Positions 1 through 64,000 of a stretch of DNA of 64,000 bases are shown piece after piece. The position numbers and the translations under genes are program-made. This DNA comes from Burkholderia vietnamiensis LMG 10929 (GTDB taxonomy: Bacteria; Pseudomonadota; Gammaproteobacteria; Burkholderiales; Burkholderiaceae): NCBI RefSeq assembly GCF_000959445.1, contig NZ_CP009632.1, forward strand, positions 992,001 to 1,056,000, read 5' to 3'. Below the pieces are notes generated by a model that saw only the letters and a program-made list of their open reading frames with translations, was not told the origin of the DNA and did no database searches. Each line of letters begins with the position of its first letter. Within the stretch, counting starts at the first letter, position 1.

Positions 1-1027
1 CGCCGGCGACGAGCCCCGCAGGCAGGTTGTTGACGAGGTTCGACGCCAGCGCGATGGCGACGCCCGACGCGGCCGCCGCATGCGCCGTACCGCCGGCCGT
101 CAGCGTGCGCAGCAACGCCGCCAGCGCATCCACCGCGCCGGTCCGCTCGAGCGCCTCGACCAGCACGAACAGTCCGGCCACGAGCGGCAGCACGCTCCAC
201 GAAATCGCGCGCAGCGTCGGCCCGCAGGCCGCGCGATCGCGCGCCAGCACACAGGCCGCGGTCAGCGCGCCGGCCAGCGCAGTCGGCAAGCCGAGCGGCC
301 GGTCGAGCAGCGACACGATCATCAGTGCGGCGGCCGTCGCCGCGATGCCGGCCAACGCGATGCGCGCGCCCGCGCTCAGCGAGGGCACCGGCAGATCGCA
401 CGCACACCGGCCGCGCAACGCGTGACGCTGCGTCGCGCGCAGCATCGCGTAGGTACACGCGATCGACGCGATGGACGGCAGCGCGAAGCGTGCGAGCCAG
501 GTGCCGAGCGCGGGCATGTGCGCACCGTACAGCACGAGATTCGCGGGGTTCGAGATCGGCAGCACGAAGCTCGCCGCGTTCGCGACGAACGCGCAGACGT
601 ACAGCAGCGGCAGCGGGTCCGTCTTCGCGCGGCGCGCAGCCGCGAACACGGCCGGCGTCAGCACGACGGCGGTCGCGTCGTTCGACAGGAACACGGTCGT
701 GACGGTGCCGACCAGATAGACGAGCGCGAACAGCCGCCGCGGCGAACCGCGCGCGCCGTTCACGACGTGGGCCGCGACCCAGTCGAACAACCCCTCGCGC
801 CGCGCCACTTCGGACAGCAGCATCATCCCGGTCAGGAACGGGTACACGTCGCCGCCTTTCGCCACGGCCGCGAGCGCCGCGTCGGCCGGCAACAGGCCGA
901 GGGCGACCAGCAGCACCGCGCCGGCCACGGCCCAGATCGCCTCGGGCCAGCCGAACGGCCGCACGATCACGCCGGCGGTCGCGAGCGCGGCGATCGACCA
1001 CGCGAACGGAGCGGAATTCATCGGCAT
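1..1027 (-). CDS. ArsB/SLC13-like inner-membrane anion transporter (3' end outside window)
   Basis: The visible part (about 342 residues, N-terminal) is almost entirely hydrophobic helices and contains the FLSNDATAVVLTP and FVLPISNPANLVLYG segments. These resemble the two pseudo-symmetric re-entrant regions of the ArsB/NhaD branch of ion transporters, which export arsenite or other ions across the inner membrane. Translation can begin at 1027 (MPMNSAPF) or at the in-frame ATG at 1021. The coding end lies left of the window. It starts 32 bp after the MFS gene on the same strand, so it probably belongs to the unit driven from the sigma-54 promoter near 3070. No arsR, arsC or arsH is visible nearby, so arsenite as substrate is not supported; the substrate is unknown. 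Confidence 0.75.
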   Translation of the reverse strand, partial: MPMNSAPFAWSIAALATAGVIVRPFGWPEAIWAVAGAVLLVALGLLPADAALAAVAKGGDVYPFLTGMMLLSEVARREGLFDWVAAHVVNGARGSPRRLFALVYLVGTVTTVFLSNDATAVVLTPAVFAAARRAKTDPLPLLYVCAFVANAASFVLPISNPANLVLYGAHMPALGTWLARFALPSIASIACTYAMLRATQRHALRGRCACDLPVPSLSAGARIALAGIAATAAALMIVSLLDRPLGLPTALAGALTAACVLARDRAACGPTLRAISWSVLPLVAGLFVLVEALERTGAVDALAALLRTLTAGGTAHAAAASGVAIALASNLVNNLPAGLVAG

Positions 1028-1058
1028 ACCGGGCGGCTGCAATGCATCGACGCGCGCT

Positions 1059-2363
1059 TCATCGCGATGCGACCGGCAGGTCGGCCGGCTCACCGCCGTC
1101 CGCGCCGCCCGGCGGCTTGCCGCACGCCGCGCGCAGCGAGCGCGCATAGCCGAGCCACAGCGCGAGCGAGCCGGTCGACACCGCGCCCAGCACGACGAAC
1201 GCGACCGGATAACCGTAATGCTGCGCGAGTACGCCGCCGAGCGTCGGGCTGAGCGCCGCGCCGATGCCCTGCACGGTCGCGACCGCGCCCTGCCCGGCGT
1301 TCACGTGGCCCGTGCCGTCGAGCAGGCGCACGACGAGCGCCGGCACGACGACGCTTTGCAGGCCGGCGCCGATCCCGTCGAGGATCTGCACCGGCCACAC
1401 GCCGGCCTCGCTCATCAGCGCGGCCGCGAGCACGCCGCGCAGCGGCAGCGCCAGATACGACAGCAGCAGCACGCACCAGTATCCGTGCGCACGAATCAGC
1501 CGCGGCGCGCACCACGCCGCCGCGATCATCACGCATTGCGCGATCACGATGGTCTGCGCGGTAAACACGCTCGGATCGCTGCGGTGCGCGGCGACGACGC
1601 CCATTCCGTACAGCGGCAGCATCGCCGCGTTGCCGAGATGGAACAGCGCGAGCGATACGCCGAGCAGCACCAGCGGCCGGTTCGCGGCCACCGAGCGCCA
1701 TGCGCGCGCAGGCCGCGCCGCGCCGCCGGCCGAGCGGCCGCGATCCGACGCCGGCTCGCCGCGCGCGCGGCCGGCTGCGTCGTCCGGCATCGCGAGGCCG
1801 CGCGCGCACGCATGGTCGATCGCCCGCGCCGGAATCGCGCACGCGCTCACGATCGCGAGCACCGCGAACGCGGCGACGAGCGCGAACACGGCATCGAATC
1901 CCGCGTGCCAGCCGAGCCAGCCGGCGAGTGCGGCGCCGACCACGTTGCCGGCGTGATTCGCCATCTGGTTGCGGCCGAACTGGCGGTCGAAGCCCTGTCT
2001 GCGCGCGATGCCGAGCGTCATGCCGGCGATGGCCGGCGCGAGCGCCGCGCCGCACACCGCGGCCACGACCTGCGATGCGGCGACGGCCCCGTAGCCGTCG
2101 GCGAAACGCAGCGTCAGCGACGCGAGCGCGGTCGCGGCTGTCGCGCAGACGATCAGCAGCCGCTTCGCGCGCAGCGCGTCGACGAGCGCGCCGGCGGCCG
2201 GCGTCGCGGCCATCGCCGCGAGCCCGGCGAGCGTCATCACGGAGCCGATCGCGTCGGCGCTCCACCCGCGCGACAGCAGGATCACGCCGGCGAACGGGCC
2301 GATCCCGGCCTGCACGTCGGCGATGAAGAAGTTGAGCGCCTCGAGCGCGCGCGCCGGTCGCAT
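1059..2363 (-). CDS. MFS transporter, 12-TM type
   Basis: This 434-residue protein consists of about twelve hydrophobic helices with a basic, polar central loop (roughly residues 200-240), the usual two-bundle major facilitator layout. The start is taken at MRPARALEALNFF, because the longer open frame upstream would run into the preceding gene. The conserved first-helix text (NFFIADVQAGIGPFAGVIL) matches a proteobacterial MFS branch of unknown substrate, often annotated as a putative drug or metabolite exporter. It lies 13 bp after the OB-fold-like gene and 31 bp before the ArsB-like gene, all on one strand. I infer cotranscription and control by the upstream kinase/regulator pair. The substrate cannot be read from sequence. 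Confidence 0.85.
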   Translation of the reverse strand: MRPARALEALNFFIADVQAGIGPFAGVILLSRGWSADAIGSVMTLAGLAAMAATPAAGALVDALRAKRLLIVCATAATALASLTLRFADGYGAVAASQVVAAVCGAALAPAIAGMTLGIARRQGFDRQFGRNQMANHAGNVVGAALAGWLGWHAGFDAVFALVAAFAVLAIVSACAIPARAIDHACARGLAMPDDAAGRARGEPASDRGRSAGGAARPARAWRSVAANRPLVLLGVSLALFHLGNAAMLPLYGMGVVAAHRSDPSVFTAQTIVIAQCVMIAAAWCAPRLIRAHGYWCVLLLSYLALPLRGVLAAALMSEAGVWPVQILDGIGAGLQSVVVPALVVRLLDGTGHVNAGQGAVATVQGIGAALSPTLGGVLAQHYGYPVAFVVLGAVSTGSLALWLGYARSLRAACGKPPGGADGGEPADLPVASR

Positions 2364-2376
2364 GGTCGCCGCGCGT

Positions 2377-2922
2377 TCAGTCGGCCGGCGCATCGACGAG
2401 CTCGGCGATCTCGACGACGTCGATCGTCGTGCCGTGCGGCGTGACGACCGCATCGCCCCACACCTGCACGTGCGTGCCGGGACGCAGGTAGTCGGCGAGT
2501 TCGGCGGCCGCGTGCGGCGGCATGCGCAGCGCCGCGCCGCTCGTCAGCAGCGCGCCGTTGCACTCGCCGCGCGGGCCATGCAGCGCGAACGCGATCTGGC
2601 CGCACAGGTCGATCGGCTCGCGGGCGGGATGCGGCCGCGCATGCGGTTCGGGGCCGGGGCCGGTGTCGACCAGCTCGGCGCCGTCGCGAGCGGTCAGCTG
2701 CACGGCCGCCACCATGTCGGCGCCGCGCGGCTTGACGCCGCGCACGCGGATGCGGTCGCCGCTGGCCACGTGCCGCACCAGCGCGCGGCCGAGATGCGGC
2801 GGCACATGAACCTGCAGTTGGCCGTCGAGGATCAGCCCGTCGACTTCGCCATGCGGGTTGAGCAAAAACTGCGTGACGCGGCCGCGCGTTTCGGGCAGGC
2901 ACGCCGGATCGATCCAGTGCAT
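2377..2922 (-). CDS. Conserved hypothetical protein, two OB-fold-like repeats
   Basis: This is a 181-residue soluble protein without signal peptide or membrane segment. It looks like two related beta-rich halves: residues 1-80 (GRVTQFLLNPHGEVDGLIL, then a GDRIRVRG turn) and residues 100-181 (IDLCGQIAFALHGPRGECNGALL, then a GTHVQVWG turn). The strand-turn-Gly pattern suggests OB folds, which usually bind nucleic acid or small ligands, but I do not recognise the family by name. The ATG at 2922 is preceded by a GAGG ribosome binding site. It is the first gene after a consensus sigma-54 promoter (3067-3082), leaving a leader of about 134 nt, and is followed closely by two transporter genes. Function unknown. 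Confidence 0.8.
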   Translation of the reverse strand: MHWIDPACLPETRGRVTQFLLNPHGEVDGLILDGQLQVHVPPHLGRALVRHVASGDRIRVRGVKPRGADMVAAVQLTARDGAELVDTGPGPEPHARPHPAREPIDLCGQIAFALHGPRGECNGALLTSGAALRMPPHAAAELADYLRPGTHVQVWGDAVVTPHGTTIDVVEIAELVDAPAD

Positions 2923-3066
2923 CGTGGGGTCCTCATCGGAGTGTCGCCGCAGGCGTCGCACCGAGGGCCGCGGCGTACGCTGCGGCGGCCGGGCGGCGCG
3001 CAGCGTCGAACGCGCGGCGACGGCGGCGTGACGGACCGCGACGACGGGTTGCGGTCCGCCTCTCTT

Positions 3067-3082
3067 TGCAAACGCCGTGCCA
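3067..3082 (-). promoter_or_regulatory. Sigma-54 (-24/-12) promoter
   Basis: Read on the minus strand this is TGGCACGGCGTTTGCA, matching the RpoN consensus TGGCAC-N5-TTGCW with correct GG to GC spacing. It predicts transcription starting near 3056 toward the OB-fold-like gene. A sigma-54 activator gene lies directly upstream and tandem enhancer-like sites lie at 3134-3184. Confidence 0.85.
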
Positions 3083-3133
3083 GTGCGCGCAGGCCCGCGC
3101 GGCCGTGCGGCGATCGCGGCGGTCACGCCCCAG

Positions 3134-3184
3134 GTGTCGGAAAGACGGACAGCAGCAGCCGGCCGGTGTCGGGAAACCCGACAC
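3134..3184. promoter_or_regulatory. Tandem enhancer-like sites for an NtrC-family regulator
   Basis: Two 19-bp copies of one motif are present. Site 2 (3166-3184) is a perfect palindrome, GTGTCGG-GAAAC-CCGACAC. Site 1 (3134-3152) is an imperfect version with GTGTCGG on the left and CGGACAG on the right. They start 32 bp apart, about three helical turns, and are centred near -119 and -87 from the predicted start of the sigma-54 promoter. That is the normal arrangement for two dimers of a FIS-type HTH activator. Site 2 lies 12 bp after the regulator's stop codon and, with a 9-bp stem at 3165-3185, may also act as a transcript hairpin. Confidence 0.7.
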
Positions 3185-3196
3185 CCGCTGCGCCGT

Positions 3197-4585
3197 TCAG
3201 TCGTCGCGCTCGATGCCGAGGCTCGCCATCCGCGCGTACAGCGACTGGCGGCCGATGCCGAGCTGCCGCGCCGCCTGCGCGCGATTGCCGTTCGCGAGCG
3301 CCAATGCGCGCAGGATCGCGGCGCGCTCGACCGTCGCGAGCGCATCGGGCAGCGGCAGATCGAACAGGTACGCGGGCAGCGCGTCGTCCGCGGGCGCCGC
3401 CGACGCCGACGCTGATGCCAAGCCGAGCGCGAGATCGGCCGCGCCGATCGCGGGCCCGGGCGCGAGCGCAGCCGCGCGCTCCATCACGTTGCGCAGTTCG
3501 CGCACGTTGCCGGGCCAGCGGTGCGCGAGCAGCGCGCGCTGCGCATCGTTGGTCAGATACAGCGCACGCGCGCCGGCCGCGCGCTCGAGAAAATGCGCGG
3601 CGAGCGGCAGGATGTCGGCGACCCGCTCGGCGAGCGGCGGCAGATGCAGCGGGATCACGTTCAGCCGGTAGAACAGGTCTTCGCGGAACGTGCCGTTCGC
3701 CACCGCGGCCGCGAGGTCGCGGTGCGTCGCGGCCACCACGCGGAGGTCGATCGTCGTCGGCCGGTCCGCGCCGAGCGGCGTCACCTGACGCTCCTGCAGC
3801 GCGCGCAGCAGCTTCGCCTGCATCGCGGCCGGCATGTCGCCGATTTCGTCGAGGAACAACGTGCCGCCGTCGGCCTCGACGAGCCGCCCCGCGCGATCCG
3901 CATGCGCGCCGGTGAACGCGCCGCGGCGATGGCCGAACAGTTCGCTCTCGAGCAGCTCGGCCGGCACGGCCGCGCAGTTCACCGCGACGAACGGCCCGGC
4001 ATGCCGCGCCGACGCCGCGTGCAGCACGCGCGCGGCCACTTCCTTGCCGGTGCCGGTTTCGCCGGTGATCAGCACCGTCGCGTCGCTGGTCGCGGCGCGG
4101 CCGAGCTGCTTCTGCACGTCGCGCATCGCGGCGCTCGCGCCGAGCAATCGCGGCCGGTCCGACGCGCTCTCGCCCGCGAACCGGGCCGGTTCGGCGTCGC
4201 CGGCCGGCAGCGGCGCATGCGCGGACACGATGCGCTCGAGCAGGCGCGCGATGTCGTCCCGCCCGACCGGCTTCGTCAGATGATCGAACGCGCCGAGCCG
4301 CATCGCGTCGATCGTGTTGTCGCTGGTCGCATGGGCGGTCAGCATCACGACCGGAATCGCGGCGAGCGCCGGGTCGTCGCGCAATTGCGCGAGCACCGCG
4401 AGGCCGTCGAGGTCCGGCAGCCGGAAGTCGAGGAACACGCAATCGACGCGCGCGCCGTCGCGCAGCGTCGCGAGCGCCGCGCGCGCGGATGCGGCCTCGA
4501 CGACCCGATGACCGAGATCGCCGAGGGTTTCCGCGAGGCCGTCGCGGAATGCGGCGTCGTCGTCGACGATCAGGATGCTTGCCAT
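3197..4585 (-). CDS. Sigma-54-dependent response regulator (NtrC/DctD class)
   Basis: The 462-residue protein has a receiver domain (residues 1-120; acidic pocket VDDD, phosphoacceptor Asp53, LTAH and KP motifs), an AAA+ domain with Walker A GETGTGKE and the sigma-54-contacting GAFTGA loop, and a C-terminal FIS-type helix-turn-helix (NRAQAARQLGIGRQSLYARM). It should bind enhancer DNA and activate RpoN polymerase when phosphorylated. The start at 4585 overlaps the kinase gene by 16 bp, indicating translational coupling. The tandem sites and perfect sigma-54 promoter just downstream make the OB-fold/MFS/ArsB-like genes the obvious target. The receiver is intact; the signal is unknown. Confidence 0.93.
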   Translation of the reverse strand: MASILIVDDDAAFRDGLAETLGDLGHRVVEAASARAALATLRDGARVDCVFLDFRLPDLDGLAVLAQLRDDPALAAIPVVMLTAHATSDNTIDAMRLGAFDHLTKPVGRDDIARLLERIVSAHAPLPAGDAEPARFAGESASDRPRLLGASAAMRDVQKQLGRAATSDATVLITGETGTGKEVAARVLHAASARHAGPFVAVNCAAVPAELLESELFGHRRGAFTGAHADRAGRLVEADGGTLFLDEIGDMPAAMQAKLLRALQERQVTPLGADRPTTIDLRVVAATHRDLAAAVANGTFREDLFYRLNVIPLHLPPLAERVADILPLAAHFLERAAGARALYLTNDAQRALLAHRWPGNVRELRNVMERAAALAPGPAIGAADLALGLASASASAAPADDALPAYLFDLPLPDALATVERAAILRALALANGNRAQAARQLGIGRQSLYARMASLGIERDD

Positions 4586-6066
4586 GGGATCTCGATCACG
4601 AAGGAAGCGCCGCGCGGCGTCGTGTCGACCCACGCGCGGCCGCCGTGCGCCGCGGCCACTTCGCGCACGACCGCGAGGCCGAGGCCGGTGCCGTCCGCCC
4701 GGCCCGTCACGAACGGCTCGAAGATCCGCTCGCGCTGCGCGTCCGGTACGCCTGGCCCCGTATCCGACACCGTGAAGCGGAGCATCGCGCGCCCGTCGGC
4801 CGTCGAGCGCGCGGCCGCGACCGCGACCGCACCGCCGTCGCCCGCGTGGCGCAGCGCGTTGAGCAGCAGGTTGTCGAGCGCACGGCGCATCTGCTCCGCG
4901 TCGAACGCCGGGCCGTCGGCGGGCGCCGCGAAGCGCTCGCCCCGCCCGTCGGGCGTGCACGTCACGGCGATGGATTGCCGCTGCGCGAGCTCGCGATGCG
5001 CATCGACCACCTGCGGCAGCCACGTGTCGAGATCGACGCGCGTCGCGTGCGGGCTCACCGGCTGGGTCAGCGCGAGCAGGCCCGACAGTTGTGCGTCGAT
5101 GCGGGCGATCTGCGCGAGGATGATGCGCAGCGCGTCCTGCTGCCGGCTCACGTCGCCGGCGAGCGCATTCTCCGCCTTCAGCCGCATCGCGCCCATCGGA
5201 TTGCGGATTTCGTGCGCGAGCTGTGCAGCCAGCTTGCCGAGCATCGCGAAGCGCTCGGCCTGCACGAGCCGCGCGCCGAGTTCGCCGGCCTGCTGCTGCA
5301 GGCGTTCGGCCCGCCGCGTGCGCGCGTTGAACGCGTCGATGATGCGGTCGAGATCGGGCTCGCCCACGCGCGGCAGCTGCGCGTCGCGGCCCTCGGTCGA
5401 CAGCGCCGCCTCGATGCGCCCGAGCTTGCGGTTCCAGCCGCGCAGCGCGAACGCGAGCCCCGCCGCGATCGCGAGCAGGACCGCGAGCACCGCCGCCAGC
5501 GCCGTCGCGAGCAACTCGCCATGCCGGCCGAGCGGCGGATGCGCGCGGGTCAGCATCCACGCGAACAGCCCCGGCATGCCGGGCACCGGGCAGGCCGCCG
5601 CGACGACCGCGTCCTGCGCGCCTTCGACCACGCTGGTCGACGCGATGCCGATCGCCGCGCTCGCGCGCAGCGTCCGCACGATCAGCGGCGTTTCGTCCTC
5701 CGGAACGTCGCGCTTGATGCCGCTGCCCTGATAGGTCGGAAACGCATACGCGACGAAGCGGCCGTCGGCGCCGGCGCCGCTGCGCGTCCAGAAGCCGCCT
5801 TCGACGTCCGGCGTGCGGGCGAGCACGATGTCGAGGACGGCGTGCATCCGGTCGGCGTCCGGTTGCGCGCCGGGCGGCGAGCCCGCGCCCGCGTAGCGCG
5901 ACGCGACCGCTGCACACGCCGCCGCGGCCTGGGTGCGCGCATCGGCGATCTGCTCGCTCGCGGCGGAACGCGTGACGATCCACACGAGCGCGACGAGCGT
6001 CGCGCACAGCACGGCAACGAGTGACCACAACATCACGAGCTGGTTGGAAAACGACGGGCGCTTCAT
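4570..6066 (-). CDS. Membrane sensor histidine kinase
   Basis: This 498-residue kinase has a transmembrane helix at residues 10-32, an extracytoplasmic sensor of about 150 residues (33-183), and a second helix at 184-208. A HAMP-like linker and a dimerisation domain follow, with phosphoacceptor His285 in AQLAHEIRNPMGA. The catalytic domain carries an N box (NLLLNALRHAG), a DTGPGVP G1 box and TGLGLAVV. It pairs with the overlapping response-regulator gene. The sensor part is Ala-rich and matches no ligand domain I can name. It probably has its own promoter in the 121-bp gap after xylH, where a terminator-like hairpin separates it from the xyl operon. Confidence 0.92.
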   Translation of the reverse strand: MKRPSFSNQLVMLWSLVAVLCATLVALVWIVTRSAASEQIADARTQAAAACAAVASRYAGAGSPPGAQPDADRMHAVLDIVLARTPDVEGGFWTRSGAGADGRFVAYAFPTYQGSGIKRDVPEDETPLIVRTLRASAAIGIASTSVVEGAQDAVVAAACPVPGMPGLFAWMLTRAHPPLGRHGELLATALAAVLAVLLAIAAGLAFALRGWNRKLGRIEAALSTEGRDAQLPRVGEPDLDRIIDAFNARTRRAERLQQQAGELGARLVQAERFAMLGKLAAQLAHEIRNPMGAMRLKAENALAGDVSRQQDALRIILAQIARIDAQLSGLLALTQPVSPHATRVDLDTWLPQVVDAHRELAQRQSIAVTCTPDGRGERFAAPADGPAFDAEQMRRALDNLLLNALRHAGDGGAVAVAAARSTADGRAMLRFTVSDTGPGVPDAQRERIFEPFVTGRADGTGLGLAVVREVAAAHGGRAWVDTTPRGASFVIEIPWQAS

Positions 6067-6153
6067 GGGGTCCGGCGGGGTTCCGGCGAAAAGGCGATCG
6101 CGACAGGATAGCGTAAAGCCTGCCGACCACCCAGGCGCGGGCCGGGCCGGGCT

Positions 6154-6180
6154 GGCGCGTCGGGCCCCCGCCGACGCGCC
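6154..6180 (-). terminator. Stem-loop ending the xyl operon
   Basis: A perfect 10-bp stem (GGCGCGTCGG / CCGACGCGCC) with a 7-nt loop lies 7 bp past the xylH stop codon on the transcribed strand. No T-run follows, which is common for hairpins in very GC-rich genomes. It insulates the kinase gene from xyl read-through. Confidence 0.6.
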
Positions 6181-6187
6181 CGCGCCG

Positions 6188-7387
6188 TCAGCGCCGGTTC
6201 GAGCGCGACACCACGTCGATCCACACGGCCAGCACCAGCACCGCGCCCTTCACGATCATCTGCCAGTACGCGTCGACGTCGAGCATCGACATCCCGTTGT
6301 CGAGGCTCGCCATCACGAGCGCGCCGATCAGCGCGCCGTACACGGTGCCCGACCCGCCGCGCATCGACGTGCCGCCGATGAAGCACGCGGCGATCGCGTC
6401 GAGCTCGCCCATCGTGCCGGCCGACGGCGAGCCGGCCGCGAGCCGCGCGGTGTTGACGATGCCGGCAAACGCGCACATCAGCCCCATCAGCGCGAAGATC
6501 GCGAGCTTCACGCGATCGGTATCGACGCCGGACAGGCGCGTGGCCTCCAGGTTCGAGCCGACCGCATAGATGCGCCGGCCGAACACCGTCTGCGTCGCGA
6601 TCCACGAGAACACGCCGAGCAGCGCGAGCAGCAGCAGCACCGGCACCGGAATGCCGCCGTAGCGATCGAGCGTCGCGACGAACGCGAACAGCACGGCGCC
6701 GGCGCCGACGACCTTCGCGACGTCCTGCCACGGCGGCACGACCGCGAGCCGGTAGCGGCGCCGCGTGCCGCGCTGCCGCACGACCAGCAGCGCGACGAGC
6801 GCGAACAACAGCACCGCGAGGCCGTCGCCCACCGCGCGCGGCAGATAGCCCTGGCCGAGGAACACGAAGCCGTCGGACACCGGCGCGATCGTCGAGCCGC
6901 CGGTCACGCCGAGCAGGATCCCGCGGAATGCGAGCATCCCGCCGAGCCCGACGATGAACGACGGCACGCGCCGATAGGTCGACCACCAGCCATTGAACAG
7001 CCCGACCAGCACGCCGAGCGCGAGCACCGCCGGCACCGTCGCGGCCACCGGCCAGTGGCGGTTGACGTCGAGGATCGCCGCGACGCCGCCGAGCAGCCCG
7101 AGCAGCGAGCCGACCGACAGGTCGATCTCGCCGGCGATGATGACGAACACCATCCCGCACGCGAGCATGCCGGTGATCGACATCTGCCGCAGCAGGTTCG
7201 ACACGTTGCGCGGCGTGACGAACGCGCCGTCGGTCAGCACCGAGAAGAACGCCCAGATCGCGACGACCGCGAACAGCAGCGCGAGCACCTTGTAGCGCAC
7301 GAAGATCTGCCGCAGCGGATGGCCGCGCAGGCGGCGCGCGTCGGCGTCCGGCGGCACGGCGGAAGAGGAGGAAAGTTCGGTATTCAT
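6188..7387 (-). CDS. xylH: Xylose ABC transporter permease
   Basis: The protein has 399 residues and about ten hydrophobic helices. The conserved core of the monosaccharide permease family is visible: [21 protein letters not shown] near residue 100 and [23 protein letters not shown] near residue 325. It forms the inner-membrane channel for D-xylose together with XylG and XylF. The ATG at 7387 overlaps the xylG stop by 4 bp (ATGA), so the two subunits are translationally coupled. It is the last gene of xylAB-FGH and a terminator-like hairpin follows. Substrate assignment rests on linkage to xylose isomerase and xylulokinase. Confidence 0.93.
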
Positions 7388-8943
7388 GTCGCACTCGCTG
7401 CAATGGGTTCGGCCGGACGCCGCGCGGGCTTCAGCGCGGCGCCGAGAATCTGTTCCTGCGTGAGACCGTCGTTCGCGAAATCGCCGCGCAGCTCGCCTTC
7501 GCCGATCACCAGCACGCGATCGGCGAGCCCGAGCACTTCCGGCAGCTCCGACGACACGACGATCAGCGCGACGCCGCGCCGCGCGAGCGCGAAGATCAGC
7601 CGGTAGATCTCGGCCTTCGCGCCCACGTCGACGCCGCGGGTCGGCTCGTCGAGGATCAGCACCTGCGGGTCGGCGAGCAGCATCCGCGCGAGCACCGCCT
7701 TCTGCTGGTTGCCGCCCGACAGGCTCGCGATCGGCAGGAACGGATGCGCGGCGCGCACCGACAGCCGCTGCATCTCGGTGCGGATCGCGTCGAGCTCGGC
7801 GGCCGCGTCGATCCGGCCGCGCGTGGCGAACCGGCGCAGCACCGACAGCGTGATGTTGTGGCCGACGCCGAGCTGCGGCACGATCCCGTGACGCTTGCGA
7901 TCCTCGGGCACCATCGCGATGCCCGCGCGGATCGCATCGGCCGGCGAGCGGATCGCGAGCGGCCGCCCGTTCATCCGCACGGTGGCCGTGCTCGCCCCCG
8001 GATACGCGCCGAAGATCGCCTGCATCAGCTCCGTACGGCCCGCGCCGACCAGCCCGGCCACGCCGAGGATCTCGCCGCGCCGCACGCTGAACGACACGTC
8101 GTCGACGCGCTTGCGGCGCGGGTTGGCGACGTCGTGACAGGTCACGTTGCGCGCTTCGAGCACGACCTCGCCGATCTCGTGCGGCTCGCGCGGATACAGG
8201 TTGCCGATGTCGCGCCCGACCATCATCGAGATGATCCGGTCGGTGCTCAGCGCGCGCATCGGCTCGGTCGCGACGTGGCGGCCGTCGCGGATCACGGTCA
8301 CGGTGTCGCACACCGCGTCGATCTCGTCGAGCTTGTGCGAGATGTACACGCACGCGACGCCGCGGCGCTTCAGGTCGCGCACGATGTCGAGCAGGATGCG
8401 CGTTTCCGCGGCGCTCAGCGACGACGACGGCTCGTCGAGGATCAGCAGCTTCGCGCGCTTGTTGAGCGCCTTCGCGATCTCGATCAGCTGCTGGTGGCCG
8501 CCGCCGTAGTTCATCACCGGCTGCGCGACGTTGATCGCGTCGATGCGCAGCTCGCGCAGCAGCGCCTCCGAGCGGCGCACCATCTCCGCGTAATGCATGC
8601 GGCCGCCCGGCAGCGTGATCTCGTTGCCGAGGAAGATGTTCTCCGCGACCGACAGCTCGGGCACGAGCATCAGCTCCTGGTGAATGATCACGATGCCCGC
8701 GCGCTCCGTGTCGCGCACGCCGGACGCGACGAGCGGCGCGCCTTCCCAGCGGATCTCGCCGTCCCACGTGCCGTGCGGATACACGCCCGACAGCACCTTC
8801 ATCAACGTCGACTTGCCGGCGCCGTTCTCGCCGCACAGGCCGACGCATTCGCCGGGGCGCACGGTCAGGTCGATGCCGTCGAGCGCCTTCACGCCGTCGA
8901 ATGCCTTGACGATGCCGCGCATCGTCAGCAAGGGTTCGGTCAT
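7384..8943 (-). CDS. xylG: Xylose ABC transporter ATP-binding protein
   Basis: This 519-residue protein contains two tandem ABC cassettes, as usual for sugar importers of this family. The first has Walker [10 protein letters not shown] near residue 40 and Walker [11 protein letters not shown]. The second has a degenerate P-loop (GLVGAGRTE), an LSGGNQQK signature and LILDEPTRG. The degenerate second P-loop is a normal feature of RbsA/XylG-type proteins. It powers D-xylose import with XylF and XylH. The gene begins 71 bp after xylF across a large stem-loop and overlaps xylH by 4 bp. Confidence 0.94.
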
Positions 8944-8964
8944 ACGTTCATTGCCTCGCAATCG

Positions 8965-8996
8965 GCACGCGGCCGCGCACAGGGCCGGCCGCGTGC
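8965..8996 (-). promoter_or_regulatory. Stem-loop between xylF and xylG
   Basis: A perfect 10-bp inverted repeat (GCACGCGGCC / GGCCGCGTGC) with a 12-nt loop begins 18 bp after the xylF stop codon. Position and strength suggest a 3' stabilising or attenuating structure that keeps XylF in excess over the membrane subunits, as is known for other binding-protein operons. Confidence 0.6.
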
Positions 8997-9014
8997 AGCG
9001 CGCCGCGCGCGCCG

Positions 9015-10043
9015 TTACTGGCTCGCCAGCTGCGCCTGGGTGTAGAAGCCGTCCTTCACGACGATGTCGACGTTGCGCTTGGTGAGCAGCGTCGGCTGCA
9101 GCAGCACCGTGTCGACCTTCTTCCTGCCGTTGTCGTACTGCGCGTTGAACGCGGGCTTCGTGCCCTTCGCGAGATCGACCGCGAGCTTCGCGGCTTCGCT
9201 CGCGATCAGCTTCAGCGGCTTGTAGACGGTCATCGTCTGCGTGCCGGCGATCACGCGCTTGACCGCGGCGAGATCCGCGTCCTGCCCGGACACCGGCACC
9301 TTGCCGGCCAGATGCTGGGCGGCGAGCGCCTGGATCGCGCCGCCGGCCGTGCCGTCGTTGGACGCGACGATCGCATCGATCTTGTTGTTGTTGGCGGTCA
9401 GCGCGTCCTCGACGATGCGCAGCGCGGTCGAGGCGCTCCACTCGGGCACCCATTGCTGGCCGACCACCTTGATGTCGCCGCGATCGATCGCCGGCTTCAG
9501 CACCTTGAGCTGCCCTTCGCGCAGCATCTTCGCGTTGTTGTCGGTCGGCGCGCCGCCGAGCAGGAAGTAGTTGCCCTTCGGCTTCGCGTCGAACACGCCC
9601 TGCGCCTGCAGTTCGCCGACCTTCTCGTTGTCGAACGAGATGTAGGCGTCGACGTCCGCATCGAGGATCAGCCGGTCGTACGACACGACCTTGATGCCGG
9701 CCTTCCTCGCCTCGGCGACGACGTTGCCGAGCGTCTTCGAGTTGAACGGCACGATGACGATCACGTCGACGCCGCGCGAAATCAGGTTCTCGATCTGCGA
9801 AATCTGCCGCTCCTCGCTCGCATCGGCCGACTGCACCGACACCTTCGCGCCGAGCTTGGTTGCCGCCGCAACGAAATAGTCGCGGTCGCGCGACCAGCGC
9901 TCGACGCGCAGATCGTCGATGCAGAAGCCGATCTCGGGCTTGTCCTTGCTCGCATGCGCGAGCGGTGCGCCCAGTGCGAGGATCGCCAGCGCAGCGGCGC
10001 CGGCAAGCGAACTCAATACGGTACGACGCGTCACGGATTGCAT
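9015..10043 (-). CDS. xylF: D-xylose-binding periplasmic protein
   Basis: This 342-residue binding protein of the ribose/xylose class starts with a signal peptide of about 31 residues ending near AHA-SKDK. The N-terminus (VTRRTVLSS) has twin arginines, so Tat export is possible, although the motif is incomplete. The mature protein has the two-lobe periplasmic fold ([62 protein letters not shown]). It captures D-xylose for XylGH. It is separated from xylB by 86 bp and from xylG by 71 bp, each gap holding a strong stem-loop, which suggests expression different from its neighbours. Confidence 0.94.
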
Positions 10044-10080
10044 GTCTCCACTCCTTGTTATGGAACCACCTTACGAACGC

Positions 10081-10107
10081 CGGGCGGCCGTCGGAACGGG
10101 CCGCCCG
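10081..10107 (-). promoter_or_regulatory. Stem-loop between xylB and xylF
   Basis: A perfect 9-bp stem (CGGGCGGCC / GGCCGCCCG) with a 9-nt loop lies 22 bp after the xylB stop and about 38 bp before xylF. It could attenuate read-through from xylAB or protect a processed xylF transcript at its 5' end. Confidence 0.5.
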
Positions 10108-10129
10108 CATCGAGTCGTCGCCGGGCGCA

Positions 10130-11608
10130 TCATGCGCCCGTCGCGAACACCGGTTCGAGCGCGCGGTACAGCGCGCGAAACGTCGGCCGCCGCACGTCGC
10201 GATACCACGCGTGCCGCTCGCGATCCGGCTCGCGCACCGCGACCACCGGCGGCTGCGGGCACACGTCGTCGAGCGACGCGGCGGGTTCGCACGCAAGCTG
10301 TGCGAGGCGCGCGGCGCCGAGTGCCGGGCCGACCTCGCCGCCCTCGCGCAGCGTCAGCGCGCGGCCGCTCAGGTCGGCGAGCATCTGGGTCCAGTACGCG
10401 CTGCGCGAGCCGCCGCCGATCACCGTGATGTGCTCGGGCGCGAGACCTGCCGCATGCAGCGCGTCGATGCCGTCGAGCAGCGCGAAGCCGACGCCTTCGA
10501 GCGTCGCATTGGCCAGATCGGCGCGCCGCGTGTCGGGCGTGAGCCCATAGAACACGCCCTTCGCGTTCACGTCGTTGTGCGGCGTGCGTTCGCCGCTCAG
10601 ATACGGCAGGAACCACGGGCGCGCGTCGCGCGCGTTCGCTTCCGCGTCGGCGAGCAGCGCCGCCACGCCTTCGTAGCCGGTCAGTTGGGCGGTGAAGTCG
10701 ATGCAGCCGGCCGCGTTCAGCATCACCGACATCAGATGCCACGTGTCGGGCAACGCGTGACAGAAGCTGTGCACGGCCGATTCCGGGTTCGCGCGAAAGC
10801 CGTCCGACACCGCGAAGTACACGCCCGACGTGCCGAGCGACAGCAGCGCATCGCCGGGCCGCACGATGCCGACGCCGACCGCGCCGGCCGCGTTGTCGCC
10901 GCCGCCCGCCACCACCGGGATCTCACGCAGCCCGAGCGTGCGGGCCACCGCCGGCAGCAGCGTGCCGGTCACGCGATTGCCTTCGAACACCGTCGGCATC
11001 TGGGCGCGCGACAGTCCGCACGCGGCGAGCAGCGTGTCGTCGTAGTCGCGCTTCGCGACGTCGAGCCACAGCGTCCCCGCCGCATCCGACGCATCGGTCG
11101 CGAACGCGCCCGTCAGCCGGTAGCGCAGATAATCCTTCGGCAGCAGCACGTGGGCGATGCGCGCGAACACGTCCGGTTCGTGACGGCGCACCCACAGCAG
11201 CTTGGGCGCGGTGAAGCCCGGCATCGCGATGTTGCCGGCCACCGCGCGCAGCGTCGGCGCGGCGCGTTCGAGTTCCGCGCATTCCGCGTCGGCGCGGCCG
11301 TCGTTCCAGAGGATCGCCGGGCGCAGCACGTCGCCGTGCGCGTCGAGCAGCGTCGCGCCGTGCATCTGGCCGGTCAGCCCGAGCGCGACGATGTCGCGCG
11401 CGTCGATGCCGGCCGCGCGCGCGTGGGCGACGAGCGCCGCGAGCGCGCCGCATGCGGCGTCCCACCAGTCGCCCGGCGCCTGTTCGGACCAGCGCGGATG
11501 CGGCCGGCTCACCGTCAGCGCGTGGCTGGCGGAGGCGCGCACCGCGCCGTCGCGGTCGAGCAGCACCGCCTTCACGCCCGACGTGCCGAGATCGAGTCCG
11601 ATGTACAT
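10130..11608 (-). CDS. xylB: Xylulokinase
   Basis: This 492-residue FGGY-family sugar kinase phosphorylates D-xylulose to D-xylulose 5-phosphate for the pentose phosphate pathway. Visible motifs are the N-terminal phosphate-binding loop [13 protein letters not shown] (residues 5-17), [38 protein letters not shown] and the C-terminal adenosine site [15 protein letters not shown]. The length is standard. It starts only 4 bp after xylA, so the isomerase and kinase are cotranscribed. Confidence 0.95.
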
Positions 11609-11612
11609 GGCG

Positions 11613-12935
11613 TCAGCGCAGCGCGTAGATCGCCTGGTTCACGATGTTCTCCAGCCGCTCCTGCGCGCCGCTCACGTGCTGCGGGTTCACGCCGCGCGCG
11701 AGCGCGTCGTCGGCGAGCGACTGCAGCGTGTAGCCGCCCGACAGGATCTTGCGGCCGAACGCGTCGTCCCACTGCGCGTAGCGCTGCCGGCGCAGCGCGT
11801 CGAGCCGGTCGTTCTCGACCAGCACCGCCGCGCGCTCGAGCGCGAGCGCGAGCACGTCGATCGCGCCGACGTGGCCGTAGAACAGGTCTTCCGCCGCGAC
11901 GCTCTGGCGCCGCACCTTCGCGTCGAAGTTCATCCCGCCGGTCGTGAAGCCGCCGTGCCGCAGGATCTCGTAGAACGCGAGCGTCAGCTCCTCGACGCTG
12001 TTCGGGAACTGGTCGGTGTCCCAACCGTTCTGCGGATCGCCGCGGTTCGCGTCGACGCTGCCGAACACGCCGAGCGCGAACGCATTCGCGATCTCGTGAT
12101 GGAACGAATGGCCGGCGAGCGTAGCATGGTTCGCCTCGATGTTCACGCGGATCTCGTCCTGCAGGCCGTACTGCACGAGGAAGCCGTGCACCGTGGCGAC
12201 GTCGTAGTCGTACTGGTGCTTGGTCGGCTCCTGCGGCTTCGGCTCGATCAGCAGCGCGCCGTTGAAGCCGATCCGGTGCTTGTGCTCGACCACCATCGAC
12301 AGGAACCGCGCGAACTGGTCGCGCTCGCGCTTCAGATCGGTATTGAGCAGCGTCTCGTAGCCTTCGCGGCCGCCCCACAGCACGTAGTTCTCGCCGCCGA
12401 GCCGGTGCGTCGCGTCGAGCGCGTGGCGCACCTGCGTCGCCGCCCATGCGAACACGTCGGGGTTCGGGTTGGTCGCCGCGCCGGCCGCGAAGCGCGGATG
12501 CGAGAACAGGTTCGCCGTGCCCCACAGCAGCCGCACGCCGCTCGCCTGCTGGCGCTCGCCGAGATAGTCGACCATCCGCGCGAAATTCGCTGTGTACTCG
12601 CGCAGGTTGTCGCCTTCCGGCGCGACGTCGGTGTCGTGGAACGTGTAGAACGGCGTGCCGAGCTTCGAGAAGAATTCGAACGCGGCGTCGGCCTTCATCC
12701 GCGCGCGCTCGAGCGGGTCGCCCGGCTGCTGCCAGGGCCGCACGAAGGTGCCCTGCCCGAACATGTCGTGGCCCGGCCAGACGAACGTGTGCCAGTAGCA
12801 CACCGCGATGCGCAGATGCTCGGCGAGCGTCTTGCCGAGCACGCGCTTGGCGGGGTCGTAGTGGTGATAGGCGAGCGGGTTGTCCGACTGCGGACCTTCG
12901 TAGCGAATCGCGGGAATGTGTTCGAAATACGACAT
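11613..12935 (-). CDS. xylA: Xylose isomerase (class II)
   Basis: The 440-residue enzyme converts D-xylose to D-xylulose using divalent metal ions. Catalytic and metal-site motifs are intact: the VWPGHDMFG region, [12 protein letters not shown] with the catalytic His and its Asp partner, [26 protein letters not shown] and [13 protein letters not shown]. Length and text fit the class II (E. coli type) enzyme. The ATG at 12935 has a GGAG ribosome binding site. It is the first gene of the leftward operon and faces xylR across 263 bp, where the XylR-controlled promoter should lie. Confidence 0.97.
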
Positions 12936-13034
12936 GGCGTCTCCATCCGGGGTCGTGTTGCAGCGCAGCGCGCCGGGGTGGCGCGCGCAGCCGAATTCGA
13001 TCTGGCTGGATCGTGCCCGCGCGCCTGCCGGCCG

Positions 13035-13050
13035 GCAATTGCGAAATTGC
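13035..13050. promoter_or_regulatory. Inverted repeat in the xylA-xylR control region
   Basis: GCAATT-GCGA-AATTGC is a perfect 6-bp inverted repeat, and also reads as a direct repeat of AATTGCG/AAATTGCG. It is the only AT-rich element in the divergent region and lies about 100 bp upstream of xylA and 150 bp upstream of xylR. A XylR operator is the simplest reading. A possible xylR -10 element (TACAAT, 13105-13110) has no convincing -35. Confidence 0.45.
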
Positions 13051-13198
13051 GCAGCACGCTTAACGTTTCTTGCCAGCCGCGCACGCGCGGCGCGCGTTCC
13101 GTCCTACAATCGCCGGACACCAGACGAACGCGCGCCGCCCGCGGCGCGCCCCGGAGACAACGGCGCGGCGCCCCGGCGGCGCCCGCCCCGACACCGAC

Positions 13199-14392
13199 AT
13201 GACCCGCGCCCCTTCCGCCCAGACACCGCACCGCATCGCGCTGCTGTTCAACGCGAACAAGGTCTACGACCGCGAGATCATCAGCGGCATCGGCCAGTAT
13301 CTGCACACGACGCGCGTCGTGTGGGACCTGTTCCTCGAAGACGACTTTCGCTGCCGGCTGGCCGGCATCGAGCGCTTCGACGGCGACGGGATCATCGCGG
13401 ATTTCGACGATCCGGCCGTGGCCGATGCGCTCGCCGGCTCGCCGCTGCCGGTCGTCGCGCTCGGTTCGTCGTACGAGGACCCGGCGCAGTACCCGCAAGA
13501 TGTCCCATATATTGCGACCGACAATCCGAAGCTCGTGTCGCTCGCCTATACGCACCTGATCGGCGCGGGGCTCGCGCACTTCGCGATGTACAGCCTGCCG
13601 GCCGCGCAGGAGAACCGCTGGGCGCAGCAGCGCGAACTCGCGTTCGACCGCCTCGCGCGCGCAGACGGCCTCGATGCGCCGATCTACCGCGGCGTGTCGA
13701 CGAGCGCATCGGGCTGGGATCACGCGATCGAGCAGCTGATCGGCTGGCTGCGCGAGCTGCCGAAGCCGGTCGGGATCATCGCGGTGACCGATGCGCGCGC
13801 GCGGCATCTGCTGCAGGCGTGCCTGATCGCCGGCATCGCGGTGCCCGAGCAGGTCGCGATCATCGGCATCGACAACGATCCGCTCACGCGCACGCTGACG
13901 CGCATTCCGCTGTCGTCGGTGATCCAGGGCACCGAGGAAATGGGCCGCACCGCGGCGCACCTGCTGCACCGGATGCTGCGCGGCGCGCGGTTTCCCGGGC
14001 AGCGCATCCTCGTGCCGCCGGTCGGCATCAACGTGCTCGAATCGACGCGCCATCAGCCGCTCGCGAGCCCGCACGTGATGCGCGCGCGGCACTTCATCCG
14101 CCAGTACGCGTGCCAGGGGATCAAGACCGAGCAGGTCGCCGACTATGTCGGCGTGTCGCGCTCGCTGCTCGAAGAGCATTTCCGGCGCGAGCTGCAGCGC
14201 ACCGTGCATCAGGAGATCCTGCGTCACAAGCTCGAGGCCGCGCAGGCGCTGCTCGCGGCGCGCGATGCGCCGAGCGCGGAAGTCGCGATCCGCTGCGGCT
14301 TCACGTCGTTGCAATACATGTATGCGGTGTTCCGCCGCGAACTCGGCTGCACGCCGCGCGAATACCAGGAGCGCGCGGCGGCCGCCCACTGA
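13199..14392 (+). CDS. xylR: Xylose operon regulator, AraC family with sugar-binding domain
   Basis: The 397-residue protein has the two-part structure of E. coli XylR. Residues 12-275 form a LacI/periplasmic-binding-type ligand domain (RIALLFNANKVYDREIISGI; VAIIGIDNDPLTRTLTRIPLSSVI), and the last 105 residues are an AraC-type double helix-turn-helix (VADYVGVSRSLLEEHFRREL; IRCGFTSLQYMYAVFRRELG). It should activate xylA transcription when bound to D-xylose. I chose the ATG at 13199 because the protein homology begins there; a longer frame from 13070 adds only Arg/Ala-rich text. No close ribosome binding site is evident, so translation may be weak. It is divergent from xylA and followed by galM. 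Confidence 0.93.
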   Translation: MTRAPSAQTPHRIALLFNANKVYDREIISGIGQYLHTTRVVWDLFLEDDFRCRLAGIERFDGDGIIADFDDPAVADALAGSPLPVVALGSSYEDPAQYPQDVPYIATDNPKLVSLAYTHLIGAGLAHFAMYSLPAAQENRWAQQRELAFDRLARADGLDAPIYRGVSTSASGWDHAIEQLIGWLRELPKPVGIIAVTDARARHLLQACLIAGIAVPEQVAIIGIDNDPLTRTLTRIPLSSVIQGTEEMGRTAAHLLHRMLRGARFPGQRILVPPVGINVLESTRHQPLASPHVMRARHFIRQYACQGIKTEQVADYVGVSRSLLEEHFRRELQRTVHQEILRHKLEAAQALLAARDAPSAEVAIRCGFTSLQYMYAVFRRELGCTPREYQERAAAAH

Positions 14393-14417
14393 ATTCACCG
14401 CCACCAGCGAACCACTC

Positions 14418-15506
14418 ATGCGTATCGATACCGACACTTCTCACCCGGCGACCGACGTCGGCCGCATTCCGTCCGAGCCGTGGGGCACGCTGCCCGGCGG
14501 CGACCCGGTGCGGCGCTATACGCTGCGCAATGCGCACGGCGTGCGCGTCGTCGTCAGCGATCTCGGCGCGACCGTCGTGTCGTGGCTCGCGCCGGATCGC
14601 ACCGGGCGCTTCGCCGACATCGTGCTCGCGCACGACACGCCGGCCGAGTATCTCGACGCGGGCGCGTACCTCGGCGCGACGGTCGGCCGCTGGGCCAACC
14701 GGATCGCCGCCGGGCGCTTCACGCTCGACGGCATCGACTATCCGCTCGACCGCAACGAGAACGGCAACCTGCTGCATGGCGGCGCGAGCGGCTTTCATCG
14801 TGCGCGCTGGGACGTGATCGACGACCGCGGCGGGCTGACGCTGCGGCTCGAGTCGCCGGAAGGCGATGCGGGGTTTCCCGGCAACGTGCGCGTGCAGGTC
14901 CGTTACACGCTCGACGACGACGGCACGCTGACGATCGACTACACGGGCGTGACCGATGCGCCGACGCCGCTGAACCTGACGAATCACAGCTACTTCAACC
15001 TGAGCGGACGCGCGGGCGGCGACGTGCGCGGACATCTGCTGCAGATCGACGCCGATGCGTTCGTCGAAGTGGACGACGCGCTGATCCCGACCGGCACGGC
15101 CGACGTGACGGGCAGCGCGTTCGATTTCCGCCAGAGCGCGCCGATCGGCGCGCGCCTCGACTGGCCGCATGCGCAGCTCGCGCGCGGGCGCGGGTTCGAT
15201 CACTGCTACGTGTTGCGCGAACCGGGGGGCGGCGTGCGCACGGTTGCGTCGATCTACGATCCGGAGAGCGGGCGCGAGCTCGCCGTGTCGACCGACCAAC
15301 GCGGGCTGCAGCTTTATACGGGCAACTATCTGCAGGGCTTGCGCGTGAGCGGCGGTGTGGTGTGCGCGCCGCATGCGGCGCTGTGCGTCGAGGCCGGGTA
15401 CTTTCCGGATCAGGTCAATATGGATGGGTTGCGCGAAGAGACGATTCTGCGGCCGGGGCAGGTTTATCGGCAGACGACGCGGTATCGGGTGGGGGTGCGG
15501 GGGTAG
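14418..15506 (+). CDS. galM: Aldose 1-epimerase (mutarotase)
   Basis: The 362-residue enzyme interconverts alpha and beta anomers of free sugars. Family motifs are present: NRIAAGRFTLDG near residue 98, LLHGGASGFHRA with the first catalytic His, NLTNHSYFNLSG with the second, and CVEAGYFPDQVN with the catalytic Glu near residue 330. It starts 25 bp after xylR on the same strand. In this setting it probably supplies the alpha-xylose anomer preferred by xylose isomerase. It is convergent with the drug exporter at 15720. Confidence 0.93.
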   Translation: MRIDTDTSHPATDVGRIPSEPWGTLPGGDPVRRYTLRNAHGVRVVVSDLGATVVSWLAPDRTGRFADIVLAHDTPAEYLDAGAYLGATVGRWANRIAAGRFTLDGIDYPLDRNENGNLLHGGASGFHRARWDVIDDRGGLTLRLESPEGDAGFPGNVRVQVRYTLDDDGTLTIDYTGVTDAPTPLNLTNHSYFNLSGRAGGDVRGHLLQIDADAFVEVDDALIPTGTADVTGSAFDFRQSAPIGARLDWPHAQLARGRGFDHCYVLREPGGGVRTVASIYDPESGRELAVSTDQRGLQLYTGNYLQGLRVSGGVVCAPHAALCVEAGYFPDQVNMDGLREETILRPGQVYRQTTRYRVGVRG

Positions 15507-15719
15507 TGGGCGCGTGCATGCCGCGGTTCGCCGGCGGCGCGCGTGATAGCGTCGTGCTGCGGTGCTCGGGGTGAGTTGCGGTCGAATTCGGCTTCGGTTC
15601 GTGCGCGGATCGTCTGCGCGGCCGCGATGCGTGATGTGGGGCGCAGGTGGCGTGCCGTTGGGATATAGCTGAGCTGACACACGTATCCCCCGCCGCTGTC
15701 AGCGCTGCGACGGCTCCAC

Positions 15720-17270
15720 TCAGCGCTCGGGAATCTCGATCGCATGCGTCGCTCCGGACATCGATCTGGATGGTTGCTTTTTCAACAGCATGATGCTGAG
15801 CCCGACACCGACCAGGGTCAGTAGCGCGTTCCCGGTCATCAGCTTGCCGAGCGCCGAGTAGTAGGCAGCATGCGCAATCTGCGTCGCGGCCGCGAACGTC
15901 GGCGCATCGTTCTGCAATACAGATTCGGCAATATTGCGGCTGCCGTTCGCGGCCATGAACAGTGCAGCGCGTGCCGGTTCGGCGAGCGGCAGTGCCGCAT
16001 GCGCGAGACGGGCGACCACCTCCGCGTGGCTCACGCGATCCAGCACGAGCCCCGCGACGCTCACGCCGAACATCGAGCCCACCATCACGAGCGTAAAGAA
16101 CAAGCCGATCGCCGTACCGGCATCTTTCGCAGGCACCTGGGTGGTGACGCCGTTGATGGTCGCGGTCGTCAGCATGCCGTTGGACACACCGAAGCAGAAC
16201 AACCCAACGACGAAGATCGCACTCGACGTAGCGGGCCCGAGCACGCAGAACGCCGCGCAACTGACGAACAGCAGCGACATCGATACGAGCGTAGGAATGC
16301 GGAAGCCAACGCGATCGATCACTTTGCCGGCCAGCGGCGCGATGAACGCGACCGCGATCGTCATGCACAGCAGCCACATGCCGGATTTCAGCTTCGAGTA
16401 GTCGAGTACGTTCTGCATGAACAGCGGCAGCACGAACAGAAAGCTGGCCATCGTGTAATTGAAGATCATCCGGATCAGGATGACCGTGAGATAGCCGCGG
16501 CTCGTCAACAACGTCACGTTGATCAGCGGAGCCGGCTTGCGCAGGCTGCGTCGCACGAATATCGCCGCCGACAGCAGCCCGGCCACGGCGATCGCGGCGA
16601 GTGTGGCGGTCGCGGCCGTGCTCAGCATGTTCGATACATAGATCAGGCAACCGAGGGCGAACAGGTAGAACGGCACGCCCGCGACGTCTAGCGCCAGCGG
16701 GCGACGCGCTCCGGCTGCGTCGTCAGACACGAAAATCCAGGTCAGTACGATCGAAAGCAAGCCGAGCGGGACGTTCAGCAGGAAGATCCAGCGCCACCCG
16801 AGATATTGCAGGATGAAGCCACCGGTCGGCGGTCCGAGCGCCATGCCGACCCCGGTGATGGTGACCGCAACGCCGGTCGCGAAGCCCTTCTGGTCCGGCG
16901 GAAACGCATTCGCGATGAGCACGAGCGCAAGACCCAGCGTGGCGGCGAAACCCGCGCCCTGGACGAACCGCGCGACGATGATCTCCGTGACCGTGCTCGA
17001 CCACGCGCCGAGATACAGCGACGACACCATGAAAAGCACCGCGCCGAACATGAACACGCGCTTTCGGCCCACGCTGTCGGCCATCTTGCCGAACAGGCAG
17101 AAGAACGCCGCAGCCGCGGTCAGATAGCTGACGATGATGAGCTGAATCTGCTGCATCGACGCACCGAACTCGGTCGAGAACGCCGGCAAGGCCAGATTCA
17201 CGATCGTCATGTCGAGATTGGCGAGCAGCAGGCAGATGCCGATCGAAAATAGAACGATCCATTTCTTCAT
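15720..17270 (-). CDS. MFS multidrug exporter, DHA2 (EmrB/QacA-like, 14 TM)
   Basis: This 516-residue protein has about fourteen hydrophobic helices. It begins with the family signature LLANLDMTIVNLALPAF, followed by motif A-like GKMADSVGRKRVFMFG and the antiporter motif ATGVAVTITGVGMALGPPTGGF in helix 5. DHA2 proteins expel drugs or metabolites by proton antiport. No EmrA-like fusion protein or outer-membrane factor is adjacent, so it may work alone. It lies 114 bp downstream of the SnoaL-like gene in the same direction and has a GAGG ribosome binding site before the ATG at 17270. The LuxR-type gene upstream is a plausible regulator. Confidence 0.9.
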   Translation of the reverse strand: MKKWIVLFSIGICLLLANLDMTIVNLALPAFSTEFGASMQQIQLIIVSYLTAAAAFFCLFGKMADSVGRKRVFMFGAVLFMVSSLYLGAWSSTVTEIIVARFVQGAGFAATLGLALVLIANAFPPDQKGFATGVAVTITGVGMALGPPTGGFILQYLGWRWIFLLNVPLGLLSIVLTWIFVSDDAAGARRPLALDVAGVPFYLFALGCLIYVSNMLSTAATATLAAIAVAGLLSAAIFVRRSLRKPAPLINVTLLTSRGYLTVILIRMIFNYTMASFLFVLPLFMQNVLDYSKLKSGMWLLCMTIAVAFIAPLAGKVIDRVGFRIPTLVSMSLLFVSCAAFCVLGPATSSAIFVVGLFCFGVSNGMLTTATINGVTTQVPAKDAGTAIGLFFTLVMVGSMFGVSVAGLVLDRVSHAEVVARLAHAALPLAEPARAALFMAANGSRNIAESVLQNDAPTFAAATQIAHAAYYSALGKLMTGNALLTLVGVGLSIMLLKKQPSRSMSGATHAIEIPER

Positions 17271-17384
17271 TGAATTGCCTCGTTATGGCTGCGCTGATCG
17301 CTCACTGGAACATGTGCATCTGTCGTCGCGATGAACCAGGGCCGTGCCGAGCGACGCCGCTCGGCACGGCCGCCGGCCACGCCG

Positions 17385-17759
17385 TCATGCGAGTTGCCGC
17401 TCCAGCGTCTGCAGATCGAAATAGTCCTTGAAGAGCGTCAACTTGCCGTTTGCGTCGAACTCCAGAATCACCACCATCGGCAACCGAATCTCCTTGCCGC
17501 CCAGCACGATATGGCTCGTGCGCTCGACGATCGCGGTGCTGCCCTGTGCGATCAAGCGCTGCTGCTCCCAGCGATAGGTGCTTGCCTTGCCGAAGAAGTC
17601 GGTGATCTTCTCGACGACGGCATGCCTGCCGACATGCGCGCCGAGCGGTACGTCCTCGAGGCGCACGTCGTCGGCGAGCAACGCCGACATCGACTCGATA
17701 TCGCGCGCCTCGAACGCGCGGACGACTTGCTCGGCGAGGGTTTTCGTATCGTGACTCAT
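17385..17759 (-). CDS. SnoaL/limonene-epoxide-hydrolase-like protein (NTF2 fold)
   Basis: This is a small soluble protein of 124 residues with the cone-shaped NTF2-like pattern: an N-terminal helix (LAEQVVRAFEARDIESMSALLADDVRLEDVPLG), a central strand block (VGRHAVVEKITDFFG) and the terminal strands (LPMVVILEFDANGKLTLFKDYFD). Relatives include SnoaL-type cyclases and limonene-1,2-epoxide hydrolase, but fold members vary widely and I cannot assign a substrate. It precedes the DHA2 exporter and may modify a compound that is then exported. A long untranslated leader of about 280 nt is implied if the promoter near 18050 is real. Confidence 0.8.
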   Translation of the reverse strand: MSHDTKTLAEQVVRAFEARDIESMSALLADDVRLEDVPLGAHVGRHAVVEKITDFFGKASTYRWEQQRLIAQGSTAIVERTSHIVLGGKEIRLPMVVILEFDANGKLTLFKDYFDLQTLERQLA

Positions 17760-18409
17760 GGGTTTTCACCTGTTCGTTGGGTTGGTGGAACGACGATCGA
17801 CCCGGTGTTCGGGGCGAGCCGGCCTGATGCGCCGTTGCTGGACGGGCCGTGCGGCATTCGGGGCGCGTCTTCGACGGATAGACGACGGCCGAGCGATTCC
17901 TACGACAAGATGGATTCGTCGTCGCGGTCGCGATGGAGCTCTTGCGTGACCGCATTGCACACATCGCCGTGCGGCCTCACGACGGCGTTGCCGTTTTCGT
18001 TTTCCGCGTAGTGGTCTTCTCACGCTGCGATGCCGATCGAGGTCTCATCTTATCGACGGCCGCGGCCCGATCAAGTGTGAAAATTCACAGTCGCCGGCGC
18101 GTGAAAATTTCCAGGAAAACTGCTAGTGAGCGCGTCATGCGCCGAACCACGCCGGTGCGCGTGTCGCTGCCGGCGCATCGCGACGGCATGGCAACCGACC
18201 GGTGCCGGACCAAGCCAATCAGGGCGCGGGCCTCCCGCCGATCGCCGCCGCCAGCGCCGCGTGCGATACGACCTCCGCCATCGAGCAGCCTCAAGACGGC
18301 GTCGCACGCACGTTGCTATGCTCGCACCGCCCGACGCGGACGCGCCGGCAGTCCACCGACGGCTGCCGTCGCGCAGGAATCGGCGTTTGCTGCCAGTGCC
18401 AAGCCGGGA
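17760..18409. other. 650-bp gap between the LuxR-type gene and the SnoaL-like gene
   Basis: No convincing gene is present; the open frames have Arg-rich shadow composition. The informative part is 18040-18115, which is AT-richer and holds a candidate promoter, a 14-bp palindrome and a second GTGAAAATT copy 24 bp after the first (18077 and 18101). The segment from 18120 to 18409 shows nothing I can interpret. Confidence 0.6.
18047..18089 (-). promoter_or_regulatory. Candidate sigma-70 promoter with palindromic operator
   Basis: On the minus strand a -35 TTGATC (18069-18074) and a -10 TAAGAT (18047-18052) are 16 bp apart. Directly upstream is TGTGAA-TT-TTCACA (18076-18089), a palindrome with 6-bp arms centred about 42 bp before the predicted start near 18040, the standard class II activator position. 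LuxR-type activators usually bind there and a LuxR-type gene is adjacent, but the palindrome is shorter than a classical lux box. Confidence 0.4.
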
Positions 18410-19129
18410 CTAATCGCGAACCGGAATCAGCCCGAGCATCGCCGCCTTGACCGTTGCGTGAGTCTTGTTGGTGGCGTCGAGCTTGTCCATCGCATTCTGG
18501 ATATGGAAACCGACGTTGCGTTCGGTCAATTGAAGAATCGCCGCGACTTCGGCGGCCGTCTTGCCCTCCGCCGTCCAGTGCAGCACTTCCTTCTCGCGGA
18601 GCGACAACCGCATTGCGCCGCTCGGCATCACGTCCGAAACGATCAGGTTGCTCATCGTCGCGTGCACGAACTGGCAAAGCCAGATCATCTCCGGCTCCGT
18701 GCGCCGCAACTCTTCCGGCGAGATGGGCGGCCCGCCGCGCACGAGGCTGAAGGTGCCCATCGCGCCGCGATGATCGCGGAGCGTCTGCGACCAGCCGTGG
18801 CGCAGGCCGAAGTCCGCTGCGTCGCGCCAGAACGCGTCATGGCCGGCCAGCGGCCCCGGCCAGGGCATTGGCCGGGTGCAGGCTTGTCCGTAATGGAGAA
18901 CCGGATCGGCATGCTGATACCGCTTTTGCGCGTAATGGGCGCGCCATGCTTGCGGAAAATTGTTCCATTCCATGCTGGCGGGCCGCGTAATCGGTATCGT
19001 GACCCGCAGCACATATGCGTGGTATTCGAACCCCAGCGCGCGAACGGCCGGCGCGAGGCCATCGAATGCGTCGGATGCGGTTTCCGCCTGCTCCATGCTC
19101 GCCAGCAGCGATTCTCGCCATTGACTCAT
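18410..19129 (-). CDS. LuxR-type quorum-sensing regulator (solo)
   Basis: The 239-residue protein has an N-terminal autoinducer-binding domain and a C-terminal GerE/LuxR helix-turn-helix (LSLREKEVLHWTAEGKTAAEVAAIL...NVGFHIQNAMDKL, residues 175-225). Residues corresponding to the acyl-homoserine-lactone contacts of TraR are kept with the right spacing: Trp62, Tyr66, Asp75, Pro76, a Trp at 101 and a Gly near 122-125. It should therefore bind an AHL or related ligand. No luxI synthase gene is visible in the window, so it is a solo here. It lies upstream of, and in the same direction as, the SnoaL-like and DHA2 exporter genes, which I infer to be its targets. Confidence 0.88.
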   Translation of the reverse strand: MSQWRESLLASMEQAETASDAFDGLAPAVRALGFEYHAYVLRVTIPITRPASMEWNNFPQAWRAHYAQKRYQHADPVLHYGQACTRPMPWPGPLAGHDAFWRDAADFGLRHGWSQTLRDHRGAMGTFSLVRGGPPISPEELRRTEPEMIWLCQFVHATMSNLIVSDVMPSGAMRLSLREKEVLHWTAEGKTAAEVAAILQLTERNVGFHIQNAMDKLDATNKTHATVKAAMLGLIPVRD

Positions 19130-19482
19130 CTACGGCCCCTTCGATCGCTCGGTTATTCAATATAGTGTTCCCGACCCGTGAATCGCGCCGGTCACCATAT
19201 CCGAACTCCGGAACCGAATCAATTGGCCGCGTTTCACAAAAAAATGGCGAACGCGACGTGGCCGCGCGACCGGCCGCGACACCGGCAGCCCGGAACTGCC
19301 GAACGTCCTGCGGTCGCACACCCCCGAGCAGGAGCCGCCGGTAACGCTGCCATTGCCGCTCCCATCCCGATCGCGACGGACCTCCCTTCCCTGCCGCCCA
19401 GTCATCCCCCCGGCAACACCCCCGTATACCTCCCCCCGACATTCCTCTATACTGCCCCCCAGTATCCGGAGCCCACGATCCC
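19130..19482. other. Divergent control region between the LuxR-type gene and frmR
   Basis: No gene is seen in these 353 bp. The left end holds an AT-rich patch (GTTATTCAATATAG, about 19152-19165) that could serve as -10 region for the LuxR-type gene. The right end holds the FrmR operator (19449-19465) and, about 20 bp before it, a related GTATAC followed by a C-rich run (near 19422-19436) that may be a second half site. Confidence 0.55.
19449..19465 (+). promoter_or_regulatory. FrmR/RcnR-type operator
   Basis: ATACTG-CCCCC-CAGTAT is a perfect inverted repeat around a C-tract, the form recognised by RcnR/FrmR/CsoR-type repressors (TACT, G/C-tract, AGTA). It lies 17 bp upstream of the frmR start codon, so the repressor should autoregulate frmR-frmA. 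Confidence 0.85.
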
Positions 19483-19758
19483 ATGCCGCATTCCCCCGAA
19501 GAAAAGAAGCGCGTCCTGACCCGCGTGCGCCGCGTGCGCGGGCAACTGAACGCGCTCGAGCAAGCGCTGGAAGACGGCGCGGACTGTGGCCCGATACTCC
19601 AGCAACTGGCTGCGATTCGCGGCGCGATCAACGGCGTGATGGCCGGCGTGCTCGAAAGCCATTTGCGCGAGGAATTCACCCAGCTCGCGGACGCGACGCG
19701 CCCCGCTTCCGGGTCGATCGACGATATCGTGACGCTCGTCCGGTCGTATTTGCGCTGA
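19483..19758 (+). CDS. frmR: Formaldehyde-responsive transcriptional repressor
   Basis: This 91-residue all-helical DUF156 (CsoR/RcnR) family protein has the formaldehyde-sensing residues of E. coli FrmR at the same positions: Pro2, Cys35 and His60. Formaldehyde cross-links Pro2 and Cys35 of neighbouring subunits and releases DNA. RcnR-type nickel/cobalt sensors have additional His ligands that are not apparent here. The gene is 55 bp upstream of frmA and has a consensus operator directly in front. Start choice is fixed by the required Pro2. Confidence 0.93.
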
Positions 19759-19804
19759 CCGATACGGGATCGTCGACGTGCCGATTCATTCGATGATTAC
19801 TTAA

Positions 19805-20923
<1,119 letters not shown>

Positions 20924-20966
20924 TCCCCATCCGACCGGCCGGCCACGCAGCCGGTCGCGCCGCATG

Positions 20967-21003
20967 ACGACGCCGGCAAACCGCGAGGTTTAGCCGGCGT
21001 CGT
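20967..21003. terminator. Bidirectional terminator-like hairpin between frmA and nnrS
   Basis: An 11-bp perfect outer stem (ACGACGCCGGC / GCCGGCGTCGT) continues into a 5-bp inner stem (AAACC / GGTTT) with one bulged base and a GCGA loop. It lies between two convergent genes and is the strongest hairpin in that gap; no T-run is present. Confidence 0.7.
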
Positions 21004-21100
21004 GCATTCTGCGGGTGCGTCACGATCGCGCCGGCCGCGGCCTGCTGCGCCGGGAATGCGGCGGCGCTTCACACATACGCGCGGTCCGGTCGCACGCCCG

Positions 21101-22294
21101 TCAATCCCTGCGACCATCCGCGCGCGGCGACATCAGGATCGGCGCGTAATGCACGGCATACGCGGCGAATGCCACGATCCAGCAAGCAGCGGACGCATCG
21201 AGCCACACGACGTAGCCCACCCCAGGCACGAGTGGCCCGAACACGCGGAGCACCGCCGCGACGATCACCAGCCAGTAACACAGCTGCTCCCACGGGCCGG
21301 CGACGAGCATGCGCCCCGTGTGGCCGAGCGCGGTGCGCGTGATCATCGCGACGATCGCGCCGCCGATCGCCCCGACCGTCAACGCATGCACGGCGAGCGA
21401 GTGCGCGACCACGCCGGCGACCGACAACGCGAGCAGCACGAAGCCGATCGGAATCCACAGACACGACACGTGCAGAATCCACACGATCGGCCGCTTGCCG
21501 ACGCGCCACGAGCGCCACCCGACGATGCGCCACGCATGCAGCACCGCAGTCGCGAGCGCGGCGGCGATCTGCAATGCGCCGGGTACGCCGAGCGCATCAG
21601 CGAACAGCGTGAGCGCGACCGCCGGCCCCGCGAGCGTATCGACGAGCCGGAAGCGGCGCATCGTGAAGCCGGGGATCGCGTTCATCGTGAACATCGGCAC
21701 GATGCGGCCCGTGATCACCGCGACGAAGAACACGACGAGCCCCGTCGCCGCGTAGGCGGCGCGCAGCGCGAGATCCGCGCGGCCGGTCGTCACGGCCACA
21801 TGGAACAGCACGTTGAGCGCACCGAACAGCAGCAGCGCGACCGGCAGGAACACGTTGTGCCGGTTCTTCGCGGCCAGCAGCACGCGCAGCAGCACGGCGG
21901 CGGTCACGGGCAGGAACAGCGCATCGACGATCGCCGCGGGCACGGCCGGCCCCGACCAGACGAGCACGCGTCCGGCGAGCCAGAGCAGCCACAGGGCTCC
22001 GAGCGCGGGGCCGCGCAGCGTCTCGCGCGACGTCCACGCGCGCGTGGCGGTCAGCAGAAAGCCCACGACGATCGCGGCGACGAAGCCGAAGATCATCTCG
22101 TGCACATGCCACATGAGGCCGGTCATCGCGCCCGCGCGCCCCGCGGCCGGCACACCGTGCCAAGCCGCGAGCCACACCGCGACGGCGATGCTCGCGAACC
22201 CTGCGCCGGTCAGATAGAAAGGCCGCAGCCCGAGTTGCAGCAGCGGCGGCGTGGCGGGCGCGGATGGCGCCTGCATGGGCTCGCTGATCTTCAT
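21101..22294 (-). CDS. nnrS: NnrS family membrane protein (nitric oxide stress)
   Basis: The 397-residue polytopic protein has about twelve helices. The family signatures are seen: LRPFYLTGAGFASIAVAVWL at the N-terminus, MWHVHEMIFGF with two conserved His near residue 67, and IPMFTMNAIPGF mid-protein. NnrS proteins are haem- and copper-containing membrane proteins that relieve nitrosative stress by an unclear mechanism and are usually regulated by NNR/Dnr. A FNR/Dnr-like box sits about 100 bp upstream of the start. Its neighbour frmA can act on S-nitrosoglutathione, so the pair may share a role. Confidence 0.92.
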   Translation of the reverse strand: MKISEPMQAPSAPATPPLLQLGLRPFYLTGAGFASIAVAVWLAAWHGVPAAGRAGAMTGLMWHVHEMIFGFVAAIVVGFLLTATRAWTSRETLRGPALGALWLLWLAGRVLVWSGPAVPAAIVDALFLPVTAAVLLRVLLAAKNRHNVFLPVALLLFGALNVLFHVAVTTGRADLALRAAYAATGLVVFFVAVITGRIVPMFTMNAIPGFTMRRFRLVDTLAGPAVALTLFADALGVPGALQIAAALATAVLHAWRIVGWRSWRVGKRPIVWILHVSCLWIPIGFVLLALSVAGVVAHSLAVHALTVGAIGGAIVAMITRTALGHTGRMLVAGPWEQLCYWLVIVAAVLRVFGPLVPGVGYVVWLDASAACWIVAFAAYAVHYAPILMSPRADGRRD

Positions 22295-22392
22295 GTGCGC
22301 TCCGTCGATCGAGGATGACGTCGTTCATCCTAGACCTCCGACGCACGCGACGACGGGTGCCCCTACGCGGCGCGGTGGCATCGTCCGCGTTC

Positions 22393-22406
22393 GTGACCTG
22401 CGTCAA
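22393..22406 (-). promoter_or_regulatory. Dnr/FNR-like box upstream of nnrS
   Basis: On the minus strand this reads TTGAC-GCAG-GTCAC, one mismatch from a perfect TTGAC-N4-GTCAA palindrome of the CRP/FNR-Dnr type. It is centred 105 bp upstream of the nnrS ATG, leaving room for a start site about 42 bp downstream. The -10 region is not convincing. Confidence 0.55.
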
Positions 22407-22465
22407 GCTCGCGCTTCACGCATGTGCCAGACTTTCGCAACCGCGCGTGTGTTGTCATCGCCCCG

Positions 22466-23491
22466 TCAGCATCGCGCGCGTCGCATCCGCAGCGTGGCCG
22501 ACGGCGATTCCCCGAACGCCCGCTTGTATTCGATCGCGAACCGCCCGAGGTGCGCGAAGCCCCATTTGAGCGCGATGTCCGTCACCGACGCGAGCCCCGG
22601 CGTCGCGTCGTCGAGCAATTCGTCGCGCACGCGCTGCAGCCGCAACTGGCGCAGATACGCCATCGGCGTGCTGCCGTGGCGGTTGCGAAACCCGGCGAAC
22701 AGCGTGCTCGGGCTCACGCCCGCCAATTCGGCCAGGCGCTCGATCGTCAACGGCTCGTCGAGATGCGCGCGGATGTACTCCTCGACGCGCCGCACGTAGA
22801 ACGGCGCGAGCGGCGCCGGCGCCGGACGTGCGCCGTTGCGTATGCTGTTCGGATGGCCGTACAGCAGCAGGTTCAGCAGCGTCGACTCCAACTGCTCGAA
22901 CGCGAGCGGATGGCGCAACGGATGCCCGTCGGTTGCGATCGCGTCGGCCAGCATCGGCAGCATCTGGGCGAGGCACGCGCCCTGCGGCGACGCGAGGCTG
23001 AACTCCGGCTCGAACTCCACCGGCGCGCGGCGCTCGTCGCCGAAATGGCGCCGCGCATGCCGCTCCATCACCTCGCGCTCGACGCGCAGGATCACCTGCG
23101 GACACGCGTCGCCCCACTGCATCCGGACCGGCAGCGTCGGCGACAGCAGCGACGCGGTGTCGGGCGACGACACGAAGCGCGCCGCGCCGCACTCGATCTC
23201 GGCATCCCCGCGCAACGGTATCTGCAGCAGATAGAAGTGTTCGAGCGGCCCCGGCTCGATCGCCACCTGCCCGCCGTAGTCGAGCAGGTTCAGCGACAGG
23301 TTGCCCCAGCGCGCGTGATGCATGCAGCCGTGCAGCGCGTGCGCGGCGCCGGTCGGCGTGAGCCGATGCGGCTTGAACACGTCGGCCACGCGCGCGCGCA
23401 CCTCGTCGACGTCGTTCGACTGCAGCAACAGCGTGTCGCGATTGAAACAGGCGGCCTCGCCCAGCCAGCCCGTTCCCGTAAATTGCCCCAT
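22466..23491 (-). CDS. iifR: AraC/XylS-family regulator of the indole cluster
   Basis: This 341-residue regulator has an AraC-type N-terminal cupin-like region (residues 60-190, AraC_binding_2 style) and two C-terminal helix-turn-helix units (LTIERLAELAGVSPSTLFAGFRNRHG; VTDIALKWGFAHLGRFAIEYKRAFG). The ATG at 23491 (MGQFTGTGWLGE) fits the family. It is divergent from the DLH-SDR-StyA-StyB operon. The iif indole clusters of Acinetobacter and Burkholderia have an AraC-type regulator in the same position, which is the basis of the symbol. The inducer is probably indole or an oxidation product. Confidence 0.82.
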   Translation of the reverse strand: MGQFTGTGWLGEAACFNRDTLLLQSNDVDEVRARVADVFKPHRLTPTGAAHALHGCMHHARWGNLSLNLLDYGGQVAIEPGPLEHFYLLQIPLRGDAEIECGAARFVSSPDTASLLSPTLPVRMQWGDACPQVILRVEREVMERHARRHFGDERRAPVEFEPEFSLASPQGACLAQMLPMLADAIATDGHPLRHPLAFEQLESTLLNLLLYGHPNSIRNGARPAPAPLAPFYVRRVEEYIRAHLDEPLTIERLAELAGVSPSTLFAGFRNRHGSTPMAYLRQLRLQRVRDELLDDATPGLASVTDIALKWGFAHLGRFAIEYKRAFGESPSATLRMRRARC

Positions 23492-23844
23492 CGAAGTTCT
23501 CCCGTCGTGCCCGATCGCACTTGCGCAGTGCACGTGTTCCCGATTCCTGGGAAGCCCGTCGCACGATCCGGATAGCACCCGGACTATCCGGACAGTCCGC
23601 GCCGTCGCGCGCGCAAGCCCCACGCCCATCACGCAAGAAGCGGACCGTTCGCGCATCGTAGAAAACTGCGCGGGTCTTCCGCATCCGCACATACCCGCAG
23701 TGCGCCGCGCGCCGGCCGCGGCGCCGCATGGCGCGCCGCAGGTTTCCGGAATCCGCGGATACCGGCCGAAGAAAGCGGATAGAAGTGCCAATTTCGTCCA
23801 CCAATACTGGGTCCATCCAAGCAACGCACCGAAGGGAGGGACGC
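23492..23844. other. Divergent control region iifR-iifA
   Basis: No coding sequence is supported in these 353 bp. The notable elements are the long inverted repeat at 23567-23592 and two further CGGATA half sites at 23756-23761 and 23776-23782, the latter about 65 bp before the iifA start. A strong ribosome binding site (GAAGGGAGGG) precedes the ATG at 23845. Confidence 0.6.
23567..23592. promoter_or_regulatory. Inverted repeat, candidate IifR operator
   Basis: TCCGGATAG and CTATCCGGA form perfect 9-bp arms around 8 bp (CACCCGGA). The repeat lies 76 bp upstream of the AraC-type gene, and its half sites recur near the iifA promoter. It may be a DNA operator, a leader hairpin, or both. Confidence 0.5.
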
Positions 23845-25074
23845 ATGAAAGGACGACACATCGAGGTTCCGTCGCCGCACGGCGGCACGTTTCGCGCGTA
23901 TCTGAGCACGCCGGCGGCCGGCAAGGGGCCCGGTATCGTGTTGTGCCACGAAATCTTCGGCGCGAACGCGACGATGCGCGAGGTGGCCGACTATTACGCC
24001 GAAGAAGGCTATACGGTGCTCGTGCCCGATTTGTTCTGGCGTCAGGCGCCGGGCATCGAGCTCGGTTACACCGCGCCGGACTTCGAGCGCGCGATGGCGC
24101 TGTACCGCGACTACGACGAAAACGACGGCGTCGACGACGTCGCCGCCGCGCTGGCCGCGCTGACCAGCCGGCCGGAGTGCACGGGCAAGGCCGGCGTGCT
24201 CGGCTTCTGCCTGGGCGGCAAGCTCGCCTATCTGGCCGCGTGCCGGCTGCCGGACGTGGCGGCCGCGGTCAGCTATTACGGCGTCGGGATCGAGCACGCG
24301 CTCGACGAGGCGGCCGGCGTGCGCGGCCGGCTCGTGCTGCAGATCGCCGCGCAGGACCGCTTCTGCCCGCCGGACGCGCAGGCGCGCATCGTCGCAGCGC
24401 TGAGCGGCCGCGATGGCGTCGAGGTGTACGTGTATCCCGGCGTCGACCATGCGTTCGCGCGCAGCGGCGGCGATCACTTCGACAAGGCGGCCGCCGTGAT
24501 GGCGCATCAGCGCGCGATCGCCGCGTTCCGTGCGGCGCTCGGCCCGCACTACGATCTGTCCGCACTGTGGGAAGAACACCTGCGCCACGAATTCGACACG
24601 CGCAACGTCGACGCGACGATGGCCACGATGGTCGCGCAACCGTACGTGAACCATATCCCGACGCTGACCGGCGGCGTCGGCCACGACGAGCTCAAGCGCT
24701 TCTACACGCATCACTTCGTGCATGCGAACCCGCCCGACACGACGATCACGCCGATCTCGCGCACGATCGGCGCGAGCCAGATCGTCGACGAACTGCTGTT
24801 CTGCTTCACCCACACCACCGAGATCGACTGGATGCTGCCCGGCGTCGCGCCGACCGGCAAACGCGTCGAGATTCCGCTCGTCGCGATCGTCAAGTTCCGC
24901 GGCGACAAGCTGTATCACGAGCACATCTACTGGGACCAGGCGAGCGTGCTCGTGCAGATCGGCTTGCTGGACGCGGCCGGGCTGCCGGTCGCCGGCGTCG
25001 AAACGGCGCGCAAGCTGCTCGACGAAACGGTGCCGTCGAACCGACTGATGCAGCGCTGGCGCGACAGCGCGTAA
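23845..25074 (+). CDS. iifA: IifA-like: dienelactone hydrolase domain fused to a SnoaL-like domain
   Basis: This 409-residue fusion has a dienelactone-hydrolase alpha/beta domain (residues 1-235) and an NTF2/SnoaL-like domain (about 260-409). The DLH catalytic residues fall almost exactly at the classical numbers: Glu36 in CHEIFG, Cys122 in GFCLGGK, Asp171 and His202. Proteins of this type in iif/ind clusters were reported to act without cofactor as an oxygenase converting 3-hydroxyindolin-2-one to anthranilate, an unusual task for a hydrolase fold. The assignment here is from domain order and cluster context. It is the first gene of the operon, with a strong ribosome binding site. Confidence 0.82.
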   Translation: MKGRHIEVPSPHGGTFRAYLSTPAAGKGPGIVLCHEIFGANATMREVADYYAEEGYTVLVPDLFWRQAPGIELGYTAPDFERAMALYRDYDENDGVDDVAAALAALTSRPECTGKAGVLGFCLGGKLAYLAACRLPDVAAAVSYYGVGIEHALDEAAGVRGRLVLQIAAQDRFCPPDAQARIVAALSGRDGVEVYVYPGVDHAFARSGGDHFDKAAAVMAHQRAIAAFRAALGPHYDLSALWEEHLRHEFDTRNVDATMATMVAQPYVNHIPTLTGGVGHDELKRFYTHHFVHANPPDTTITPISRTIGASQIVDELLFCFTHTTEIDWMLPGVAPTGKRVEIPLVAIVKFRGDKLYHEHIYWDQASVLVQIGLLDAAGLPVAGVETARKLLDETVPSNRLMQRWRDSA

Positions 25075-25139
25075 GCGCCCGAGCGACGGCCCGCAGCGCG
25101 AGCGCGTCGCCTTCACTCAATCATTCCAGGAGACACCCC

Positions 25140-25928
25140 ATGACAGCTCTGGCAGGCAAAGTCGCGATCGTCACCGGCGGCGCCACGCTGATCGGCGCGG
25201 CGGTCGCGCAGGATCTGGTGCGCGCCGGCGCGTGCGTCGCGATCGTCGACCTCGACGTGCAGAACGGCGCGCGCGTCGCCGACACGCTCGGCGAGCACGC
25301 GATGTTCATCGCCGCAGACATCACCGACGATCGTGCGATCGAGCACGCGGTGGCGGCCGTCGTCGAGCGCTTCGGCGCGATCGATCTGCTGATCAACCTC
25401 GCATGCAGCTACGTCGACGACGGCATCCGCGCGACGCGCCGCGACTGGCTCGCGGCGATGGACGTCAACGTCGTATCGGCGGCGATGCTGGTCAAGGCCG
25501 TGCATCCGCACCTGGTGCGACGCGGCGGCGGCGCGATCGTCAACTTCAGCTCGATCTCGGCGCAATGCGCGCAGACGGGCCGCTGGCTCTACCCGACCTC
25601 GAAGGCCGCGATGCGCCAGCTCACCCGCAGCATGGCGATGGATCTCGCGGCGGACCGGATCCGCGTGAACTCGGTGTCGCCGGGCTGGACCTGGTCGCGC
25701 GTGATGGACGAGATGACGCACGGCGACCGCGCGAAGACGGACCGCGTGGCCGCGCCGTTTCATCTGCTCGGGCGCGTCGGCGACCCGTCGGAAGTCGCGC
25801 AGGTCGTCACGTTCCTGTGCAGCGACGCGGCGAGCTTCGTCACCGGCGCCGACTACGCGGTGGACGGCGGCTATTCCGCGATGGGCCCCGAGCAGGCCGT
25901 GCCGGCGATCCCGCAGCTCGCGCAATAG
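25140..25928 (+). CDS. iifB: IifB-like short-chain dehydrogenase
   Basis: The 262-residue protein is a classical SDR with Rossmann fold, catalytic Ser in NFSSIS and the YPTSK active-site motif. The nucleotide-binding loop reads TGGATLIG; the usual middle glycine of TGxxxGxG is replaced by Leu, and NNAG is replaced by NLAC. By cluster homology it oxidises the indole-2,3-dihydrodiol formed by IifC to 3-hydroxyindolin-2-one. It starts 65 bp after iifA with an AGGAGAC ribosome binding site. Confidence 0.82.
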   Translation: MTALAGKVAIVTGGATLIGAAVAQDLVRAGACVAIVDLDVQNGARVADTLGEHAMFIAADITDDRAIEHAVAAVVERFGAIDLLINLACSYVDDGIRATRRDWLAAMDVNVVSAAMLVKAVHPHLVRRGGGAIVNFSSISAQCAQTGRWLYPTSKAAMRQLTRSMAMDLAADRIRVNSVSPGWTWSRVMDEMTHGDRAKTDRVAAPFHLLGRVGDPSEVAQVVTFLCSDAASFVTGADYAVDGGYSAMGPEQAVPAIPQLAQ

Positions 25929-25991
25929 CGGCAAGCCGATTCGCCGCGCCGCATCACGACCCGATTGATTCGTCATACCAAGGATTTCATC

Positions 25992-27239
25992 ATGAAGCGC
26001 ATCGCCATCGTCGGTGCCGGCCAGTCCGGCCTTCAACTCGCTTTCACGCTGCTCGACCACGGCTATCACGTCACGCTCGCGACCAACCGCGACGCGCAGC
26101 AGATCCGCTCCGGCAAGGTGATGTCGAGCCAATGCATGTTCCACACCGCGCTGCAGCTGGAGCGCGATGCCGGCCTGAACCACTGGGAAGAAGCGTGCCC
26201 GTCCATCGAGGGGATCGGCGTCGCGGTGCCGCATCCCGACGGCGGCGGCCGCAAGGCGATCGACTGGTCGTCGCGCCTGACCCGCTACGCGCAGTCGGTC
26301 GACCAGCGCGTGAAGATGGCCGACTGGCTCGACGCAGTCCGCGACCGCGGCGCCGACGTGCGCATCTGCGACGTCGGCATAGCGGAGCTCGAAGCGCTCG
26401 CGAGCAGCCACGATCTCGTGCTGCTCGCGGCCGGCAAGGGCGACATCGTCAACCTGCTGGGCCGCGACGACGCGCGCAGCGCGTTCGAGCGCCCGCAACG
26501 CGCGCTCGCGCTGACCTACGTGAAGGGCATGACGCCGAGCCAGCCGTATGCGCGCGTGCGCTTCAACCTGCTGCCCGGCATCGGCGAATACTTCGTGTTT
26601 CCGGCGCTGACCACGACCGGCCCGTGCGAGATCATGGTGTTCGAGGGCATTCCGGGCGGCCCGCTCGACTGCTGGGCCGACGTGAAAACGCCCGAACAGC
26701 ACCTCGACCGCAGCCTGTCGTTCCTGCAACGCTACGTGCCGTGGGAATTCGAGCGCTGCCGCGACGTCGAGCTGACCGATCCGAACGGCACGCTCGCCGG
26801 GCGCTTCACGCCGACCGTGCGCAAGCCGTTGTTGCGGCTGCCGTCGGGCCGCACCGTGTTCGGCATGGCCGACGCGGTGGTCGTGAACGACCCGATCACC
26901 GGGCAGGGCTCGAACAACGCGGCGAAATGCGCGAAGGTTTACGGCGACGCGATCCTCACGCGCGAGGCCGCGCCGTTCGACGAAGGCTGGATGCACGACA
27001 CGTTCGAACGCTACTGGGCCTACGCGCAGCACGTCGTGCGCTGGACCAACTCGCTGCTCACGCCGCCGCCGCCGCACGTGCTCGAACTGCTCGGCGCGGC
27101 CGGCCAGTATCCGACGCTGGCCGCGACGCTCGTCGACGGCTTCGACGACCCGCGCCGCTTCGCGCCGTGGTGGTTCGAGCCGGCCGCGTGCGCCGCGATG
27201 ATCCGCGAACACGCGGCACGTTCGGAGCAAGCGCGATGA
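25992..27239 (+). CDS. iifC: StyA-type two-component flavin monooxygenase (indole oxygenase)
   Basis: The 415-residue protein belongs to the group E flavoprotein monooxygenases (styrene/indole monooxygenase oxygenase subunit). The FAD-binding dinucleotide motif IVGAGQSGLQLA is at residues 5-16, followed by the StyA-like SGKVMSSQCMFHTALQLERD, and a C-terminal NDPITGQGSNNAAKCA segment contacting FAD. It uses FADH2 from the reductase encoded next to epoxidise or dihydroxylate indole; many members make indigo from indole. The start codon of iifD overlaps its stop by 4 bp (ATGA), so the subunits are coupled. Confidence 0.9.
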   Translation: MKRIAIVGAGQSGLQLAFTLLDHGYHVTLATNRDAQQIRSGKVMSSQCMFHTALQLERDAGLNHWEEACPSIEGIGVAVPHPDGGGRKAIDWSSRLTRYAQSVDQRVKMADWLDAVRDRGADVRICDVGIAELEALASSHDLVLLAAGKGDIVNLLGRDDARSAFERPQRALALTYVKGMTPSQPYARVRFNLLPGIGEYFVFPALTTTGPCEIMVFEGIPGGPLDCWADVKTPEQHLDRSLSFLQRYVPWEFERCRDVELTDPNGTLAGRFTPTVRKPLLRLPSGRTVFGMADAVVVNDPITGQGSNNAAKCAKVYGDAILTREAAPFDEGWMHDTFERYWAYAQHVVRWTNSLLTPPPPHVLELLGAAGQYPTLAATLVDGFDDPRRFAPWWFEPAACAAMIREHAARSEQAR

Positions 27240-27766
27240 ACGCCAGCGCTTCCTCCCCTCTCGCCGCCGTCGATCCGCTGCAACTGCGCGCCGCGTTCGG
27301 GCATTTTCCGACCGGCGTCACCGTGATCACCACGCGCGCCGCCGACGGCCGCAAGGTCGGGCTTACCGCCAATTCGTTCTCGTCGCTGTCGCTCGATCCG
27401 CCGCTGCTGCTGTGGAGCCTGCGCAAGGTGGCGCCGAGCCGGCCGGATTTCGTTGCGGCCACGCACTTCGCGATCAATATCCTCGCGCACGACCAGCTCG
27501 AGCTGTCGCGCCGCTTCGCGACGCCGCGCGCCGACAAGTTCGACGGCGTGCCGCACGACGACGCCGAAGCCGGCGGCGTGCCGTGCCTGCACGGATCGAG
27601 CGCGCGCTTCGTGTGCCGCAACGTCGGCCATTACGAAGGCGGCGACCACCTGTTGTTCATCGGCCGGATCGAAGCGTTCGACGCGTTCGGCAAGGCGCCG
27701 CTGGTCTTCCATGCCGGCGAATATCGCGCGCTCTGCGCGCACCCGGATCTCGCACGCGCCGTTTGA
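27236..27766 (+). CDS. iifD: Flavin reductase subunit (StyB/IifD-like)
   Basis: This 176-residue protein is a flavin-reductase-like FMN-binding domain with the family text FGHFPTGVTVITT, LTANSFSSLSLDPPLLLWSL and FAINILAHDQLELSRRFA. It uses NAD(P)H to make reduced flavin for the adjacent monooxygenase. Its ATG overlaps the iifC stop codon. Downstream, 33 bp separate it from the outer-membrane protein gene, suggesting one transcript. Confidence 0.9.
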   Translation: MNASASSPLAAVDPLQLRAAFGHFPTGVTVITTRAADGRKVGLTANSFSSLSLDPPLLLWSLRKVAPSRPDFVAATHFAINILAHDQLELSRRFATPRADKFDGVPHDDAEAGGVPCLHGSSARFVCRNVGHYEGGDHLLFIGRIEAFDAFGKAPLVFHAGEYRALCAHPDLARAV

Positions 27767-27799
27767 CCGGCTCTACTCATAACGCAACAGGAGGTGGTG

Positions 27800-28759
27800 A
27801 TGAGGAATTGCGGCTCTCGCCTGCTCGCGATCGCGGGCATCGTGGTCGCCGGCCTGGCCGTCCACGCGCCGGCCCAGGCGGCCGACCTGCCGTCGGTCAA
27901 CCTGGGGATGACGAGCTTCGTCGACGGGCTGCCGCCGGCCGGCTCCGGCTGGTACGGCACGCAGTACCTCGAGTACTACACGGCCGGCCGCGTCAACGAC
28001 AACGCGGGCAACAAGGTCGGGCTGCCGAAGCAGGACATCGACCTGTTCGCGGGGCTGAGCCAGCTCGTCTACCAGGCGCCGCTGACGTTCGGCGGCATGC
28101 ATCCGGGGCTCGACGTGATCCTGCCGTGGGTCGGCTCGGTCCATACCGACGACGGCATCGGCAACGTCGCGCTGAACGCGCGTGCGGGCTTCGGCGATCT
28201 GTTGATCGGCCCGTTCGTGCAGTTCGACCCGGTGATGGGCGCGCACGGACCGCGCTTCGCGCAGCGGGTGGAATTCCAGTTCATCGCGCCGACCGGCGCG
28301 TACGACCGCACGCGCGCGATCAATCCGGGCAGTCATTTCTGGTCGTTCGATCCGTACTGGGCCGCCACCTTCTGGATCACGCCGAAGTGGACCGTGTCGT
28401 GGCGGCTGCATTACTTGTGGAATGCAACCAATCACGCGCCGGCCGCCTCGCTCGGGCCGGACGTGACGTCGACGCAGGCCGGTCAGGCCGTGCATGCGAA
28501 CTTCGCGACCGACTACGAGGTGCGCCCCGGATTGCGGCTCGGGCTGAACGGCTACTGGCTGCGTCAGACCACCGACATGAAGGCGAACGGGCAGGACGTG
28601 GCGGGCACGCGGGAAGCGGTGTTCGCGATCGGACCGGGCGCGATGTACAGCTTCTCGCCGCAGGACCACGTGATGTTCAACGCCTACTTCGAGACCTATG
28701 CGCGCAACCGCCCGCAGGGCACGCGGATGGTGCTACGGTACGTGCATCACTTTCAGTGA
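27800..28759 (+). CDS. Outer-membrane channel-like protein, MetA-pathway phenol degradation family
   Basis: The 319-residue protein has a cleavable signal peptide of about 25 residues (LAVHAPAQA-ADLPS) and then repeated amphipathic beta strands rich in aromatic and Gly residues, ending with a typical outer-membrane C-terminal strand (MVLRYVHHFQ, terminal aromatic plus Gln). The text resembles the transporter-like proteins found in aromatic degradation operons. It probably forms a channel for indole or related aromatics. An excellent ribosome binding site (AGGAGGT) fixes the start at 27800. The reported iif clusters carry an extra gene (iifE); equivalence with this one is not established. Confidence 0.75.
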   Translation: MRNCGSRLLAIAGIVVAGLAVHAPAQAADLPSVNLGMTSFVDGLPPAGSGWYGTQYLEYYTAGRVNDNAGNKVGLPKQDIDLFAGLSQLVYQAPLTFGGMHPGLDVILPWVGSVHTDDGIGNVALNARAGFGDLLIGPFVQFDPVMGAHGPRFAQRVEFQFIAPTGAYDRTRAINPGSHFWSFDPYWAATFWITPKWTVSWRLHYLWNATNHAPAASLGPDVTSTQAGQAVHANFATDYEVRPGLRLGLNGYWLRQTTDMKANGQDVAGTREAVFAIGPGAMYSFSPQDHVMFNAYFETYARNRPQGTRMVLRYVHHFQ

Positions 28760-28783
28760 CGGGTGACGGGTGACGGGTGACGG
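28756..28783. repeat. Four tandem copies of GTGACGG
   Basis: Four perfect 7-bp units run through and just past the stop codon of the channel protein gene. The units place TGA codons in all frames. It looks like a slippage-prone microsatellite without obvious function. Confidence 0.85.
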
Positions 28784-29075
28784 ACGGCATCGGGCCGTGC
28801 AACGCGATCGCGGCTCGCGCGCGCCGCATCGCGCGTGGCTCGCACGCGCGCCGTGCGTTCCAATGGCCGTAGGGGGCCACCCGCGCGGGCGGTGGACTAC
28901 GGCCACGTCCAGGGTCGACCATGGGTCCGGGTTGCGTTGACGCCGCTATGATCGGCCTGTCTCGCGACGCCGCCCGGGGGACGACGAGCCTCCCATGAAG
29001 ACGGTTGCCGTGCCGGCTCGCGATGCCGCGCAGCCGGCGCGCCGATCCACGGCGCGGCCGGCCGCGCCGCGCCGC
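28760..29075. other. Convergent gap between the indole cluster and the tad locus
   Basis: Apart from the heptamer repeat at its left end and a 20-bp palindrome at 29050-29069, nothing recognisable is present in these 316 bp. The composition is very GC-rich and no ribosome binding site precedes any of the short frames. Confidence 0.6.
29050..29069. terminator. 20-bp perfect palindrome after tadC
   Basis: The sequence is fully self-complementary (arms CGGCGCGGCC / GGCCGCGCCG, no spacer) and lies 6 bp past the tadC stop codon. It could fold into a cruciform or stem that terminates or stabilises the tad transcript. Confidence 0.45.
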
Positions 29076-30059
29076 TTACTGGCCGATGGTCGCGAAGCTC
29101 GGCAGCAGCACGCGGTACACATGAATCATCGCCGGCCCGAGCAGCACGCCCATCAGCGCGGGGAAGATGCAGAAGATCAGCGGGAACAGCAGCTTCAGCG
29201 CGATGCGCGCGGCGCGCTCCTCGGCGCGCATGCGCCGCCGCGTGCGCAGCATGTCCGACAGCACGCGCAGCGATTCGGCGACGCTCGTGCCGAACCGGTC
29301 GGCCTGGATCAGCATCGCGCAAAACGACTCGATGTCTTCCACGCCGGTGCGCAGCGCGAGGTTGCGCAATGCCGTGTCCTTGGTGAAGCCCGAGCGCATT
29401 TCGAGCAGCAGCAGGTCGAGTTCGCCCGAGACCACTTCGCTGCGAAAGCGCAGCTCCTCGCTGACCCGCATCAACGCCGCATCGAGCCCGAGCCCGGCCT
29501 CGACGCAAACCGTCAGCAGGTCGAGCGCGTCGGGGAAATCCTCGAAGATCGTCCGCTGACGCTTGGTGATGCGGCGCGACAGGACGAAGTTCGGCAGGTA
29601 GTAGCCGATGCCGGCCAGCGCGACGAGGATGAACGACAGCAGCATGCGCTGATCGGCGAGCCGCGTCGTGGCGAGCGCGAGCAGCGCGGCGCCCGGCAAG
29701 GCCAGCGCCAGCACCGTCTTCGCGGTGAAGTAGAGCCCGGCCGCGCTCGGGTCGCGCCATCCGGCATTCATCAACCGCACCCGCAGCGGCGAGTTCTCCC
29801 AGCCGTCCTGCGGCACCGACAGCTTGGAGATCGGTTGCGACAGCTCGACGAGCCGCGCGATCCAGCGCGGGCCGGGCGCGCCGGCGTCGTCCGCTCCGGC
29901 GCCGGCCGCGCCGACCGCCACGCTCGCGCCGCTGGCCTGCTGAAGCCGGCGCTGCAGGTTGCGCGGCGCGAACAGCAGCATCGCGACCAGCACGCCGCCC
30001 GCGACGAACAGGAACAAGCCGGCGAGCATCACGGTATGTACTACGCTCAGGTTTTGCAT
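29076..30059 (-). CDS. tadC: Flp pilus assembly protein TadC
   Basis: The 327-residue inner-membrane protein has a type II secretion F domain: an N-terminal helix (residues 10-32), two central helices near 110-155, the conserved FPDALDLLTVCVEAGLGLDAAL and RMRAEERAARIALKLLFPLIFCIFPAL stretches, and a final helix. It forms the pilus platform with TadB and the ATPase CpaF. The ATG at 30059 lies 38 bp after tadB. It is the last gene of the locus; a TadD tetratricopeptide protein, often found here, is missing. Confidence 0.93.
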   Translation of the reverse strand: MQNLSVVHTVMLAGLFLFVAGGVLVAMLLFAPRNLQRRLQQASGASVAVGAAGAGADDAGAPGPRWIARLVELSQPISKLSVPQDGWENSPLRVRLMNAGWRDPSAAGLYFTAKTVLALALPGAALLALATTRLADQRMLLSFILVALAGIGYYLPNFVLSRRITKRQRTIFEDFPDALDLLTVCVEAGLGLDAALMRVSEELRFRSEVVSGELDLLLLEMRSGFTKDTALRNLALRTGVEDIESFCAMLIQADRFGTSVAESLRVLSDMLRTRRRMRAEERAARIALKLLFPLIFCIFPALMGVLLGPAMIHVYRVLLPSFATIGQ

Positions 30060-30097
30060 GACAGCCTCGAATCGGTTCGTGAAGCCTGAGACACGCG

Positions 30098-31075
30098 TCA
30101 GACGCGAATCCGGATGATCCGGCGGATCCACAGCAGGCCGAACGCCATCGACGTCAGCATCGCGCCGACCATCTTGACGCCCGCCGGGTCCTGCCAGAGC
30201 ACCGACAGAAACTCGCGGTTCAGCACGGCCATCATCCCGGCGGTGCCGAACGGCAGCAGGCCGAGAATCCACGCCGACAGCCGCCCTTCCGCCGACAGCA
30301 CGCGGACTTTGTCGAACAGCTTGAAGCGCTCGCGCACCAGCGCCGCGATGCTGTCGAGCAGCTCGGCGAGATTGCCGCCGGTCTCGCGCTGGATCAGCAC
30401 CGCGATCACGAAGTAGCGCAGGTCGTTCGCCGGCACGCGCGTCGCGAGATTCACCAGCGCATCGTGCAGCGACACGCCGTAGTTGATCTCGTCGAAGGTG
30501 ATGCGAAACTCGCCGCTCATCGGCTCCGGAAACTCCTCGCCGACCATCCCGAGCGCGCTCGTGAACGAGTGGCCCGAGCGCAGCGCGCGCGCGATCATGT
30601 CGCACACGTCCGGTAGTTGCCGCTCGAGCTTGAGCATGCGGCGGCGGCGATGCCGCGTCACGTACAGCGTCGGGATGCAGCCGGCGAACAGCGCGACCGG
30701 CAGCACCGCGACGAGCGGCAGCGGCGTGACGCTCAGCACCAGCGCGGTGGCCGCGCACAACGCACCGCTCAGCACGACCAGCTTGGCGACCGTCCAGTCG
30801 AGGCCGGACTGCTGCAGCACCAGATCGAGCGACTGTACGCGCGGCACGCGCAGCAGCAGCCGGTCGAACGGCTTCGAGTCGTCGAGCATGCGCTTCTTCA
30901 GGATCGACATCCGCTCCTGCTGCACGCTGCCGCCGGCCGACATCGCGCGCAAGCGCGATTCGATCCGGCGTGCGGCATTGCCGTGCCGCGCGTTCCACCA
31001 TTGATAGACGCCCTCGATCGCGAGCACGACCGCGACGAAGGTGAGAATCACAAAACCGTAAAAGATCGAGTCCAT
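30098..31075 (-). CDS. tadB: Flp pilus assembly protein TadB
   Basis: This 325-residue platform protein has an N-terminal membrane helix, two mid-protein helices (about 110-145), the T2SSF domain (QLPDVCDMIARALRSGHSFTSALGMVGEEFPEP; RETGGNLAELLDSIAALVRERFKLFDKVRVLSAEGRLSAWIL) and a C-terminal helix. It partners TadC in the inner membrane beneath the secretin. It starts 17 bp after the cpaF gene. Confidence 0.93.
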   Translation of the reverse strand: MDSIFYGFVILTFVAVVLAIEGVYQWWNARHGNAARRIESRLRAMSAGGSVQQERMSILKKRMLDDSKPFDRLLLRVPRVQSLDLVLQQSGLDWTVAKLVVLSGALCAATALVLSVTPLPLVAVLPVALFAGCIPTLYVTRHRRRRMLKLERQLPDVCDMIARALRSGHSFTSALGMVGEEFPEPMSGEFRITFDEINYGVSLHDALVNLATRVPANDLRYFVIAVLIQRETGGNLAELLDSIAALVRERFKLFDKVRVLSAEGRLSAWILGLLPFGTAGMMAVLNREFLSVLWQDPAGVKMVGAMLTSMAFGLLWIRRIIRIRV

Positions 31076-31092
31076 GAGGCCTCCGGCCGTCG

Positions 31093-32460
31093 TCAGTTCG
31101 TCTCGTAGTGCCGCGTCGGGTCGTACAGCGCGTCCGGCAGGTTGATGCCGAACGACTGCAGCCGCTCCGCGAACTTGGGCCGCACGCCGGTCGCGCAGAA
31201 GTAGCCGCGCACCGACCCGTCGCCGTTCATGCCGGTCCGCTTGAACGTGAAGATTTCCTGCATGTTGATGATGTCGCCCTCCATCCCGGTCAGCTCCTGG
31301 ATGCTGACGATCTTGCGCTTGCCGTCGGTGAGCCGCGACGCCTGCACGACCACCGTGATCGCCGATGCGATCTGCTGGCGCATCGTCTTCGGCGGCAGCG
31401 ACAGCCCGGCGATGCTGATCATGTTCTCGAGCCGCGTGAGCGCGTCGCGCGGCGTGTTCGCGTGGATCGTCGCGAGCGAGCCTTCGTGGCCGGTGTTCAT
31501 CGCGTTGAGCATGTCGAGCGCTTCCGCGCCGCGCACTTCGCCGAGGATGATGCGGTCCGGCCGCATCCGCAGCGCGTTGCGCACCAGCGTGCGCTGCGTG
31601 ATCTCGCCCTTGCCCTCGATGTTCGGCGGCCGCGTCTCGAGCCGCAGCACGTGCGGCTGCTGCAGCTGCAGCTCGGCCGCGTCCTCGATCGTCACGATCC
31701 GTTCCGTGCGCGGAATGAAACCCGACAGGATGTTGAGCAGCGTCGTCTTGCCGCTGCCGGTGCCGCCCGACACGAGCACGTTCACCTTCGCCTTCGCGAG
31801 CGCCTCGAGCAGCTCGGCCATCGGCTCCGTGAGGCTCTGGAAGCGCAGGAGGTCGTCGATCTTCAACGGGTCGACCGCGAAGCGCCGGATCGACAGCAGC
31901 GGCCCGTCGATCGCCGACGGCGGAATGATCGCGTTCACGCGCGAGCCGTCCGGCAGCCGCGCGTCGACCATCGGGCTCGATTCGTCGATGCGGCGCCCGA
32001 CGCGCGACACGATCTTCTCGATCACCTTCATCAGGTGCGCGTCGTCGTAGAACGTCACGTCGGTCAGCTCCAGACGGCCGCCGCGCTCGACGTAGACCTG
32101 CCGGTACGTGTTCACGAGGATGTCGGACACGCCGGGGTCGCGCAGCAGCGCCTCGAGCGGGCCGAAGCCGAACATCTCGTCGTACACGTCGATCGCGAGC
32201 TGGCGGCGCTCGATGTCGTTCGCCGGCATGCGCCCCTCGTCGAGGATGCGCGAGATCAGCGCCGAGATCTCGTGGCGGACCTGCTCCTGCGGCAGCCGCG
32301 ACAGCCGCTCCAGCTCGACGCGCTCGAGCACCGCCAGATGAATCTCGCGGCGCAGCTTCTGATACGCGTCGCGTACCGACGGATGGCCCGATCCGGCCGA
32401 CTCCGCGCCCGTTGCCGGCGCCTGGGTCCGATACAACGACATCTGTTCGCGCAATGACAT
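31093..32460 (-). CDS. cpaF: Flp pilus assembly ATPase CpaF/TadA
   Basis: This 455-residue secretion ATPase of the GspE/VirB11 superfamily has an N-terminal helical region, the segment [24 protein letters not shown], Walker [12 protein letters not shown] (near residue 237), an Asp box ([19 protein letters not shown]), Walker [20 protein letters not shown] and a His box ([15 protein letters not shown]). It powers pilus polymerisation and, in some species, retraction. It follows cpaE by 19 bp. Confidence 0.96.
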
Positions 32461-32479
32461 GATGGTTTCCCCGAAAGAT

Positions 32480-33688
32480 TCACATGGACTTGAGCTTCGG
32501 CGTGGCCTTGCGGCCGAACAGCCGGGACATCAACGGTTCGCTGCTGGCCGCGTCGGGCTGGGTGCGCACGTCGCCTTCGACGATCTGCTTCGCGCACGCG
32601 TGCACCGCGCGCGCGACGCCGGCGGTGCGCGCCAGGCGCGACACCGGATACCCCTGGTCGATCGCTTCGCGCACGGTGTCGGCGTCATCCGGAATCGTGG
32701 TGCTCGCGTGCAGCCCGAGCACTTCCTCGAGCGCGGTGCGGGTGCGCTCGCCCGTGCGCGTCATCCGGTTCACCACGAGCCGCAGCTGGTCGCTCGAGTA
32801 GCCGAGCGACACGAGGATTTCCAGCATCCGGCGCCCCGCGCGCACATGCGGCATCGCGGGCTGCAGCACGAGCTGGATCTGGTCGCTGCGGTCCAGCGCG
32901 ACCATCGACAGCGCGCTGATGCTCACGCCGATGTCGAAGATCACGAAGTCGTAGCGCGGCGCCGCCACGCCGAGAATCCACTCGAGCGCGTCCTCGCGCA
33001 TCTCCGCGGCCTTGACCGGGTCGCCCGCGCCCGCGAGCACGTGGAAGGTCGGCGTCACGTGCGCGAGGCTCGCATCGAGGAAGGCGCCGTCGATCCGTTC
33101 GATCTGCGCGCACAGCTGCGGCAGCGTCGACGGCGGCGTCTCGTCGCTGACGAGGAACGCGGCATCGGCATACTGCTGGTTCAGGTCGATCAGCAACACG
33201 CGCCGCTTGAACTGCTCGCTGATCTCGTAGGCGACGTTGCTCGCGACGAAGCTCGTGCCCGCGCCGCCCTTGCATGACGTGAAAGAGATGATCCGCGTAT
33301 CGTCGCCGTCGCGCCGCGTGCTCTGCGCGGCCGCGCGTTCGAGCGCACGGGCGAGCGCGGCCGTGTCGATCGGCCACTGCAGCACGTCGCGCGCGCCAGC
33401 GCGCATGGCGTCCAGCAGCATCTGCGGCGATGCGTCGGCGCTCACCAGGATGCCGGTCAGGCCCGGATGCTGCCGGCAGATGCGTTCGAGCGCCGCCAGC
33501 TCAGCCGCATCGATCTGCCCGCTGTCGATCAGCAGGATGTCGAACGAGTCGAGCCCGTCGGTGCGATGCTCGATTTGCGACGGACGGCCGGCCGCGCGCG
33601 TCACGCGGTAGCGGCCGGCGTCGCTGACGAGACGCGCGATCCGCATGAGCCGGGCCGTGTCGTCGGAAGCTACGAGGATATTGATCAT
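32480..33688 (-). CDS. cpaE: Flp pilus localisation protein CpaE/TadZ
   Basis: The 402-residue protein has an atypical receiver domain (residues 1-125) in which the acidic pocket is weak (ASDD) and the phosphoacceptor region reads LIDSGQ, followed by a ParA/MinD-like ATPase with deviant Walker [11 protein letters not shown]. In Tad systems this protein marks the assembly site, often at a pole. Start chosen at [10 protein letters not shown]. The 20 bp to cpaF and the same-strand neighbours indicate one operon. Confidence 0.9.
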
Positions 33689-33708
33689 GACTGTGCCTCG
33701 TCGTGCAA

Positions 33709-34152
33709 TTATTGACAGGCTGATCCGCCGGTCGAGGAATTCAGGCTTTCGCGCGTGAGCGTCGTCGTGAAAGGCGGCATAGTGAGCGCGACGTTGACGA
33801 ACGGGACCATCGTCTTGACGGTGAGGTTCGTGATGCTCAGCGTCACGAACGAGCAGCTGCTCACGTCGCAGCCCGACGGCGTGTAGGTCACCGCGACGTT
33901 CGCATCGGCCAGGATCGGCAGCATCGACTTCACGCGCTTGACGATGCCGGCGGCGTTCACGTCGCACACGATCGCCGTGCGCGCGCCGAGCCGCATCGCC
34001 TCGGTGGCCGTGTTCCAGTAGAACAGCACCCGGCCGAATTCGAAGATGCCCAACAGCAGCATGACGAGAATCGACGAGATCAACGCGAACTCGACGATGG
34101 TCGCGCCGCGTTGGCCGCGGCGGCGCGACAGCGGAACATGGCGTGCGTTCAT
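33709..34152 (-). CDS. TadE-like pseudopilin
   Basis: A 147-residue minor pilin begins with a short basic leader, then a cleavage-type site RGATIVEFALI, with the conserved Glu five residues after the Gly, followed by a single hydrophobic helix. The mature part has Cys pairs near CDVSSCSF that may form a disulfide. It overlaps the preceding tadE by 4 bp (ATGA). It is probably processed by the prepilin peptidase and added to the pilus base or tip. Confidence 0.87.
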   Translation of the reverse strand: MNARHVPLSRRRGQRGATIVEFALISSILVMLLLGIFEFGRVLFYWNTATEAMRLGARTAIVCDVNAAGIVKRVKSMLPILADANVAVTYTPSGCDVSSCSFVTLSITNLTVKTMVPFVNVALTMPPFTTTLTRESLNSSTGGSACQ

Positions 34153-34682
34153 GACACTTGCCTCATCACGGTGACGATGTTGCCGAACGTGATCGACGAC
34201 AGCCCCGGGTAGGCTGGGATCGGCTGGTACGTGTAGCCCTTCACCTTCACTTCGACGACGTTGATGCTGCCGGTCGCGGTGCCGCTCGGCGCGTTGTTGC
34301 TCGAGTCGTAGGTCGGCAGGTTCGCGAACTGCGGCGGATCCGACGCATCGGCGCAGTCGGGCGTGTGCGCGGCGTCGCAGACGATCACCATCGACGTGGT
34401 GAGCCCCGGCACCAGCTCGGTGCCGGCCGCGCCGCACGTCGTGTTTCCGTAGACGACGAGGCACTGCGCCGCGGCAAGCGGATAGGCGGCGTCGCTCGGC
34501 AGATAGACTGACAGGTAGCGCGCGGCGTTGCGGGTCGCCTTGGTGATCGTCTCGTACTGGTAGATCGCGCGGCCGAACTCGGCCACGCCGGTCGCGAGCA
34601 CGATCAGCGGGATCAGCACCAGCGCGAACTCCACGGCGGCCACGCCGCGCATGCGCGAACGGTGCATCGGAAGCCTTTTCAT
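34149..34682 (-). CDS. tadE: TadE pseudopilin
   Basis: The 177-residue minor pilin has the basic leader MKRLPMHRSRMRG, then VAAVEFALVLIPLIV as the processing site and transmembrane stretch. The extracytoplasmic part contains several Cys (QCLVVYGNTTCG, CDAAHTPDC). It sits between tadG and a second tadE-like gene, with 13 bp and -4 bp spacing respectively. Confidence 0.9.
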   Translation of the reverse strand: MKRLPMHRSRMRGVAAVEFALVLIPLIVLATGVAEFGRAIYQYETITKATRNAARYLSVYLPSDAAYPLAAAQCLVVYGNTTCGAAGTELVPGLTTSMVIVCDAAHTPDCADASDPPQFANLPTYDSSNNAPSGTATGSINVVEVKVKGYTYQPIPAYPGLSSITFGNIVTVMRQVS

Positions 34683-34695
34683 GATCGCGTCTCCT

Positions 34696-35967
34696 CTATT
34701 GAACGAGCATCGGCACCTTGACGCCCGCCGAGCTGCCGATGCCCGGCAGCCCGTGCGTCGCGCAAGGCGTCGAGCCCGATGCGGTCGAGCCGAGATATTC
34801 GAGGTGCGCGACCACGCCGCCCGCGCCCGGGCTGAACGGCAACGGATCGAGCATCAGCACGCAGTCCCACTGCGTGACGTGCAGCTTGCTGCTGCTGCCC
34901 GACAGCGTCGAGCAGTCGCCCTCCGGCGCCAGCGCGAGCCGGCGATCGCCGCCGTACGTCTGATAGTTGCTCGCGGTGGCCGTCCCGTTGGTCGCGATGC
35001 CGCTGCCGGCCGGCGGCGCGCCGTCGCCCTGGTAGGACTTGAAGCTGGCGCGATCGAGCACGAACTGTGTGTACGCATCGCCGACGATGCCCGGCGTGCC
35101 GGGCGGCCCGTATTTCGGCCCGACGTACGCATAGCCGGTGAAGTCAGGTTGGCCGCTCGAGCCGTTCGCGCCGTTCGTATAGATGCCGAAGCGGGTGTTC
35201 CAGGCGCGCAGCGACGCGGACTTCAAGCCGGTCGAGCCGAGATCGGGCGGCGACGTGATGTTGCAGGTGTTGCCCGACAGCTCGCTCGCGATGGTCGTCT
35301 CGTTGGTCGAGCCATCGAGCGCGGCCCAGCCGAAGTTGCCCGGCCCGTAGGTCGACGACGACCCGGACGGCGACGAGATCCAGTCGCCGACCTTGTACGG
35401 CGCCGCCGACGAGGCGCGGCACACGAACACCGGAATCGCACAGGTCGTCTGCCCGGCGGCGACGGTCGCGATCGCGCTCGCCGATACCTGCGTCGCGTTC
35501 GCGACCTGTACGCCGGGCATCGCGTTCAGCACGCCGACGAACCAGTTCGCGATGCCGCTCAACGTGGCCGTGCATTTCACGTACTTGACGTTGGCCGGCG
35601 TCGAAACCGCCGTCTTCGTCAGGAACGGATTCGTCAGCGCATCGCTGAACGTGACGTTCGAATCGGTCAGCATCTGCACCGCGCTCTTCTGAAAGAACGC
35701 GAAGTTGACGTGACCGGCGGCGATGCCGTCCGCCTCCGCGACGGACAGGCTGATCGCCGAAGTCAGGTCGCGCGCGGCGGACAGCGCGCATGCATCGGCG
35801 CTGTTCTGCAGTTCGCTGCGCGTGACGTACAGCTTGCCGAGGTCCAGCGCGAGACCGACGAATCCGATCATCACCGCCAGTGCGAGACCGACGACGATCG
35901 CGACGGCACCGCGCTGTCGATGCAAACTGCGGCGCGTGAGTTTCGGATGACGAGCTGCGCTGGACAT
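34696..35967 (-). CDS. tadG: TadG-like pilus assembly protein
   Basis: The 423-residue protein begins with the TadG N-terminal signature RQRGAVAIVVGLALAVMIGFVGLALDLGK, a membrane helix, followed by RSELQNSADACALSAARDL. The rest is a Ser/Thr/Gly-rich extracytoplasmic domain with several Cys residues and no clear metal-binding DxSxS of a von Willebrand A domain. It is thought to anchor or cap Flp fibres with TadE/TadF. Start at 35967 (MSSAARHPK). Confidence 0.87.
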   Translation of the reverse strand: MSSAARHPKLTRRSLHRQRGAVAIVVGLALAVMIGFVGLALDLGKLYVTRSELQNSADACALSAARDLTSAISLSVAEADGIAAGHVNFAFFQKSAVQMLTDSNVTFSDALTNPFLTKTAVSTPANVKYVKCTATLSGIANWFVGVLNAMPGVQVANATQVSASAIATVAAGQTTCAIPVFVCRASSAAPYKVGDWISSPSGSSSTYGPGNFGWAALDGSTNETTIASELSGNTCNITSPPDLGSTGLKSASLRAWNTRFGIYTNGANGSSGQPDFTGYAYVGPKYGPPGTPGIVGDAYTQFVLDRASFKSYQGDGAPPAGSGIATNGTATASNYQTYGGDRRLALAPEGDCSTLSGSSSKLHVTQWDCVLMLDPLPFSPGAGGVVAHLEYLGSTASGSTPCATHGLPGIGSSAGVKVPMLVQ

Positions 35968-35993
35968 GGCGTTCTCCCTGAGCTTGCCTGTTG

Positions 35994-36287
35994 TTATTGC
36001 GCCGACTTGCCGATGCCGATCACGAAGGCATTGCCCTTCGGCTCCGGCTGCTTGAACGACTTGTCGTAGTTGTCGAGGGCGGACGCGGCGGCGCTGCCCG
36101 CGACCACCGGCTGCGACGCGTGTTCGGCCGCGTGCGGATCGATGATCTGTGCTTGCGTGACGGCGCGCACGGAGTCGCCGAAGCGTGTGTCCCACACCGG
36201 CGTCGACGACATGCAGCCGGCCAGCGCGAACGCGAGCGGTGCGGCGAGCGCCGCGCGGCGCACGAATACGAGGTAGGCGGATTTCAT
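35994..36287 (-). CDS. Small lipoprotein in CpaD/pilotin position
   Basis: The 97-residue protein has a lipoprotein signal peptide with lipobox LAGC (Cys at residue 25), giving a mature protein of about 73 residues. The C-terminus contains DNYDKSFKQPEPKGNAFVIGIGKSAQ. In Tad loci a lipoprotein encoded next to the secretin (CpaD/RcpB or a pilotin) assists secretin assembly. This one is much shorter than CpaD, so I call it a pilotin candidate only. It lies 20 bp after the secretin gene and 26 bp before tadG. Confidence 0.7.
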   Translation of the reverse strand: MKSAYLVFVRRAALAAPLAFALAGCMSSTPVWDTRFGDSVRAVTQAQIIDPHAAEHASQPVVAGSAAASALDNYDKSFKQPEPKGNAFVIGIGKSAQ

Positions 36288-36307
36288 GAGCTTCCCCTTG
36301 GATGACT

Positions 36308-38242
36308 TCAACGATCGGTGGACTGGGGGCCTGCGTTCGCCCGCGCGACCTGCGCGTGGGCGGCGGCTGGCAGCCGGGGCTTCTGGGGCGGCGTGTTGCC
36401 CGCGGCCGCCGCGAGACGCGCGGCGGCGGCTTCGATGCGTGCGACACGGGCTGCGTTGGCTGCGTTGGCCGCATCGGCCGGCGGCTGCGCGACGGCCGGC
36501 GCCGCGCTCACCGCACCGGCCGCAGCCGGTGCGGCTGCCGCCGCGTTCTCCGGCTGGACCGCGGCAGGCGCCGGCGCGTCGGCAGGCGCCGGGGCACGCG
36601 GTGCGGGCGCGGCCGCCGCCGGCGCAGCCGATTGCTGCACGGGCGTGGGCGCCGGTGCCTGCGGCGCATCCGCGGCGCCGTTCGCCGGTTGCGCGGCCGG
36701 CCGGCGCACGCCGTGGCGGCCTTCCATGTTGCCGGTTGCGTACACGTCGGCTTCGTTCGGCTTCGAGAAGCTGTCGGTCGGCATCGGCTGGTCGGCGCTC
36801 TGCAGCGGCTTCACCAGGTGCGGCGTGATCAGGAAGATCAGCTCGGTGCGGTCCTGCTGGAACGACGTGCTGCGGAACAGCGCGCCGAGCACCGGCACTT
36901 CGCCGACGCCTGGGATCGCCTTGAGGGCGCCGGTGGCGTTGTCCTTGATGAGCCCGCCGATCGCGAACGACTCGCCGTCGCTCATCTGGACCGTCGTCGA
37001 GGCACGCCGCGTCGTGATGAGCGGCAGGATCGACGTGCCGCCGATGTTGGTCGCGCTCAGCGTGACGCCGGTTTGCGACAGCTCCGACACTTCCGGCGCG
37101 ACCTTCAGGCTGATGCGGCCGTTCGCGAGCACCGTCGGCGTGAACTTCAGCGCGACACCGAATTCCTCCTGCTGCAGCGTGATCGTCGACACGCCGGTAC
37201 CGCTGCTTTGCGGAACCGGGATGAAGATCTTGCCGCCGGCGAGGAACGTCGCCTCCTGGCCGCTGATCGTCACGAGGTTCGGCTCGGCGAGGATCTTCAC
37301 GAGGTTGTCGGTGTTCTGCGCGTCGGCCGCGATGCTGAACGGCTTGTTGTTCGCCTTGTTGAACACCGCGGCGCTCGCGACGCCGGCGAGCAGGTTGCTG
37401 ACCAGCGCGCCGCTCCACGAGCCGAAGCCGCCCTGGATGTTCAGCGCGCTGCCCATCTGGTTGATCAGCGTCTTCGACACCTCGGCCACCTTGACCTCGA
37501 GCATCACCTGCTGCGGCGACGTGACGGACAGCATGTTGAGCACGCCGCCGCCCTTGGCCGTCCCGCCTTCGCCGCCGCCGGCGCTGTCGCTGTAGGCGCG
37601 CGCGATCTGCACGGCCTGCTGCGCGGCCTGCGAGTTCGACACGGTGCCCGCCAGCACGATCGTGCCGGCCGCGGTCGATACGTGAATGTCGCGCTCGGCC
37701 GGCATCAGTTGCAGCAGCGACGCCTGCAGGCCGCCCGCATCGGCGCCGACCGCCACGTCGATCACGCGGCACGCGCCGCTCTTGCCCTGCACGATCATGT
37801 TGGTCGTGCCGACCGACAGCCCGAGGATGTAGAGCGTCTGTGGCGATACCATGGTTGCCTGCGCAACGGCCGGATTGCCGATGGTGCGATTGCGGACTGC
37901 CTCCGGCATCGGCACCAGCAACGACTTGCCGAGCGGCACGCTGACGCTGGTCGAATCGCGCACCGCGCCCACGCAGTTCGGCCCGCGCAGCGGCCCGGCA
38001 GCCGCGGCCGGCGCGGCGGCGATCGCCGGCGCCATGCTGATCGTCATCTGCATCGGTCCCTTCGCGACGGCGGCCGGCGCGCTCGCGCCGCCCTTCGTCA
38101 ATGCCGCCGATTCGGCGGCTTCCTGCGCCAGTGCGCTGTATACCGTCAGCGTTCCGGTACAGAGGATCGCGGCCATCATCGCGCCTCGTGCGATACGTGT
38201 GCGCACCGGGCCGGTACCTGAGTGTTGCGGATTGATCTTCAT
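36308..38242 (-). CDS. cpaC: Tad secretin CpaC/RcpA with Ala/Pro-rich C-terminal extension
   Basis: This 644-residue outer-membrane secretin has a signal peptide (to about residue 40), an N-terminal pilus-formation domain (VPLGKSLLVPMPEAVRNRTIGNPAVAQ), BON-like repeats (VSTAAGTIVLAGTVSNSQAAQQAV) and the secretin beta domain (VTLSATNIGGTSILPLITTRRASTTVQMSDGESFAIGGL; QDRTELIFLITPHLVKPL). The last 132 residues (513-644) are an unusual Ala/Pro-rich tail, largely made of APAP and AAA runs, absent from typical CpaC proteins. The tail may span the periplasm or contact the cell wall or lipoprotein. Confidence 0.92.
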   Translation of the reverse strand: MKINPQHSGTGPVRTRIARGAMMAAILCTGTLTVYSALAQEAAESAALTKGGASAPAAVAKGPMQMTISMAPAIAAAPAAAAGPLRGPNCVGAVRDSTSVSVPLGKSLLVPMPEAVRNRTIGNPAVAQATMVSPQTLYILGLSVGTTNMIVQGKSGACRVIDVAVGADAGGLQASLLQLMPAERDIHVSTAAGTIVLAGTVSNSQAAQQAVQIARAYSDSAGGGEGGTAKGGGVLNMLSVTSPQQVMLEVKVAEVSKTLINQMGSALNIQGGFGSWSGALVSNLLAGVASAAVFNKANNKPFSIAADAQNTDNLVKILAEPNLVTISGQEATFLAGGKIFIPVPQSSGTGVSTITLQQEEFGVALKFTPTVLANGRISLKVAPEVSELSQTGVTLSATNIGGTSILPLITTRRASTTVQMSDGESFAIGGLIKDNATGALKAIPGVGEVPVLGALFRSTSFQQDRTELIFLITPHLVKPLQSADQPMPTDSFSKPNEADVYATGNMEGRHGVRRPAAQPANGAADAPQAPAPTPVQQSAAPAAAAPAPRAPAPADAPAPAAVQPENAAAAAPAAAGAVSAAPAVAQPPADAANAANAARVARIEAAAARLAAAAGNTPPQKPRLPAAAHAQVARANAGPQSTDR

Positions 38243-38262
38243 TTCGTCTGATCCCCCGAGTG

Positions 38263-38316
38263 ACCGGCGCAGCGCCGGTTGTCGACTTCCAAGGCCGCCG
38301 TGCCCTGACGGCGGCC
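38263..38316 (-). promoter_or_regulatory. Two stem-loops between cpaB and cpaC
   Basis: One hairpin at 38293-38316 has 9-bp perfect arms (GGCCGCCGT / ACGGCGGCC) and a 6-nt loop; on the transcript it is followed by TT. A second at 38263-38279 is an 8-bp palindrome around one A (ACCGGCGC A GCGCCGGT). They fill the 112-bp gap in an otherwise tightly packed operon and could attenuate or stabilise the secretin message. Confidence 0.5.
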
Positions 38317-38354
38317 GATCTGGTTAATCTGTTGTGTGGGCCTGTCGTGCGGCT

Positions 38355-39200
38355 TCAGAAACACTCGACGCTGCCGTGCACGCCGGTCAGTACGCCGATG
38401 CAATCGCGGCGTGCCTCCGACGACGCGTGCGACGCGACGTGCACGCGCACGGTCCGCACGCGGGCCGGTGCCGGCGCGGGCGGTGCATCGGGCACCGGTG
38501 CCTTGCCGAGCAGCGTCATCTTGGTTGCGCCGTCGGTGGCGAGCGTCTTGTGATCGACCTGGTTGCGCAGCACCAGCGACAGCGTGCCGACGCTGCGGGC
38601 GAGGTCGAGGCGTTCGGCCTGGTCGGGCGTGACTTCGAGCGTCACCGCGTTGACGACTTTCGGCGCGGTGTCGTCGCGGCTCACCTGCTGCGCGACCGCC
38701 AGCACCAGGATGTGCTCGAGCACGATCTTCGAGATGCTCTGCCCGTCGGTCTTGCCCTGCTGCTCCTGCGTGTTGACGATCACGTCGACGTAGTTGCCCG
38801 GCAGCGCGAAGCCCGCGACGCCGACCACGTCGTTCACGCGCACCGTGATCGCGCGGCTGCCGTCGGCGATCACCGCGGACAGCCCGCCCTTGGTGCCGAC
38901 CGGCGCGAGCTTCGACTCGATCACCGGCTCGCCGCGGGCGAGGCTGGTGCGCACGACGCGCCCTTCGAGTTCCTTCGTGTCGGTGAACGCGCCGGTCGGC
39001 ACGCTGCCCGCCGGCCAGCTCACCATGTGGATCTGGTTCGGCCCGAGCGGCTCGCCCAGATTCAGGTCGGTGGTCGCGACCGCGACGGACGTGACCGAAC
39101 CGTTGGACGTGTTCATCAACCAGCGCGACGCGAACACGACCGCGGCAAGCCCCGCGACCATCGCGACCACCAGCATCAAGATTGCTCGACTGTTTTTCAT
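38355..39200 (-). CDS. cpaB: Flp pilus assembly protein CpaB/RcpC
   Basis: The 281-residue protein has an N-terminal membrane anchor (residues 5-27) followed by an SAF domain (VAVATTDLNLGEPLGPNQIHMVSWPAG) and an RcpC-type domain (ITVRVNDVVGVAGFALPGNYVDVIVN; LEHILVLAVAQQV; AVTLEVTPDQAERLDLARSVGTLSLVLRN). It is a periplasmic partner of the secretin. The ATG at 39200 (MKNSRAIL) is preferred to an in-frame ATG 39 bp upstream because it gives a proper membrane anchor. Confidence 0.9.
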   Translation of the reverse strand: MKNSRAILMLVVAMVAGLAAVVFASRWLMNTSNGSVTSVAVATTDLNLGEPLGPNQIHMVSWPAGSVPTGAFTDTKELEGRVVRTSLARGEPVIESKLAPVGTKGGLSAVIADGSRAITVRVNDVVGVAGFALPGNYVDVIVNTQEQQGKTDGQSISKIVLEHILVLAVAQQVSRDDTAPKVVNAVTLEVTPDQAERLDLARSVGTLSLVLRNQVDHKTLATDGATKMTLLGKAPVPDAPPAPAPARVRTVRVHVASHASSEARRDCIGVLTGVHGSVECF

Positions 39201-39235
39201 GGCAATGCTCCTCGACGAATCGTGAAAGAAACAAC

Positions 39236-40636
39236 TCAACCGGCGACGTGCGTGCGACCGCCGCGCTCGCCCGGCGGCAGATACCCGCCGTCGCGCTCCG
39301 GCGCCGCGCCGAAATAGCTGGCCCAGGCGTCATGCAGCGCGTCGTGCGTCACTTCGGGCGGATCGCCGCGATACCGCGCGCCGGCGGCAACGAGGCGCAG
39401 CAGGTCGGTCGGGTAGCACGCGAGATACGCCTTGCCGGTCGGCAGGTGCAGCCGGTGCAGCAGGTAGTCGAAGGCGTCCTGCGACGACACCAGCCCGAGC
39501 GACTCGCACGCGGCGTCGAACACCGCGCGGTAGTGTTCGATCGACATCGCGCCGACGTGCAGCTTGGAGCCGAGCCGGCGCAGGAACGCTTCGTCGGCGA
39601 ACTGCTCCGGCGCGAGGTTGCTCGAGAACACCGGCCACACGTCGAACGGCAGTACGAAGCGGGTGCCGGAATCGAGCGTCAGGAAATCGACGCCGCGATC
39701 GAGCGGGCGCAGCCAGCGGTTGAGCAGATCGCGCGGCTCGACGCGCTGGCGGCCGAGATCGTCGACGATGTACATGCCCATGTTCGCCTTCATGTGCGGC
39801 GGCGCCTGGTAGAAGCCGGCCGCGTCGTCGCGGCGCAGGTCGAGCTCGTCGAGCGTCAGCTCGCCGCCGGACATCACGACCGGCCGCTCGCAGAGTCGCC
39901 AGCGGCGATCGACCGACTGTCCTTCGCCTTGCGAAGGCGCGTCGATGTGCACGAGCGGATCGTGGATCTGGATCACTTCGCCGGCCGCGCAGATCGCGTA
40001 CGGCACCGGCACATGACCGGCCATCAGCGCGCCGAGCCGCTCGGCGAGGTAGGTCTTGCCGCTGCCGGCCGGCCCGTGGATCAGCAGCGGCCGCCCGGCA
40101 TTCAGCGCGGCGGCGGCCGCGTCGAGGATCGACGTGTCCATGATCACGCCGTCGAACACGGCCCACACGTCGTTCTGCGCGACGCGCAGCTTGCGCACCG
40201 AATGCGCGTCGATGCAGGCGAGATACGCATCGAGCGGCACCGGCGCCGGCCCGCTGTAGCTGCTTCGCGCGCGCTCTTCGAGCGCCGCGACGCGGCCGGC
40301 GTCGGTCAGGCGGAACGTCACGTCGAGGTCCGTCGTGCCGCGATGGGTCAGCTCGACCAGGTGCTCGCGCACCAGGAACGCGAACACGTCGTCGAGCACC
40401 GCGAGCGGCAGACAGTGGCGCTCGATCAGATCGCCGTACGACGGGCGGCCGAGCACCAGCGTCGCCTTCAGCACGAGCCCAGCCACGAAGGTCTGGCTCA
40501 GCCCGGTTTCCGCGATCGAGCGCGGCGCCGGCGGCAGCTGCGCGTCGGGCTTCGCATGCGCTTCCCGCTGCGGCGACGGCTGCGGCAGATGCGCTACCTG
40601 CGCGTCGCGTTTCGGTTCGGTGGGATTCGTGTTCAT
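39236..40636 (-). CDS. AAA-family ATPase of unknown role embedded in the tad locus
   Basis: This 466-residue protein has a Pro-rich N-terminus (1-45), a winged-helix-like region (45-125; DDVFAFLVREHLVELTHRG, then VTFRLTDAGRVAALEE) and an ATPase core with Walker A HGPAGSGKT (188-195), a likely Walker B MYIVDDLG (288-295), and sensor-like text WPVFSSNLAPEQ. It is none of the standard Tad ATPases (CpaF, CpaE). It lies between cpaB (35 bp) and the prepilin peptidase gene (32 bp), so it is surely part of the operon. The ATPase core resembles MoxR/chaperone-like AAA proteins more than secretion motors; a role in pilus assembly is inference. Confidence 0.75.
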   Translation of the reverse strand: MNTNPTEPKRDAQVAHLPQPSPQREAHAKPDAQLPPAPRSIAETGLSQTFVAGLVLKATLVLGRPSYGDLIERHCLPLAVLDDVFAFLVREHLVELTHRGTTDLDVTFRLTDAGRVAALEERARSSYSGPAPVPLDAYLACIDAHSVRKLRVAQNDVWAVFDGVIMDTSILDAAAAALNAGRPLLIHGPAGSGKTYLAERLGALMAGHVPVPYAICAAGEVIQIHDPLVHIDAPSQGEGQSVDRRWRLCERPVVMSGGELTLDELDLRRDDAAGFYQAPPHMKANMGMYIVDDLGRQRVEPRDLLNRWLRPLDRGVDFLTLDSGTRFVLPFDVWPVFSSNLAPEQFADEAFLRRLGSKLHVGAMSIEHYRAVFDAACESLGLVSSQDAFDYLLHRLHLPTGKAYLACYPTDLLRLVAAGARYRGDPPEVTHDALHDAWASYFGAAPERDGGYLPPGERGGRTHVAG

Positions 40637-40668
40637 GTTCGTTCCATCCTCGTTGCGGATACGCCGCG

Positions 40669-41208
40669 CTATGCGCACGATGCGAACAGCATGCCCAGCG
40701 TGCCGACGGCGATTGCGACGCCATACGGCAACGCGCCGACCGACGCGGATTCGACGGGGCCGTCGGTTGCCCCTGCAAGCGGCGCGGCGGCGCGATGCGC
40801 GACCAGCATCCACACGTTGGTCCACATCCGGCGCATGCGGCCGCGCAGCAGCGCGAAGCCGAGTGCGCCGACGCCGCCCGCGACGAAGGTGGCCAGCACG
40901 ATGTAGAAGGTCATCTGCGCGCCAACCCATGCGCCAATGGCGAGCATCAGCTTCACGTCGCCGGCGGCCATGCCGCGCAGCAGATAGAACGGCAGCAGCA
41001 GCCCGAGGCCGGTCGCCGCGCCGGCAAGCCACGCGAGCACGCCGGCCGGCACGCCGTGCAGCGCACATTGCGCGACCAGCGCACCGGCGAGCCCTGCGAC
41101 GACGAGCCGGTTCGGGATGCGGCGGCTCGCGAGGTCCGTGCTGGCCGCCACGATCACGAGCAGCGTCACGCACAACGGAACCGGATAAGGCGGCGCAACT
41201 GGCAACAT
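40669..41208 (-). CDS. cpaA: Prepilin peptidase CpaA/TadV
   Basis: A 179-residue type IV prepilin peptidase (A24 family) with about six helices and both catalytic aspartates: DLASRRIPNRLV near residue 25 and GMAAGDVKLMLAIG near residue 79 (GxGD type with AGD). It lacks the N-terminal methylase domain, normal for Tad peptidases. It should cleave the Flp pilins and TadE proteins. It starts 31 bp after the second flp gene. Confidence 0.92.
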   Translation of the reverse strand: MLPVAPPYPVPLCVTLLVIVAASTDLASRRIPNRLVVAGLAGALVAQCALHGVPAGVLAWLAGAATGLGLLLPFYLLRGMAAGDVKLMLAIGAWVGAQMTFYIVLATFVAGGVGALGFALLRGRMRRMWTNVWMLVAHRAAAPLAGATDGPVESASVGALPYGVAIAVGTLGMLFASCA

Positions 41209-41239
41209 GGCGAACCTCGGTTAGATGAAACGATCTGGA

Positions 41240-41446
41240 TTACTGCCCGAGCGCGGTATTCACCGCCGCGGTCACGATCGACGCAATCGCGTCGTACGCG
41301 CCTTGAACCGAGCCCTTCAGCGCGACCACGGCGCCGAGCACGACGGTCGCGAACACCGCTGCGAGCAGCGCGTATTCGATCGACGTCACCCCTCGCTCGT
41401 CGTCGATCCATCGCGATACCGCTACTGCAAGTACCCTGGCGCGCAT
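41240..41446 (-). CDS. Flp-type pilin (second copy)
   Basis: The 68-residue prepilin has a 19-residue basic leader (ending DDERG) and the mature start VTSIEYALLAAVF, with the conserved Glu5-Tyr6 of Flp pilins, then one hydrophobic helix and a short tail. The mature form is about 49 residues. It is 170 bp downstream of the first pilin gene and precedes cpaA. It may be a minor or alternative subunit. Confidence 0.9.
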   Translation of the reverse strand: MRARVLAVAVSRWIDDERGVTSIEYALLAAVFATVVLGAVVALKGSVQGAYDAIASIVTAAVNTALGQ

Positions 41447-41575
41447 GACGGCCTCCGATCCGGTTGATCGACCGAGCGGGAGACGGCTCGCGGAGCGCAC
41501 CGGCCGAGCCATCCGCCATTCGGTCCATCAGACATTCGTTGCTTGGTATGTCCGGCCCTGCTCGACGGACGACAT

Positions 41576-41609
41576 GGCGACGAACGGGCCGGACCAGCCG
41601 TTCGTCGCC
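41576..41609 (-). terminator. Strong stem-loop after the first flp gene
   Basis: Twelve-bp perfect arms (GGCGACGAACGG / CCGTTCGTCGCC) with a 10-nt loop begin 7 bp past the stop codon of the 60-aa pilin. No T-run follows. This probably causes partial termination or protects a short abundant pilin transcript, while limited read-through expresses the remaining tad genes. Confidence 0.7.
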
Positions 41610-41616
41610 CCGTCAT

Positions 41617-41799
41617 TCAGATCGCCGCGTTGAGGTCGTCTGCGATCGTGTTGAACACAGTCTTCAGGTCGTTACCGACCAGCGTCAGCGCGGCAACGAG
41701 GCCGACTGCGATCAGCGCGGCAATCAGGCCGTATTCGATGGCCGTCACGCCTTGCTCGTCTTGAACGAAACCGCGGACCTTCTGGATGAACGTGGACAT
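41617..41799 (-). CDS. flp: Flp pilin (major subunit)
   Basis: The 60-residue prepilin has the leader MSTFIQKVRGFVQDEQG, cleaved after Gly17, and the mature start VTAIEYGLIAALIAVGL with Glu5-Tyr6. The mature pilin is only 43 residues, as typical for Flp fibres. A strong AGGAG ribosome binding site precedes the ATG at 41799. It is the first gene of the leftward tad locus and is followed by a strong hairpin, consistent with a separately abundant message. Confidence 0.94.
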   Translation of the reverse strand: MSTFIQKVRGFVQDEQGVTAIEYGLIAALIAVGLVAALTLVGNDLKTVFNTIADDLNAAI

Positions 41800-42838
41800 G
41801 GCTACTCTCCTTTTGCACTGCTACGAAAACCCCGTGGTCTGGAATAGACGCGGGGAGCGGGTACCACCGGTACTACAAAGAAACTCGGAGCCGAGGCTCA
41901 GCGACGGGTGCGGCCGGCTGCGAGCCGATCCGGACCTGGAGACGTCGGTGAGCTGGTGTGTGCGCTGCACATGCGTGGACCGATCGGCGATACATCACGA
42001 TCGAACCGGACGGCACGGCTGCCGTCCTGCACAAGGCCGCGGATTGAATGACCGACGCAAGCGCGTCGATACTGCTGAAGGTTCCCGTCGCGGCATGCGA
42101 GCCGCGTGGTGCTGTGGTCTGTCATTTTTATTCCCCAATGCTGTCATCTGATTCTTATTGCGCGAACGATGCTGACGCTCGCTCGATCGAGCGGTCGACG
42201 ATGCTGCCCGCCGCTGCGTGGACCACTACGCCGTATTCCCCGACGCGCTTGCGGTCCATCGTCCTGCACGGGTGAGGCGCTCCGGTATGTTCTGCTGCGT
42301 CAACCGGTCGCGGCTCGCATCGTCGCCTGCCGTGCAGCCCTAGACGCAAAGAGCAGGCCAGCCGACCGACAATCGAGGCGCAGCAAGGATTCCGACGATC
42401 CATGCGCCGGGCCGGCGGCAGTGCGACACCCGAAATGTTTCAGATTTGATATATGCGCGGCGGGCATCGGCGCGCGTCGGCCGGGCGCAGGCGCGCTGCC
42501 AGGGCGGTTCGAAAAATTTTCTCGGGACTTTCCCGAACCCGCGACGCCGTTCATCCGACGCGTATTCGATGCAGTCCCGAAGCAGCGACAAACGCGGAAT
42601 GTTTCAAGCGAGAAACATGAATTGCGCGGCGACCGATTTCTCTGACGTAAAAGCGCCGTTTTCGGCCGAAGAACTGCCGCATCGACATCGCGCGTTTCCG
42701 GCCGCGGTTTGCGTCGTGCGATTTTTTCTCCAACAATGCATTCACCGGACAGCGCCATCGAATGCGATTCGATCCGGATACACGACAACACGAAAAGCCG
42801 CGCGCACACCACGCGGCATTCACCAAACACGGGGCATC
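41800..42838. other. Long divergent non-coding region between tad and glycosyltransferase operons
   Basis: This 1,039-bp gap is less GC-rich than its surroundings (by eye mid-50s to low 60s percent, especially 42400-42830). No frame looks like a protein. Visible elements are a GTACC-ACC-GGTAC repeat at 41861-41873 upstream of flp, and a group of ATGTTTC/GAAACAT motifs (42432-42441 and 42599-42618) upstream of the glycosyltransferase gene. It must contain both operon promoters and could hold a small RNA. Confidence 0.6.
42599..42618. promoter_or_regulatory. Inverted repeat ATGTTTC-N6-GAAACAT
   Basis: Perfect 7-bp arms are separated by AAGCGA. A related GAAATGTTTC occurs 165 bp upstream at 42432-42441. 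The element is about 220 bp before the first glycosyltransferase gene and 800 bp before flp. It could be an operator; no regulator family is assigned. Confidence 0.4.
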
Positions 42839-44077
42839 ATGTACACGGCCAATGATGGAATGCGCTATCGCGCGACACGCTGTGCTCAATGGCTGACGGC
42901 CGACCGAATCGTTCCGTACAGCTGCGTGATGCTGCTGTTGTGCGTGGGCTTCGTGATCACATGGGCCGTCACCACCGACGCGTTCACGGCGCAAACCACC
43001 GCCCGCCCCGGCGTCGACTTCTCCGTGTTCTGGAGTGCATCGCATCTGGTGCTGCACGGTCATGCCGCAGCCGTCTACGATCCCGTGTTCTTCTCACGGG
43101 CCGAGGTCGCGAAATTCGGTGCCTACATGGGTCACCAGTCGCTGCCCTGGCTCTATCCGCCGACGATGCTGCTGTTCATCGCGCCGGTCGCCCTCGTGCC
43201 TTTCCTGCCCGCGTACATCCTCTTTTTTGCGGGCAGTCTTTTATGCTATGCGTACGCCGTCCTGCGACTGTCGGGCCTGCGTGCGCACCTGCCCGTGCCG
43301 CGCGCCGCCGTGCTCGTCGTGCTCGGCTACTCGGCCGTCTGCGCGTGCGTGCTGTACGGGCAGAACGGGCTGCTCACCGCCGGCATCGCGGCGCTCGCGC
43401 TGCACCTGCTCGGCCCGCGCCCGATCGTAGCCGGCGTGCTGATCGGACTGCTCGCCATCAAGCCGCAGATGGCGACGGTGTTCCCGTTCGTGCTGATCGC
43501 GACGCGCGCATGGCGCGCGTTCGGCGCGGCGGCGGTCACGACGACGCTGTTCACCGCGGCCGGTTTCGCACTGACCGGCCCAGGCTCGCTGGAGGGCCTC
43601 GCTCACGCGTTGTCGATCGTGCGCGGCATGCACTTCACGCTTCCCGCGTACTGGTTCGTGTCGCCGACGCCGTTCGCCGCGCTGCGGCTCGCCGGTGCGT
43701 CCATCGCGGTGTCGCTCGCGGTGCAGGGCGCCGTCGCGCTGCTCGCGATGGCCGCGGCCGTCTCCGTGTGGCGCCGCACGACCGACATGCGCCTGCGCGG
43801 CGCGGTGCTGGCCGTCGCGACGCTGCTCGCGACGCCGTACCTGTGGCAATACGAGCTGACCTGGCTCGGCATCGCGGTGTTTTGCCTGATCGCGCACGGC
43901 CTCGACGAAGGCTGGCTGCCCGGCGACCAGATCGTGATCGTTCTCGCGTGGCTGCTGCCGGTGTTCGAAGTGTTCAACCGGATCACGAAGTGGCCGCAGA
44001 TCGGCCCGGTCGTGCTGCTCGCCGTGCTGCTGATCACCGTGCGGCGCGTCGCGCTGCCGCCGCGGGAACGGCAATGA
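42839..44077 (+). CDS. GT87-family (DUF2029) integral membrane glycosyltransferase 1
   Basis: The 412-residue protein has about ten transmembrane helices and the pattern of GT-C enzymes: PGVDFSVFWSASHLVLHGHAAAVYD in the first extracytoplasmic loop (acidic catalytic candidate) and LPWLYPPTMLLFIAPVALVPF. GT87 enzymes transfer mannose or related sugars from polyprenyl-phosphate donors on the outer face of the inner membrane. The next gene is its paralogue, and GT2 and GtrA genes follow, which together could make and flip the lipid-linked donor. Confidence 0.85.
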   Translation: MYTANDGMRYRATRCAQWLTADRIVPYSCVMLLLCVGFVITWAVTTDAFTAQTTARPGVDFSVFWSASHLVLHGHAAAVYDPVFFSRAEVAKFGAYMGHQSLPWLYPPTMLLFIAPVALVPFLPAYILFFAGSLLCYAYAVLRLSGLRAHLPVPRAAVLVVLGYSAVCACVLYGQNGLLTAGIAALALHLLGPRPIVAGVLIGLLAIKPQMATVFPFVLIATRAWRAFGAAAVTTTLFTAAGFALTGPGSLEGLAHALSIVRGMHFTLPAYWFVSPTPFAALRLAGASIAVSLAVQGAVALLAMAAAVSVWRRTTDMRLRGAVLAVATLLATPYLWQYELTWLGIAVFCLIAHGLDEGWLPGDQIVIVLAWLLPVFEVFNRITKWPQIGPVVLLAVLLITVRRVALPPRERQ

Positions 44078-45453
44078 AGGCGCCGCGCTTCCTGCTGCAT
44101 GGCGGCTCGGCGATCGATGCTCATCCGGAGCTGCCGATCGCCGGCCCGCGCCGCCATCCGCACTGGCTCAATCGCGATCGCGTGCGCACGTATGCGGCGG
44201 CGGCCCTGCTGACCGAGCTGCTGTTCGTCTGCGTCTATCTCGCGCGCGTGCACGGCTCGCATACGTCGGTGCCCGAGCCGCTCGCGCAGGATTTCGCGCC
44301 GCTGTGGAGCGCCGCGCGGCTCGCGGTGCACGGGCATGCGCTCGATGCATGGCATTTTCCGTCGCTGTTCGCGATCGAGCGGCTGGCGATTCCGACGCTG
44401 AATCTCGCCGGCGGCTCCGCACCGTGGCTCTACCCGCCGACGATGCTGCTGCTGGTCGCGCCGCTCGGCTGGCTGCCGTATCCGGGCGCGCTCGCGATCT
44501 GGCTCGGGCTCACGTGGATGCTGTTCGCAGCGACGATCCGCGCGACCGTGCAGCGCGACGCCGCGCTGCTGTGTGCGCTGGCGTTTCCCGGCGCGTTCGT
44601 CGCGCTGCTCGCCGGACAGACGAGCCTCGCGAGCGCGGCGCTGGCGGGCCTCGGCCTGCTGGCGCTGAACCGGCGCCCGGTCGCGGCGGGCATCTGCTTC
44701 GCGTTGCTGACGGTCAAGCCGCAGATCGCCGTGCTGTTCCCGCTCGCGTTGCTGTGCGCCGCGCAATGGCGCGCGCTGGCGGCATGGGCCGCGACGCTCG
44801 CCGCGGGCGTCGTGCTGTCGACGCTCGCGTTCGGCTTCGAGACGTGGATCGCGTTCGGACACGGGATCGCCGACGCATACCGCAACGTCGACGCGGGCCA
44901 TGCGCAGCTCGCGCGCATGCCGACGGTGTTCGCGCTGGCCGCGTACGCCGGCTGGCCGGCCGCGCTGGCGCGCACGCTGCAGCTGCTGTCCGGCGCGGCC
45001 GCCGCGCTCGTCGTGGGGTACGCGTGGCGCGGCGCGTGTTCGTATGCGCTGCGCGCGGCGACGCTCGCCTGTGCCTGCCTGCTGGTCAGCCCGTATCTGT
45101 TCGACTACGACCTCACGTGGTACGGCCTCGTGATCGCGTGGTACGCACGCTATGCGTGGACGCACGGCTGGCGGCGCTTCGATCGCGAGTGGCTGCTGCT
45201 GATGTGGGTCATGCCGCTCGCCGGCCTCGTGCTGGTGCCGCATCTGTCGTTCCAGTTCATGCCGCTCGTCACGCTCGCGTCGCTCGCGATGCTCGCCGCC
45301 CGGATCGCACAGGAACGACGCGACGTGCCGTCGATGCCCGACGCGCACGATCACTCGACCGACACCGGCTTCACGCATCCGGCCCGGTCGCATCACCGCT
45401 CGACGCACGGATTGCGCCGCATCGGCCGCCCGCTGTTCGGCGCCGATCGCTGA
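44074..45453 (+). CDS. GT87-family (DUF2029) integral membrane glycosyltransferase 2
   Basis: This 459-residue paralogue of the preceding protein shares AQDFAPLWSAARLAVHGHALDAW and APWLYPPTMLLLVAPLGWLPY at matching positions, has about ten helices, and carries a longer His/Arg-rich cytoplasmic tail. Its ATG overlaps the upstream stop by 4 bp. Two GT87 enzymes in tandem suggest two successive sugar transfers or two acceptors. The acceptor (pilin, LPS or another glycan) is unknown. Confidence 0.85.
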   Translation: MKAPRFLLHGGSAIDAHPELPIAGPRRHPHWLNRDRVRTYAAAALLTELLFVCVYLARVHGSHTSVPEPLAQDFAPLWSAARLAVHGHALDAWHFPSLFAIERLAIPTLNLAGGSAPWLYPPTMLLLVAPLGWLPYPGALAIWLGLTWMLFAATIRATVQRDAALLCALAFPGAFVALLAGQTSLASAALAGLGLLALNRRPVAAGICFALLTVKPQIAVLFPLALLCAAQWRALAAWAATLAAGVVLSTLAFGFETWIAFGHGIADAYRNVDAGHAQLARMPTVFALAAYAGWPAALARTLQLLSGAAAALVVGYAWRGACSYALRAATLACACLLVSPYLFDYDLTWYGLVIAWYARYAWTHGWRRFDREWLLLMWVMPLAGLVLVPHLSFQFMPLVTLASLAMLAARIAQERRDVPSMPDAHDHSTDTGFTHPARSHHRSTHGLRRIGRPLFGADR

Positions 45454-45477
45454 TATGTCATTACAGGGGAACCCGTC

Positions 45478-46521
45478 ATGCGCGAATCGCTCTATACACC
45501 GCTCGTGTCGCTCGTCGTGCCGTTCTACAACGAAGGCGAAGCCGTCGAACGCTTCTTCGACGTCGTGATTCCGCTGATGGCGGGCATCGAGGCGATCCGC
45601 TTCGAGATCGTCTGCGTGAACGACGGCAGCCGAGACGACACGCTCGACCGCCTGATCCGCGCCAGCATGAGCGATCGGCGCGTGCGGATCATCGACCTCA
45701 CCCGCAACTTCGGCAAGGAAGCGGCGCTCACGGCCGGCCTCGACGAGGCGGCCGGCGACGCGGTGATCCCGCTCGACGCGGACCTGCAGGATCCGCCTAG
45801 CCTGATCCCCGTCATGATCGAACACTGGCGCGACGGCGCGGAAGTGGTCGCCGCACAGCGCAGCAGCCGCGCCTGCGATTCGTTCGCGAAGCGCACCACC
45901 GCCGCGATCTACTACCGCGTGCACAACCTGCTGTCGGACGTGAAGCTGCCGGAGAACGTCGGCGATTTCCGGCTGATGGACCGCAAGGTCGTCAACGCGC
46001 TGCGCAGCCTGCCCGAACGGCATCGCTTCATGAAGGGGCTGTTCGCGTGGGTCGGCTACCGCACCGTGATCGTCGAGTATCAGCGCGACGCGCGCAGCGC
46101 CGGGCACTCGAAGTTCTCCGGATGGAAGCTGTGGAACCTCGCGCTCGAAGGCATCACGAGCTTCAGCACCGTGCCGCTGCGCAGCTGGACCTACATCGGC
46201 GTGTGCATCGCCGCGCTCGCGTTCCTGTATGGGGCGTTCATCATCGCCCGCACGCTGCTGTTCGGCAATCCGGTGCTCGGCTATCCGTCGCTGCTGTCGA
46301 TCATGCTGTTCATCGGCGGGATCGAGCTGATCGGCATCGGCGTCGTCGGCGAGTACGTCGGGCGCATCTACGACGAGACGAAGCAACGGCCCGTCTATCT
46401 GGTGCGCCGCCGCTATCAGGCGCACGCGAAGGTGATCGAGCTGCCGGTCACGCGCGATGCGCGACGCGCCGGCGCACGCCGGCGCGTGCAGCCGGCGCGC
46501 GTGCGGGTCGGCGCGCGCTGA
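45478..46521 (+). CDS. Polyprenyl-phosphate glycosyltransferase, GT2 (GtrB/DPM-like)
   Basis: This 347-residue protein has an N-terminal GT-A domain with SLVVPFYNEGEAVERFF, CVNDGSRDDTLDRL and the metal-binding DADLQDPPSLIP typical of enzymes that load a sugar onto undecaprenyl phosphate. Two C-terminal helices (about 236-260 and 270-298) and an Arg-rich tail follow. It works in the inner membrane with the flippase-like GtrA encoded 14 bp downstream. The sugar is not predictable. Confidence 0.92.
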   Translation: MRESLYTPLVSLVVPFYNEGEAVERFFDVVIPLMAGIEAIRFEIVCVNDGSRDDTLDRLIRASMSDRRVRIIDLTRNFGKEAALTAGLDEAAGDAVIPLDADLQDPPSLIPVMIEHWRDGAEVVAAQRSSRACDSFAKRTTAAIYYRVHNLLSDVKLPENVGDFRLMDRKVVNALRSLPERHRFMKGLFAWVGYRTVIVEYQRDARSAGHSKFSGWKLWNLALEGITSFSTVPLRSWTYIGVCIAALAFLYGAFIIARTLLFGNPVLGYPSLLSIMLFIGGIELIGIGVVGEYVGRIYDETKQRPVYLVRRRYQAHAKVIELPVTRDARRAGARRRVQPARVRVGAR

Positions 46522-46535
46522 GCCGCGGGACGCCG

Positions 46536-46919
46536 ATGTTCGCGCTGCTGTATGCCGAACGTGCGCGGCTGGCGCGCTTCGGCGTGACCGGGCTCGGCTC
46601 GACCGCGCTGCACGTGCTGGTCGCATCCGCGCTGTACGCGTGGTTCGATGCGACGCAGGTCGCCGCGAACGCGGCCGCGTTCGTCTGCGCGACCGCGTTC
46701 TCGTATCTGGCGAACACGCTGTGGAGCTTCTCGTCGACGCTGCATTCGCGCAACCTGCTGCGTTACCTCACCGTCGCAACGGCCGGCTTCATCGAAACGA
46801 TGCTGCTCGCGCGCGCCGCCGAACTGCTCGACGTATCGCGCGGCGCGACCATCGTCGCGATCGCGCTGCTGATCCCGCCGACGATGTTCGTGATGCACCG
46901 CGCGTGGACGTATCGCTGA
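46536..46919 (+). CDS. GtrA-like flippase
   Basis: This small membrane protein of 127 residues has four predicted helices. The GtrA family pattern is visible: LARFGVTGLGSTALHVLVASALY at the start, VAANAAAFVCATAFSYLANTLWSF mid-protein, and a final helix ending MFVMHRAWTYR. GtrA proteins are thought to flip polyprenyl-phosphate sugars to the periplasmic side. Last gene of the four-gene operon. Confidence 0.88.
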   Translation: MFALLYAERARLARFGVTGLGSTALHVLVASALYAWFDATQVAANAAAFVCATAFSYLANTLWSFSSTLHSRNLLRYLTVATAGFIETMLLARAAELLDVSRGATIVAIALLIPPTMFVMHRAWTYR

Positions 46920-47257
46920 CGCGTCGGCGTCGTGCGAGGCACGGCGGCCTGCATCCAATCGTTGCATGAGACGGCGATGCGGCGGCTTGCACCGCTTCCG
47001 CCGATACCGCTGCTTCGGTCTACCGCTCGCATCCGATCGCATGCGCCGCACGCGCGGCCGTGTCGCGACGTTCATCGAACGGTCATCGAACCGTCGCAGC
47101 CGATCGGCGCGGCGCCTGCTAGGATGGCATGTCCGCCGCGGGACGGCGGCGACGCTCGCACGCTGCGCGGCACGAATCGTGCTCGGTGCGCACCCGCCTC
47201 CCATTCGACGCCGGCTTCGGCGCTACGCGCCGTCGGCACGAGACTCGTGACTCGTCC
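46920..47257. other. Intergenic region before the esterase gene
   Basis: No gene, strong hairpin or clear promoter is seen in this 338-bp stretch. Short open frames are Arg-rich shadows. Confidence 0.5.
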
Positions 47258-48334
47258 ATGCCCAGGAAAAAATCCAGCCTCTGGCTCCGGCCCTTCGACC
47301 TGCTTGCCGCCGCCACCAGCACGCGGCCGAAACGTAAAACCGCGAAGCCCGCCGCGTCGGTCAAGCGCAGCGCCGCCACCAAGACGGCGCGCGCCGCCCG
47401 CCCCGCCGCGCCCGCGGCCCGCACGTCGCCGCGCGAGACGCAGGGGGCGTGGCTGCGTTCGTTCCATTCGGCGCGCCCGGCCGCCGGCCGCCTCGTCAAC
47501 CATCTCGCCTATGCGCTGTACCTGCCCGCCGCGGCGGCGACGACGCGCGACATGCCGCTCGTCGTGATGCTGCACGGCTGCAAGCAGACCGCTGAATCGT
47601 TCGCGGCCGGCACGCGCATCTGCCGCGTCGCGGCGCGCGCCGGGTTTGCGGTGCTGTTGCCCGAGCAGGCCAAGACGGCGCACTCGCACCGCTGCTGGAA
47701 CTGGCATGGCGATGCATCGCTGTCGGAAGCGCCGGCGATCGCGTCGCTGGTCGATGCGATCGTGCGCGAACGCGGCTTCGATCGCGACCGCGTCTATCTG
47801 GCCGGCATGTCGGCTGGCGCCGGGCTGGCCGCGCGGCTCGCGCTCGACTATCCCGACCGGTTCGCGGCCGTCGGGCTGCACTCCGGCCCGGCCATCGCGC
47901 CGCCGTTGTCGACGATGGCCGCGATGAGCGTGATGCGGCGCGGGCTGCGCGACGATCCGATCCGCACCGTCGACACCTGCGTCGACACGCGTCATTACCC
48001 CGGCATGCCCGCGCTGATCGTGCACGGCGGGCTCGACACGGTCGTCGCCGAGCAGAACGCGGTGCAGCTCGGCGTCGCGTTCGCGCGCCTCAATCGGCTG
48101 ATCGACGAGGCAGGCGAGCCGCGCGTCGGCGAGCAGCGCACGTACACGCACGACGGCGTGCGCTACACCGACTATCTGCGCGGCGGCCGGGTGATCGTGC
48201 GCGTCTGCATCGTGCACGGCCTCGCCCATGCGTGGAGCGGCGGCGATCCGCGCGAGGCGTTCCATTCCGCGACCGGGCCGGATGCGACCGCGATGTTCTG
48301 GAATTTCTTCCGCAGGCGACGGCGCAAGCGCTAG
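47258..48334 (+). CDS. PHB depolymerase-family esterase (LpqC-like)
   Basis: The 358-residue alpha/beta hydrolase has a basic Ala/Lys-rich N-terminus (1-60), the oxyanion text MPLVVMLHGCKQTAESFAAGTR, the nucleophile elbow GMSAGAG (Ser near residue 189), VHGGLDTVV with the likely catalytic Asp, and VHGLAHAWSGG with the catalytic His. It belongs to the esterase_phb family, active on short polyester oligomers or phenolic esters. No secretion signal is evident, so it may be an intracellular PHB/oligomer hydrolase. It stands alone and converges on the kinase gene. Confidence 0.85.
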   Translation: MPRKKSSLWLRPFDLLAAATSTRPKRKTAKPAASVKRSAATKTARAARPAAPAARTSPRETQGAWLRSFHSARPAAGRLVNHLAYALYLPAAAATTRDMPLVVMLHGCKQTAESFAAGTRICRVAARAGFAVLLPEQAKTAHSHRCWNWHGDASLSEAPAIASLVDAIVRERGFDRDRVYLAGMSAGAGLAARLALDYPDRFAAVGLHSGPAIAPPLSTMAAMSVMRRGLRDDPIRTVDTCVDTRHYPGMPALIVHGGLDTVVAEQNAVQLGVAFARLNRLIDEAGEPRVGEQRTYTHDGVRYTDYLRGGRVIVRVCIVHGLAHAWSGGDPREAFHSATGPDATAMFWNFFRRRRRKR

Positions 48335-48356
48335 CGCGGCGGCGCGCATGCACGGC

Positions 48357-50129
48357 TCACGCGCGCTGCGCGATCGCCGTCGCGTCGCTCGCGTCCGCGT
48401 GCGACCGCCGGATCGGCAGCCGCACGCAGAACGTCGTGCCCTGCCCCGGCACGCTCGTCACGTCGATCGTGCCGCGATGGCGCTCGACGATCCCGTGCGA
48501 CACCGACAACCCGAGCCCCGTACCCTGTCCGACCGGCTTCGTCGTGAAGAACGGATCGAAGATCCGCCGCGCGACGTCCGGCGCCATGCCGGTTCCGGTG
48601 TCGCTGATCGCGATCGACACGCATTCGCCGTCGCTCGACGTGCGGATCGTGATCACGCCGCGCGTCGGAATCGCGTGCGCCGCGTTGACCAGCAGGTTCA
48701 TGAACACCTGATTCAACTGCGACGGCAGGCATTCGACCGGCGGCACGTCGCCGTACTCGCGCACGATGTCGGCCTTGTACTTCAGTTCGTTGTGGACCAC
48801 GTTCAGCGTGCTGTCGAGGCCCGCGTGCAAATCGACCACGCTCCACTCGCCGCTGCCCGGCCGCGAGAAATCGCGCAGGTCCTGCACGATGCGCCGCACG
48901 CGCACCGCGCCGTCGATCGACTCGTCGATCAGCGTGACGATCTCGTCGCGCACGTAGTCGAGGTCGGCCGCGCGGCGCTGCGCCGCCAGCGCGTCGCGCG
49001 CGGCCGGCTCGAGTTGCGGCAGCAGCGCGTCGTGCGCGGCGAGCACGTCGAGCAGGCTGCGCACCCACGTGCGCAGCGTGTTGAGGTTCGCGCTGATGAA
49101 GCCGATCGGATTGTTGATCTCGTGCGCGACGCCGGCCGCGAGCTGGCCGATCGACGCGAGCTTTTCCGATTGCAGCAGCTGCACGTGGGTGTCCTCGAGC
49201 GCGCGCAACAGGCGCCGCTGTTCGTCCTTCTCCTGCTCGAGCCGCGCCTGCGCGGCACGGCGCTCGTCGATCTCGGTCGCCATGTTCTCGCGCGTGCGCT
49301 GCAGCATCGCGGTGGTCTGCTCGTAACGGCGCAACGCGGTCTCGAGCTCCGCGGTGCGCACGCGCACCAGCCGCTCGAGCGTGTCGGTCATGCCGCGCAG
49401 GAACGTCGTGCGGGCGTCGAACCGGCACACCAGCAGCGTGACGGTCAAGGTCGCGGTGGTGAACATCGCGATGGTCGTCGCGAGCCACGGCGCATCGATC
49501 CCGTTCGCGGCGCCGCAGCGCGCGTCCGGCGAAAAATGCGCGGCCGCCATCGCCGTGTAGTGCATGCCGGTGATCGCGATGCCCATGACGAGCGCCGCGC
49601 CGATCCGCAGCGCGCTCGCATGGCGCGCGTGCTGCGCGCGCAACGCCTGCGCCATCCACAGCGCGGCCGTCGATGCGATCACCGCCACGCCGATCGACGC
49701 CGCGAACAGCGCGGGATCGTAGCGAATGCCGGGCGTCATGCGCATCGCCGCCATCCCGGTGTAGTGCATCCCGACGATGCCCGCGCCCATCAGCATGCCG
49801 CCGGCCAGCAGCCGCGCGCCGCCCAGGCGCGCACGCGTGACGACGGTCAGCGCGAAGTACGACACGAGCACGGCGATCGCCAGCGATGCGCCCGTATCGG
49901 TCAGCGCATAACCGAGCGGAATCGGCAGCGACAGCGCGAGCATGCCGACGAAGTGCATCGACCAGATCCCCGTGCCCATCGCGACCGCGCCGCCTGCCAG
50001 CCAGGCGCGCCTGAGCGTCCGCTTCTCGAGCAGCGAGATGAACGCGGCGAGGTCGAGCGCCGTGTACGAGGCGAGCGTCGCGATCACGAGCGACAGCAGG
50101 ACGAGCGGCAGATTGTAGGTGCCATGCAT
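48357..50129 (-). CDS. MHYT-domain sensor histidine kinase
   Basis: The 590-residue protein starts with a seven-helix MHYT domain whose three repeats read WSMHFVGM, VGMHYTGMAAM and ITGMHYTAMAAA; these are proposed metal sites sensing oxygen, CO or NO. A coiled-coil linker (about 250-320) leads to the kinase core: GVAHEINNPIGFI with phosphoacceptor His, N box NLLVNAAHAIP, G1 DTGTGMAPD and TGLGLSVSHGIV. It follows the response-regulator gene by 66 bp on the same strand, so the two are probably partners. Confidence 0.92.
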   Translation of the reverse strand: MHGTYNLPLVLLSLVIATLASYTALDLAAFISLLEKRTLRRAWLAGGAVAMGTGIWSMHFVGMLALSLPIPLGYALTDTGASLAIAVLVSYFALTVVTRARLGGARLLAGGMLMGAGIVGMHYTGMAAMRMTPGIRYDPALFAASIGVAVIASTAALWMAQALRAQHARHASALRIGAALVMGIAITGMHYTAMAAAHFSPDARCGAANGIDAPWLATTIAMFTTATLTVTLLVCRFDARTTFLRGMTDTLERLVRVRTAELETALRRYEQTTAMLQRTRENMATEIDERRAAQARLEQEKDEQRRLLRALEDTHVQLLQSEKLASIGQLAAGVAHEINNPIGFISANLNTLRTWVRSLLDVLAAHDALLPQLEPAARDALAAQRRAADLDYVRDEIVTLIDESIDGAVRVRRIVQDLRDFSRPGSGEWSVVDLHAGLDSTLNVVHNELKYKADIVREYGDVPPVECLPSQLNQVFMNLLVNAAHAIPTRGVITIRTSSDGECVSIAISDTGTGMAPDVARRIFDPFFTTKPVGQGTGLGLSVSHGIVERHRGTIDVTSVPGQGTTFCVRLPIRRSHADASDATAIAQRA

Positions 50130-50195
50130 GATTGCGCCTCGGTCGGATTGAACGCGTGGCCCTCGCGTGCGAGGGCCGTGCAGCCGCGCGCCGGC

Positions 50196-51650
50196 TCAGG
50201 CGGGCGGCGCGTGGCTCGCCGCAGCCGCGCCCGCGCCCGTCGCACCGGTCGCACCGGTCGCGCCGGCCACCACGAGGATGTCGAACGACGTGCCTTCGCG
50301 CGCCTCGAAGCGGCGCACGAGTTCGATCTGGTGCGCCGTCATCACGCTGCCCTTCGTCATCAGCAGCACGCCGCGATGGGTGCGCAGATCGTCGGCGAGC
50401 TGCATGCCCTCGCGCAGCTGCGCGGACTGGATCTCCGCCACCGACGCCGCGATGCCGAGGTTCTGGGGATCGCGCATCAGGTCGATGAAGCGCGCGACGA
50501 GCAGCGGGTCGTAGCGCACGCCGGCCTGCGAGCGCAGCACGTCGATCGCCTGCTCGACCGAATGCGGCGCGCCGATTTCGCCGTTGCGCAACCCTTCGAA
50601 GTCGCGCGCGATCGCGACGATCCGCGAGCCTTGCGGAATCGCGTCGCCGACGAGGCCGTCGGGCGTCCCGCGTCCGTTGAAGCGCTCGTACTGGTGCAGC
50701 ACGATCGACGCGACCTTGTGCAATTGCGCGATCGGTGTCAGCACCATCTGCGCCCGCAGCGGGTGCTGCTGGAACAGGCTGTGTTCGTCGGTCGTCATCT
50801 TGACGATCGGCTTGTGCAGCAGCTCGTCGGGCAGCGACAGCTTGCCGATGCCGTGCAGCAATCCCGCGTAATACACGTCCTGCGCGTGCAGGCTGCTCAT
50901 CCCGGCCGACAGCGCGAGCCGGCGCGCGATCTCGCCGACGCGCATCGCATGACCGCTCGCCGATCCGCAGCGCAGCTCGATCATGCTGGCGCAGACCTGG
51001 ACCATCGCGGTGAAACTGCTTTTCAGGTCCTGCTGCGCGGCTTCGAGGAACAGCACGGTCTGCGCGAGCTCCTCGGTGCGCGCGCGCACCTGGGTCTCCA
51101 GCTCCGCGTTGAACCGGCGCAGCGTTTCGTTCTGCGCTTCGGTCAACGCGGCGAGCCGCGCGGCCTCGGCGCGCAGGCGCCGCTGCTCGAGCGCCTGCTC
51201 GAGCGTCATCAGCAGGTCCTGATCGTCCCAGGGCTTATTCAGGTAGCGATACACGCCGCCCTCGTTGACGGCCTCGACGATCGACGCGATGTCGGAATAG
51301 CCGGTCAGCAGCACCCGCATCGTCTCCGGGTACAGCGCGCGGGCACGGCGGAGAAACGCCGCGCCGCTCATGGTCGGCATCCGCATGTCGGACACGATCA
51401 GGTCGACTTCGGTCGTCGCGAGGATTTCCAGCGCCGCCTCCCCGCTGTCGGCCGTCAACACTTCGTAATTCGCGGGCCGCAGCACGCGCCGCAGCGCGGA
51501 CAGCACGTTCGGCTCGTCGTCGACCAGCAGGATCGACGCCGTGCGGCGCGGCTCGCCGTCCGCCGTTGCGCCGATCGTTTCAGGCAGCGCGGCAGTCATG
51601 CCGGTCGCGCCATCGGTTGCGTCTGTTCCGTTCGTCGCGGAAATCGTCAT
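50196..51650 (-). CDS. Response regulator with degenerate HD-GYP domain
   Basis: The 484-residue protein has a receiver domain (residues 38-155; VDDEPNV, phosphoacceptor Asp88, LTGYSD, NKPWDD), a coiled coil (160-210) and an HD-GYP-type domain (about 215-400). The catalytic HD is changed to HG (LLHGIGKLSLP) and the GYP motif to GTP (ERFNGRGTPDGL), so c-di-GMP hydrolysis is unlikely. The last 70 residues resemble a further small domain and end in Gly-Ala-Thr repeats. It may serve as a binding or signalling scaffold. Upstream of the MHYT kinase in one unit. Start at 51650. Confidence 0.87.
   Translation of the reverse strand: MTISATNGTDATDGATGMTAALPETIGATADGEPRRTASILLVDDEPNVLSALRRVLRPANYEVLTADSGEAALEILATTEVDLIVSDMRMPTMSGAAFLRRARALYPETMRVLLTGYSDIASIVEAVNEGGVYRYLNKPWDDQDLLMTLEQALEQRRLRAEAARLAALTEAQNETLRRFNAELETQVRARTEELAQTVLFLEAAQQDLKSSFTAMVQVCASMIELRCGSASGHAMRVGEIARRLALSAGMSSLHAQDVYYAGLLHGIGKLSLPDELLHKPIVKMTTDEHSLFQQHPLRAQMVLTPIAQLHKVASIVLHQYERFNGRGTPDGLVGDAIPQGSRIVAIARDFEGLRNGEIGAPHSVEQAIDVLRSQAGVRYDPLLVARFIDLMRDPQNLGIAASVAEIQSAQLREGMQLADDLRTHRGVLLMTKGSVMTAHQIELVRRFEAREGTSFDILVVAGATGATGATGAGAAAASHAPPA
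50239..50265. repeat. Three tandem 9-bp units in the response-regulator tail
   Basis: GTCGCACCG, GTCGCACCG and GTCGCGCCG in tandem encode the repeated Gly-Ala-Thr near the C-terminus of the degenerate HD-GYP protein. Copy-number change would be in-frame. Confidence 0.7.
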
Positions 51651-51855
51651 AATCGGCCTCGGATCAATTGTCTTCACCACCTCTCCTCTGTGAGAACGGC
51701 CGGCGCCGCGTATTCCGTATCGGGGAAAACGCTGATGCAGCGCAGCCGACTGGCGGCGCAGCTGGCTGCGACGCGCGCCGGCTTCCGGTATCGTGGCGGG
51801 GCGCGCCGAGCGCGGCGCGCGCCGGCTGCACACTCATTCAACCTATGGAGCACGC

Positions 51856-52149
51856 ATGATCCTGGAAATGGCATCGCTCGAAATCGATCCGGCGCAAGCC
51901 GCCCAATTCGAAGCGGCGGTTCGCGCCGCACTGCCGCTGTTCGCGCGGGCGCGCGGCTGCGGCGGCGCGCAGCTGCATCGCGTGATCGAGCGCAGCGGCG
52001 GCTATCTGCTCGTCGTCGAATGGGAGACCGTCGACGACCACATGGTGCATTTCCGCCAGTCGGACGACTTCCAGGCGTGGCGGCAGCTGGCTGGCCCGTT
52101 CTTCAAGAGCCCGCCGCAGGTCGTGCATACGGAAGTCGCGGTGAAGTGA
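51856..52149 (+). CDS. Antibiotic-biosynthesis-monooxygenase-fold protein
   Basis: A 97-residue ferredoxin-like alpha/beta protein with the ABM pattern: MILEMASLEIDPAQAAQFEAAV, RARGCGGAQLHRVIERSGGYLLVVEWETVDDHMVHF, then the C-terminal strand. Such small dimers act as cofactor-free monooxygenases or as accessory proteins; the substrate is unknown. It lies divergent from the degenerate HD-GYP regulator and 165 bp before the binding-protein gene. Confidence 0.8.
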   Translation: MILEMASLEIDPAQAAQFEAAVRAALPLFARARGCGGAQLHRVIERSGGYLLVVEWETVDDHMVHFRQSDDFQAWRQLAGPFFKSPPQVVHTEVAVK

Positions 52150-52314
52150 GCGCCGCGACACGCGAGCGGCACGCCGGCGCGCCGCCCCGCATCGGCGGCG
52201 TCGCGCCCGCGCCCGCACGCGCACTCGCACGCGCACTCGCGCGCGCCGTTCGCGCGTGAGCGCAACGCCGCATCCCGCGCACCTCGCGCAACCGATCCTC
52301 TACGAGCCTTCGCA

Positions 52315-53043
52315 ATGACCATCGACCCTTCCGTCCTCGCCGCCTTCACGCCGACCGGCAAGCTGCGCGCATCGATCAATCTCGGCAACCCGATTCTCGC
52401 GAACCGCGACCCGGCCACCGGCGAGCCGTTCGGCGTGTCGATCGACCTCGCGCGCGCATTCGCCGAGCGCCTGTCGGCCGAACTCGAACTGGTCGTGTTC
52501 GACGCGGCCGGCAAATCGGTGCAGGCGCTCGCCGACGAGCGCGCCGACTTCGGCTTCTTCGCGATCGATCCGCTGCGCGGCGAGACGGTCGCGTTCACCG
52601 AGCCGTACGTGCTGATCGAGGGCTACTACCTGGTGCGCGACGATTCGCCGATCCGCAGCAATGCCGACGTCGATCAGCCGCACAACCGCGTGACGGTCGG
52701 CAAGGGCAGCGCGTACGACCTGTTTCTCACGCGCGAGCTGAAGGCCGCGCAGATCGTGCGTGCGCCGACTTCGGCGGACGTCGTGCCGACCTTCGTCGAC
52801 GAGCGGCTCGAAGTCGCGGCGGGCGTGAAGCAGCAGCTCGAGGCCGATGCGGCGAAGACGCCCGGCCTGCGGCTGCTCGGCGAGCGCTTCATGGTGATCC
52901 GGCAGGCGATGGGCGTGCCGAAGAGTCGCGGCGAAGCGGCCGCCGCGCTGCTCGGCGCGTTCGTCGAGGAGATGAAGGCGTCCGGCTTCGTCGCCGATGC
53001 GCTGCGGCGGCACGGGATCAGCGGCGCGTCGGTCGCGCCGTAA
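52315..53043 (+). CDS. Solute-binding-protein family 3 homologue without signal peptide
   Basis: The 242-residue protein has the fold pattern of amino-acid-type periplasmic binding proteins (TGKLRASINLGNP, EPFGVSIDLARAFAERLSAELELVVFDAAG, ERADFGFFAIDPLRGETVAFTEPYV). The N-terminus (MTIDPSVLAAFTPTGK) has no signal sequence, and no ABC permease or ATPase gene is near. It is likely a cytoplasmic ligand-binding protein or an enzyme relative. The 165 bp upstream contain a CG-rich tandem (two CGCACGCGCACT units, 52214-52237) and no export signal in frame. Confidence 0.8.
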   Translation: MTIDPSVLAAFTPTGKLRASINLGNPILANRDPATGEPFGVSIDLARAFAERLSAELELVVFDAAGKSVQALADERADFGFFAIDPLRGETVAFTEPYVLIEGYYLVRDDSPIRSNADVDQPHNRVTVGKGSAYDLFLTRELKAAQIVRAPTSADVVPTFVDERLEVAAGVKQQLEADAAKTPGLRLLGERFMVIRQAMGVPKSRGEAAAALLGAFVEEMKASGFVADALRRHGISGASVAP

Positions 53044-53112
53044 CGCTGACCGGCCACTCGCCGGCCGCGCTGCATGGCGGCGGCGGCCTCGCTGCGGACG
53101 GAGGCGCCGGCA

Positions 53113-54168
53113 TTACTCCGCGGCGGCCGGCACGAACGGCCGCGGATACCGCCCCGCCGCCTGACGCTCGATCATCCAGTCCGGATAGCCGGACGGCAGC
53201 GCACTCACCGTGTCGAGATGCGCCAGCTCGTCCGCGCTCAGCACGACGTCGAGCGCGCCGAGATTGTCTTCGAGCTGCTCGATCCGTTTGGCGCCGACGA
53301 TGACGCTCGTCACATGCGGCTTCGCGAGGAGCCACGCGAGCGCGATCCGCGCCACCGACACGCCGCGCGCGTCGGCGAGCGTGCGCATCGCCGCCACGCA
53401 CGGCCACGCGCGCTCGAGATCGACCGGCGGGAAATCGAAATGCGCACGGCGCGCACCGGCGTCGGCCGGCGCGCCGGGCCCGAACTTCCCCGACAGCAGG
53501 CCGCCGGCGAGGGGCGACCAGACCAGCAGCGACAGTTGCTCGTCGCGCGCGAGCGGCACCAGCTCGCGCTCGACGTCGCGTCCGGCGATCGAGTAATAGG
53601 CCTGCAGGGTCTCGAAGCGCGTCGCGCGGAGCGCTTCGCTGAGCCCGAGCGCCTTGCCGATCTTGCCGGCCCGCCAGTTCGAGACGCCCACATAACGCAC
53701 CAGCCCCTGACGCGTCAGGTCGTCCAGCGCCCGCAGCGTCTCGTCGATCGGCGTGACCGGATCGTTCGCATGGATCTGGTAGAGGTCGATATGGTCGACC
53801 TGCAGCCGTTCCAGGCTGCGCTGCGCCGAATCCATGATGTGCGCGCGCGACGCGCCCTGATCGTTCGGCTTCGGACCCATCGCGCCGGCCGTCTTGGTCG
53901 CCAGCACGACGTCGGCGCGCGGCACGCCGAGGTCCTTCAGCGCCTGGCCGACGATGCGCTCGGACTGGCCGAACGAGTAGACGTCCGCGGTATCGATGAA
54001 GTTGATGCCGCCGGCCAGCGCGCGTTCGATCAGCCGGTTCGCGTCGTGCTGGCCGACGGCGCCGATCGCCGCCCACATGCCGGCGTCCGCATTGCCGCCG
54101 AGCGTCATCGTGCCGAGACACAGCTCGGAGACGTACAGGCCCGTGCGGCCCAATTGCTTGTATTTCAT
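53113..54168 (-). CDS. Aldo/keto reductase
   Basis: This 351-residue NADPH-dependent oxidoreductase has the catalytic tetrad of the AKR family: Asp and Tyr in DTADVYSFGQSE, Lys in LATKTAGAMG and His in YQIHANDPV. The C-terminal cofactor segment (VIVGAKRIEQLEDNLGALDVVLS) is intact. It reduces aldehydes or ketones; the substrate is unknown. Start taken at MKYKQLGRTG (54168); a frame from 54195 adds nine residues before the conserved start. It lies 72 bp downstream of the WrbA-like gene and is probably under the divergent LysR regulator. Confidence 0.92.
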   Translation of the reverse strand: MKYKQLGRTGLYVSELCLGTMTLGGNADAGMWAAIGAVGQHDANRLIERALAGGINFIDTADVYSFGQSERIVGQALKDLGVPRADVVLATKTAGAMGPKPNDQGASRAHIMDSAQRSLERLQVDHIDLYQIHANDPVTPIDETLRALDDLTRQGLVRYVGVSNWRAGKIGKALGLSEALRATRFETLQAYYSIAGRDVERELVPLARDEQLSLLVWSPLAGGLLSGKFGPGAPADAGARRAHFDFPPVDLERAWPCVAAMRTLADARGVSVARIALAWLLAKPHVTSVIVGAKRIEQLEDNLGALDVVLSADELAHLDTVSALPSGYPDWMIERQAAGRYPRPFVPAAAE

Positions 54169-54240
54169 CCTGGTTCCTTTCCGGTTCGCCAACACCGCAT
54201 GCGGCGGCGCGCGCTCACGCGTCGCGCGCCGGATGCGAAT

Positions 54241-54834
54241 TCAGCCGATCTGCGCGCGCCCCGCGCGCCACTGCGCGGCGACGGTCGCGACGCGCTCGCC
54301 GTAGCGGCGGGCGGTCTCGAGATCGCCCAGCGACATTTCATCGGGCGACGCATCGGCCGGCGTCTGCGCCATCGGCGCAAGATACGAGCCCATGCGATTC
54401 AGGTCGTCGCGCTGCGACGCCTTCAGGTTCGCCGGCTTGAGGTCCATGCTGACCCAGAGGCCGCCGTGCTGGCCCGCCAGCAACACGAAGTACTCGAGCG
54501 TGTTCAGCTTGTCGCCGTTGACGCTCGCGCTGTTGGTGAAGCCGCCGAACAGCTTGTTGCGCCATGCGCCTTCGAACCACGCCTTCGACGTGGCGTCGGC
54601 GAATTTCTTGAACTGCCAGCTGGGGCCGCCCATGTAGGTCGGCGAGCCGAACAGGATCGCGTCGGCCGCGGCAAGCGTGCGCCACGCGTCGTCGGCGACG
54701 TTTCCGTCGGCGTCGATCGCGACCAGCACGGCGCCCGCGCCATCGGCGACGGCCTTTGCCATCCGTTCGGTATGGCCGTAGCCGGAGTGGTAGACGACGA
54801 CCGTGCCGGCCGCGGAGGAAGTCGATTGCGTCAT
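54241..54834 (-). CDS. WrbA-like flavodoxin / NAD(P)H:quinone oxidoreductase
   Basis: The 197-residue flavodoxin-fold protein has FMN phosphate-binding text VVVYHSGYGHTERMAKAVADG, followed by AILFGSPTYMGGPSWQFKKF and NSASVNGDKLNTLEYFVLLAGQHG. WrbA-type enzymes reduce quinones by two electrons and prevent redox cycling. It is the first gene of the leftward pair with the aldo/keto reductase, divergent from the LysR-type gene; quinone or aldehyde stress is the likely theme. Confidence 0.9.
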   Translation of the reverse strand: MTQSTSSAAGTVVVYHSGYGHTERMAKAVADGAGAVLVAIDADGNVADDAWRTLAAADAILFGSPTYMGGPSWQFKKFADATSKAWFEGAWRNKLFGGFTNSASVNGDKLNTLEYFVLLAGQHGGLWVSMDLKPANLKASQRDDLNRMGSYLAPMAQTPADASPDEMSLGDLETARRYGERVATVAAQWRAGRAQIG

Positions 54835-54897
54835 GGTTGAGCGTCCTTTGGTTCGGGTTGCCGTCGGGCGACGACATGGGAACGCACTTTACTGAGT

Positions 54898-54914
54898 CGC
54901 AAATGCGTTATAAA
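54898..54914. promoter_or_regulatory. Control element between wrbA-like gene and LysR regulator
   Basis: A small palindrome CGCA-AA-TGCG (54898-54907) touches a -10-like TATAAA (54909-54914) reading toward the LysR gene; TTTACT lies 15 bp upstream of it. The 120-bp divergent gap is AT-richer than its flanks, consistent with shared promoters. Confidence 0.4.
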
Positions 54915-54954
54915 TGGGCGACCTTTGAACGTTCTGTTACCCCCGGAGAGAACA

Positions 54955-55860
54955 ATGCAAAACCTCGATGCGCTTCTGATCTTCGCCCGGGTGGCCGAGA
55001 TGACGAGCTTCACGCGTGCCGCCGAGAGCCTGGGGATCCAGAAGGGACGCGCATCGATGGTCGTCCGCCAGCTGGAGCGCGACGTCGGCGTGGCGCTGCT
55101 GCACCGGACGACGCGCAGCGTGCAACTGACCGAGGACGGCCGCGCGTTTTACGCGCGCGCCCGCGATCTGCTGGCCGAAGTGCAGGAATTGCAGTCGATG
55201 TTTTCGGGCAGCGGCACGCGCCTGCGCGGGCGGCTGCGCGTCGACATGCCGACCGAGCTGGCGCGCAGCGTCGTGGTGCCGGCGCTGCCGCAGCTGATGG
55301 CCGCGCATCCCGAGCTCGAGCTGGAACTGTCGAGCACCGACCGGCGCGTCGATCTCGTGCAGGAAGGGTTCGACTGCGTCGTGCGGCTCGGCCCGATCAT
55401 CGACGACACGCTGATCGCGCGGCCGCTCGGCCGCCTGCGGATGATCAATGCGGCGAGCCCCGACTATCTGGCGCGGCACGGCGTACCGCATACGCTCGAC
55501 GATCTGCTCGGCCAGGGGCACCGGATGGTCCACTACTCGCTGACGCTCGGCGCGCGGCACGCCGGATGGGAATACCCGAAGGGCGACGGCTACGCGACGC
55601 TCGCCTTGCCGAGCGCGATGCAGGTGAACAACGTGCAGACCTATCATGCGGCCGGGCTGGCCGGCATCGGCCTGATCCAGGCCGGCTATTCGGGCGTCGC
55701 GCCGCACATCGCGAGCGGCGCGCTGGTGGAGGTGCTGCCCGACCTGCGGCCCGAACCGCTCGCCGCGTCGCTGGTGGTGGCGCATCGGCGCAATCTGTCG
55801 CCGCGCGTGCGCGCGTTCATGGACTGGATCGAACGCGTGCTGCAGCCGTACTTCGATTGA
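54955..55860 (+). CDS. LysR-family transcriptional regulator
   Basis: The 301-residue protein has the N-terminal winged helix-turn-helix (MQNLDALLIFARVAEMTSFTRAAESLGIQKGRASMVVRQLE, residues 1-60) and a two-lobe effector domain of the CrgA/DmlR type (RGRLRVDMPTELARSVVVPALP; GFDCVVRLGPIIDDTLIARPLG). Divergent transcription from the WrbA-like and aldo/keto reductase genes suggests it controls them. The start at 54955 follows a GGAGAGAAC ribosome binding site; an ATG 30 bp upstream is in frame but lacks such a site. Confidence 0.92.
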   Translation: MQNLDALLIFARVAEMTSFTRAAESLGIQKGRASMVVRQLERDVGVALLHRTTRSVQLTEDGRAFYARARDLLAEVQELQSMFSGSGTRLRGRLRVDMPTELARSVVVPALPQLMAAHPELELELSSTDRRVDLVQEGFDCVVRLGPIIDDTLIARPLGRLRMINAASPDYLARHGVPHTLDDLLGQGHRMVHYSLTLGARHAGWEYPKGDGYATLALPSAMQVNNVQTYHAAGLAGIGLIQAGYSGVAPHIASGALVEVLPDLRPEPLAASLVVAHRRNLSPRVRAFMDWIERVLQPYFD

Positions 55861-56801
55861 GCGCACGCGGCATCGCGCGAGCGGCCGTCCTCGCCGCCAA
55901 CGACCGGTTGCGACGTTTCAGATCTGCAACCTGAACCGCAGTGCGGTCGTCCGGTTTCGTCAGACGCAGGTAGGCGCGCGTCGGCGCGGTCCGTACTGCG
56001 GCAGACGCTCCCGACGCCGCCTCGCGGCTTGCCCGATATCCGCGCGTGCGCGGTGCGGCGCGGTTGCGCGATCGCAGCGCGGCGCCGTCGCCTTCGCGTT
56101 GAGCGCGACCGCGCCGAGATGGCGGCCGGCATTCGACAACGCGACGAACGACGGCCGAGCCGATTCGCGGCGCGCGACCGTTTCAGGATCGACACATTTC
56201 CGGCGACGGCGAGCGTCCCGACCCGCATGGCCGCGCCGCCGGCCGCCTGCCCGCGTGCATCGACGGCCGTGGCACGCTCCATGCGTTCACGCCAGAGACG
56301 CCGGACCCACCGTATCGGCGCGCACACAATATTTCGAATAAGTCCGCGTCCGGCGCACCTGTCGATGAGTTCTCCGGTGCACGGCGCATCGGGGGACACG
56401 ATGAAAACGAACACGACCGTCTCGATCGGCGCGGCTGCGCGCGCCGACAGCAGCACAGCAACGCTCCCTTCGCGGCCGCTGGCCGCCGCATCCCGCGCAT
56501 TTCATCGCGCCGACGCGCTCGACGCGAACCCGGCGACGCCCGTGCGCACGCGCACGCGCACGCCGCGTGCGGCCGCGCGCAGCGCCGGCGTCCGCAGGTT
56601 CGGCCGGCCCACCGCCGGCCGCGCACCGCAACCCGCACGCTGAGCGCCAGCCGGCGCTGCATTCGGACGCACCGCGGCCGTCCGCGCGCGCCGCCGACAG
56701 CGGCGGCCGGCGCCCGATGGCCCGGTGGCCCGACAGCTCGTTGCACCGCCGGCAGCCGGCAAGCGCACGCAATCCCGTCGACGAGAGCCTGCCCTTCCAT
56801 C
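55861..56801. other. 941-bp gap upstream of the second GtrA module
   Basis: The left 500 bp show no convincing gene. Around 56330 there is an AT-rich patch (ACAATATTTCGAATAAG), the best promoter candidate for the rightward operon. A short frame at 56401-56643 is listed separately. The 56660-56800 leader of the membrane-protein gene is featureless GC-rich sequence. Confidence 0.5.
56401..56643 (+). CDS. Possible small Ala/Arg-rich protein
   Basis: An 80-codon frame starts MKTNTTVSIGAAARADSS, 11 bp after a GGGGGA ribosome-binding-like run and about 65 bp after an AT-rich promoter-like patch. The second half is Arg-rich (TRTRTPRAAARSAG), typical of shadow frames, and no domain is recognised. 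The N-terminus, with mixed codon use, is the only reason to list it. It could instead be a 5' leader of the membrane-protein operon. Confidence 0.25.
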   Translation: MKTNTTVSIGAAARADSSTATLPSRPLAAASRAFHRADALDANPATPVRTRTRTPRAAARSAGVRRFGRPTAGRAPQPAR

Positions 56802-58838
56802 ATGAATCCGACTGAGAAACCCGGCCGTTCGGACATCGCACTGGTCGTTTCGCTGGCCGTCCTGTTCGTGGTCGCGCATCCCTACACGGGCATCCGGCAC
56901 GACGCGATTCTGTACACCGCGCAGGCGCTGCACAACCTCCATCCCGACAGCTTTGCGCACGACCTGTTCTTCCAGTACGGCTCGCAGGATCGCTGGACGA
57001 TCTACGGGCGGATGTTCGCGCTGCTCGTGTCCGCGTTCGGCCTGCGCGCAAGCAATCTCGCGTGCCTGATCGCCGCTCAGGCACTGTGGTGGACCGGCAT
57101 CTGGCGGCTCGCCCGCCAGCTGCTGCCCGTACCGTGGCACTGGGTCGCGCTGCTGTTCGTCGCGTGCATGCCGGCCGATTACGGCGCCGGCCTGATCTTC
57201 TCGTACGACGAAGGCTTCGTCACCGCGCGGCTGCCGGCCGAAGCGCTCGGCCTGTGGGCGATCGCGTCGCTGCTCGAACGCCGGTATCGCGTGGCGCTCG
57301 CGCTGACCGTCGTCGCCGCCGCCGTTCATCCGCTGATCGGCGGCGCGGCGCTGGCGTTCGTCGCACTCGTGCGGCTGCCGCGCGTCGCGTGGTGGCGACT
57401 ATTGCCGATCGCGCTGATCGCGTTCGCCGTCGTCGAGATGCCGGCCTTCCACGCGCTCCACCTCGATCCGTTCGATCCGGAATGGCGAGCGATCGCGCGC
57501 TACAACGTGCCGTTCCTGTTCCCGACCCTGTGGTCGCTCACCGCGTGGAGCAAGCTGTGCTGGGCGATCGCGCTTCCGGCCGCGCTATCCGCGGACCCGG
57601 CGCAGCCGCAACGCGCGCTGTGGTCGAACCTCGCGTTGATCGGCGTGGCGGGCGTCGCGGCCACCACGATCGCGGACCTGACCGGCCAGGACGCGCTGTG
57701 GATCCAGCTGCAGCCGTGGCGCACGCTGTGGCTGCTCTCGGTGATGCAATGGCCGGCGGCCATCCTGCTCGTGCGGCGCGAAGCACGCGTGCGGCCGACA
57801 CTGGTCTGGCTGCTGGCGATCTGCTGGCTGCTGCTCGACGTCGGCGGCGGGATCATCGCGCTGGCCGTTGCCGCCGCGCTGCACGTGGGCGCGCGCCGGC
57901 CCGCCGCTGCGGTGCCGGTCACGCAGCTGCGCGACCTCGGTACGGTGCACCGCGCCGCATGGATCGGAACCACGCTGATCGCCGCGATCGTCTGGTTCGT
58001 ATTCCAGTGCGCGTATCAGGTCGCGCGCGCCGCCTATCCGACCGGCAAGGTCGCGCTCGACATCGGGTGGCTCGAGGCGTTGATTCACACGCATCTGGCG
58101 ATCGTCCCGGTCGCGTTGCTGGTCGCGCTCCACCTGTCGCGCACGCGACTCGCGGCCGCCGCGCTTCCCGTCACCTTGGCCGCGCTCGCCGCGTATGGAT
58201 TCGTCAATCTCGACCAGCGCTCCGCGGCGGCGACGCTCGTCGAAGCGCGCGCCGACCGCCCGGCGATCGCGCCGTTCGCCCGCACGGTCGCTCGCGGCGA
58301 CATCGTGTATTGGGACGGCCCGGGCGACGAAGTCGTCTACCCGTGGTTCCTGATGAAGACGTCGAGCTATTACTCGTCGGCGCAGGCGGCCGGGTTGATC
58401 TTCAACCGCCGCACCACCTTCGAGGCCGTACGGCGCGTCGAGCTGATCCGGCGAGACCCGTATGCCGCGCGGCCGCCGCGCGGCGGCGCCACCGCCGCCG
58501 CTGCGGACAAGCACTCGAACGTCTTCGTGTCCACCTACGACTACGTCGCGCTGACCGCGGCCGGCATCCGGCGCGTGTGCGCCGATCCCGTGCTCGATTT
58601 CATCGTGTCGCGTCGGCACTACCCGGCATTGGCGACGCGCGACGCGTGGTCGCCCGACGCCGCAAGCACCTTCTGGCTGTACGACTGCGGCCGCATCAGG
58701 ACGGCAGGCGCGGCCGCGCACGCGCTGACCGTACATGCGCAACCGCGCACCGACACCGACGCAATTCACGAGCGAATGCCCGCTGCAGCGCAGGCCGGCC
58801 CGCCCGCGCGTGACGACGCGCGCGTGGACGGCGCTTGA
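56802..58838 (+). CDS. Large polytopic membrane protein, GT-C-like
   Basis: The 678-residue protein has about twelve hydrophobic helices in residues 10-480 and a soluble C-terminal part (480-678) with PAIAPFARTVARGDIVYWDGPGDEV and a Cys pair (RRVCADPVLDF, WLYDCG). The N-terminal loop HPYTGIRHDAILYTAQALHNLHPDSF contains conserved acidic and His residues resembling the first extracytoplasmic loop of GT-C glycosyltransferases. No family is confidently named. It precedes the UGM-like flavoprotein by 101 bp and a GtrA gene, so a role in transferring a lipid-linked sugar to a surface glycan is plausible. Confidence 0.75.
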   Translation: MNPTEKPGRSDIALVVSLAVLFVVAHPYTGIRHDAILYTAQALHNLHPDSFAHDLFFQYGSQDRWTIYGRMFALLVSAFGLRASNLACLIAAQALWWTGIWRLARQLLPVPWHWVALLFVACMPADYGAGLIFSYDEGFVTARLPAEALGLWAIASLLERRYRVALALTVVAAAVHPLIGGAALAFVALVRLPRVAWWRLLPIALIAFAVVEMPAFHALHLDPFDPEWRAIARYNVPFLFPTLWSLTAWSKLCWAIALPAALSADPAQPQRALWSNLALIGVAGVAATTIADLTGQDALWIQLQPWRTLWLLSVMQWPAAILLVRREARVRPTLVWLLAICWLLLDVGGGIIALAVAAALHVGARRPAAAVPVTQLRDLGTVHRAAWIGTTLIAAIVWFVFQCAYQVARAAYPTGKVALDIGWLEALIHTHLAIVPVALLVALHLSRTRLAAAALPVTLAALAAYGFVNLDQRSAAATLVEARADRPAIAPFARTVARGDIVYWDGPGDEVVYPWFLMKTSSYYSSAQAAGLIFNRRTTFEAVRRVELIRRDPYAARPPRGGATAAAADKHSNVFVSTYDYVALTAAGIRRVCADPVLDFIVSRRHYPALATRDAWSPDAASTFWLYDCGRIRTAGAAAHALTVHAQPRTDTDAIHERMPAAAQAGPPARDDARVDGA

Positions 58839-58939
58839 GCCGGACGCCCGCAACCGCTTCGACATCACGGCTCGCCGTCCGGCTGGAACGGCAGAGACGA
58901 CACACGACAAACCAGCGACTCGACACTCGGGGTGACATC

Positions 58940-60448
58940 ATGGATCAATCGGTTGACGTACTGATCATCGGCGCCGGGCCGGGCGGCCTCACCGCCGCCT
59001 ACCTGCTGACCAAACAGACCGCGCTGTCGGTCGCGCTCGTCGAGAAGGATCCCCACTATGTCGGCGGCATCAGTCGCACCGAACGGTTCGACGGCCATTG
59101 CTTCGACATCGGCGGGCACCGCTTCTTCTCCAAGTCCGCCGAGGTCGTCGCGCTGTGGCACGAGCTGCTGCCGGACGACTTCATCGAGCGGCCGCGCAGC
59201 TCGCGCATCTTCTACCGGAACAAGTTCTACCGCTATCCGCTCGACGGGCTCGAAGCGTTGATGAACCTGGGCATCGTCGAAAGCGCGCGCTGCGTGCTGT
59301 CGTACCTCGCCGCGCGCGTGCGGCCGTGCCGCAACCCGACGTCGTTTCATCAATGGGTCGCCAATCAGTTCGGCGAACGGCTGTTCTCGATCTTCTTCAA
59401 GACCTACACCGAAAAGGTGTGGGGCATGTCCTGCGACGAAATTTCGGCCGACTGGGCCGCACAGCGCATCAAGGGGCTCAGCCTGTCCACCGCGATCGCC
59501 CGTGCGGTAAAGCGGTCGCTCGGGATCCGGTCGCGCCGGACCGACGTCAAGTCGCTGATCGAATCGTTCCACTACCCGCGACGCGGCCCCGGCATGCTGT
59601 GGGAAGCCGCCGCGCGCAAGTTCGAGCAGCAAGGCGGACGGTTGATGATGGGCCACGCAGCGGGCGCACTGCAGTACGACGGCCGCGCGCGGCGCTGGCT
59701 CGTCGAAACCATCGGCCCCGACGGACAGACGCATCGCATCAGCGCGCGCGACGTCGTGTGCACCGCGCCGCTGCGGGAAACCATCAACGCGATTTCGCCG
59801 CGGCCGTCGTCCGCCGAGGCCGCCGCGCGACTCCAGTACCGCGACTTCATCACGGTCGCGCTGATACTCGACCGGCCGGCCACGTTCACGGACAACTGGA
59901 TCTACATACACGACCCGTCGGTCAAGGTCGGGCGCATCCAGAACTTCGCATCGTGGTCGCCCGAGATGATGCCCGACGCCGCGACGGGCGGTTGCCTCGG
60001 GCTCGAGTACTTCTGCTTCGACGGCGATGCGATGTGGGAGAGCAGCGACGCCGACATCACCGCGCTCGCGATCCGCGAGCTCGAACAGATCGGCCTGGCG
60101 ACGCGCGACCAGATCCGCGGCGCGCGCGTCGTGCGCCAGCCGAAGGCGTACCCGGTGTACGACGACGATTACCGCGCGATCGTCGACCGGATCCGGGCCG
60201 ATCTGGCCGACCACTTTCCGAATCTGCATCTCGTCGGCCGCAACGGCATGCACAAGTACAACAACCAGGACCACGCGATGATGACGGCGATGCTGACCGT
60301 CGAGAACATCGTCGCCGGGCATCGGCTTCGCGACGTATGGGCCGTCAACGAGGACGCCGAATATCACGAGAGCGGCGCCGAACCGCAAGCCGGCGCAGCG
60401 GGCCTGCGCGCCGTGCCGGCCCGCACCGTTCAGTGGAGGCGGACATGA
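58940..60448 (+). CDS. FAD-dependent oxidoreductase, UDP-galactopyranose-mutase-like
   Basis: The 502-residue flavoprotein has an N-terminal Rossmann FAD motif LIIGAGPGGLTAAYLL (residues 9-24), then GGISRTERFDGHCFDIGGHRFFSKS, as in UGM and protoporphyrinogen-oxidase-type proteins. The C-terminal FAD segment is LHLVGRNGMHKYNNQDHAMMTAML. UGM relatives rearrange sugar rings without net redox change; whether this one uses a UDP-sugar, a polyprenyl-linked sugar or something else is not known. Its stop overlaps the GtrA start (ATGA), so the two proteins are coupled. Confidence 0.82.
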   Translation: MDQSVDVLIIGAGPGGLTAAYLLTKQTALSVALVEKDPHYVGGISRTERFDGHCFDIGGHRFFSKSAEVVALWHELLPDDFIERPRSSRIFYRNKFYRYPLDGLEALMNLGIVESARCVLSYLAARVRPCRNPTSFHQWVANQFGERLFSIFFKTYTEKVWGMSCDEISADWAAQRIKGLSLSTAIARAVKRSLGIRSRRTDVKSLIESFHYPRRGPGMLWEAAARKFEQQGGRLMMGHAAGALQYDGRARRWLVETIGPDGQTHRISARDVVCTAPLRETINAISPRPSSAEAAARLQYRDFITVALILDRPATFTDNWIYIHDPSVKVGRIQNFASWSPEMMPDAATGGCLGLEYFCFDGDAMWESSDADITALAIRELEQIGLATRDQIRGARVVRQPKAYPVYDDDYRAIVDRIRADLADHFPNLHLVGRNGMHKYNNQDHAMMTAMLTVENIVAGHRLRDVWAVNEDAEYHESGAEPQAGAAGLRAVPARTVQWRRT

Positions 60449-60903
60449 TGCTGTCGCGCTATTGCGTCGTCAGCGTGGTGTCGCTCGGCGTCGACTGGGC
60501 GCTGTTCGTCGTCCTGAAGGCGACGATGCCGATCGACGCGGGGATCTCGGCGTGGCTCGCGTACCTGGGCGGCGGTGTCGTCAACTATCTGCTGTCGCGC
60601 CGCGTGGTGTTCCGCTCCGACGCGACCGGCCGCCGGCAGCTCGGCGAAGCGCTGCTGTTCGCGGCGAGCTGCGCGCTCGGCTCGCTGCTGACCGGCGGCA
60701 TCGTGCACGTCGCGTCGGCGCGGGTCGGCACGGTCGCCGCGAAATGGATCGCGGTGGCCGTCAGCTTCGTCACGCTGTATCTGGTGCGCAGGATCGTCGT
60801 GTTCAGGACGGCGCACGTGCGCGTAGCGGATGCGGCGGGAGCACCGGCGGCCGCGCGCCGCGAAGCCGGCGCGAGCGCGCACGTCGAGGCGACGGTTCGT
60901 TGA
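60445..60903 (+). CDS. GtrA-family membrane protein (second copy)
   Basis: The 152-residue protein has four helices with the GtrA pattern (RYCVVSVVSLGVDWALFVVLKA; AWLAYLGGGVVNYLLSRRVVFRS; AKWIAVAVSFVTLYLVRRIVVF) and a polar C-terminal tail. It probably flips a polyprenyl-phosphate-linked sugar. The 4-bp overlap with the flavoprotein gene fixes the start at 60445. It lacks a GT2 partner in this operon; the GT2 at 45478 or another elsewhere might supply the donor. Confidence 0.87.
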   Translation: MMLSRYCVVSVVSLGVDWALFVVLKATMPIDAGISAWLAYLGGGVVNYLLSRRVVFRSDATGRRQLGEALLFAASCALGSLLTGGIVHVASARVGTVAAKWIAVAVSFVTLYLVRRIVVFRTAHVRVADAAGAPAAARREAGASAHVEATVR

Positions 60904-61062
60904 CCGCGTGGGCGGATAACGGCCGAGCGCGTGCATAGCGCGCCCGCCCGCTTGTCCGACGCGCGATCGATCGCACTGCCCGAATCGAAAACCGGCGCCG
61001 ACGTCCGATCCGAACGCCGGCGGCGGCCTCGGCAACGCTGCGTTTCGCCCCGACACGCAGTG

Positions 61063-61110
61063 CCCGCGTTGGCGCGGGACGAAAGCGCCAGTCAGCGGCA
61101 GCACCGCTGA
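61063..61110. terminator. Stem-loops between gtrA and the uvrA-like gene
   Basis: Two hairpins occupy this convergent gap. CCCGCG-TTGG-CGCGGG (61063-61078) has a 6-bp stem, and TCAGCGG-CAGCA-CCGCTGA (61092-61110) has a 7-bp stem ending at the uvrA-like stop codon. They may terminate transcription from both sides. Confidence 0.5.
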
Positions 61111-64000
61111 TCAACCGGCCTGGGCCACGCCGTCACGCACCGCGTCGCCGCCGTCCGAGGCCGTGCGCGCGAGCACCGGCTTCAACGCGTGTCCGGTATG
61201 GCTCGCGTTCACCTTCGCGAGCCTTTCCGGGGGCGCCGCCGCGACGATCGTGCCGCCGCCCACACCGCCTTCGGGGCCGAGATCGATGATCCAGTCGGCT
61301 TCCGCGATCACGTCAAGGTCGTGTTCGATCACGACGACGCTGTGCCCGCCGTCGACCAGCCGGTGCAGCACGCGGATCAGCTTCGCGACGTCGGCCATGT
61401 GCAGGCCGACCGTCGGCTCGTCGAGCACGTACAGCGTGTGCGGCGCTTTCTGCCCGCGCCGCGTGATGTCGTCGCGCACCTTGGTCAGCTCGGTGACGAG
61501 CTTGATCCGCTGCGCCTCGCCGCCGGACAGCGTCGGCGACGGCTGGCCGAGCGTCAGATAGCCGAGGCCGACGTCCTTCATCAGCTGCAGCGGATGCGCG
61601 ATGTTCGAGATCGGCGCGAAGAACGCGACCGCTTCGTCGATCTCCATCGTCAGCACGTCGCCGATGTTCCGGCCGCGCCACGTGACCGCGAGTGTTTCGG
61701 GGTTGAAACGCTGCCCGTGGCACACGTCGCACGGCACCTTCACGTCCGGCAAAAAGCTCATCCCGATGGTGCGCACGCCCTGCCCTTCGCACGCCGGGCA
61801 GCGCCCGTCGCCGGTGTTGAACGAGAAGCGCGACGCCGTGTAGCCGCGCGCGCGTGCTTCGAGCGTGTCGGCGAACAGCTTGCGGATCGTGTCCCACACG
61901 CCGATGTAGGTGGCCGGGCACGAACGCGGCGTCTTGCCGATCGGCGTCTGGTCGACTTCGAGCACGCGGTCGATGCTCTCCCAGCCGCTCAGCGACGCGC
62001 AGCCCTGCCACGCGTGGGTCACGCTCAGCGCCGGCCGCGGCGCGCTGCGCGCGAGCACGCTGGAGCGGCGCTTCGTCGCCGGCGCGTCCAGCTGCGCGGC
62101 CTTGCGCGCGCGGCGCGTGGCCGGCGACGACAGCACCGAGCGGCCGACCGCGTCGAGCAGGTTCGTCATCAGCACGTCGCGCGCGAGCGTCGACTTGCCT
62201 GAGCCGCTCACGCCGGTCACCGCGACGAGCCGCGCCAGCGGGATGTCGACGGTAACGTCGCGCAGGTTGTGCAGCGTCGCGCGATGCACGGTGAGCCAGC
62301 CGTCGGGCACCGCATCGGCGCCGTGCTGGCCGCGCGGGTTCACCGGGCGGCGCGGCTGCAACGGATGCGTCATCGGATGCGCGAGCAGGCGGCCCGTCAC
62401 CGAATCGGGTTGCGCGGCGAGATCGGCGACCGCGCCTTCGGCGACCAGCGTACCGCCGCGCTTGCCGGCGCCCGGCCCGATATCGATGATGTGATCGGCG
62501 CGGCGGATCGTGTCCTCGTCATGCTCGACGACGACCAGCGTATTGCCCTTGTCGCCGAGCTTGCGCAGCGCGTCCAGCAGGATCCGGTTGTCGCGCGGAT
62601 GCAGGCCGATGGTCGGCTCGTCGAGCACGTAGCACACGCCCTGCAGATTGCTGCCGAGCTGCGCGGCGAGCCGGATGCGCTGCGCTTCGCCGCCCGACAG
62701 GCTCGGCGCGGCGCGATCGAGGCTCAGATAGCCGAGCCCGACTTCCTCGAGGAACGCGAGACGGCTGCCGATCTCGCTGACGATGTCGCGCGCGATCTGC
62801 GCGTCGCGGCCGGTCAATTCGAGCGCATCGATCCAGCGGCGCGTGTCGGACACCGTCCATTGCGCGACGTCGACGATCGAGTGCGCATCGAACGTCACCG
62901 CGCGCGCGGACGGATTCAGGCGCGTACCGCCGCAATCGGGGCACGGCTCGTTGCCGACGCCTTCCGGCTCCTGCTCGTCCGACGGCAAGGTCTGCTCGCG
63001 GCCGCGTTCGTCGCCGGCGAACACCGTGTCGTCGTAAGCGGCGCGCTGCTCGCGCGTGAGCGTGACGCCGGTGCCGACGCACGTCGTGCACCAGCCGTGC
63101 TTGCTGTTGTACGAGAACATGCGCGGATCGAGCTCGGGGTAGCTGGTGCCGCACACCGGGCACGCGCGCTTCACCGACAGCACCTTGACCGCCCCGACGC
63201 CCGCGGTCGAACGATCGTTCTGCATCGCCTGCTGCAGCCCGTCGAGCGGCGCGAGCAGATGCATCACGCCCTTGCCGAGCTCGAGCGTGTCGTCGAGCGC
63301 GCGCCGCAACGCGGCTTCGTCGTCGGGCGACACGACGAGATCGGCCACCGGCAGCTCGATCGTGTGCTCGCGGAAACGGTCGAGCTTCGGCCACGGATCG
63401 ACCGGCACGAATTCGCCGTCGACGCGCAGATGCGTACTGCCGCGCGCCTTCGCCCACTTCGCGAGATCGGTGTACACGCCCTTGCGGTTGACGACGAGCG
63501 GCGCGAGCAGCCCGACGTGCTCGCCGCGATGGTCGCGCAGCAGCTGCGCGGCGATCGACTCGACGGTTTGCGACGTGACCGGCGTGCCGTCGTGGATGCA
63601 ATGCTGGAGGCCGAGCTTCACGTACAGCAGACGCAGGAAATGCCAGACCTCGGACGTGGTCGCGACCGTGCTCTTGCGGCCGCCGCGCGACAGCCGCTGC
63701 TCGATCGCGACGGTCGGCGGAATGCCGTACACCGCATCGACCTCGGGCCGCCCGGCCGGCTGCACGATCGAGCGCGCATAGGCGTTCAGCGATTCGAGGT
63801 AGCGGCGCTGGCCCTCGTGGAACAGGATGTCGAACGCGAGCGTCGACTTGCCGGAACCCGACACGCCGGTGATCACGTTGAACCTGCCGTGCGGAATGTC
63901 GACGTCGAGCGCCTTCAGGTTGTGTTCGCGCGCATTGACGATCCGCACGACGTCCTCGCCCTCGATCGCGCGCCGCGCGCGCGCCGCGTTCAGCGCGACC
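61111..64000 (-). CDS. uvrA: UvrA-type excinuclease ATPase, C-terminal part (5' end outside window)
   Basis: About 963 codons are visible and the frame remains open to the window edge. The part starting near 63951 ([19 protein letters not shown]) already forms a complete UvrA-like unit: Walker [10 protein letters not shown], a first zinc module with CPVCG and CTTC, an LSGGEAQR signature, [11 protein letters not shown], then a second ATPase half with GVSGSGKST, a zinc module [20 protein letters not shown] and [11 protein letters not shown]. Since coding continues upstream, this is probably the second half of the double-length UvrA paralogue (roughly 1,900 residues) found in Burkholderia and some pseudomonads. 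The standard function is DNA-damage recognition; the role of the large paralogue is not well defined. Confidence 0.88.

Follow-up and report, generated by a model that had tools for sequence, protein, structure and literature searches.

In Burkholderia vietnamiensis LMG 10929, genes for a sensor histidine kinase, an NtrC-type response regulator, a tandem OB-fold protein (OB1) and two transporters follow one another on a single strand, and comparison with related genomes showed that one conserved regulatory element, a -24/-12 promoter with paired upstream palindromes, accompanies the kinase/regulator pair and its OB and transporter genes. Judged from sequence, this block is probably a dedicated sigma-54 stress or export switch that controls an operon of OB and transporter genes, a reading to which we assign a probability of roughly 60%.

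A putative sigma-54 promoter and two palindromes precede the OB gene

The window, a stretch of 64,000 nucleotides from contig NZ_CP009632.1 (positions 992,001 to 1,056,000), holds the entire block within its first 6066 positions, apart from the end of the last gene:

4570..6066, minus strand: sensor histidine kinase, 498 aa (HisKA and HATPase_c domain matches)
3197..4585, minus strand: NtrC-type response regulator, 462 aa (Response_reg, Sigma54_activat and HTH_8 matches)
3183-3167, minus strand: distal enhancer-like palindrome TGTC-N9-GACA, TGTCGGGTTTCCCGACA, centred 106 bp upstream of the -12 G
3151-3135, minus strand: proximal enhancer-like palindrome TGTC-N9-GACA, TGTCCGTCTTTCCGACA, centred 74 bp upstream of the -12 G
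3082-3067, minus strand: putative sigma-54 (-24/-12) promoter, TGGCACGGCGTTTGCA, a consensus match kept across relatives
2377..2922, minus strand: OB1, tandem OB-fold protein, 181 aa (modelled as two OB folds)
1059..2363, minus strand: MFS transporter, 434 aa with the start used (domain match)
1..1021, minus strand, running past the left window end: ArsB/CitMHS-family transporter, 410 aa (Pfam match)

All of the parts described in the initial annotation were found where it had placed them, in the order it gave and on the minus strand. The start of the regulator overlaps the end of the kinase by 16 bp, and, with the starts used, 13 bp separate the OB and MFS genes and 37 bp the MFS and ArsB-like genes; the MFS frame is also open upstream, from 2453, as an alternative start. 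The ArsB-like gene starts at 1021, and 212 bases of its 410-aa frame lie beyond the left end of the window (locus L031, 9789-11021).

Both palindromes, 32 bp apart, sit with the promoter in the regulator-to-OB gap. The sequence TGGCACGGCGTTTGCA is the sole -24/-12 match with at most one mismatch in the window (0.50 expected; at least one match in 39 of 100 shuffles), and four of the five matches to the palindrome pattern at the same tolerance are these two sites read on both strands (mean 3.54). These counts are near shuffle expectation, so neither motif exceeds chance within the window alone; a promoter arising by chance, though compatible with the window, was ruled out by the cross-genome comparison, in which the arrangement of the motifs is beyond chance. 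The strict composite element occurs once in the 6.93-Mb genome, before the OB gene only, and the genome carries two rpoN genes. From the position of the promoter, transcription would start near 3057, in line with the start near 3056 that had been claimed.

The element is conserved with the gene block

From 81 loci fetched, representing 66 genomes with an OB gene, we retained the 55 in which regulator and OB gene lie on one stretch (G053 and G209, split over contigs, fall outside this set). When conservation of the promoter was compared with that of the gene block, as the initial annotation had proposed, TGGCAY-N5-TTGC was present in 53 of the 55 regulator-to-OB gaps, against 0.1 expected from shuffles that were sampled from dinucleotide frequencies and are not exact dinucleotide permutations. 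Among these 53 gaps, 48 contain an exact TGTC-N9-GACA, none has an exact site with a spacer of 4-8 or 10-16, and 49 contain two palindromes with at most one mismatch (0.02 expected from the same shuffles), spaced 22-23 bp apart in 40 gaps and 31-32 bp apart in 9. A -24/-12 promoter with paired upstream sites, the arrangement that defines sigma-54 control by NtrC-type regulators, is kept with the regulator.

Across 299 genomes, the sensor was found in 60 (E up to 1e-15, at most nine candidates scored) and OB in 66 (at most 11 candidates scored per genome): 56 genomes have both, 4 the sensor only and 10 OB only. The strict composite matched 51 of the 56 sensor-plus-OB genomes versus 15 of the 243 others, and its reversed control matched 0 of 299; because the genomes are related, locus and genome counts are not independent and the Fisher p of 6e-38 for the comparison of sensor, OB and composite overstates independence. 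Five sensor-plus-OB genomes are without the strict composite (G043, G052, G249, G254 and G262); G043, G254 and G262 keep the promoter with one-mismatch palindromes. Of the 15 genomes that match without belonging to this set, eight are from genus g11, where the palindrome differs and is repeated; in another, G044, the match lies at a sister locus of the MdtABC type. The circuit put forward in the initial annotation, in which kinase and regulator act through paired enhancers and an RpoN promoter on the effector genes, is well backed by this comparison. The module occurs in 8 of the 25 genera sampled in the family and also in some Alphaproteobacteria, the order kinase-regulator-OB recurring in Bradyrhizobium and on Acidiphilium plasmids.

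The kinase/regulator pair scores below the equivalog cut-offs tested

The regulator has the make-up of the NtrC class: a receiver, an AAA+ domain with Walker A and GAFTGA motifs (GETGTGKE at 175, GAFTGA at 222) and a Fis-type HTH. Kinase and regulator scored below the NCBIfam equivalog cut-offs for ZraS/ZraR (127.9 vs 479 and 362.9 vs 760 bits) and AtoS/AtoC (141.9 vs 646 and 402.9 vs 714 bits), and the regulator below those for NtrC (NR-I; TIGR01818, 411.3 vs 558.6 bits) and GlrR (355.2 vs 763 bits). The binding site of GlrR, also a sigma-54 regulator, is given in the available passages of PMC4987338 as TGTC(N)10GACA; its half-sites are identical to those found here, but the spacer here is N9 in 48/53 gaps and an exact N10 site occurs in 0/53. 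DzrR was considered as well and rejected: CTCCAT is directly repeated in its box, and the text available from PMC10052836 does not describe it as sigma-54 dependent.

The N-terminal sensor region of the kinase models as a Cache/PDC-like fold between two long helices, with Cys51 and Cys159 conserved, and the periplasmic signal that had been claimed is plausible on the strength of this model. In fold comparison WalK and several chemoreceptors score alike, and a sequence search of solved structures returned no credible match for either the sensor or OB.

Two OB paralogues, one apparently exported

OB1 models as an OB barrel by the fold test applied and, judged by eye, as were all signal peptides, lacks a signal peptide; it is probably cytosolic. 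Most compared relatives encode a second, apparently exported paralogue (OB2), which the initial annotation overlooked and which is absent from this lineage. The displayed part of the alignment has a gap at OB2 in G000, G268 and G298, and OB2 was unmatched in G043, G158, G114 and G067, whose OB genes are more distant, so that OB2 may have been missed there. None of the OB proteins scanned reached the cut-off of any Pfam family, and those records that give them a name call them 'hypothetical protein'.

A close precedent with an OB fold comes from Vibrio cholerae, in which, in the passages available from PMC5636140 and PMC6370654, VC1638/VC1639 induces SipA (VCA0732), a YgiW/VisP homologue and periplasmic OB-fold stress protein reported to bind antimicrobial peptides. 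Both systems combine a two-component pair with an OB-fold protein, but, as far as those passages describe SipA, the system here differs in its two modelled OB repeats, its putative sigma-54 promoter, its transporters and an OB1 without a recognizable signal peptide. At E up to 1, neither OB1 nor any of six relatives matched the Pfam BOF model (BOF/YgiW family). YgiW (1nnx) ranked 41st in a structure comparison with OB1, amid many other OB folds (TM 0.57 by target, 78 columns, E 0.016), and was not among the best 50 matches of a second. Nucleic-acid binding by OB1 seems less likely: its modelled fold is compatible with SSB/PriB, but its invariant residues are mostly Gly, Pro or Asp and its pI of 5.83 makes it an acidic protein.

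Transporters and sister systems

The ArsB-like protein passes the Pfam gathering scores of both CitMHS (148.1 bits; cut-off 31.9) and ArsB (90.5 bits; cut-off 22.2). This second match, together with the label 'arsenic transporter' that relatives carry in several records, would fit an arsenite/antimonite resistance operon, which we nonetheless consider very improbable: the protein scores far below the NCBIfam ArsB cut-offs (154.8 vs 457 and 130 vs 415 bits), and the annotated stretches read, whose gene tables are incomplete, name no ars regulator, reductase or ATPase. The families of these transporters fix neither direction nor substrate.

Partner genes vary among the 55 loci, counted as fetched with contig ends included: MFS in 49, ArsB-like in 34, YdcZ-type in 10 and metallophosphoesterase in 9, the last two having escaped the initial annotation. 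Near the kinase-regulator-OB genes of Acidiphilium (L128) and of L139, no MFS, ArsB-like or partner-family transporter was matched, and the metallophosphoesterase partner has just a weak 30% match in this genome, elsewhere. Pfam describes YdcZ as a 'putative inner membrane exporter' family.

Five sister kinase/regulator pairs (L156-L160) adjoin an MdtABC-type RND pump and have a -24/-12 promoter with at least one exact TGTC-N9-GACA. They resemble the present pair in their NtrC-type regulator and related sensor, and both cysteines are present in the four sensors, out of five, that were checked; but they have the RND pump in place of OB, MFS and ArsB-like genes and, in those four, Arg in place of Lys118. 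Two other sister pairs adjoin chemotaxis genes (MCP, CheW). Induced export, as claimed in the initial annotation, is suggested by the transporter families and the five sisters with pumps, and the two sisters flanking chemotaxis genes speak against it.

These sisters also bear on whether the block is a nutrient-uptake switch like DctB/DctD or CitA, in which an organic anion would be sensed and imported by the CitMHS-type and MFS proteins, with OB as an accessory. We consider such a switch unlikely: Cache/PDC folds serve many signals, the five sisters lie beside an efflux-type pump, and the gene orders read held no recurring catabolic gene (the systematic search covered the MFS, metallophosphoesterase and YdcZ families only).

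Transporter units separate from the kinase yet keep the element

The initial annotation did not foresee that the unit splits. Each of the five divergently placed transporter units has the promoter together with one or more exact palindromes, although in L165 the palindrome lies farther off than usual. Four OB2-led transporter clusters (L178, L197, L198 and L199), whose fetched stretches contain neither kinase nor regulator, have the element; the OB2-OB1 locus L054 has it too, with one one-mismatch site. In these sequences the transporter unit can split off, as a divergent operon or an unlinked cluster, and still keep the same kind of element. The pattern that would have spoken against the circuit, independent parts and no promoter conservation, did not turn up in that form: the parts do occur apart, but next to an OB gene the kinase/regulator pair keeps the promoter in 53 of 55 loci. 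Transporter pairs are also found elsewhere without a kinase.

Among 24 loci without a regulator, the strict promoter was present in all 7 with OB2 (of which L176 and L194 are interrupted by contig ends) and in 0 of the 17 with OB1 as sole OB gene; weaker promoter-like matches occur in 5 of these 17 (L050, L059, L064, L070 and L190). One of the 10 genomes counted as OB only, G167 (L062), has regulator and kinase fragments as well as a promoter whose two sites each carry one mismatch, which leaves nine that have neither a sensor match nor a regulator in the fetched stretch. That 9 of the 66 OB genomes are of this kind points to a role of OB1 outside the circuit.

The OB proteins might alternatively be mainly signalling partners, the exported copy feeding back on the kinase and the transporters being secondary cargo. 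Feedback of this kind has been proposed for the periplasmic partners of other kinases, and kinase, regulator and OB form the constant core of the 55 loci, around which the transporters vary. We hold this to be unlikely, however, because the exported copy is absent from this lineage, OB1, if cytosolic, could not touch a periplasmic sensor domain, and OB2 travels with the transporters in clusters without a kinase.

Discussion

Under the stress/export reading, the kinase is predicted to sense an extracytoplasmic cue through its putative Cache/PDC-type domain with two invariant cysteines; the phosphorylated regulator would then bind both TGTC-N9-GACA palindromes, which are separated by roughly two or three turns of the helix, and loop to E-sigma54 at 3067-3082, and activation of the promoter would induce OB1 and both transporters, the MFS and the ArsB/CitMHS-type one. 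More tentatively, OB1 and, in most of the relatives compared, the exported-looking OB2 might bind the inducing compound, or a product of stress, or act as a buffer for it, and the transporters might remove it from the cell. In a more elaborate version, the invariant cysteine pair of a Cache sensor would form a disulfide or thiol switch that induces two matched tandem OB-fold carriers, one exported and one cytosolic; each would bind a common toxic compound on its own side of the inner membrane and pass it on to exporters of the MFS and ArsB/CitMHS types. This would be an undescribed system, and we regard it as doubtful. Taken as a whole, the initial claim stands in part: the circuit is well supported by comparison, the signal is plausible, and export is suggested by transporter families and sister systems.

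The passages available from PMC4987338 describe ZraSR-ZraP (HydHG) as a kinase and NtrC-type regulator, linked to envelope stress, that control sigma-54 promoters, one for a periplasmic protein and another for the kinase-regulator genes themselves. The present pair likewise appears to act at sigma-54 promoters, but it has an OB-fold effector and transporter genes in one unit and a strict composite only before the OB gene. Our best reading is that the switch works like ZraSR-ZraP or the kinase/SipA pair, yet belongs by the tests applied to neither family. A literature search returned no paper apparently about the module, and the passages available from a B. cenocepacia expression study (PMC3244429) yielded nothing on these genes.

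Promoter and enhancer geometry varies so little that members of the regulon can be recognized from sequence, and the OB promoter fused to a reporter would offer a direct screen for the signal. With this module, the sigma-54 stress systems would gain an OB-fold effector accompanied by transporters.

Organization of the gene block

The left end of the window carries, in order on the minus strand, a sensor kinase, an NtrC-type regulator, a regulatory gap, the gene for a 181-aa OB-fold-like protein (OB1), and two transporter genes:

4570-6066, minus: sensor kinase (Pfam HisKA and HATPase_c)
3197-4585, minus: NtrC-type regulator (Pfam Response_reg, Sigma54_activat and HTH_8)
3183-3167, regulator-OB gap: distal candidate palindrome TGTCGGGTTTCCCGACA
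3151-3135, regulator-OB gap: proximal candidate palindrome TGTCCGTCTTTCCGACA
3082-3067, regulator-OB gap: predicted -24/-12 promoter TGGCACGGCGTTTGCA
2377-2922, minus: OB protein, 181 aa (Pfam OB-fold match only sub-threshold)
1059-2363, minus: MFS transporter (Pfam MFS_1)
from 1021 to 212 bases past the window's left end, minus: ArsB-like transporter (Pfam CitMHS and ArsB)

A motif check found the Walker A motif, GAFTGA and the kinase boxes intact in the kinase and regulator, and among named relatives, those closest to the OB protein come from Burkholderia species. The window (G000:C4:992001-1056000) lies on a contig of 1.25 Mb; the genome, of 6.93 Mb, has two rpoN (sigma-54) genes (G000:C3:1196573-1197040 and G000:C4:263455-263919), the second on the contig that also carries the module. 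Sugar-ABC-like genes were seen by eye to the right of 6066, i.e., upstream of the kinase, and in B. stagnalis (L123, 1-3635) the kinase gene is preceded by an operon for a xylose-type ABC transporter.

The promoter was called with the general sigma-54 consensus. Because neither motif exceeds chance within the window alone (the promoter motif occurred at least once in 39 of 100 shuffles, and the palindrome pattern gave 5 matches against a mean of 3.54), the arrangement was tested by cross-genome comparison.

Conservation of the element across the family

Among 299 genomes of the family, OB1 is present in 66 and the sensor region in 60, with both in 56. The 66 OB genomes yielded 81 fetched loci, and in 55 of them a single stretch contains both the regulator and the OB gene. 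In 53 of these 55, the regulator-OB gap contains TGGCAY-N5-TTGC (0.1 expected), this strict form being missing only in G249 and G052. Exact TGTC-N9-GACA lies upstream of the promoter in 48 of the 53 promoter-bearing loci, none of which has an exact site with any other spacer from 4 to 16, and two sites with at most one mismatch occur in 49 (0.02 expected). The sites are spaced 22-23 bp apart in 40 loci, about two helical turns, and 31-32 bp apart in 9, about three. The centre of the nearer palindrome is mostly 72-76 bp away from the -12 G, and a few loci depart from this.

A blind search for the strict composite matched 51 of the 56 genomes with sensor and OB versus 15 of the other 243, with a single match in B. 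vietnamiensis LMG 10929; the reversed pattern, used as a control, had no match in the 299 genomes. This comparison of sequences shows that a conserved, predicted regulatory element ties the kinase/regulator pair to the OB and transporter genes.

At L057 (genome G158), the 1.4-kb regulator-OB gap holds two predicted sigma-54 promoters with sites, which suggests an extra target gene within it. In eight genomes of one genus, g11 (e.g., G082:C8:203710), another element recurs, in which TGTCGCA-N3-TGCGACAGGTG accompanies a -24/-12 promoter.

Natural rearrangements

In five fetched loci (L052, L053, L162, L163 and L165) transporter genes run divergently from the kinase. Every one of these divergent units has a -24/-12 element of its own and one or more exact palindromes, the palindrome in L165 lying at a greater distance than usual. 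Clusters L178, L197, L198 and L199 carry the element with no kinase or regulator within the fetched stretch; their order is an OB2-type gene (an apparently exported OB1 paralogue), a metallophosphoesterase and then, contig permitting, MFS, ArsB-like and YdcZ-type genes. The OB2-OB1 locus L054 also carries the element, with one one-mismatch site. Of the regulator-less loci, 17 have no OB gene other than OB1; none of these has the strict promoter, and weaker matches occur in 5. The 10 genomes with OB and no sensor match all lack the strict composite; one of them, G167, retains fragments of a regulator and a less exact form of the element. Since split units keep the element and solo OB1 loci lack its strict form, the predicted element goes with the regulator and with units of the OB2 or transporter type, and the presence of an OB gene is not enough by itself. 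On three Caballeronia plasmids (L124, L148 and L149), solo OB1 is flanked by a FadR/GntR-type regulator on one side and an amidohydrolase/MFS pair on the other.

Sister pairs and wider distribution

Seven related kinase/regulator pairs that lack an OB gene were inspected. Five (L156-L160) adjoin an RND pump, which matches ACR_tran in L157-L160 and, in L156, the MdtA, MdtB and MdtC models with scores under the equivalog cut-offs; each of the five has a -24/-12 element and one or more exact TGTC-N9-GACA sites. In the other two, the pair is followed by MCP and CheW genes, as identified by Pfam for L155 and by eye for L154, which argues against an export switch for every member of the sensor family. 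A second composite element in G063 (L212, G063:C6:138540) lies after the gene for a related regulator.

The kinase-regulator-OB order recurs on plasmids of Bradyrhizobium barranii and Acidiphilium multivorum. Methylocystis sp. MJC1 has a run of OB, CHASE3-domain protein, kinase, regulator, MFS, anion-transporter and DMT genes, and a Spirosoma plasmid groups DMT, metallophosphoesterase, ArsB-like and OB genes in a stretch whose annotation lists no kinase. MFS and ArsB-like pairs also occur on Rhizobium, Novosphingobium, Sphingomonas and Acetobacter plasmids, with no OB match there in the sequence search and no adjoining NtrC-type pair in the gene tables, themselves incomplete; the transporter pair thus seems to be a unit of its own, taken under control by the kinase/regulator switch.

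Proposed function

A literature search, with thin coverage of subscription journals, found no paper apparently about this module. In working style, ZraSR-ZraP (PMC4987338) and V. cholerae VC1638/39-SipA (PMC5636140, PMC6370654) are the nearest systems; by scores and Pfam matches the module falls in neither family. The regulator is probably the protein that binds the TGTC-N9-GACA palindromes, and the kinase probably responds to an extracytoplasmic signal. In the favoured reading, the operon products would bind a harmful compound and remove it; the main rival reading is uptake of an organic anion.
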